This document shows positions 1-27,281 of a stretch of DNA of 27,281 bases, one piece after another. Position 1 is the first letter of the stretch; each line of letters starts with the position of its first letter. Origin of the DNA: a virus; IMG/VR virus record IMGVR_UViG_3300020122_000346, positions 1 through 27,281 of that record. One strand, written 5' to 3'. The notes below the pieces were generated by a model. That model had not been told where the DNA came from. It worked only from the letters and a program-made list of their open reading frames with translations, and searched no databases. The position numbers and the translations under genes were made by a program.

Positions 1-723
1 GGTCTTTAGCACTTCCCCGGTTGTATGGGCGGCTTCGACGGTCTTGGGGGCTAGCAAGTGCGCTCCGATGCCCGCCACCCCGGCAACAGTCAATCCCAGC
101 CCAAGATTAGCCTCCGTTCGTTCCTGGGGGGTTCCGGTAACCGAAGCCTCTCCCGCAGCACGCGCAGCGGCAGGAACGTCACTGGCCATCTTTGCGCCCC
201 AGCCAAGGGCTACCAGCTTTTGCGCCACACTGCCGAGTGGGCCAGTAAATGCCGTGGCTACCGTCGCCGGACTGACAACGCCCGTTGCGGTGTTAATAAT
301 TCCCGCAATCGTCCCTAGTGCTTGCTCAGTCGGCATTTTTCCGCCCATCACTCCAGCAACCGCAGCCTGAAATCTTGGGTCTTCGGCTTTTACCCTGGGG
401 ATAATCGCACCCATGAGGCCAATAGGCTCTCCGCTGGTTGTCGGCTGGCCAAGGTTCGACTCGGGTTGAATGCGAATACTGCGCTCGGCTTCAGCCTGAT
501 TACGGCCCATCTCCGAGCCTTCGGCGCCGGATTGGAGAAGATTGATTACCTGACCCGGAATCTTGGTGGCCTGCTCAATCCCCGTCTTGGCGTAGGGCGT
601 GAAAATCCGGGTCAGGCTCTCGGGGCTGAAGATTTCCTCCAGCTCAGCTTGATTGGGTGGTGAATCCCCCTCCAGCCGCAAGGTCTTTTTCGTGACCGAA
701 TCGGTGACGAGATAAGTGCTCAC
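1..723 (-). CDS. Internal virion-type protein, C-terminus cut by window edge
   Basis: The frame starts with GTG at 723-721 and stays open to base 1, giving at least 241 residues, so the C-terminus lies outside the window. The GTG overlaps the TGA of the upstream gene in a GTGA arrangement, which is why I chose it and which implies translational coupling. The N-terminus has the pattern YLVTDSVTKKTLRLEGDSPP followed by an acidic ELEEIF. As I remember it, a short segment of this kind opens many long phage internal-virion or polyvalent proteins. After residue 120 the sequence is rich in Ala and Gly, with several amphipathic or hydrophobic helices that could contact membranes. Seen: start, overlap, composition. 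Inferred: a protein ejected with the DNA, likely continuing as a large multidomain product. No enzyme motif is visible in the part present. Confidence 0.7.
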   Translation of the reverse strand, partial: MSTYLVTDSVTKKTLRLEGDSPPNQAELEEIFSPESLTRIFTPYAKTGIEQATKIPGQVINLLQSGAEGSEMGRNQAEAERSIRIQPESNLGQPTTSGEPIGLMGAIIPRVKAEDPRFQAAVAGVMGGKMPTEQALGTIAGIINTATGVVSPATVATAFTGPLGSVAQKLVALGWGAKMASDVPAAARAAGEASVTGTPQERTEANLGLGLTVAGVAGIGAHLLAPKTVEAAHTTGEVLKT

Positions 724-1697
724 GGCCTCGCAGGAGTAATCTTGAACCTGGAGGGATTGGGCGTTCCCGTGGCTGGTGCGGGAGCGGTAGTCGCTGGCGG
801 CGGGGTAGATTCGCCCGTGCTGGCATCAGCTTGGTCAGCCAACCTCGCAAGCCTTAGCTGCGCGGTTTCAAGCTGCTTGGACAGGTTGTTATAAACGTTT
901 TTCAGTGTTTGGTTGCTCGGGTCTTGTTCTGACGCAAACTTGGCCCCAGCAACTCGCTGGGTGAGTGTGTTGATACTGTCACTAATCCTGACTATCTCCT
1001 TTTGCTTGGGCGTAGCCATGCCGCCGCGTTCTGCGGCTATTGCCAATCGGGTCGTCGCATTCACATCAGCCACAACTTCCCGGCTGGAAGCTCCAATTTC
1101 TGCCACGTCTCGTGCAGCCTCGCCGCGCATACCGGCTATTTCAATCGCGGTGTGTGCCCGCTTCTCCTGGCGTTGGTTTAATCCAGCAATCTGCTCCTCT
1201 GCTTTCTTTAGCTCCAAATTCTTGGTGTCCCGAATAAGCTTGTCTTTGCGAATCCGATCCTTCTCCTGATTGGCCAGCTTGCTCTGAACCATTGGCTCGG
1301 GCTGGCTAGGGTCTTTCGACCATTCGTTCACTAGCGGCAACTCCTGCGCTGCCAGCTCCGATTCATGCGCCATTTCTTCGGCGCGCTGATAGGCAAGCTG
1401 GGCTTGTGCGTTGCGCTGAGAAATGAGCGCGCCAGCCTGCGCCTGTTTGATTTTCCAGAGCGGATCAGCTTGGTTCATGCGGGCCATGGCTAAGCCCGAA
1501 GGTATTTCCTGGAGCCACGACTTAGCCTGAACATTAGAATCTTTTTCAGCCGCTTCCTTGGATTCCTTTGAAAGCTCTGCTGCGTTATACAGCGCGGCCA
1601 ATCCTCCCCCGACAGCTTCTCCGAATAGTTGGGGTGAAGCTGGCTTGGCTATTGCCTGGAGCCAGCGGGGGACCTCCACGGAAAAAATATCACTCAT
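720..1697 (-). CDS. Coiled-coil virion-associated protein
   Basis: This gene encodes 325 residues from an ATG preceded by AGGAG about 8 bases upstream (near 1706-1710), one of the clearer ribosome sites in this arm. I do not recognise a named family. The N-terminal 50 residues hold a short hydrophobic, Gly/Ala-rich stretch (FGEAVGGGLAALYNAA). Residues about 55-280 are charged and rich in Ala, Glu, Gln and Lys, as expected for long coiled coils. The tail is Pro/Thr/Ala-rich (TPPPATTAPAPATGTP) and probably disordered. It lies between two other unrecognised virion-type genes and shares a GTGA overlap with the next. Composition and position suggest an internal core or ejection protein of a short-tailed phage; that function is inference. 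The HNH gene separates it from the rest of the operon. Confidence 0.75.
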   Translation of the reverse strand: MSDIFSVEVPRWLQAIAKPASPQLFGEAVGGGLAALYNAAELSKESKEAAEKDSNVQAKSWLQEIPSGLAMARMNQADPLWKIKQAQAGALISQRNAQAQLAYQRAEEMAHESELAAQELPLVNEWSKDPSQPEPMVQSKLANQEKDRIRKDKLIRDTKNLELKKAEEQIAGLNQRQEKRAHTAIEIAGMRGEAARDVAEIGASSREVVADVNATTRLAIAAERGGMATPKQKEIVRISDSINTLTQRVAGAKFASEQDPSNQTLKNVYNNLSKQLETAQLRLARLADQADASTGESTPPPATTAPAPATGTPNPSRFKITPARP

Positions 1698-1737
1698 GAG
1701 CTAGACTCCTTTTCGATTCTGCTCCATAATGAAAAGT

Positions 1738-1766
1738 GCCTCGGCGCTGAACGAACAGCCCGAGGC
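1738..1766 (-). terminator. Strong GC-rich hairpin, possible minus-strand terminator
   Basis: GCCTCGG (1738-1744) pairs perfectly with CCGAGGC (1760-1766). GCTG (1746-1749) pairs with CAGC (1756-1759) after a one-base bulge, leaving the hexaloop AACGAA. Read on the minus strand the stem is followed by ACTTTTCATTAT, a weak T-rich tract, so it could attenuate minus-strand transcription coming from the 2515-3222 gene. It lies between the HNH gene and the 325-residue gene and may have arrived with the HNH insertion. The T-tract is imperfect, so the terminator role is uncertain. Confidence 0.4.
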
Positions 1767-1798
1767 GTGGAATAACCAAAACAAACTTGATTACTCGA

Positions 1799-2533
1799 AT
1801 GAAGCTTCTCGAAGAATGTCCCCACCGTCAACCTCCCACCCAAGAATTTCTGGAATCCTTCAGATTCTCTAAGACCATAGTAAGTCGCCTTTTCGCGAAG
1901 GTTAAAATCGTGGGAGAGTGTTGGGTTTTCGATGGAGCTAAGGGGCCATTCGGGCATGGAAGAATTGGCAAGGGATCGGCGCGGGAAAAACAAACTGGCG
2001 CGCATCAAGTTTCGTGGATACTCGCCTATGGACCGATTCCAAGGGGCATGAATGTTTGCCATCACTGCGACAATCCGCCTTGCATTAATCCCTCTCATCT
2101 TTGGCTCGGATCTCAGGCGGATAATATTGCGGATGCAGTTCAAAAGGGTCGAATGCCGTATGGCCAAAAAACCTTCAATGCAAAACTCACCGATGATAAG
2201 GTTCGAGAAATAAGACGCCTTTACGCTTTGGGCTCTTATTCCCAGGAGGCTTTGGGGATTATTTTCGGAGTGAGCCGACGACAGATCGGAGACATTATCA
2301 ACAGGGTGAATTGGAAACGCGTTACGGATAACCGCCTTGATATAGTTATCAAACGAAGAAGCGTATCTCAAAAACTCACGGATGAAGACATTCAAAAAAT
2401 AAAAAAGCTTTACGAAACGTCCGGTCTCAGTCAGGAAGACATTGGAGCTATATTTGGAATCCACCAAACCGGAGTCGGGAAGATTATCCGAGGTGAAACA
2501 TGGAAACACGTCGCTCACATGCTCATTCCTTGA
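1799..2533 (+). CDS. HNH homing-type endonuclease with two C-terminal HTH repeats
   Basis: From ATG 1799 it is 244 residues; a TTG at 1787 would add four, and neither has a clear ribosome site. Residues about 40-118 form an HNH_3-type nuclease core: AHQVSW near 68-73, VCHHCDNPPC at 86-95, NPSHLWLG at 97-104 and NIADAVQKGR at 109-118. Known members are free-standing or intron homing endonucleases that nick or cut phage DNA. Two copies of a helix-turn-helix-like unit follow (about 128-175 and 192-239). Both contain KLTD..., an I..LY element, SQE, an IFG element and a W near the end, and they probably give target specificity. The gene runs against the surrounding operon and its tail overlaps that of the 2515-3222 gene by 19 bp. 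Nuclease assignment is firm; homing activity is inferred from family and placement. Confidence 0.92.
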   Translation: MKLLEECPHRQPPTQEFLESFRFSKTIVSRLFAKVKIVGECWVFDGAKGPFGHGRIGKGSAREKQTGAHQVSWILAYGPIPRGMNVCHHCDNPPCINPSHLWLGSQADNIADAVQKGRMPYGQKTFNAKLTDDKVREIRRLYALGSYSQEALGIIFGVSRRQIGDIINRVNWKRVTDNRLDIVIKRRSVSQKLTDEDIQKIKKLYETSGLSQEDIGAIFGIHQTGVGKIIRGETWKHVAHMLIP

Positions 2534-3222
2534 TTTGCAATTCCAGCCTGCTGTTGCTGTGGTCCGGTAGGTCCGCCAAAGTTACCTCCGCCGCCTTTGC
2601 TGAGGTAGGCTTCGGCCAAGCCATAAATACGGGACTCAATCCCGCCGAGGACAGGATCGGGCATCGCGTTAATCTGGTTCTGAAGCCAGCTTCTCTCAAA
2701 CTGCATATTGCGTTCCTCAACATCAAAGCCTGCCTGCTGTAGCGGAGAGATGAACATCGACGAAACATTCATCATGCCAGGTTGATACATGGCATCCATG
2801 GTCTTTAGCCAGCTTTCGGCAGATGAGATTCCTTTATCGATCAGGTTCAGCGAGGTAAGTCCCAAGTCACGAGCCACAAGATCCCCGTGCATCCCCGATC
2901 CAGCAAATCCGCCCGACAATGCCCGTGCCGCTGCATTGCTCTGCACCGCGTTGGAAACGTCAGTCGGTATCTGGCCTTTCAGCAGCGACTCAATGTCGGT
3001 CGAAGCTGCGCCGGTGATCTCGCCGTAGTTCGGGATCACCGACGACAGCATTTGCTGGATTTGCTGCTGGGTGAACTGGTTGGCTTGGCCAACGAGCTTC
3101 TCGGTAGCTGGAAGGGCTGACAGGTTGCCAGTTATCGCGGTCTGTTGCTCGCTCTGAAGATTGAGCTTTTGAAGCGGTGGGACGCTTGGTTTAGAACCAA
3201 ATATTTCTTGAAGCACGCCCAT
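2515..3222 (-). CDS. Virion protein of unknown role (tail/internal type)
   Basis: The product is 235 residues from an ATG three bases after the TGA of the upstream connector-like gene, so translation is probably coupled; no strong ribosome site is visible. I know no function. The sequence is Gln/Ser/Ala-rich with a segment SAAR/ALSGGFAGSGMHGDL near residues 95-115 followed by a helical region (LGLTSLNLIDKGISSAESW). It ends in a low-complexity Gly/Gln tail (GGGGNFGG, QQQQ). The position among tail and internal-protein genes suggests a structural or ejection protein. The last codons and stop lie inside the 3' end of the opposite-strand HNH gene, so the present C-terminus may have been set by that insertion. 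Confidence 0.7.
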   Translation of the reverse strand: MGVLQEIFGSKPSVPPLQKLNLQSEQQTAITGNLSALPATEKLVGQANQFTQQQIQQMLSSVIPNYGEITGAASTDIESLLKGQIPTDVSNAVQSNAAARALSGGFAGSGMHGDLVARDLGLTSLNLIDKGISSAESWLKTMDAMYQPGMMNVSSMFISPLQQAGFDVEERNMQFERSWLQNQINAMPDPVLGGIESRIYGLAEAYLSKGGGGNFGGPTGPQQQQAGIANQGMSM

Positions 3223-3225
3223 AAA

Positions 3226-4272
3226 TCAAAGTAATTGTTCGACCGGATCGACCGATCCAAAATTCCAGCCCTGGACATTGATCCCGATTTTTCGACCTGA
3301 GCCCAAATAGTGATCAAGTTCGCTATCAAGTTCCTGAATCGCGCCCCGAATATAAACCTTGGTTTTCGGGTTCACTCCCCCGTCCATCAAAAGCGAGGCG
3401 TCAGAAAATCTTAGCTCCTCCTCGGCCTTTATGCTCATGCAGGCTTTCTTGAGCGCAGCCAGGTTGCCGATGGTCAGGAAATCGCTGCCAATCGAAACCG
3501 GGATGAAATCGAGCTTGGCCAGCACTTCGACTTTGTACGTGCTGCCCTGGGTGACCGGCAGGAGCGAAGGGAAAAAGTAGCGGGCAAATGCCGGCCTCGT
3601 GTTCGAGGGCTCGTATTGTCCCAGTAGGGTGAATTGGTGCGTGTTGTTATCGTACTGGTAGCACCATACCTGCCCCTGGAGGTCGTTGGGGAACTGTATC
3701 CCGGTGACCTGAGTCCATGAAGTTGAGCTAAATACCAAGGGCTCGGCGCTGGTTCGGATGGTGATGAGTTCCCCGCTCTGGAAATTGGCCGTTGCTCCGA
3801 TCTGGGTCCTAACCCAGTTTGGAGGGCTGGAGAAGTCGTAACCCTGAACCAGCACTTGCTTGCCTGAATCCACCGAAAGGTCACAGATGAAGCGCAAGGC
3901 TACGTCAGTGCCGAACACATCGGTTGCCAGTGGATAATTGCCTCGAAATTCGCAACCTAACCTACCGTCCGGCATTGTTTCATCCATTGGCCCCCAGCCG
4001 TTGTCGAGCCATTCGTACCAGAAATCATGAACTGGGACTATGCTCCGGTTGATGGAAGCTCGCTCAATGCTGGCAATTTGTCGGGGCGTGCTTATGAGCC
4101 CGTTAGTTACCGCGATATTGAATCGCCCCATGGTTCCCCACCAATGCCCGCGCTTGATGACCCGGTCCTGGGCCTCGTTGATGTAGGCTATGACCCGGGG
4201 ATCGGACGGCGGAAGGTTAACCGCTTCCGGTATCCGGCTGTCCAGGGCGTCTTGGAGGGTCTTTCGCTGCAT
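3226..4272 (-). CDS. Connector/tail-tubular-protein-A-like virion protein
   Basis: I chose ATG 4272, giving 348 residues, because it follows the TGA of the upstream gene by one base (TGATATG), a termination-reinitiation arrangement. TTG codons at 4287 and 4284 would extend it slightly. The N-terminal 45 residues hold YINEAQDRVIKRG followed by WWGTMGRFNI, resembling the start of adaptor or tail tubular A-like proteins of short-tailed phages, where an INxAQxxLL helix precedes a beta-rich body. A TPRQIASIERASIN segment (about 62-75) fits the same class. Residues 90-270 are beta-rich, and the last 60 are helical and charged. Placement between the collar-type protein and internal virion proteins supports a head-tail connector or tail-tube role. 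This is a pattern-level assignment without a profile search. Confidence 0.6.
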   Translation of the reverse strand: MQRKTLQDALDSRIPEAVNLPPSDPRVIAYINEAQDRVIKRGHWWGTMGRFNIAVTNGLISTPRQIASIERASINRSIVPVHDFWYEWLDNGWGPMDETMPDGRLGCEFRGNYPLATDVFGTDVALRFICDLSVDSGKQVLVQGYDFSSPPNWVRTQIGATANFQSGELITIRTSAEPLVFSSTSWTQVTGIQFPNDLQGQVWCYQYDNNTHQFTLLGQYEPSNTRPAFARYFFPSLLPVTQGSTYKVEVLAKLDFIPVSIGSDFLTIGNLAALKKACMSIKAEEELRFSDASLLMDGGVNPKTKVYIRGAIQELDSELDHYLGSGRKIGINVQGWNFGSVDPVEQLL

Positions 4273-4273
4273 A

Positions 4274-5053
4274 TCAAGGAGCAACAATCAAAGTTCTGGC
4301 TGTGCGTTTGATGAAGAAAGCCCCCCGGTAGGGGTTCATCAGGTTCAGCGGGGATGGTGGGCCGCCGGCGGGATCGCCGTTGAAGGCGGTTTTAAGCTGG
4401 AGAACATCATCATGGTTTACCTCGGCTCCCTGAACAAAGGGAACCGGAGTCGCCGGGTGAACCGGGACATTCCCGGTAGATCCATCCCAGAAAAGACCCC
4501 TGGCCTGACCAAACCAGGTCGGGCTGAAATACGGAGGCATTAGGTGCTGATGGTTTGGTATGACGGTTGTGTCGAGCACAGCTTTTTCAGCTCCCCCAGT
4601 ATCGTTCACGTTGACGATTGTTCCATAGGACGTGGCGACCACATTTGGGCCAATCGGTATTTTGAAATCGAAGTTATGGTCTACTTGCCAGAACGGGCCG
4701 GTACGATCGCTGACGGTGGCGTTACTTCCCCCGTCGTAGGTCAGCAACGCGGCCTCGGTGTCGGTCCATAGCCGGCGCTCGGCTGAACTTCCCGGTACCG
4801 GATAGGGCCGAATCCAGTCTCCCGAGAAGGTGTACCATCCGTCGATTATCCCGGTGTTGTCAGTCCTGAGCCAAGGGAGGTTTTGCTGGTCTGGAGTGGG
4901 CCGGTTTGGCCCAAAGTTAAACGCGATCCCTCCCTGGACCGTCGCAAACAACTGAAGAACCAGATCGTTTAGGAACTGCTGCGGGCTATTGGGATAGCAA
5001 TAGCCTTGCGGGAAGTTTCCCCCGGAAATGGTGATCTGAATGTTGTCGGGCAT
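4274..5053 (-). CDS. Tail collar/fibre-type virion protein
   Basis: ATG 5053 gives 259 residues; a TTG at 5062 would add three. The N-terminus (INISGGNFPQG-like, ending in a YCYPNSPQQFLNDL helix) precedes a beta-rich body with many Gly, Trp, Pro and Asn residues. The C-terminal half has VIPNHQHLMPPYF (about 163-175), and the last 25 residues contain MNPYRGAFFIKRTAR. These two signatures, a His-rich HxH turn and an NPPY-like segment before a FIxRT strand, are characteristic of phage tail collar domains found in short-tail-fibre tips. The gene follows the cysteine-rich virion gene and is nearly coupled to the connector-like gene. Likely a receptor-contacting or baseplate/fibre protein. The collar assignment is from motifs, the receptor role inferred. 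Confidence 0.65.
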   Translation of the reverse strand: MPDNIQITISGGNFPQGYCYPNSPQQFLNDLVLQLFATVQGGIAFNFGPNRPTPDQQNLPWLRTDNTGIIDGWYTFSGDWIRPYPVPGSSAERRLWTDTEAALLTYDGGSNATVSDRTGPFWQVDHNFDFKIPIGPNVVATSYGTIVNVNDTGGAEKAVLDTTVIPNHQHLMPPYFSPTWFGQARGLFWDGSTGNVPVHPATPVPFVQGAEVNHDDVLQLKTAFNGDPAGGPPSPLNLMNPYRGAFFIKRTARTLIVAP

Positions 5054-5058
5054 AAAAA

Positions 5059-5083
5059 TCAAATCATGACTTCAAATCATGAC
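5059..5083. repeat. Tandem 12-bp direct repeat at a gene junction
   Basis: TCAAATCATGAC occurs at 5059-5070 and again at 5072-5083, a 13-bp period. The copies span the stop codon of the cysteine-rich gene and the leader of the collar-type gene. Each copy carries an ATG ATT TGA triplet run on the minus strand, so the stop motif is duplicated. It is probably a slippage duplication. Confidence 0.85.
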
Positions 5084-6619
5084 AACTGATACAGCATCCA
5101 TTTGAAGGAATTGTCCATAAAAACCTTTCGATCCCTGGTTTATAATTGGGTTAAGCGGGGGATTGCCATCATCTGGTACCTTAACCTCAAAAAACGAAGC
5201 ATCGAATTCCAATTGTTCTATGCTGAGAGCCTCCAGGACTATCGTTTGGCCTGTTTTCATCACCAAATTGATGAAATAGTCCATTGCATAAACATGGGCC
5301 TGGACCGTTGAATGAAGCCCATTTGGGCTGGACAGGTTGTTGAGATAATAAATAGCCACAGGCGAGATGCCGGGATTGGCAAAAGGATCGTTGTCGTAAA
5401 TCTTCAGGCTGTAGTGGTTGGCAAACGGATAGCTTGAGAACGGGAATGGAATTGGGTAGGGGATTGTGGGGTCGTTGGGGTTGGGCCACAGGCGTGCAAA
5501 ATCTTTAGTGCCGGGAATGATGTCGCTCGGATCTCCTCCAGGGACTCCGACATCTGCTCCATAGTAATCCTTAAGCTCTACTGCGCCGCGAATGCGCAGC
5601 CTAACGCTGTAACTCTTTCCGGGGGTTCCTGTAAGCGTGGCATGATTTTGAGGATTAGGATCGGAACAATAGCAAGTGCTTGGCACGGGGTATCCCGAAG
5701 AGCACGGCATATACCACAGCAATTGCTTTAGTTGGCCAGCTATCGAGCATCCGCTTAGCGCAAGGTTTGCCGCAATCTTCGCAGCGGCGCACGCCTTGTT
5801 GTTTGCGTCGCACTTGCTAATCGTCGAATTATAATTCCCGGTGTTCTTTGGAACGAATCCGAAAACCTGATTATTGGTCGGTGTTGGCTGGGTCGTTTGG
5901 CAAACCGGAGTTCCTGCCGGGCAATCTGCCAAAGCCGACGTATCGTCATTCTGAAATATGCAAGTGACGCTTCGCAGGGCGGCGCTCTGAACGGCATCCT
6001 GTGACAATTTATCGGCCTGATCCCGATTCGCTGCCTGCGGCCAGATAGTTGGACCGATCCAGGCTGCGCCCTTGTTAAAACCTAAGTTATCCAGGCACCC
6101 CACCGAGTCATTGGTCTGTGTAAAAACGACCGTCGGCGTAAGCTCTGCCAGGATTGGATTGCCGTTCTCGTCCAGGATTGGATTGCCCTGCTCGTCGAGC
6201 AAAACTTCATCCGGGCAGGCTCCCGGGTTGCAGGTGATAACGCAACACCAGGCTTGGCTTTGGAATCCGCACTGGGTCGTGTAGGTTAAGATACGGGTGG
6301 CAATTTGAAGCGCTAATGCAGCAGCTTCCTGGTCTGCGCTGGATTGGCTATCGGACACCACCCGGCCAGCATCCACACAGTACTTTACCAGCCTTGGTCC
6401 CGGCGATCCTTCTGCCAGCATCGGGTTCCCATTTTCATCCAGGATTGGATTTCCGCCTTCATCGCAAATTAATCCCTGGTTTGGGGGGATGGTCGGATCT
6501 TGTCCGGGGCAAGCAACCGTTGCGCACTGCTGAGCATTGTAATAAATCGCTTCATGAATCAGGTAATCGAAAGGCGTCGGAGGACAACAATCGATGATTT
6601 GTTCGCAAACGGCGCTCAT
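5072..6619 (-). CDS. Large cysteine-rich virion protein with GNPILDENGNP repeats
   Basis: The product is 515 residues from ATG 6619, which overlaps the upstream TGA as ATGA; that overlap decided the start over a TTG at 6628. About 22 cysteines lie in roughly the first 325 residues, several in pairs or clusters (DCCPP, AWCCVITC, TCYCSD), while the last 190 residues have none. Two copies of an Asp/Asn/Gly/Pro unit, GNPILDENGNPML and GNPILDENGNPIL (near 59-71 and 149-161), look like beta-turn repeats. The C-terminal half is beta-rich and Pro-rich. No family is recognised. Operon position between small ORFs and a collar-type protein supports a virion structural role. The cysteines could form disulphides in the mature particle or bind metal, but which is unknown. 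Length and codon use look normal for the operon. Confidence 0.75.
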   Translation of the reverse strand: MSAVCEQIIDCCPPTPFDYLIHEAIYYNAQQCATVACPGQDPTIPPNQGLICDEGGNPILDENGNPMLAEGSPGPRLVKYCVDAGRVVSDSQSSADQEAAALALQIATRILTYTTQCGFQSQAWCCVITCNPGACPDEVLLDEQGNPILDENGNPILAELTPTVVFTQTNDSVGCLDNLGFNKGAAWIGPTIWPQAANRDQADKLSQDAVQSAALRSVTCIFQNDDTSALADCPAGTPVCQTTQPTPTNNQVFGFVPKNTGNYNSTISKCDANNKACAAAKIAANLALSGCSIAGQLKQLLWYMPCSSGYPVPSTCYCSDPNPQNHATLTGTPGKSYSVRLRIRGAVELKDYYGADVGVPGGDPSDIIPGTKDFARLWPNPNDPTIPYPIPFPFSSYPFANHYSLKIYDNDPFANPGISPVAIYYLNNLSSPNGLHSTVQAHVYAMDYFINLVMKTGQTIVLEALSIEQLEFDASFFEVKVPDDGNPPLNPIINQGSKGFYGQFLQMDAVSVVMI

Positions 6620-6936
6620 TTTGGGCAAAAGTTAATTCGGAACCAGTGGCCCCATAGATTCTGAACAATTCCAGTTTCAGTTTCGTAAGAATTGGAGATT
6701 TCGACCGATTTCACCCGCACCCCCTTCAGAGCGCACAGGTGGTCTAACGCTGCAAGCGTAAACCGCGCATCACAGCTCCAATCATCTAGGCTGGAAAGGA
6801 CGAAACCGTCTTTGATTTTTTCGTAATTCTGTTTTGCCATCTCCAAACATTCCTTTTCGCGCCCAGGCGGGACCTGAACTTCGCCGTTTCCAGCCTTCAG
6901 CAGCAGCGGAGTAATGGCTTCAAGTGAAATGCTCAT
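6616..6936 (-). CDS. Small conserved-looking protein of unknown function
   Basis: This ORF encodes 106 residues with ATGA overlaps at both ends, at 6933-6936 and 6616-6619, strong evidence that it is a real gene in a coupled operon. The sequence is mixed charged and hydrophobic with no signal peptide or membrane segment. It has a helical N-terminus (LEAITPLLLKAG), a central DDWSCDARFTLAALDHLCAL helix and a beta-rich end containing WGHWFRINF. I recognise no family. It may be a tail-assembly or minor structural protein because of its neighbours, but nothing in the sequence proves that. Confidence 0.7.
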   Translation of the reverse strand: MSISLEAITPLLLKAGNGEVQVPPGREKECLEMAKQNYEKIKDGFVLSSLDDWSCDARFTLAALDHLCALKGVRVKSVEISNSYETETGIVQNLWGHWFRINFCPK

Positions 6937-7199
6937 GACACTCTATGGTCAACCACGTTCCATACCCATCGCCCTTCGGTTTTCCATGGGCACGCATCGC
7001 TGTTGAAACCAGATCCGTAAGGTTCTCCTGTAGTTGGTACTACCGGATCGCCGAAAGCTTCTTGCCAGGTGCCTCCCCCAAAAACATCTCCAGTTACGAC
7101 CACGTTGAAATCCAGGCACTCGGAAAACAACTGGCTAAACCTCATCGAAAGCGTTGGGTTGCTCAGGCTGTTGGGGTCAAGCTGGAGGGTCAGGGTCAT
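6933..7199 (-). CDS. Small protein of unknown function
   Basis: This ORF encodes 88 residues bounded by ATGA overlaps with both neighbours (7196-7199 and 6933-6936). It begins with a short beta-like, Leu-rich stretch (MTLTLQLDPNSLSNPTLS) and ends in a Trp/Gly-rich region (GGGTWQEAFGDP, WKTEGRWVWNVV). The composition suits a compact beta-rich virion component rather than an enzyme. There is no membrane segment and no recognised motif. Its reality rests mainly on the coupled arrangement and codon-like composition. Confidence 0.65.
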   Translation of the reverse strand: MTLTLQLDPNSLSNPTLSMRFSQLFSECLDFNVVVTGDVFGGGTWQEAFGDPVVPTTGEPYGSGFNSDACPWKTEGRWVWNVVDHRVS

Positions 7200-7405
7200 A
7201 ACGAGCTGACTGATTCCTTAACAGACCAAACCATAACTCGGCTACCGAATATGAAAAAGGCCCAATCGCTTACGTAATCATCTCTTGAGTCGAGCAGAAA
7301 ATGTGACAATCTGCCGAGTCTTGGATTTATCCTTCGATTTCGCAGCCAGATTTTGCACTCTTCAGGCTCCCAGCTTGGCGGGAAGAATATTTGTAATCCG
7401 GTCAT
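7196..7405 (-). CDS. Small protein of unknown function
   Basis: This ORF encodes 69 residues from ATG 7405, overlapping the stop of the 39-residue membrane peptide gene (ATGA) and overlapping the next start in the same way. The sequence has an Arg-rich middle (WLRNRRINPRLGRL) and an aromatic, hydrophobic stretch (WAFFIFGSRVMVW) that is short for a membrane span. I see no known motif. Coupling on both sides is the main evidence that it is translated. Confidence 0.6.
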   Translation of the reverse strand: MTGLQIFFPPSWEPEECKIWLRNRRINPRLGRLSHFLLDSRDDYVSDWAFFIFGSRVMVWSVKESVSSL

Positions 7406-7521
7406 AATCCGATTGCCTTAATCAGGGATATGATCGCAAAGGACCACGCGCCGGCCAGGACGGCGACACCAAAGAGTATGACAATAAACGACCACCACGG
7501 CATGGTTTTGTCGTCTCTCAT
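7402..7521 (-). CDS. 39-residue single-pass membrane peptide (paralogue of 7829-8020)
   Basis: A very short frame runs from ATG 7521 to TGA 7402-7404 and encodes 39 residues beginning MRDDKTMPWW, followed by about 20 hydrophobic residues and a short ALIKA-like end. The leader AAAGGCGGGTGAT just before the ATG gives a usable ribosome site, and the stop overlaps the next start (ATGA). The same MPWW motif followed by a membrane segment occurs in the 63-residue protein at 7829-8020, and 18 bp at the two starts are identical, so the two genes are duplicates. Small single-pass peptides in tail or lysis regions can be holins, antiholins or pinholin-like proteins, but nothing here separates these. 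It is too short for routine gene calling. Confidence 0.6.
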   Translation of the reverse strand: MRDDKTMPWWSFIVILFGVAVLAGAWSFAIISLIKAIGL

Positions 7522-7535
7522 ATCACCCGCCTTTC
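7518..7535. repeat. 18-bp direct repeat, copy B (gene-start/RBS region)
   Basis: TCATATCACCCGCCTTTC is identical to 8017-8034. On the minus strand it supplies the ribosome site and ATG of the 39-residue membrane peptide. In this copy the upstream frame still reads ERRVI then stop, the same last residues that end the 583-residue tail gene at copy A. Copy B therefore looks like a transplanted end-of-gene junction. Confidence 0.9.
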
Positions 7536-7554
7536 ATTTGTCCGCAAACCGCAC

Positions 7555-7815
7555 TCACATTATTCTCCGATGACGAAAGTGTTTAACACCGAACTCCATG
7601 AGGTGGTTAATTGCCATCTGATCGGCATCAGACTGGCTGATTTTAGACTCGTAACGGCCCGCTCTAGTGAAATAAACATATTTGTATTTGCCGTCAGGAG
7701 AATCTATTTCAAATGCGATTTTTTTATTTAGAAACCTTCGTCGGCGGAATAGCCACCCAAAACTGATTCCACCAACACCAAGGAATGCGGTGCGTATGAA
7801 GGATCTTGTGTTCAT
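7555..7815 (-). CDS. Small protein with N-terminal hydrophobic/Arg-rich segment
   Basis: I chose ATG 7815, 86 residues; an upstream TTG at 7866 would run into the preceding gene without benefit. The N-terminus (NTRSFIRTAFLGVGG then ISFGWLF) is hydrophobic and followed by RRRR, consistent with a membrane anchor with a positively charged cytoplasmic side. Residues 30-86 are soluble and include a beta-hairpin-like DSPDGKYKYVYF. The gene lies between two paralogous membrane peptides, suggesting a small membrane-protein cluster, perhaps for lysis or DNA ejection. No family is recognised, and the membrane anchor is a visual judgement. Confidence 0.55.
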   Translation of the reverse strand: MNTRSFIRTAFLGVGGISFGWLFRRRRFLNKKIAFEIDSPDGKYKYVYFTRAGRYESKISQSDADQMAINHLMEFGVKHFRHRRIM

Positions 7816-7828
7816 AAAACTCGATTCG

Positions 7829-8020
7829 TCATCCACGTTCCATGGCGAAAAACAAACCAATGGCAAGAAACATAAATATGGTGACGGCTAAGAGTAGTAA
7901 AATTATCCACCACCAGGGCATGCTATAGTCCCTTGCGGGAGCTGTTTCGTCTCGCTTGGGCCTGGGGCCGGATGAGCGTGGGCTATTAAATGGAGGTAAC
8001 GACGGAGTGTAGAAAATCAT
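7829..8020 (-). CDS. 63-residue single-pass membrane protein (paralogue of 7402-7521)
   Basis: ATG 8020 overlaps the TGA of the 583-residue tail gene (ATGA). The first 33 residues are Pro/Ser/Arg-rich and probably cytosolic (FNSPRSSGPRPKRDETAPAR). MPWWW then opens a strongly hydrophobic stretch of about 24 residues ending GLFFAMERG. The membrane segment and the MPWW motif match the 39-residue peptide encoded 0.5 kb downstream. This copy has about 25 extra N-terminal residues. Holin-like size and topology are compatible with a lysis role, but that is unproven because no endolysin lies within the window. Confidence 0.65.
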   Translation of the reverse strand: MIFYTPSLPPFNSPRSSGPRPKRDETAPARDYSMPWWWIILLLLAVTIFMFLAIGLFFAMERG

Positions 8021-8034
8021 ATCACCCGCCTTTC
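8017..8034. repeat. 18-bp direct repeat, copy A (gene-junction)
   Basis: TCATATCACCCGCCTTTC, identical to 7518-7535. On the minus strand it encodes the final Arg-Arg-Val-Ile and stop of the long tail gene, and at the same time the ribosome site and start of the 63-residue membrane protein. Because this copy does both jobs, it is the more likely source of the duplication. Confidence 0.9.
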
Positions 8035-9768
8035 TCCGTGAGACCCTTCCGGTTCAGAGAATGCCCCAATGCGCAACTGCTTGATGTCAAAGTCCCCGGT
8101 GCATTCCAGGCGCGGCTGAAACTCGTAACCCGTTCGGTACATGCGTTGGTTAATTTTGTCGAATGCATCAGCCGGTGTGTGAAGTTTCAACTTGCTTCGG
8201 AACTGCGGTTGGGAGTTGGACGGTGGCCGGCAGGTGGGTGTGCCCACCGAGCAATCCCTGTCTGCCGCGCAAGAACTGAAGCTGTCCCACGGTTGCCAGC
8301 ATGGGTTTTGGTCTGAACGGTACAGCACGTTGATGCTGAAATCTCCCCGGACTTCATCGATGAAAAGCTCCCCGGTATCCAGCCGTTTCATGGCAAATCC
8401 GTCGCCGCAGTTGTAGCTGGGCAGGTCCATGCTCCGAACGATGGGCGTGTTGTTCCCGTCGTGCCGTCGCTGCAAATCCATTTCCCAAAGCTCAATAGTG
8501 TCAGCATCGGACAGCGCCCAGACAAAGCAATGGGGCTTCTGGTTTACCAAGCCTGTAATGATTTTCAATATGCGCAGCCCGGTCCAGATTCCTTCCCACG
8601 CCGGGTTGGCGCTGGAGGTTAATCGGCTGATGAGGTTGAAATCGACAACCGCCAGACCTCGGTGCCACACGCCATGGGGAGATTGCGCAGGCGACACGGT
8701 GTGCATTAGGCGGTTGTCGAAAAGGACGCCTGAGCCGAATTCAAGCAGGTTCTCGGTATCGTAACTCAGGGTCTCGTTAACCTCGGCTGATTGCGGCGTA
8801 TTCCCCCAGCCCGCGTTGAAGTCGCGCAAGCCGATAATGTAACTGCGTATCCCGTCGAGTGAGCGGTACCAAAGATCGGCATTTATCAGGACCGTGCCGT
8901 CCTGGGAAATTGGGCCGATGATGGGGTTAACGGTCAGCAGCGGGTTAGCCAGGTTCTTCCACGTGGTTCGGTCGAAGGGCAACTGAGCGGTAAACATCAC
9001 GTTGGGTGTCCCGATAATCATCGGGCCTTGCCCAAGCTGCGTGTTCTCCATCGCCACGGCTTTCATGCAAGTGATGGGGCCGTAAGCCGATGGCGCACCG
9101 AACACCCGCGCAATCAAGTCACCGCCTTCGTTGAGGAAATTGTTCTCGGTGAAGTACAGGATCGCGTCCCGGTAGTTGTTCCCGACCGAACCCGATGGAC
9201 CAAAGACCAAATCACCGATACGGAAGGATTGCCGATCTGGGAGAGTAACCGCCAGCCGCCCCATGGCGTAACACATGATATTTCCGACGGGCACTTGGGA
9301 CAGGGACGGATCGGCTCGCCTGGCTGCGCTGCCGTCGAAGATGATAGGGTATCCCTGATTATCCTGGTAAATGAAGTAGTTCTCGGCCTGAACCGACCAG
9401 CCACGCTTCAGGGTGGCTGAGTTTCGTCCAGTGGAAGGCGTTATTTCTGTAACCCGATTGGTTGCAACGTCAGTTTTCCAGAGACGACCGCCGTGTGAGC
9501 TGATGAGCATTGGCACGCCTGATCCATCAAAAAAGCCACTATGCTGGAAGTTGAAATTCTGAAAATCGTATTTGTCGTCGGTGTTGTCCCACACCAGGTC
9601 TCGCTTCACAAAGCCCGGCCTGGGAGCCGATTTGCCTCCCCGGAAAGTGCTGTTGGTGGCGCGGGCAACCTTGTTTCGGGCAAGGAAAGAGGGGGGAGAG
9701 TCTGAATCCACGCCGCCCGAGAATTCCAGATTCCCGTCTTTCAACATGCCGTCAATCGGTGCGGCCAT
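8017..9768 (-). CDS. Tail stabiliser/tail tubular-like virion protein
   Basis: ATG 9768 (583 residues) has AAAGGATGG a few bases upstream and is preferred to a TTG at 9789. The N-terminal 60 residues contain FSGGVDSDSPPSFL, ARNKVARATNSTFRGG and PRPGF. This layout recurs at the start of P22 gp10-like or tail-tubular-B-like proteins, where a Gly-Val-Asp-Ser start precedes a long beta-propeller body. The rest has repeated beta-strand pairs (ISSHGGRLWKTD, YQDNQGYPIIFDGSAA and so on) and no catalytic motif. A Cys-rich patch (residues about 499-520) and a charged end follow. It is the first gene of the minus arm, opposite TerL, and probably forms the tail tube or needle collar. The assignment is by pattern and position, not alignment. 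Confidence 0.65.
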   Translation of the reverse strand: MAAPIDGMLKDGNLEFSGGVDSDSPPSFLARNKVARATNSTFRGGKSAPRPGFVKRDLVWDNTDDKYDFQNFNFQHSGFFDGSGVPMLISSHGGRLWKTDVATNRVTEITPSTGRNSATLKRGWSVQAENYFIYQDNQGYPIIFDGSAARRADPSLSQVPVGNIMCYAMGRLAVTLPDRQSFRIGDLVFGPSGSVGNNYRDAILYFTENNFLNEGGDLIARVFGAPSAYGPITCMKAVAMENTQLGQGPMIIGTPNVMFTAQLPFDRTTWKNLANPLLTVNPIIGPISQDGTVLINADLWYRSLDGIRSYIIGLRDFNAGWGNTPQSAEVNETLSYDTENLLEFGSGVLFDNRLMHTVSPAQSPHGVWHRGLAVVDFNLISRLTSSANPAWEGIWTGLRILKIITGLVNQKPHCFVWALSDADTIELWEMDLQRRHDGNNTPIVRSMDLPSYNCGDGFAMKRLDTGELFIDEVRGDFSINVLYRSDQNPCWQPWDSFSSCAADRDCSVGTPTCRPPSNSQPQFRSKLKLHTPADAFDKINQRMYRTGYEFQPRLECTGDFDIKQLRIGAFSEPEGSHGERRVI

Positions 9769-9819
9769 ACCATCCTTTAGTATTGGCAACCCTGATTTAC
9801 AACGTTTAAATGAGAACTT
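9769..9819. promoter_or_regulatory. Divergent intergenic gap; presumptive promoter region
   Basis: These 51 bp separate the start of the minus-strand tail operon from the plus-strand TerL gene, so both transcription units must begin here or in the coding ends. No convincing -35/-10 pair is visible in either direction; TTTAAAT at 9808-9814 is too close to the TerL start. The minus strand holds the AAGGA ribosome site of the tail gene. A phage-specific promoter or RNA polymerase cannot be excluded. Confidence 0.35.
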
Positions 9820-11604
9820 ATGCCGTTCAAGCGCAAGTCCCCGGAGCCCGCCAAGCTCGAAACCTGGGGTATTCAGAGGCAGTTAACCAACCAGATCGAG
9901 TACGATCGCTGCGCCTTCTCCCGCCGATTTCAGGTGCCCATTGGTCGCCCGGCACTGTTCAAGCGCATAGCCGAAGCCCTATTGCCGGGTCACTTCGAGT
10001 ACCACGAGTGGACGGAGAAGATTATCGAGAGCGGATGCTCCAGGAAGATTGTGGCGCTCCCTGGAGCGGCAGGCACGGCAAAAACGTACAACGTCGCTGG
10101 TTTTGCTGCTGTTTGGTGGTTGACTGAGCCCGAAGATAGCTCGGTCATGTTTATCTCCACCACGTCAGGCTCTCTGCGCAAGCGCGGCTGGTCAGAGATT
10201 TCCAGGGTCTATTTCGAACTGGCCAAACAAAAGGTAGGCAACTTCATCAACTCCAAGATGATTTGGCAGATCGCGCCAGGGGACGAAAAGCATTGCATCT
10301 TCGGCAAGGCTGTCGAGGAGGGCACGCTGACCAAGGTGGCTGACGATATCAAGGGGGTGCATACCAAGCGCCAGATGATTGTCATCGATGAGGCTACGGC
10401 GGTCCAGGGAGCCATTTACGACGCAATCTCGAACCTCTACAGCTATCCCGAGGAGTTTATCCTGTTCCTGATGGCCAATCCGCGCAATCGCCTGGACCTG
10501 TTCGGGCGCATGATTGAGCCAAAAGAGGGCTGGACCAGCGTTAACGTTGATTCCGAAGAATGGGAGGGCAAACCCCAGCCGGAATACGGCGGCATGGTGC
10601 CCTACGTCATCCGGTTTGATGCTGAGAAGAGCCCGAACATCACCGCGGGCAAGGTTGTCAGCAAACACCTTCCCACCAAGGCTAAGGTGGAACGGCAGAG
10701 GAACATTGCGGGCGGGCAGACCCCGCTCTGGTGGTCCAACTTCCGTGGGTTTCCGCCGCCTGACGGCTTGTCAAAGACGGTGTTTAGCGAGTCGGCCATT
10801 ATCAACAACGGCGGGTTTGGCACCTTCACTTTCACCGGCAAAGACTTTGTTATCCTGGGTTTCTTCGACCATGCCCGTAACGGTGGCGACCGCCCCGCGC
10901 TGCGTTTTGCCAAGTACGGCGAGGTTACGGGTGGGGTAATGGCGATTGAATGGCTCAAGCCCATCATTGTTGGGATAGATGCTGCCAAAAACACGCCGAT
11001 TGACTTCCAACTAATGGAGCATGTTCGACGGCAATGCGAATCTATCAGGATCGGCGGAATCGAGCACCATTGCCGCCCTGAACACTTCGGCGTGGACGGT
11101 ACGGGTGCCGGTGCCGGGTTTGTGGACATCCTGCAACGGCATTGGAGCCCAAGAGTAATCCGGGTTGGGTTTGGTACTTCGGCCAGCGAAGACGCCGTTT
11201 CGCCGGAAGACCCAAGGCCAGCCTGCGACGTTTACGAGAACAAGTCAGTCGAGATGCACTTCCGGGCGCGTAATGCCCTGGACAGCGGGCAACTCCGGGG
11301 CATCGACAAAGACACGGCGCAGGAGCTTGTTACTCGCGAATTTGACGACACCGGAAAGCGCATCAAGCTCCAGAAAAAGGAAGATTACAAAGCCAAATTC
11401 GGCAAGTCGCCAGATCTGGGCGACAGCGGCGTGGGCATCTTCGAGGTTGCTCGCCGGCTAAACTTTAGGCTTGTGCCGGTTGGTCAAACGGCGCATAGGC
11501 ATGATGATTGGGAAAAAGATGTCTCCAAAGCCCAAGCGGTTTATGAAGAAAAAGACGCCTACCAAGATTCCGAGGAAGACGACTACGAAGAGGCTTATTT
11601 GTAA
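9820..11604 (+). CDS. terL: Terminase large subunit
   Basis: The packaging motor and nuclease, 594 residues, a usual length for the family. The ATPase domain shows a Walker A LPGAAGTAKT (80-89), Walker B MIVIDEAT (186-193) and a coupling-type ANPRN (219-223). The nuclease domain carries FFDHARNGGD with Asp350, GVDGTG with Asp426 and SPDLGDS with Asp532/535, the expected acidic metal-binding triad of an RNase H-like fold. It docks on the portal and translocates and cuts DNA. The start ATG 9820 follows a weak GAGAA. The tail is highly acidic (EEKDAYQDSEEDDYEE). It opens the plus arm and is followed by the zinc-ribbon-like gene and the portal. The assignment is secure from motifs. Confidence 0.95.
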   Translation: MPFKRKSPEPAKLETWGIQRQLTNQIEYDRCAFSRRFQVPIGRPALFKRIAEALLPGHFEYHEWTEKIIESGCSRKIVALPGAAGTAKTYNVAGFAAVWWLTEPEDSSVMFISTTSGSLRKRGWSEISRVYFELAKQKVGNFINSKMIWQIAPGDEKHCIFGKAVEEGTLTKVADDIKGVHTKRQMIVIDEATAVQGAIYDAISNLYSYPEEFILFLMANPRNRLDLFGRMIEPKEGWTSVNVDSEEWEGKPQPEYGGMVPYVIRFDAEKSPNITAGKVVSKHLPTKAKVERQRNIAGGQTPLWWSNFRGFPPPDGLSKTVFSESAIINNGGFGTFTFTGKDFVILGFFDHARNGGDRPALRFAKYGEVTGGVMAIEWLKPIIVGIDAAKNTPIDFQLMEHVRRQCESIRIGGIEHHCRPEHFGVDGTGAGAGFVDILQRHWSPRVIRVGFGTSASEDAVSPEDPRPACDVYENKSVEMHFRARNALDSGQLRGIDKDTAQELVTREFDDTGKRIKLQKKEDYKAKFGKSPDLGDSGVGIFEVARRLNFRLVPVGQTAHRHDDWEKDVSKAQAVYEEKDAYQDSEEDDYEEAYL

Positions 11605-11637
11605 ACCGATCAAGATCGCTATCGCTTGGCTCCCTGG

Positions 11638-12285
11638 ATGAAACAGCTTCGCATCGTCTCCAAGATCCGTTCCCCTCACGGCGGGGTGTATAGCTGGCCA
11701 GACCCGCTCCTTCCCGGCAGTGCCGAAGTCGTGGGAACCACCTGGGAAATGCTGGTCGAACGGGCTCGGAAGCAGCGATGGGCCAACGGCTTTGCCACCG
11801 GATTGGAATTTGAGAAGGAACTGGAGCAGGCGGTTTGCATGCGCTACCCGCAGGAGTGCAGCGGGTGGGATGAGGAAATCCCAAGGCCAAGACAGTTAAG
11901 CATGCTTGATGTTTTGAACGGCACTCGTGTTATGCTGGCCCACAAGCTGGCCGGGAGCCCGCTCGAATCCCCGGAGGTAGCCTATGCGCGGGCACAAATC
12001 TGTGCCGATAATCACTGCGGCCAAAACGTCGAGTTTCACAAACGATGCGGCAGTTGTCATGATGTCGAAAACTTGGTAACCTCAATCATCGGAAACGCCA
12101 CCACACCGTTCGATTCCAAGCTCAAGAGTTGCTCAATTTGCGGCTGCGTTCTTAAAGCTGCGGTGTGGACAACGCTGGCCGTTCAGGCGAAGGGTGTTAC
12201 CGACACAATGCGCGAACAATTCAAAAGGGTAGCGGCAAGAATGGAGGCCGATGGTCATATCGGTTGTTGGAAGGCGGCAATATGA
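11638..12285 (+). CDS. Cysteine-rich zinc-ribbon-like protein between TerL and portal
   Basis: ATG 11638 gives 215 residues; a TTG at 11626 would add four. The N-terminal 65 residues are basic and aromatic (KIRSPHGGVYSW, RKQRWANG). The C-terminal half has two cysteine clusters: C122, C127, H134, C137 and C140, then C165, C168 and C170. These resemble treble-clef or zinc-ribbon ligands. The stop overlaps the portal ATG as ATGA, so expression is coupled. A small terminase subunit would normally sit near here, but this protein has no obvious coiled coil or helix-turn-helix of the TerS type. It could be a DNA-recognition partner of TerL or a head protein. Zinc binding and either role are inference. 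Confidence 0.7.
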   Translation: MKQLRIVSKIRSPHGGVYSWPDPLLPGSAEVVGTTWEMLVERARKQRWANGFATGLEFEKELEQAVCMRYPQECSGWDEEIPRPRQLSMLDVLNGTRVMLAHKLAGSPLESPEVAYARAQICADNHCGQNVEFHKRCGSCHDVENLVTSIIGNATTPFDSKLKSCSICGCVLKAAVWTTLAVQAKGVTDTMREQFKRVAARMEADGHIGCWKAAI

Positions 12286-14564
12286 ACGGACTCGGTTACC
12301 CCAATCTAGAAACGATAAAGGACGGCAAAGTCCCGGACACGAGAATGCGCAGCGCCGATGCCGTGCAGGCGTTCACTCGCCGACTTATCGAAAACGATTC
12401 CAAGCGTTCGCGCAAGCGGGCCACCGTTAATGGGCTCGTAGACGGAAACCCGCCTTACAAACCATCCAAGCTGCGCGATGCTGGTCGAGCCGATGCCTGC
12501 AACGTGAATTGGGGAACAGGCAGGGCCTATTTGGAATCGGGAGCTGGAGCGATTTATGACCTGGCAACTGAACCGCCTGGATTTGTCGGCATCAAAACTT
12601 CTCACGGAGATCCAGAGCATCGCGAGATCTACGGCCAAATCATGAGCGAGGAAACAGATCGTATGCTCTCCAATGACGAGTCCTGGGATTATGAGGAGCA
12701 GCTTTCGGGCTGGAACATGATTCTGCACGGATGCGGCCCCCTCATGTTCGAGGATGCCTACTGCGTGCTGCCCCGCGCCTTTGGTTGTGCCGATCTGCTC
12801 GTCCCCGAACGGACCAAGAGCGATCTGAAGTATTGGGAAGTGGCGGTGGTCTGCGTCGATTATTACCCGCCGCAGCTCTATAAGTTTATCGAAGACCCGG
12901 AAGCGGCTTCTGCGGTTGGCTGGGATGTGGAATACACCAAGCTCGTGATTGAGAATGCGCTGGATGTGCGCCAGCCCAACAACAACAAGTATGACTGGGA
13001 GTTTTACCAGCAGGAGATGAAAAACAACTCCCTGGCGTATTACGACGATTCGCTGGTGTCGAAGCTGGCTTATGTGCAATGGCTGGAGTTTGATGGTTCC
13101 ATAACCCAAACCATTGTCGAGCGCGAGACCACGACCGGAACGGCAAGCACCGACAAAAAGGGAGGGGTCCAATTCCTTTTCCGGCACATCGGCCGATTTC
13201 AGAAATGGACCCAGTGCATTCACCCGATGTATTACGACCGGGGCAATAACGGATTTCATCACTCGGTCACCGGGCTGGGGGTAAAGATGCTCTCGCCGCT
13301 CACCTACGAGAATCGCCTTATCTGCAACCTGATGGACAAAACTTCGGCCCCCAAGATTCTCTTCAAGCCAACCAGCGCCGAGGTTACCCAGAAATTCCAG
13401 ATGCAGACTATGGGTGATTACGGCGTGCTGTCGGCGGGTTACGAGGGGATCCAGAATCCCATCGCCGGGATGCTGACTGACGGCATCGCCATGCAAAGGT
13501 TATCGAGCGATTTGATTCGGCAAAACCTTTCCTCTTACCGGCAACCGGCTGAGCCCCAAAAACATGGCAACCCGGCAACCCGGTTCGAAGTTCAGCTCCA
13601 GGCCAGCCAGCAAGGTTCGCTCTCCAAGACCACGTTCAATCGTTATTACAAACAGAAGGATGCTTTATACACCGAGATTGTTCGGCGCTGTTTTGACCTT
13701 AACTCCCGAGACGACCGGGCCAAAGAAGTTCAGAAGCGATGCCTCACCCGGGGAGTGCCCAAGGAATGTTTCGGGCGAATCGAGAAAGTCGAGGCGATCC
13801 GGGTTATCGGCCAAGGGACGGCCTTCCAACGCTCCGAAGCCCTAAACGCCTTGCAGCCGGTGGTTCCCTCAATGCCCGAGGAGGGGCGCCAACGCTGGAT
13901 TGACGACAAGATCGCCGCTGAAGCCGGTCAAGCGGCAGTCAACCGTTATAATCCCAAGCAGCGCGACCAGCGACTAGCCAATGACCAGCAGGCCGAGGCG
14001 CAGCAATGGGTTGCCTGCATGAAAGTCGGAGTCGCTCCGGTTGTGACCAGCGCCCAGAACCCGGTCACGTTCGCAGCGACGTTCATGAACGCGGCAATTC
14101 AGGCGGTGCAATCGCTTCAGAAAGGGGCCAATCTTGGTGAAGTGGTTCAGTTCCTTGAAATTTGCGGGCCGGCAATCGGCGCTTACCTGAAACGGTTTTC
14201 CAACGATCCTTTGCGCGAGACGGTGTTCAAGAAGCTGCTCGCTCAATGGAAAAAGCTGATGCAGATGGCTGACAAGTTGAAGCAGCAACTCGCGCAACAG
14301 CAACAGCAACAGCGGGAGCAGCAGAAGCGTAGCCAGGCCGCAATGTCGGATGAGCAAATTAAGCAGCGCAAGGCTCAGGCCGATATTCAAATCAAGCAGG
14401 CTAAGACCCAAGCCCAGCTAAAACAGTCCGAAGAAAAGCACCGCATGAAGCTGGTTCACGAGCGACAGGACATGGCAATCTCCGATGCCTCTGCCGCTAG
14501 TCAAATACACATAAATAGACTTAAAGCTTTCGCTGATGCGCAAGACTCCGACAATGGAGACTGA
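12282..14564 (+). CDS. Portal protein
   Basis: The gene starts at ATG 12282, overlapping the previous stop (ATGA), and encodes 760 residues. It has the portal order: an N-terminal Arg/Lys-rich segment; a mixed alpha-beta body with SWDYEEQLSGWNMILHGCGP (about 130-150) and repeated aromatic and acidic motifs; then a long helical stem; then a Gln-rich coiled-coil C-terminus (QQQQQQREQQKR, DIQIKQAKTQAQLKQ). About 725-760 residues is typical for portals of large short-tailed phages. Twelve copies form the DNA channel at the head vertex. The location after TerL and before head-assembly genes supports the call. The exact fold was not verified, but no other protein in the window fits better. Confidence 0.8.
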   Translation: MNGLGYPNLETIKDGKVPDTRMRSADAVQAFTRRLIENDSKRSRKRATVNGLVDGNPPYKPSKLRDAGRADACNVNWGTGRAYLESGAGAIYDLATEPPGFVGIKTSHGDPEHREIYGQIMSEETDRMLSNDESWDYEEQLSGWNMILHGCGPLMFEDAYCVLPRAFGCADLLVPERTKSDLKYWEVAVVCVDYYPPQLYKFIEDPEAASAVGWDVEYTKLVIENALDVRQPNNNKYDWEFYQQEMKNNSLAYYDDSLVSKLAYVQWLEFDGSITQTIVERETTTGTASTDKKGGVQFLFRHIGRFQKWTQCIHPMYYDRGNNGFHHSVTGLGVKMLSPLTYENRLICNLMDKTSAPKILFKPTSAEVTQKFQMQTMGDYGVLSAGYEGIQNPIAGMLTDGIAMQRLSSDLIRQNLSSYRQPAEPQKHGNPATRFEVQLQASQQGSLSKTTFNRYYKQKDALYTEIVRRCFDLNSRDDRAKEVQKRCLTRGVPKECFGRIEKVEAIRVIGQGTAFQRSEALNALQPVVPSMPEEGRQRWIDDKIAAEAGQAAVNRYNPKQRDQRLANDQQAEAQQWVACMKVGVAPVVTSAQNPVTFAATFMNAAIQAVQSLQKGANLGEVVQFLEICGPAIGAYLKRFSNDPLRETVFKKLLAQWKKLMQMADKLKQQLAQQQQQQREQQKRSQAAMSDEQIKQRKAQADIQIKQAKTQAQLKQSEEKHRMKLVHERQDMAISDASAASQIHINRLKAFADAQDSDNGD

Positions 14565-14721
14565 GCTAAAGTTTGACCCCGAGGCTGTTCACGAAGCCTT
14601 GAAGCGCAATCGGGAGATGCACAGCGTTCCGGTCAGTCTGCCCGATCCTGTACCGTGCGGACCGCCGCAAGATGTTTTGAGAATGCCAACCGAAAGCCTG
14701 CCGAACGACCCTCCGAAATGA
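14536..14721 (+). CDS. Small protein coupled to portal and ATP-grasp genes
   Basis: This ORF encodes 61 residues from ATG 14536, or 55 from ATG 14554. Both starts lie inside the portal end, and the stop overlaps the ATG of the ATP-grasp-like gene as ATGA. The peptide is Pro/Glu-rich (EALKRNREMHSVPVSLPDPVPCGPP) and looks disordered, with one Cys and no membrane segment. The double overlap is the evidence that it is translated. It may be a linker gene that keeps translation coupled or a short assembly peptide. Function is unknown. Confidence 0.5.
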   Translation: MRKTPTMETELKFDPEAVHEALKRNREMHSVPVSLPDPVPCGPPQDVLRMPTESLPNDPPK

Positions 14722-16004
14722 TTGACCTGAATATAACGATGGTCGATTCCGGGCTGTTCACCGAGCTTGCGGTAAAGCTTGCGACTCAAACGAGCGGGAA
14801 AGTGAGATCGTGGGTGCCGTGGGAGGCGGAATTCCCCGCAGTCAATGACCGGATGATGGGAGACGGCCTTGGAGTTATCGAAAGAATCGAAGATGCGCTT
14901 GATCCTGACGTGGTTGACGACACCGACCTTTACGTGTTCCCGGACATATTTCGTTACGGAACGCAATTGACCCTTGAGCGCATTGGAAAGCTTGTCTGGG
15001 GCAGCCGAAAAGGGGATCGTCTCGAAACCGAGAGGCTAATGTTCCGAAAGCTTCAGGAGAAACTTGGGTTGCCGGTGCCAGAATACACCGCCGTCAGGGG
15101 GATTTCGTCCCTGCGCGATTTCTTAAAAGACCATGGCCATTGCTTCGTTAAAACCGATCCTAAAATTCGCGGGACGATGGAGACCTGGGAGCATTGGGAT
15201 TACGAACAAAGCGAATACCATCTGGACAATCTTGCGGTGAAGCTCGGAGCCAGCAAAGAAATTGTCCTGTTTATGGTCGAGGAGCCAATCGAAACCAAGT
15301 TCGAGACCGGGTTCGACACTCACTCAATCGACGGTCAGTTTAGCGAGACTCCAATCCAGGGAATTGAGATTAAGGGCCACTTGATATTCTGCTCGGCGCA
15401 AATCAAAGGCCGAACCCCGCCCTTTATTGACAAGGCCATGAGAGCTTTAGGGCCATGGCTCGAAAGGCGGCGATACCGCAATTTCATGAGCGCGGAGTTT
15501 CGGGAGGATATGCTAGTCGATCCTTGCTGCCGCTGTCCTAATCCGGGCATCGGTTGCGAAATGGAAATGATTTCAAACTTGGGAGAAATCGTGGAGGCCG
15601 GCGCCCGCGGCGAGCTTATTGAGCCCGATTTTGAATATGAGTTTGGTGTCCAGGCGGCTATTTTCCACGACGGGAGCGAGGACCACTGGAAGCAGTTTCG
15701 GCTCGAACCGGAGATTAGAAGGTGGGTAAAACTGATGGAGTTTTGCCAAGTCGGAGAATGCTATAACATCATCCCAAGACCCCCGCACGGTAAAAAGATC
15801 GGTTGGCTGGTTGGCGTAGGCAACACCATCGAAGAAATGACGGAGCATTTGCAGGCTAACGCCAAGGCTCTTAAAAATTACCCCTTTGACATCAAGACCG
15901 ACGCGCTTTGGGAGGCTCTTGAGCAAGCGAAGGTAGCGGAGTCGGAGGGAATAGAATTTAGCGACCAGCCAATTCCCGAACCAGCCGAAGTTATCGAGGG
16001 ATGA
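14718..16004 (+). CDS. ATP-grasp-like protein of unknown substrate
   Basis: ATG 14718 (428 residues) overlaps the previous stop. The architecture resembles ATP-grasp ligases. A pre-ATP-grasp Rossmann-type start (residues 1-95, with LYVFPDIFRYGTQL at 71-84) is followed by a GKLVWGSRKGDRLETER helix entry and the GLPVPEY turn at 117-123. HCFVKTD at 141-147 is a candidate nucleotide-binding strand with its lysine, RGTMETW at 151-157 a candidate glycine loop, FMVEEPIE at 185-192 a candidate hinge, and EFREDML...RCPNPG (260-276) the acidic metal-binding strand. Known family members join carboxylates to amines or thiols. The gene sits between portal and glycosyltransferases, so a virion-modification role is inferred. 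Cysteine-rich DPCCRCPNPGIGC is unusual. The fold call is by motif order only; the substrate is unknown. Confidence 0.6.
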   Translation: MIDLNITMVDSGLFTELAVKLATQTSGKVRSWVPWEAEFPAVNDRMMGDGLGVIERIEDALDPDVVDDTDLYVFPDIFRYGTQLTLERIGKLVWGSRKGDRLETERLMFRKLQEKLGLPVPEYTAVRGISSLRDFLKDHGHCFVKTDPKIRGTMETWEHWDYEQSEYHLDNLAVKLGASKEIVLFMVEEPIETKFETGFDTHSIDGQFSETPIQGIEIKGHLIFCSAQIKGRTPPFIDKAMRALGPWLERRRYRNFMSAEFREDMLVDPCCRCPNPGIGCEMEMISNLGEIVEAGARGELIEPDFEYEFGVQAAIFHDGSEDHWKQFRLEPEIRRWVKLMEFCQVGECYNIIPRPPHGKKIGWLVGVGNTIEEMTEHLQANAKALKNYPFDIKTDALWEALEQAKVAESEGIEFSDQPIPEPAEVIEG

Positions 16005-16225
16005 ACGACAACCCACCGAGATACAAGCCGGGGAATGGGCGTAGGCTTTTTTGGTGTAACTCCCATTCTCGCCGAGCTTCCTGGGTAGATACGGTTACCG
16101 GACAGCCTATTTGTAATCCAAATCTTGGCGGAATTTTACTGCCATGCTTTATCGTGGACGTGACGGATCTGGTTGAAATATCGGACGACGACGAGCCTAC
16201 GGGATTGGTTATTAGAAGAGCATGA
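16001..16225 (+). CDS. Small coupled protein, cysteine-containing
   Basis: This ORF encodes 74 residues with ATGA overlaps at both ends (16001-16004 and 16222-16225), so it is probably real. The N-terminus is basic (RYKPGNGRRLFW). Cysteines near positions 19, 38 and 49, with a His in SHSRR, could form a half zinc site. The tail is acidic (EISDDDEPTG). No family is recognised. It follows the ATP-grasp-like gene and may be a carrier or adaptor of that module, but no attachment motif can be identified. Confidence 0.55.
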   Translation: MNDNPPRYKPGNGRRLFWCNSHSRRASWVDTVTGQPICNPNLGGILLPCFIVDVTDLVEISDDDEPTGLVIRRA

Positions 16226-16470
16226 ACGATAAAACGCTTGGCATGATGATTTTTGAGGACTACAACAAGCCAAGTATGAGTCATCCAAACCCACCAAACG
16301 ATATACCCGAACGCAAAGACTCTCCCCTTGGCGATATGGCCGCGAGTGGTCTTTTCCGGCTCCCGTGGCCATCCAAGCCGGTAGGCGGAAAGGGCAGGCC
16401 CAAGAGCGGAAAGCCCAGGGCAATGGCCAGAATGGGGCGGCGGGTATCGCCAAAGAAAAAAGTATTCTAG
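16222..16470 (+). CDS. Small basic protein ending at an in-frame amber before the glycosyltransferase
   Basis: This ORF encodes 82 residues starting with ATGA overlap. The first half is mixed and Pro/Asn-rich (SHPNPPNDIPERKD). The second half is strongly basic (GGKGRPKSGKPRAMARMGRR, KKKVF) and could bind nucleic acid or membranes. It ends with TAG at 16468-16470, and the next codon, in the same frame, begins the glycosyltransferase-type frame, with no spacer and no nearby ATG or GTG. The amber may be the stop of a separate small protein, or it may divide what was or still is one longer product. Function is unknown. Confidence 0.5.
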   Translation: MNDKTLGMMIFEDYNKPSMSHPNPPNDIPERKDSPLGDMAASGLFRLPWPSKPVGGKGRPKSGKPRAMARMGRRVSPKKKVF

Positions 16471-16530
16471 GCCCGAGTTACGCACGTCGTCCTGCCATAC
16501 GCGAGCCGGGATTATCCGCTCGCCTGCAAG

Positions 16531-18822
16531 TTGGCCGAGTGGATTGCCAGGCTCTCTCCCGATCTGAAGCACCACAACCTGGTCCTGCTTGCCTCTTTCC
16601 AAATCACGCAGCAGCAGCAGGACCATATCGCGGGCATTCTTGAAAAGGTGTTCGGCTACGTTGCCAAGGTGAGGCAGCGCACACCCGATGAACGGCCCTG
16701 GCCAATGGCGCCAAACTCCATGTTTCGGGTTGGGTGCAAGTTTGTCGCGCAGACCTATCGGCAGCCATTCCTCTGGCTGGAACCGGATGCGGTGCCGCTC
16801 AAGCCTTCGTGGCTGGACGATCTGTCCGGGGAATATCAAGCCTGCGGCAAATCCTTCATGGGCGCCGTCTGGGACCGCCCCAAGCGGCACATGAATGGGA
16901 ATGGCATCTATCCAGCCGGCTTCGTCTACAACGGTCCCGACGGTGTTGCATTCGACGTGTGGATGGCTGAGCGTTACCTAGGGGACACCTTCAACACGTC
17001 CCTAATTCACCACGAATGGGGGGACATTAAGACGAATCGGCCATGGACATTTCCAGATCGGGAATCTCTTTTGAGAATCCACCAGGATGCAGTTCTCTTC
17101 CATCGCTGTAAGGATGGCAGCCTTCTGGATCGCCTGTCCGAGACACTGGAATCTGAGAACGAACCATCGCAGGGAAAGAAACTATTCTTCGGTCTTTTTC
17201 AGTCTCGTTCCCGTCCCAAAATCATCGTGCGTAGAACCGGCGCCATCGGGGACGCTATTGCGGCGACCTGCGTAGCGTCAAAGCTGATCGCCAAAGGGTA
17301 CGATGTAACCTACCAGACCGGTGCTATGGAGGGAACCTTGGTGGGGGCTCTGTCTGATATTCGGGTAGTACGCCAAAACGGTTCAGTCTGCGATATTGAC
17401 CTGGACCTTGCTTACGAGAATCACCCCAACCGAAAAGATATCCATTTTTCGGAGATATTTATTCAGAAAGCAAACGCTTGCCTTGCACCCAGGGGGATAG
17501 AGCTGAGCCCGTGCAACTATGCCCCTTCGATGAGGATCAGGTCGCGCTTGTCGAGGGCGTTCAACACAAAGCATTGCCAGCACAAAAGGCCGTGGGTGGC
17601 AATTTGTCCAAGGTCTAACAGCTTTCCGGGGCGCACCATTCCCGATGCGACGTGGAAGGCCGCAGCCGAACTGGTTCGGGGCTCAAAATTCTGGTTGGGA
17701 AACCACAGCGCGCCACCATACGGCATTATCAATTTGGGGCTCAGATCGATTAGCGAATCCGCAGTTGCTCTTTCATGTATGGACTTGCTAATCACGGTAG
17801 ACACCGGACCAATGCACATCGGTGCGGCCCTGGGGGTTCCAGTGATCGCGATTGAGCAGGCTTCTTCACCCGAACTGCATCTGAGCGATCAGCGGGATTT
17901 CGTCGTCATCAAACCGGAAGGATTGGATTGTTTAAACTGCCAACTTTCCGCCTGCCCGTACGATTTGCGCCATCCCCCATGCCAGGACATTTCTCCTTAT
18001 GCGATTGCGGTTTTGTCAAACTCCCGACTTGAGGCGCAGTCCAGGGATTCTGTGTCGGCGATTATGGCCTGTCACCGGCCGGACGTGAACAAGCTGAACC
18101 GGTCCCTGGCTTGCGTGATTCCCCAGGTAGACGAGGTTGTGGTGGTTTTCGATTCCACCGGCGTTATTCCCCCGGGAATGCTCTCTCACCCAAAAATAAA
18201 ATTGGTTAAATCCAAGCGGCCAAATAGCGGCTACGGTAGAAAGGTCAATTTTGGTGTGCGCCATTCCATTGGACGCTGGCTTCTCTTGTTAAACAACGAT
18301 TGCTACCTGGACGAAGGCTCGGTCAGGGAACTGCTGCGCGTGGCGGTTGATGGAGTGCGGGTGGGGGTGGTTGGCCACCTGCTGTGGTACCCGGGAAGGC
18401 AGTCAATACAGCATGGCGGGACCTGTCGCGGTAAGGGAGACATCGGATGGGGGCACGTTGACCATAGGAAATCTCAGCCAAGTATTAATGCAGTTACCGA
18501 ATGCGAGAACGTTACTGGAGCAAGCTGCCTGGTCTCTCGGAAGGCTTTTTACGATGTGCTGGGCATGGATGAAAGGTACGTGCTTTACTTCGAGGACAAT
18601 GATTTCAATCTGCGCCTTCGAAAGAACGGATGGAAGATATTTTACACGCCGCTGGCCCAAGGTGTTCATGAGGAACACTCCGAGACCTCGGGCACACCGG
18701 ACATGAGTCGTATTTGCGAGGCGTCCAGGAAGATTTTCCATCAGGAATGGGGCGAGTATTTCAGGCACAATACTGACGTTTCTAAACTTGGAAATTTCGA
18801 CTATCTGAGGGAAAAAATATGA
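16531..18822 (+). CDS. Trimodular glycosyltransferase (GT-A-like / GT9-like / GT2-like)
   Basis: From the TTG at 16531 it is 763 residues. The frame is open from 16471 and its earlier codons read as protein (THVVLPYASRDYPL), so the true start may be CTG 16492 or further upstream through an amber. Domain 1 (1-205) has LWLEPDAVPL (81-90), an acidic DxD-type motif, and ends LFHRCKDGSLLD. Domain 2 (about 228-495) matches GT9 heptosyltransferases: RRTGAIGDAIAAT (234-246) and ITVDTGPMHIGAALGVP (421-437). Domain 3 (about 505-763) is GT2-like with LLLNNDCYLDEGS (586-598) and YFEDNDFNLRLRK (686-698). Such enzymes add sugars from activated donors to glycans or proteins. Three fused transferases in one phage gene is uncommon. 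It sits inside the head operon and its stop overlaps the next GT gene; target unknown. Confidence 0.85.
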   Translation: MAEWIARLSPDLKHHNLVLLASFQITQQQQDHIAGILEKVFGYVAKVRQRTPDERPWPMAPNSMFRVGCKFVAQTYRQPFLWLEPDAVPLKPSWLDDLSGEYQACGKSFMGAVWDRPKRHMNGNGIYPAGFVYNGPDGVAFDVWMAERYLGDTFNTSLIHHEWGDIKTNRPWTFPDRESLLRIHQDAVLFHRCKDGSLLDRLSETLESENEPSQGKKLFFGLFQSRSRPKIIVRRTGAIGDAIAATCVASKLIAKGYDVTYQTGAMEGTLVGALSDIRVVRQNGSVCDIDLDLAYENHPNRKDIHFSEIFIQKANACLAPRGIELSPCNYAPSMRIRSRLSRAFNTKHCQHKRPWVAICPRSNSFPGRTIPDATWKAAAELVRGSKFWLGNHSAPPYGIINLGLRSISESAVALSCMDLLITVDTGPMHIGAALGVPVIAIEQASSPELHLSDQRDFVVIKPEGLDCLNCQLSACPYDLRHPPCQDISPYAIAVLSNSRLEAQSRDSVSAIMACHRPDVNKLNRSLACVIPQVDEVVVVFDSTGVIPPGMLSHPKIKLVKSKRPNSGYGRKVNFGVRHSIGRWLLLLNNDCYLDEGSVRELLRVAVDGVRVGVVGHLLWYPGRQSIQHGGTCRGKGDIGWGHVDHRKSQPSINAVTECENVTGASCLVSRKAFYDVLGMDERYVLYFEDNDFNLRLRKNGWKIFYTPLAQGVHEEHSETSGTPDMSRICEASRKIFHQEWGEYFRHNTDVSKLGNFDYLREKI

Positions 18823-19709
18823 ACGTCTGGATTCAGGTTCTTCACCCGCCGCATGAGTACTCTGTTATAACAGCACTGCCCGAAATAGACTTTGTGGTGT
18901 CTGGCTGGAACGGAGCTCTTCGCCCACTCCCCGCCAATGCCAAGATTAGGGTTCCGCCCGATGGGTTGGATTTGAGTTACGACGTTGCGATCTTCTCTCG
19001 CGAGCCGATTCCTGATGTAAAGGCCAGGAAGCGTGTTTGGGTTCAGCATTGCGACTGGTGGGGAACTGATTCAGAGGCAGCGGCACTCGAATCCAAGTTC
19101 ACGGAAATCATTTCGGTGAGTCCCCATAAGCGGATCACTATGAAGGAGTTTGGGTTGTCCCCTAAGGTTAAAGTCATAAACCATGGAATGGACCCAGGTT
19201 ACTGGAAACCCGCAACTGGAGGATTAGGCATTGGAACGGTGATGAACAATATGGCGATCATCCCCGAAGTTTACAACTACTGTTCTCGAATCGCTGAAGA
19301 GATTCCGCTAATCGTGATCGGTTTTGACAACGGGGAGATCAAGAACTGCACACATATCATGCAAAACGGGGAGATTTTCCCTCAAACCTTCGGGCGTCTG
19401 GATGTTTTTATAAATGTCGTATGCGGGGACGCCTGCGGTATGACGTTTAAGGAGGCCATGTTGTTAGGCATTCCCATGGTTTCGGGTCGATTCTCGGATG
19501 CGGGAGCTTTTTGCCTTTCAGGTTGGAATTGTTACATGGCTGACGTGCCTCCGCTCCAGTGTATTCCCTGGGTTATCGAGAAGGCAAAAGAGCTTAACGC
19601 CAACGAGGACTTAAGGCGTTCCATGGGAAAGGCGGCGAGGAACACCATAGAAACCCTATTTCCTTTCAAGCGATTCGCGGATGAGTGGCGCAAGGTATTG
19701 ACTGGCTAA
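18819..19709 (+). CDS. GT4-like glycosyltransferase
   Basis: ATG 18819 overlaps the preceding stop (ATGA) and has GAGGGA upstream. The 296 residues look like a GT-B glycosyltransferase of the GT4 type. The N-terminal Rossmann half holds VWVQHCDWWG (72-81) and INHGMDPGYW (119-128). The C-terminal half contains FINVVCGDACGMTFKEAMLLG (residues about 197-217) and PMVSGRFSDAG, matching the family's signature Glu-x7-Glu-like helix and acceptor loop. It is shorter than most GT4 enzymes. Coupling to the trimodular enzyme suggests one biosynthetic pathway. The donor, acceptor and cellular target are unknown. Family placement is from motifs only. Confidence 0.75.
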   Translation: MNVWIQVLHPPHEYSVITALPEIDFVVSGWNGALRPLPANAKIRVPPDGLDLSYDVAIFSREPIPDVKARKRVWVQHCDWWGTDSEAAALESKFTEIISVSPHKRITMKEFGLSPKVKVINHGMDPGYWKPATGGLGIGTVMNNMAIIPEVYNYCSRIAEEIPLIVIGFDNGEIKNCTHIMQNGEIFPQTFGRLDVFINVVCGDACGMTFKEAMLLGIPMVSGRFSDAGAFCLSGWNCYMADVPPLQCIPWVIEKAKELNANEDLRRSMGKAARNTIETLFPFKRFADEWRKVLTG

Positions 19710-19712
19710 ATT

Positions 19713-20030
19713 ATGATAACCAAAGAACAAAGTGAAGTTATTAGGGAATGTGCTGAAAGAATCGTAGTGGAAATGAAGCTGAGCCTTACCAGGATGGATG
19801 CCGACCTGTCCCTGTTCGGGTTCGGGAAAGCGGACGTTTACATCAACGGAAGCGCCGACCACCAAGTAATAAGAATTACTGGGTTTTGGCCACGCGAACT
19901 GGAGGAATCCATCAGGAACGAAATAGCCGAGGGTACAGTGGCTTCGCCTGGATCAAAATATAGCTACCTCAAAACCCTCAAGCACCTAAAGGCGTGTGTA
20001 AAGCTCCTTGAGGAAGCTATTCCAAAATAA
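19713..20030 (+). CDS. Small protein of unknown function
   Basis: This ORF encodes 105 residues beginning three bases after the TAA of the GT4-like gene, so likely in the same operon. The N-terminus is helical and charged (EQSEVIRECAERIVVEMK), the middle beta-like (ADVYINGSADHQVIRITGF), and the end helical (YLKTLKHLKACVKLLEEAI). There is no signal peptide or membrane segment, and no family is recognised. It lies between the modification block and scaffold-associated genes and could belong to either. Confidence 0.6.
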   Translation: MITKEQSEVIRECAERIVVEMKLSLTRMDADLSLFGFGKADVYINGSADHQVIRITGFWPRELEESIRNEIAEGTVASPGSKYSYLKTLKHLKACVKLLEEAIPK

Positions 20031-20065
20031 GGGGTAATTGGTTGCCAGGAGGCCCGGATAGGCGT

Positions 20066-20434
20066 ATGACGTGGTTTATGTCGCTCGTTGATCGGATCTT
20101 CCCCCGGCGCTCAATAAAGGTTCACGTCCTTAAACGAGACCCTACTTCGCTGCGCCTGCACGAATGGCGCGGGGACCAGGAATTAACCAACACCGCAGCC
20201 AGGGCCTTAGCCAATCCTGATATAAAATTAATGTTGCAGGTGCTCGACAACGAACATCCGGGCAGCGCCCTGGTGTTCAGAGAAGACGTTGGAATCGAGC
20301 CCAGGGCAATCCAACAGGCACGAGCCGAAGGCTACACCATGGCGCTACAGAATCTTCGGGCATTGGCTCGGTTCGAAGAACCACCCAGAGACATCGAAGC
20401 TGATTTTGACGAAGCTAACCTCGAACAAGAATAG
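20066..20434 (+). CDS. Small protein upstream of scaffold
   Basis: ATG 20066 gives 122 residues. AGGAGG at 20047-20052 is about 13 bases away, a bit far. A TTG at 20042 would put this site inside the gene, which is why I prefer the ATG. The sequence is rich in charged residues, with VHVLKRDPTSLRLHEWRG near the start and an acidic C-terminus (PPRDIEADFDEANLEQE). The AIQQARAEGYTMALQNLRAL helix is likely amphipathic. I know no function. The position directly before the scaffold suggests a head-assembly partner. Confidence 0.65.
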   Translation: MTWFMSLVDRIFPRRSIKVHVLKRDPTSLRLHEWRGDQELTNTAARALANPDIKLMLQVLDNEHPGSALVFREDVGIEPRAIQQARAEGYTMALQNLRALARFEEPPRDIEADFDEANLEQE

Positions 20435-20444
20435 GAGACTGATT

Positions 20445-21671
20445 ATGCCAGCACCAACCGAAGAACCTAAAATCCAAACCTCCAACTCTGGCGCCCGCGA
20501 AGCAACTGCCTCGTGGATGACCGGGCTGGGTTCGCTTGGGGAAACCACCGAAGAAGAACCCCAAGCGCAACCAATCGAGGAGCCAGCCAAGCCAGCAGCC
20601 CAGCCTGCTTCCGTGGCACAACCCAAGCCTGCCCCGGCTCCTGCCGCCGGAAAAGACAGCCCTACCGAGTTGCTGGTCCAGGAGCTCGGCCTAAAGAAAC
20701 CAGCCGAGCCTGATGAACCTGCCGACGATAAATGGCCCCGCAGTGCCGAAAACTGGAAAGCCTACAAAGACAAGCGGAAGCAGAAAGAGGTTAAGCTGCT
20801 TGAGCAAATCAAGGCACACGAGGACAAGATTGCTGCCTACGAAAAGAAGCTCCAGGAGCACCCGACACCGGCCAACACCGCCGAACTGGAGACGATCAGA
20901 AAAGAGAATGAGGAGCTGTCCAAACGATTGCAAACCGTCGAAGTAACCCAGCATCCAAAGTTCGTGCAGTATTTCGAGGGCAAGACCAAAGCCCAAATCG
21001 ACCTTGCTAAATCCATCGTTGGTCCTGAACTGGCTGGCAAGATGGAAAAGCTTTTGCAACAGCCGGATGGGGAGTGGAAGAGCCAGCAGCTTGAAGAACT
21101 CTGGCTGGAACTAACACCTACCGCCCAGAGCCGAATCGGGGGCGTGCTTAATGCCCTGTCCGAGATTAGCCGGGAAAGGCAGAAGGAAATCGACGACTCA
21201 ACGGCCAACTACAAGCAGATTCAGGAGCAGAAATTCGCTAAAGCCAAGGAACAACAGGACCAATTCGAAAAGCTGGTAACCGAAGTTGCCAGCGAGATGA
21301 CGGCCCAAAACCCAGCTTTCCAGAAGCGCGAAGGGGATGAGGCATGGAACTCAGCCGTAGAGAACCGGCTAAAGCACGCCAAGAATATCCTGACCGGCTC
21401 TGGCCTCAAACCCGCCGACATTGTTCGGGCGGCTTACCATGCCGCTGCGCTCCAGCCGGTACTCGAGGAGAACCTGTCCCTACGTGGGGAAATCGGGAAA
21501 CTCGTGGAGCAGGTTAAAAAGCTGACCGCAGCCCAGCCTACGGTTCAGCCTGCCAATGCACCTACGGAAGGGCAAAGAAGGATGGAAACCAAACCCGGAA
21601 CCCGACCGATGGACATGAGTAAACTCTGGGCTCAGAACATGGTTGATGCCTTGAATGGGGGAGGGGAGTAG
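20445..21671 (+). CDS. Capsid scaffolding protein
   Basis: ATG 20445 has AGGAG seven bases upstream, the best ribosome site in the plus arm, and gives 408 residues. The first 90 residues are low-complexity and rich in Pro, Ala, Glu and Gln (PIEEPAKPAAQP, PKPAPAPAAGKD). Residues about 105-200 (KDKRKQKEVKLLEQIKAHED and on) and 265-300 are highly charged heptad-like coiled coils. The end carries a helical hook (MDMSKLWAQNMVDALNGG). This order, disordered acidic start, long coiled coil and short C-terminal capsid-binding helix, is typical of phage scaffolds, and the gene precedes the capsid gene. Scaffolds guide capsid assembly and are removed later. No protease domain is visible. The call rests on architecture and context. 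Confidence 0.75.
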   Translation: MPAPTEEPKIQTSNSGAREATASWMTGLGSLGETTEEEPQAQPIEEPAKPAAQPASVAQPKPAPAPAAGKDSPTELLVQELGLKKPAEPDEPADDKWPRSAENWKAYKDKRKQKEVKLLEQIKAHEDKIAAYEKKLQEHPTPANTAELETIRKENEELSKRLQTVEVTQHPKFVQYFEGKTKAQIDLAKSIVGPELAGKMEKLLQQPDGEWKSQQLEELWLELTPTAQSRIGGVLNALSEISRERQKEIDDSTANYKQIQEQKFAKAKEQQDQFEKLVTEVASEMTAQNPAFQKREGDEAWNSAVENRLKHAKNILTGSGLKPADIVRAAYHAAALQPVLEENLSLRGEIGKLVEQVKKLTAAQPTVQPANAPTEGQRRMETKPGTRPMDMSKLWAQNMVDALNGGGE

Positions 21672-21929
21672 TCAATCCCCAACTCCGGCCAACTCTGGAA
21701 CTTTTCGAGATGGGTTAAGTTTTCTAACCCCGGTATCCATAAATGGAATTTCCGGCTTCTCCCCGCGCAACTGCGCGTATTCCATTTCCATTTTAAGAGT
21801 TCCGAGAATTTTCCCTGCCGTATTGGCTAATTCTCCGACCTGGTTCACGGCCCGAGGGTCTCGGCTCAGCTTGTCGTACGCGTCGAGGAGTTGGTCTCTT
21901 AGTTCGGTAACGTTTGTTGGCTTTGGCAT
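21672..21929 (-). CDS. Small helical protein in reverse-strand insert
   Basis: This ORF encodes 85 residues and ends at base 21672, immediately beside the scaffold stop, so the two genes converge without a gap. The sequence NVTELRDQLLDAYDKLSRDP, then VNQVGELANTAGKILGTLK and MEYAQLRGEKPEIPF, is fully helical and charged. From memory, similar NELR-type small proteins accompany HNH or zinc-knuckle genes in other phages. The start overlaps the 3' end of the zinc-knuckle gene by 31 bp. Function is unknown; a regulator or recombination accessory role is speculative. Confidence 0.65.
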   Translation of the reverse strand: MPKPTNVTELRDQLLDAYDKLSRDPRAVNQVGELANTAGKILGTLKMEMEYAQLRGEKPEIPFMDTGVRKLNPSRKVPELAGVGD

Positions 21930-22489
21930 AGTTTAATCTTTCGTTTTAGTTTTATGTAGTTTCGGTAAAGGTCGATCAAATCTCGCGTTACCCCTTTCGT
22001 GAATCCCGACTGGCGCAATGTGTTTTTGATGTAATAATCGGTCAGCCTATCGGATTGGAGCTTTTTCCATTCGCGCTGTTTAAGATTTCTGCATGCCAGG
22101 CATCCCCATCTCACAGTCCTCCCGAGCCTAGTCCGGTAACCGGTATTTTCCTCCGAAAGCAAGTGCCCCCTGGGGCAATGAGTGGGCTTGGGTTTTGGAG
22201 TGCGCCAGCTACGACCGCGATTGCACTCTCTGCAACCCGCTTTAATGACGTGCCCGTTCTTGAAAACCCACCTCGTGTTCTCATCTGTGAGGAGGTGGCC
22301 ATGTTTGCAAAATAGCTTTTTCGGCTTGCTTCCCTTGCACAGTAGGCACCCGTCTCGAACCCAGCTTGAACCCCTAACGCCATGACTCAGCCGCCAGCGA
22401 GTGTTTTCCTGTGTGACTGGATGGCCATACTTACAGAACTTGTTGGCTGGTCGGCCAACTTTCTTTTTATGCAATGCGGGCTTGCTCAT
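21899..22489 (-). CDS. Triple zinc-knuckle protein, possibly homing-endonuclease related
   Basis: This ORF encodes 196 residues from ATG 22489. Three repeats each have the pattern C-x2/3-GH...ENT...G...C-x2-C: C19/GH22-23 with C48/C51; C61/GH64-65 with C86/C89; C105/GH108-109 with C130/C133. This spacing is a zinc-ribbon or treble-clef unit of the kind found around phage HNH endonucleases, but no HNH catalytic core is visible here. The C-terminus (SDRLTDYYIKNTLRQSG... then DLIDLYRNYIKLKRKIK) is a basic helical region also seen in mobile-gene products. The pair with the small helical gene lies in reverse orientation between scaffold and capsid, so it looks like a mobile insertion. DNA binding is likely; cutting is unproven. 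Confidence 0.7.
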   Translation of the reverse strand: MSKPALHKKKVGRPANKFCKYGHPVTQENTRWRLSHGVRGSSWVRDGCLLCKGSKPKKLFCKHGHLLTDENTRWVFKNGHVIKAGCRECNRGRSWRTPKPKPTHCPRGHLLSEENTGYRTRLGRTVRWGCLACRNLKQREWKKLQSDRLTDYYIKNTLRQSGFTKGVTRDLIDLYRNYIKLKRKIKLCQSQQTLPN

Positions 22490-22535
22490 TTGTAGACTGC
22501 AACCAAGTTAACCATGCAAACAAAGAAACTGGAAC

Positions 22536-23208
22536 CAAAGGACAGAACACCTGCCTTGGGAGTCTGTCGCAATTTGCTTGCGATCATCGCTCTCCCCAGT
22601 CGGCACCATGAGGGCGCCGACCTTTAAGCGAACCTCAGAAACGCGAGACAGATCGCAACCTGCCTCGTTGTGGGTGAGATGACCTGGGAGCCTGCGCACT
22701 TTTTTTGTCGAGACTCGCAGCGCAACGGGATCTGTCACGAGCCCTGGCACTCCTGCCAGAACACCCAATTTCCTTGCTATGAGGAGGCAAAGCGTGCCGG
22801 GGACTCTCACCCCTGTGTCCATTAGGTGTCGAAAATAGCCCGCCGATGTTTACGCATCGACGGGGGTGTAAGCGGGAGAATGACTCGCACTTACGGTTGT
22901 TTTCGACACGGATGGTCGAAATCGAAAGCTTGTTCGACTCGCTTGAAGGGCATCAGTGTCCGGCGCGTAAACGCATCTAAAAGAGTTTCTAAGTCTAATC
23001 ACCGCTCCAGTCAACTGAAAAATAATTCTTGCTTGTTCCGACTTGGGGGCGTATAGCAGCAATCGTGGTATAGCTCACGGCCACTGAAATGTGAGCAGGT
23101 CTTCCGCCCGGTTGACCACCGAGCACGGCATTAGGTTGCCCCTTCCCAAAGCCTAAGCAGTTCCCAAATACCCGCAGCATGCCTAGGCGTGTGCCTAGAG
23201 CTGGCTGC
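22536..23208 (+). ncRNA. Candidate large structured RNA upstream of the capsid gene
   Basis: About 670 bases contain no credible ORF but many complementary segments, read here on the plus strand. Examples: TTGCGATC/GATCGCAA (22578-22585/22651-22658), GTCGGC/GCCGAC (22599-22604/22616-22621), GACAGATC/GATCTGTC (22647-22654/22729-22736, an alternative to the first), CTGGC/GCCAG near 22744-22759, a 15-bp helix at 22826-22909, GTCGAA/TTCGAC (22915-22920/22933-22938), CTAAGTC/GACTTGG (22989-22995/23040-23046, one wobble), GCTCAC/GTGAGC (23073-23078/23091-23096), and a terminal hairpin CTAGGC-GTGT-GCCTAG (23183-23198) inside GCAGC/GCTGC. Wobble pairs favour plus-strand RNA. The size and phage context recall ornate RNAs such as GOLLD or ROOL, but I cannot assign a class. 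Boundaries are estimates; it could instead be a long structured leader of the capsid transcript. Confidence 0.5.
22826..22909 (+). other. Three-way-junction RNA element with possible kissing loop
   Basis: GTGTCGAAAATAGCC (22826-22840) pairs with GGTTGTTTTCGACAC (22895-22909), 15 pairs including a U-G and a G-U wobble. Inside are two hairpins: CGATG-TTTACG-CATCG (22844-22859) and a second closed by GTAAG/CTTAC (22868-22872/22890-22894). The TTTACG loop is exactly complementary to CGTAAA at 22966-22971, itself in a small GCG-TAAA-CGC hairpin, suggesting a tertiary loop-loop contact. GACAC of the 3' strand can alternatively pair with GTGTC at 22956-22960. Confidence 0.6.
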
Positions 23209-23348
23209 TAACGTCAACAATTTACGTGCTCGGAAATATGACTGCTTTTTTCGCCCGACATAGAGCGGGCATTTTGCTTGGTTTATTCGCAATCGCCTTG
23301 GGGGTGGACATTTACATCGGGTTAACGCACGGCTTTGCGGCTGTTAGC

Positions 23349-24725
23349 ATGGCCGTTTGCCTGGCTCATTTCGATGTCTTGCGGCTCAAGGTGGAAGACT
23401 TAGGCCCAACCCTCTACACCCGCGCATCCTGGCGCGATCTGTGGCTGAACCTGATTCACCGCGAGGAATGGCCTATGGGTGCTGGCCTGGATCGCTCGGC
23501 GTTCACGATTGGCCGTTCGGAGCCGGATACCGAGGAAGAGACCTGGCCAGCTATCGCCGTGTCGTCCGGGGGTAATTACACCGGTTCCTGCGGCGTAACC
23601 TATAACCAGGTCTACGTGGGTCACCTGGAAGTCCATTACAAGCCAGAGCAGTTTGGGCTTTTGGGACCGTTGGTTTGCCAGGATGATTTGACACTGCATT
23701 GGAAGTCCACCGATTTCTGGGAGAAATACTTCCAAGCGATGGAAAAGCGCAACCAGAAGTCGATCATCCATCGACTGGGCAATATTTACATGAATTACGT
23801 GCCCAAGTGGGTAGCGTCAGCAACAGGATTTGCGCCGGTACCGGGCATTTCCGGACTGGTCCAGCCACCGCCTGCCGCCGTGGATTTAAACGGTGACACA
23901 GCGGGCTCTGTAGCAGCCGGTTTTCCGTCCTGCACGCTCGGCCAGGACCATCTGGATACCGTAGCCCAGAATTTGATTGAAATCGGCGCTACCGACCCCG
24001 ACAGCAACGGCTGGATTACCTGGAGCCCTGAAGGCCCCGTATTCCCGCTCAATATCGGGGTGGAGATGAGCAACCGAATCCTGCTCAATAACTCTGAACT
24101 GCGCCGGGATTACCGCGCTGCCTTTGAGGGCTATGGAGATGCCAACCCGGTTATCGCCCGAATCGGAGCTAGCCGGGTCATCAAGAATTTCCGTCACATC
24201 ATTAACCTGAACCCGCCGCGCTGGGCTCAGGTGAATAATGGCCAAACGATTACGGTGGTTCCCGCGACCGGAACAACTCCGGCTGTCACTTACACCAATA
24301 GCAGCGGCAAGACTCGCCTGAGACGCATTCCGGCTTGGTACATGTCCACCGATAGTGTCAATGCCACCAAGGGCAAGGTGGCGATAATCAACCCGCAATG
24401 GCAGGACCCGTCTATTGCCAACGTCGAAGGCGCTGTGGTGATGTCGCCCTGGGTGTTCCACGAAGAGATTCTGCGGCCAGTAAATGCCGCCCCCGGCATG
24501 AAATGGACCCCGCAGAACTACTTCGGTGAATGGCAATTTGTCACCGGCAATGATGCCCTGATCGGGTTCCCTGATTGTCCCGCAGGTGCGCAAGATCCGA
24601 CCCACAAGCAGGGCCGGCATGTGGCCGAATACCGGCATGCAGCGAAGCCGATATTCCCTGATTATGGAGCCCTAATTCTGTATCAACGCTGCACAACAGA
24701 CTGGGATTGCGCTTCGTGCAGCTAG
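23349..24725 (+). CDS. Major capsid protein
   Basis: ATG 23349 gives 458 residues. The motifs LYTRASWRDLWLN and HREEWP (about 23-43), TIGRSEP, GPLVCQDDLTL and the C-terminal GEWQFVTG ... GRHVAEYRHAAKPIFPDYG are the hallmark pattern I associate with major capsid proteins of this phage group, which form the icosahedral shell. The frame is open further upstream, to ATG 23238 or GTG 23226, adding 37 or 41 residues that read as a hydrophobic segment (AGILLGLFAIALG). I chose 23349 because homologues, as I remember them, begin around MA-CL-DFDVLRL; no start has a clear ribosome site. Neighbours fit: a scaffold 1.7 kb upstream and small virion genes after. There are many Cys residues for a capsid protein, including DWDCASC at the end. 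Confidence 0.82.
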   Translation: MAVCLAHFDVLRLKVEDLGPTLYTRASWRDLWLNLIHREEWPMGAGLDRSAFTIGRSEPDTEEETWPAIAVSSGGNYTGSCGVTYNQVYVGHLEVHYKPEQFGLLGPLVCQDDLTLHWKSTDFWEKYFQAMEKRNQKSIIHRLGNIYMNYVPKWVASATGFAPVPGISGLVQPPPAAVDLNGDTAGSVAAGFPSCTLGQDHLDTVAQNLIEIGATDPDSNGWITWSPEGPVFPLNIGVEMSNRILLNNSELRRDYRAAFEGYGDANPVIARIGASRVIKNFRHIINLNPPRWAQVNNGQTITVVPATGTTPAVTYTNSSGKTRLRRIPAWYMSTDSVNATKGKVAIINPQWQDPSIANVEGAVVMSPWVFHEEILRPVNAAPGMKWTPQNYFGEWQFVTGNDALIGFPDCPAGAQDPTHKQGRHVAEYRHAAKPIFPDYGALILYQRCTTDWDCASCS

Positions 24726-24801
24726 TTGATTACCAGTCACTTACAAAAGGATCTTCTGGCATCCGCGTCGATTGGTTGAGTTGACATATGTGCAGAATAG
24801 C

Positions 24802-24839
24802 CCCGGGTTGGTGTCGGTTTTGTGGGTTGGTCAACCGGG
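24802..24839 (+). terminator. Hairpin downstream of the capsid gene
   Basis: CCCGG plus TTG (24802-24810, one bulged G) can pair with CAACCGGG (24832-24839). It lies in the 139-bp gap after the capsid gene, where phages often place a transcription terminator. There is no T-tract after it, so read-through is likely and the role is doubtful. A TTGACA hexamer at 24781 just upstream has no matching -10 sequence. Confidence 0.25.
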
Positions 24840-24864
24840 CCAGCCTGGGGCGATTTGAAAAGTT

Positions 24865-25128
24865 ATGAACGTAGAATTTACCCCGCCCAAGGGATTCATC
24901 CCGCCCGAAGTATCCGAGCATGGTGAATTTGATTTGGTCTGCACATTCCGAGCTAAGTCTGGTGGCCAAATCTGTCTGGTTCAGCTCGGCGATACCAAGA
25001 TGCCGGGTTACGACAAGGACGAAGGCAAACAACAAGCGGCCCCTGATTACAAGGGGTACGCGACCCAAATGCAGTCCGAGATGGGCGGAGCAGGCGGAAA
25101 CCCTGCTGGAGAAAGTGGAGGTTATTAA
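24865..25128 (+). CDS. Small virion-type protein following the capsid gene
   Basis: This ORF encodes 87 residues. VEFTPPKGFIPPE, then GEFDLVCTFRAK...GQICLVQLGD and MPGYDK, gives a compact beta-rich N-terminal half, and the C-terminal half is Gly/Gln-rich and disordered (SEMGGAGGNPAGESGGY). In my recollection a small protein of this pattern follows the capsid gene in related phages. Its stop TAA shares one base with the next start (TAATG), so translation is coupled. Possible head-decoration or minor capsid protein; function is not proven. Confidence 0.65.
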   Translation: MNVEFTPPKGFIPPEVSEHGEFDLVCTFRAKSGGQICLVQLGDTKMPGYDKDEGKQQAAPDYKGYATQMQSEMGGAGGNPAGESGGY

Positions 25129-25472
25129 TGAGATATTTAAGACACGGAGTTTGGCGGCCCAGGGGAACGTATATGGTCCGTTGGAAGCGGCTTTCCCGCC
25201 GCAGTTACTTTTCTCTGACGATAGGCGGGCACGGCAATGTGAAGCGAACTAGGACGCTTTACAACACTGCGGTTCCAAGGTTCATTAACCCGCGCTTTCC
25301 CTACCCGACAACGAATACCGGGAAGGTGCTTTTTTACACCGCTGGCTCAGACCTGACCATCGCGTCCCCGAGCACGCCAACGTACCGGGCCACCTGGAAT
25401 TCGATCATTACCGACACGGATTTGCAGCAGGGGCAACCGAACATCATCGCTGATTGGCCTTCGTGGGATTGA
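25128..25472 (+). CDS. Small virion-type protein of unknown function
   Basis: The ATG shares its A with the upstream TAA. The product has 114 residues, with a strongly basic N-terminal 45 residues (RHGVWRPRGTY, RWKRLSRRSYF), then a beta-rich, Thr/Asn-rich remainder (TNTGKVLFYTAGSDLTIASPS). No signal peptide, membrane segment or family is seen. It is grouped with the preceding and following small virion genes. Confidence 0.6.
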   Translation: MRYLRHGVWRPRGTYMVRWKRLSRRSYFSLTIGGHGNVKRTRTLYNTAVPRFINPRFPYPTTNTGKVLFYTAGSDLTIASPSTPTYRATWNSIITDTDLQQGQPNIIADWPSWD

Positions 25473-25487
25473 CATGGGATTGATGCA

Positions 25488-25841
25488 ATGGCCCAGAAAT
25501 ATCACTCCACTTATCCGCAGCACGGGGATGACGTTCGCGTTCTCCTAGCCAAGCTGGACCAATACTTAACCTCTGGATCGATTGGCTCTATGTCTGAACA
25601 TTTCTCTTCAAATGCACCCAATACTGGCGATGCGATTCGTACCCTGCTGGCGAAGATATTGATCGTCATGAACGGAGGCGGCGGGGGTGGTTCGGGTGGT
25701 GGTGGAAAATCTGGAACCGGATCGCCAGAGGGCGTAGTCACGGCTGCGCCCGGAACAACTTACCTCGATGCTTCGACCGGTGCGTTCTGGGCGAAAAAAA
25801 CCGGCACGGGCAATACCGGCTGGATCGAGTTAATCGCATGA
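25488..25841 (+). CDS. Small structural protein with duplicated unit and Gly-rich linker
   Basis: The product has 117 residues. Two related units of about 28 residues are visible: YHSTYPQHGDDVRVLLAKL (5-23) and HFSSNAPNTGDAIRTLLAKI (38-57). A Gly-rich linker (NGGGGGGSGGGG, 62-73) follows. The last 40 residues hold SPEGVVTAAPGTTYLDASTG and FWAKKTGTGNTGW, a beta-repeat pattern common at the ends of head-fibre or tail-fibre adaptors. The stop overlaps the start of the fibre gene (ATGA). A fibre-attachment or head-fibre role is inferred. Confidence 0.7.
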   Translation: MAQKYHSTYPQHGDDVRVLLAKLDQYLTSGSIGSMSEHFSSNAPNTGDAIRTLLAKILIVMNGGGGGGSGGGGKSGTGSPEGVVTAAPGTTYLDASTGAFWAKKTGTGNTGWIELIA

Positions 25842-27281
25842 AAACATTTCTGACCGCCATCATTTTGGCTCTTTCGCTTTGTGCCTTTGGACAGCCCGTT
25901 CCCATCCAGAAGAACTCGGCGACTACCAACCTTGAGCCCGCGCTCATTACCTTTATTCAGAATCATTCGGGAACGGCAACCAATATTTGGTGGGCCGTTG
26001 CCGGCACAAATATTTTCATCACAACCAACGGCGGGGCCAGTCTACTGACCTTCGATGTTCCCTTGATGACTGCGAGCCAGATTTCCAACGCGCTCTATAA
26101 GGGCTCCCTAACGCTTGGCAAGCTCACCCTTTCGAGCAACCAGGACTTTACCGGGATAATTGTTACCAACTTCGTGGGAACTGGAGGAATCGTGGATACT
26201 AATGCCGCAACAGGCTCATTCACATCAATACGAGGTGGGTGGATAATACTCACTAATGCCGTTACTGGCAGCTACCAGCTCTCTACCAATGGATCAATTA
26301 CTCTTTCCAATTACACCACCGGAAAATTGATCACTATCACCAATGGGATAGTCACGGCGTCATCCTTTTCGGGGAGCGGAGCTACTTTGACCGGCATTCC
26401 ACTTTCGGGATTAGCGACAAGCGGTGCCGTCAACGGCCAGGTTGCTGAATTTAACGGATCCGCGTGGGTGCCTTCCGATGTTCAGGGCATCACCATTCCC
26501 AATACGATCACGCCTACGAATTTTGTCCTTAACACTGTTTACACAAACACTTCGGGATCGATTCAGTTGCTCGATGCTTCAATCCGGTTGGTTACTGCCG
26601 CAGTGAACGGGTCTTCGTCGATTGACTTAATGGCCGATCAGTCGGGCGGAACCAGTTTTACGCTTCAAGATCGAGTTGCGCTTACGACGTTCCTTACCGG
26701 TTTGGCGGTGGTCTACACTAATTCGCTGTCGGGGGCTGTATCGAATAATGCAACCTACTACTTCACAAACTCCAGCTCTGGCGCGGGAAATTCTGCCGAC
26801 ATTGCGCCAGGAACCGGGGAGCGAATCACCCTGAGCGACGGAGCCGCGGCCAATGTAGCGAGCCTCACGGCGCTCGCCGATGCCACCAATCACGTGAGCG
26901 TCGCTGCGCTAACGGCATCCTCTGGCACATCTGCCAATCTTGCGTCCGCGTTAACTGACGAAACCGGGACAGGCCCGGCTGTGTTTGCCAATGCCCCGAC
27001 CATGACCAACGTAATAGTTTACGGCAACGGTGCTTTCGCCGTCACGCTCCACGGGGGATACATCTCTACCAATGACACAACCGGGAGCACGACGATTTTG
27101 ACCAATGGCACCCTCCAGGTATCAAACCAAAATGCGACCGCAGCGAACACTATCAGCTCCACAAACGTGCTTCAGATAGACACCTCGCAGCTCAAGAAAG
27201 CGCTGCAAGTGGATACCAACGGCGTTCTGTTCGCCAATAACGCAACCTTTGCCGGACCCGTCCTTTTCACCGGGACAAGCA
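25838..27281 (+). CDS. Tail-fibre-like protein with signal peptide, C-terminus beyond window
   Basis: The frame starts at ATG 25838 (overlapping the previous stop) and is open to the last base, at least 481 residues. The N-terminus (MKTFLTAIILALSLCAFG then QPVP) reads as a Sec signal peptide with a likely AFG-Q cleavage site; the Cys is not in a lipobox context. The mature part is rich in Asn, Thr, Ser and Gly with short repeated strands (TNGSITLSNYTTG, SGSGATLTGIPLSGLATSG), a pattern typical of trimeric beta-helical phage tail fibres. Fibre identity is inferred from composition. A signal peptide on a virion protein is unusual. The alternative is a secreted or surface protein carried by the phage. 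Confidence 0.7.
   Translation, partial: MKTFLTAIILALSLCAFGQPVPIQKNSATTNLEPALITFIQNHSGTATNIWWAVAGTNIFITTNGGASLLTFDVPLMTASQISNALYKGSLTLGKLTLSSNQDFTGIIVTNFVGTGGIVDTNAATGSFTSIRGGWIILTNAVTGSYQLSTNGSITLSNYTTGKLITITNGIVTASSFSGSGATLTGIPLSGLATSGAVNGQVAEFNGSAWVPSDVQGITIPNTITPTNFVLNTVYTNTSGSIQLLDASIRLVTAAVNGSSSIDLMADQSGGTSFTLQDRVALTTFLTGLAVVYTNSLSGAVSNNATYYFTNSSSGAGNSADIAPGTGERITLSDGAAANVASLTALADATNHVSVAALTASSGTSANLASALTDETGTGPAVFANAPTMTNVIVYGNGAFAVTLHGGYISTNDTTGSTTILTNGTLQVSNQNATAANTISSTNVLQIDTSQLKKALQVDTNGVLFANNATFAGPVLFTGTS

Follow-up and report, generated by a model that had tools for sequence, protein, structure and literature searches.

Two probable back-to-back control regions between the scaffold and capsid genes of a phage, one of them a candidate for a new capsid mRNA leader family

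The window analysed here represents an entire IMG/VR virus record (27,281 bases), in which a structured stretch separates the scaffold gene from the major capsid gene. A preliminary description had proposed one large, ornate RNA at positions 22536 to 23208. In our reading, this stretch probably comprises two divergent control regions, which stand back to back and split at about 23020, rather than a single giant RNA. The plus-strand part, 23029-23237, holds the promoter of the major capsid gene together with its 5' leader, which makes a good candidate for a new phage mRNA leader family. The remaining block (22490-23020) is most likely, at moderate confidence, the minus-strand leader of an inserted cassette. 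The lack of a credible gene, the recurrence of the leader architecture, the synteny, the insertion and the strand bias are observed; that both leaders are transcribed, and what their functions may be, is inferred. The structured stretch extends beyond the formerly assigned end at 23208, up to about 23237 (Table 1).

Table 1. Features in and around the region between the scaffold and capsid genes of the window.
Feature	Position	Strand	Basis
Insertion of about 1.36 kb, from scaffold stop to capsid promoter	21672-23028		comparison with relatives
Small cassette ORF, 85 aa	21672-21929	-	coding-like codon score (0.20)
Zinc-finger repeat protein, 196 aa	21899-22489	-	phrog_826, 3e-16
Probable minus-strand leader of inserted cassette	22490-22979	-	folding z, hairpins
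Three-way junction closed by GTGTCGAAAA/TTTTCGACAC	22826-22909	-	folding z
Candidate promoter TTGACT-17-TAGAAA	22986-23014	-	best match in region; weak
Capsid-gene promoter TTGCTT-17-TATAGC	23029-23057	+	PWM scan, score 5.2 (not exceptional by itself)
H-type pseudoknot GTGGT ata GCTCACG / GCCAC tgaaa TGTGAGC	23065-23096	+	descriptor search
Long-range 9-bp helix, CCGAGCACG (23119-23127) / CGTGCTCGG (23225-23233)	23119-23233	+	exact complement
Possible second pseudoknot GGC-a-TTAGGTT-GCC-N9-AGCCTAA	23127-23156	+	seen by eye; weak
Conserved element TCCCAAATACCCGCAGCATGCC and terminal GUGU-loop hairpin (23174-23208)	23162-23208	+	weight matrix, four relatives
Major capsid protein gene	23238-24725	+	predicted fold, relatives

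The gene downstream of the leader is assigned to the major capsid protein by its relatives and by a predicted fold of low confidence, which matched phage capsids, that of N4 best (Foldseek E 6e-4; VIA Z 9.6). Relatives were found via their terminase, capsid and portal proteins; the close ones share the gene order terminase, portal, scaffold, capsid, and the window capsid protein is 54-69% identical to those of L007, L008, L010 and L012. Searches of 50,697 phage records with the portal and capsid proteins yielded no relative. The conserved part of the capsid protein begins at Met 23349, and 23238-23348 encodes a hydrophobic, membrane-helix-like N-terminal extension. A similar extension occurs in three clade members (the window, L093 at 4941-5000, and L175) and is absent in L007, L008 and L012.

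The capsid promoter of the window is weak, and lies 209 nt upstream of the ATG; in most relatives the distance from the TTGAC box to the capsid ATG is 187-237 nt. The pseudoknot that follows is matched in quality by 2 of 400 shuffled sequences (p 0.0075), and 0.25% of random 80-mers from the window match or beat it. Further downstream, the 9-bp helix is predicted with a pairing probability of about 1.0 within the leader, and its 3' arm lies just upstream of the ATG. The terminal hairpin (CTAGGC-GTGT-GCCTAG) is preceded by TCCCAAATACCCGCAGCATGCC and stands 30 nt upstream of the start codon. A weight matrix built from four relatives ranks the TCCCAAATACCCGCAGCATGCC site first across both strands of the window, a ranking that is supportive rather than independent, because the motif had initially been spotted by eye, in an inspection that included the window. 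A second pseudoknot at 23127-23156 was not singled out by the descriptor search of the window and is not significant; L012, L093, L007 and L019 each have a second pseudoknot at a comparable place.

The architecture of the leader recurs among relatives. An H-type pseudoknot occupies the predicted +1 position in 10 of 15 leaders, with starts confined to a 6-nt span, as compared to 0.58% of random 80-mers. The carriers are the window, L012, L008, L093, L011 (the L007 contig), L022, L129, L088, L031 and L020; in L010, L019, L015, L175 and L176 the position-limited descriptor search found no H-type pseudoknot at that exact place. The pseudoknots start 4-7 nt into the trimmed leaders, which is 33-36 nt past the first base of the -35 box and thus at the expected +1. 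Their stem sequences differ throughout the leaders and the geometry repeats: a first stem of 4-6 bp, a loop of 1-3 nt, a second stem of 4-7 bp and a last loop of 4-9 nt, usually A-rich. In L022, L129 and L088 the second stem is altered on both sides, from GAGTTAG/CTAAACTC to GAGCCGG/CCGGCTC. For the 14 relatives, with the window left out, the Fisher p is 6.5e-12; neither this value nor the p of the window should be taken literally, since the geometry was fixed after the first hits of an open scan and L022, L129 and L088 are alignable. This open, position-free scan placed the +1 pseudoknot on top in most carrier leaders, yet its background was high and it was not selective; the strength of the result therefore lies in the constant position of the pseudoknot.

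The second recurrent element, the GUGU-loop hairpin, is present in 24 of 40 leaders (the window and 23 others), 30-60 nt upstream of the start codon and mostly 40-60 nt when counted from the loop. As a group, the leaders have a mildly low folding energy that is equal on both strands (z -1.26 and -1.27), so that the group z-scores do not separate the strands. In L010 the capsid gene is apparently interrupted after about 20 codons by an insert of about 0.3 kb (approximately 7706-7990), which by eye resembles a group I intron of small size, a resemblance that Rfam did not confirm at the gathering threshold.

A larger sister clade carries a distinct but clear arrangement of two H-type pseudoknots and a GUGU hairpin, which covary in an alignment of 25 distinct leaders (A4). 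In this alignment 92% of the cells are paired, compared with 85.1 +/- 0.6 in shuffled alignments and 24-48% in slid registers, and 47 cells are changed on both sides, compared with 15.2 in shuffles. Stem 1 of each sister-clade pseudoknot is invariant, and hence the covariation supports the other helices. The covariance model of the sister clade does not match the window leader, and homology to the sister-clade version is accordingly argued only from synteny and from the hairpin that both have. The two-pseudoknot leader is found about 170 nt upstream of the capsid ATG in L097, L170 and other sister-clade loci, where no Shine-Dalgarno sequence is evident. An invariant CGACC in these leaders may pair with the GGTC of a loop or, alternatively, with a GTCGG immediately upstream of the ATG, a possible switch.

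The upstream half of the region belongs to an insertion, made up of the block 22490-23020 and a pair of minus-strand ORFs. The scaffold stop of L012 is followed 6 nt later by the capsid promoter, and in L007 and L008 the gap between scaffold gene and promoter is about 80-150 nt. The same slot holds HNH genes in L010 and L176, and small hydrophobic ORFs in L008, L093 and L175. The slot between scaffold and capsid genes is an insertion hot spot, with HNH-related content in L010, L176 and the window (21672-23028). The zinc-finger protein of the window matches the phrog_826 profile at positions 164-234 of 281 only, where phage HNH endonucleases have their C-terminal part, and has no Pfam match; nuclease activity is doubtful, as only the zinc-finger-like part is kept. 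For the 85-aa ORF no relative was found. Elsewhere in the window, 1787-2533 on the plus strand encodes a second HNH endonuclease with helix-turn-helix repeats, inserted in the opposite direction to the neighbouring genes.

The block next to the zinc-finger gene is private to the window. It is absent from all relatives, and blastn and nhmmer searches of 170 relative loci returned only chance matches, as did a DNA search of 12 relative records with the region. Distant blastn of the region against phage records retrieved nothing, and a translated proxy of 22490-23053 had no relative in viral and genome collections. Within the block, 22490-22979 folds better on the minus strand (z -3.9) than on the plus strand (z -2.5). 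Hairpins with stems of 10 bp or longer and loops no larger than 8 nt number three on the minus strand (0.22 expected; none of 500 shuffles reached this number), and none on the plus strand. The three-way junction (22822-22914) reaches z -7.1 on the minus and -5.3 on the plus strand. Since these hairpins lie on the minus strand and the zinc-finger gene follows downstream on the same strand, we read the block as the minus-strand leader of the cassette. The candidate minus-strand promoter stands back to back with the capsid promoter and is not significant, as 35 of 300 shuffles reach its score; upstream of 22489 on the minus strand no Shine-Dalgarno sequence is obvious. Against the minus-strand reading counts the 15-bp helix, which is more complete on the plus strand.

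Alternatively, the block might consist of palindromes that act at the level of DNA, as a recombination or homing target or as a terminator cluster of the cassette, and contain no functional RNA. The arms of the three-way junction are strong on both strands, a terminator-like site is present on the minus strand (22864-22839), and the lack of a conserved relative agrees with this possibility. We nevertheless deem it unlikely, because the local hairpins, unlike DNA palindromes, need the G-U pairs of one strand. A search with the inverted-arm pattern of the junction gave 3 viral and 24 genome hits, all of them unrelated palindromes or chance matches. Recurrent long palindromes (GTGTCGAAAACCCCGGTTTT...) in L188, L192 and L199 (Saccharopolyspora) likely form a dispersed repeat family.

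A single plus-strand RNA of about 0.7 kb, similar in kind to GOLLD or ROOL, ending in the capsid leader and perhaps acting in trans during infection, is very unlikely, even though the region as a whole folds well. The stretch 22490-23225 folds better than all of 20 shuffled sequences, with z -4.8 on the plus and -3.5 on the minus strand. The 15-bp helix (22826-22840/22895-22909) is indeed present and includes two G-U pairs on the plus strand, and an 11-bp long-range plus-strand helix also agrees with a large plus-strand RNA. The supposed crowding with inverted repeats, by contrast, is only weakly above chance when stems are counted: there are 5 Watson-Crick stems of at least 8 bp (3.1 expected; 15 of 60 shuffles hold as many), and 10 of 60 shuffles contain a stem that matches the 15-bp helix in length. 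The excess is local, and confined to the junction 22822-22914, the short minus-strand hairpins and the leader 23060-23240 (z -3.9 on the plus, -1.3 on the minus strand). Coding controls mostly have z around 0; one of them (24000-24529) reaches -2.7, and values near -2.5 should therefore not be over-read. Two helices do need plus-strand G-U pairs, and the argument for the plus strand drawn from them was selective, given that three hairpins (22839-22864, 22644-22667 and 22598-22622) form in full on the minus strand only. The plus-strand wobble helices are real, yet outweighed by the minus-strand signal, and for the first 500 or so nucleotides, a private insertion, the hairpins favour the minus strand. 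Moreover, relatives hold only the last 200 or so nucleotides and have a promoter at the split point.

Known RNA families give no support to a giant RNA either. No match was obtained by cmscan against Rfam, run on the window at the gathering threshold and on 22400-23300 at E values up to 10, nor by Rfam searches of the relatives' loci or with the GOLLD and ROOL covariance models in the window. GOLLD and ROOL often lie near tRNA islands in phages (PMC12286853); the sole doubtful tRNA call in the window is 19 kb away. It is a 92-nt tRNA-Asn (att) reported by ARAGORN at 3176-3267 on the minus strand, which overlaps ORFs and is probably spurious. The region does have structure, lacks a credible gene and is tied to the capsid gene, as had been proposed; a packaged RNA finds no support. 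HEARO or IscB omega RNA gave no Rfam match; the neighbouring gene encodes a 196-aa zinc-finger-like protein, whose match to an HNH family covers the C-terminal part of that family alone, not an IscB-type protein with RuvC and HNH domains. Rfam models of group I and group II introns matched nowhere in the window.

The earlier view that 22536-23208 holds no credible gene is borne out by the ORFs, which lack a codon signal, and by a six-frame PHROG scan of the region, which found no family match. Four ORFs inside (22508-23180) score -0.27 to 0.00 bits per codon, whereas the main genes reach 0.16-0.31. The criterion is not an absolute one, as the inserted zinc-finger ORF also scores 0.00, and codon usage alone does not discriminate against a foreign ORF, e.g., 22508-22822 on the minus strand. 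That this frame encodes a 104-aa cassette protein is very unlikely, since, although it is open, ends 19 nt before the zinc-finger gene and resembles that gene in its atypical codon usage, searches of phage records, PHROGs, Pfam and the 170 loci gave no relative, and spurious ORFs of similar size are common in the window.

With two divergent leaders as the preferred reading, the following scheme may be proposed. The capsid mRNA would start at about 23065 from its own promoter, directly with the H-type pseudoknot, followed by a structured middle part, the GUGU hairpin and a helix that covers the bases upstream of the ATG. The 5'-terminal pseudoknot would most likely shield a heavily used mRNA from decay that depends on the 5' end, and the downstream helices may set or regulate capsid translation, with the gene 32 leader of T4 as the analogue. 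Between the scaffold gene and the capsid promoter a mobile cassette was inserted, which carries a zinc-finger, HNH-related gene, and its probable hairpin-rich leader of about 490 nt on the minus strand perhaps limits cassette expression, as in T4 homing endonucleases. It is possible rather than probable that the combination of +1 pseudoknot and GUGU hairpin represents a widespread, undescribed class of capsid leaders, which serves as an mRNA shield or as a capsid-controlled operator, in the latter case with the capsid protein or the assembly state controlling its own translation. Literature searches revealed no earlier description of such a family of capsid-gene leaders. Control of capsid dosage is central to virus assembly.

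Like GOLLD and ROOL, the region is phage-associated, noncoding and about 0.7 kb in total; unlike them, it is a composite of two opposite leaders with no conserved unit of that size, which cautions that a pair of divergent leaders may mimic a single giant RNA. In T4, hairpins control the homing endonuclease genes I-TevI, mobE and segB, and antisense segD adjoins the capsid gene 23 (PMC2988022). The window cassette likewise is an endonuclease-related insert near a capsid gene with strong upstream hairpins on the gene's own strand, but in contrast to I-TevI, mobE and segB these hairpins do not evidently extend over the start. In T4, gene 32 has a pseudoknotted leader on a very stable mRNA (PMC3014915), and the T4 and T2 versions of this leader share with the capsid leader an H-type pseudoknot that lies within the 5' leader and precedes the start codon of a gene in heavy use. 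In the window, however, the pseudoknot is placed at the predicted very 5' end, about 140 nt ahead of the start codon, a terminal GUGU hairpin lies 3' of it, and the downstream gene codes for the major capsid protein rather than a single-strand-binding protein. The two leaders are likened by architecture. A leader that recurs in shape across a phage clade, with a pseudoknot at the predicted +1, could be a second phage system of this type.
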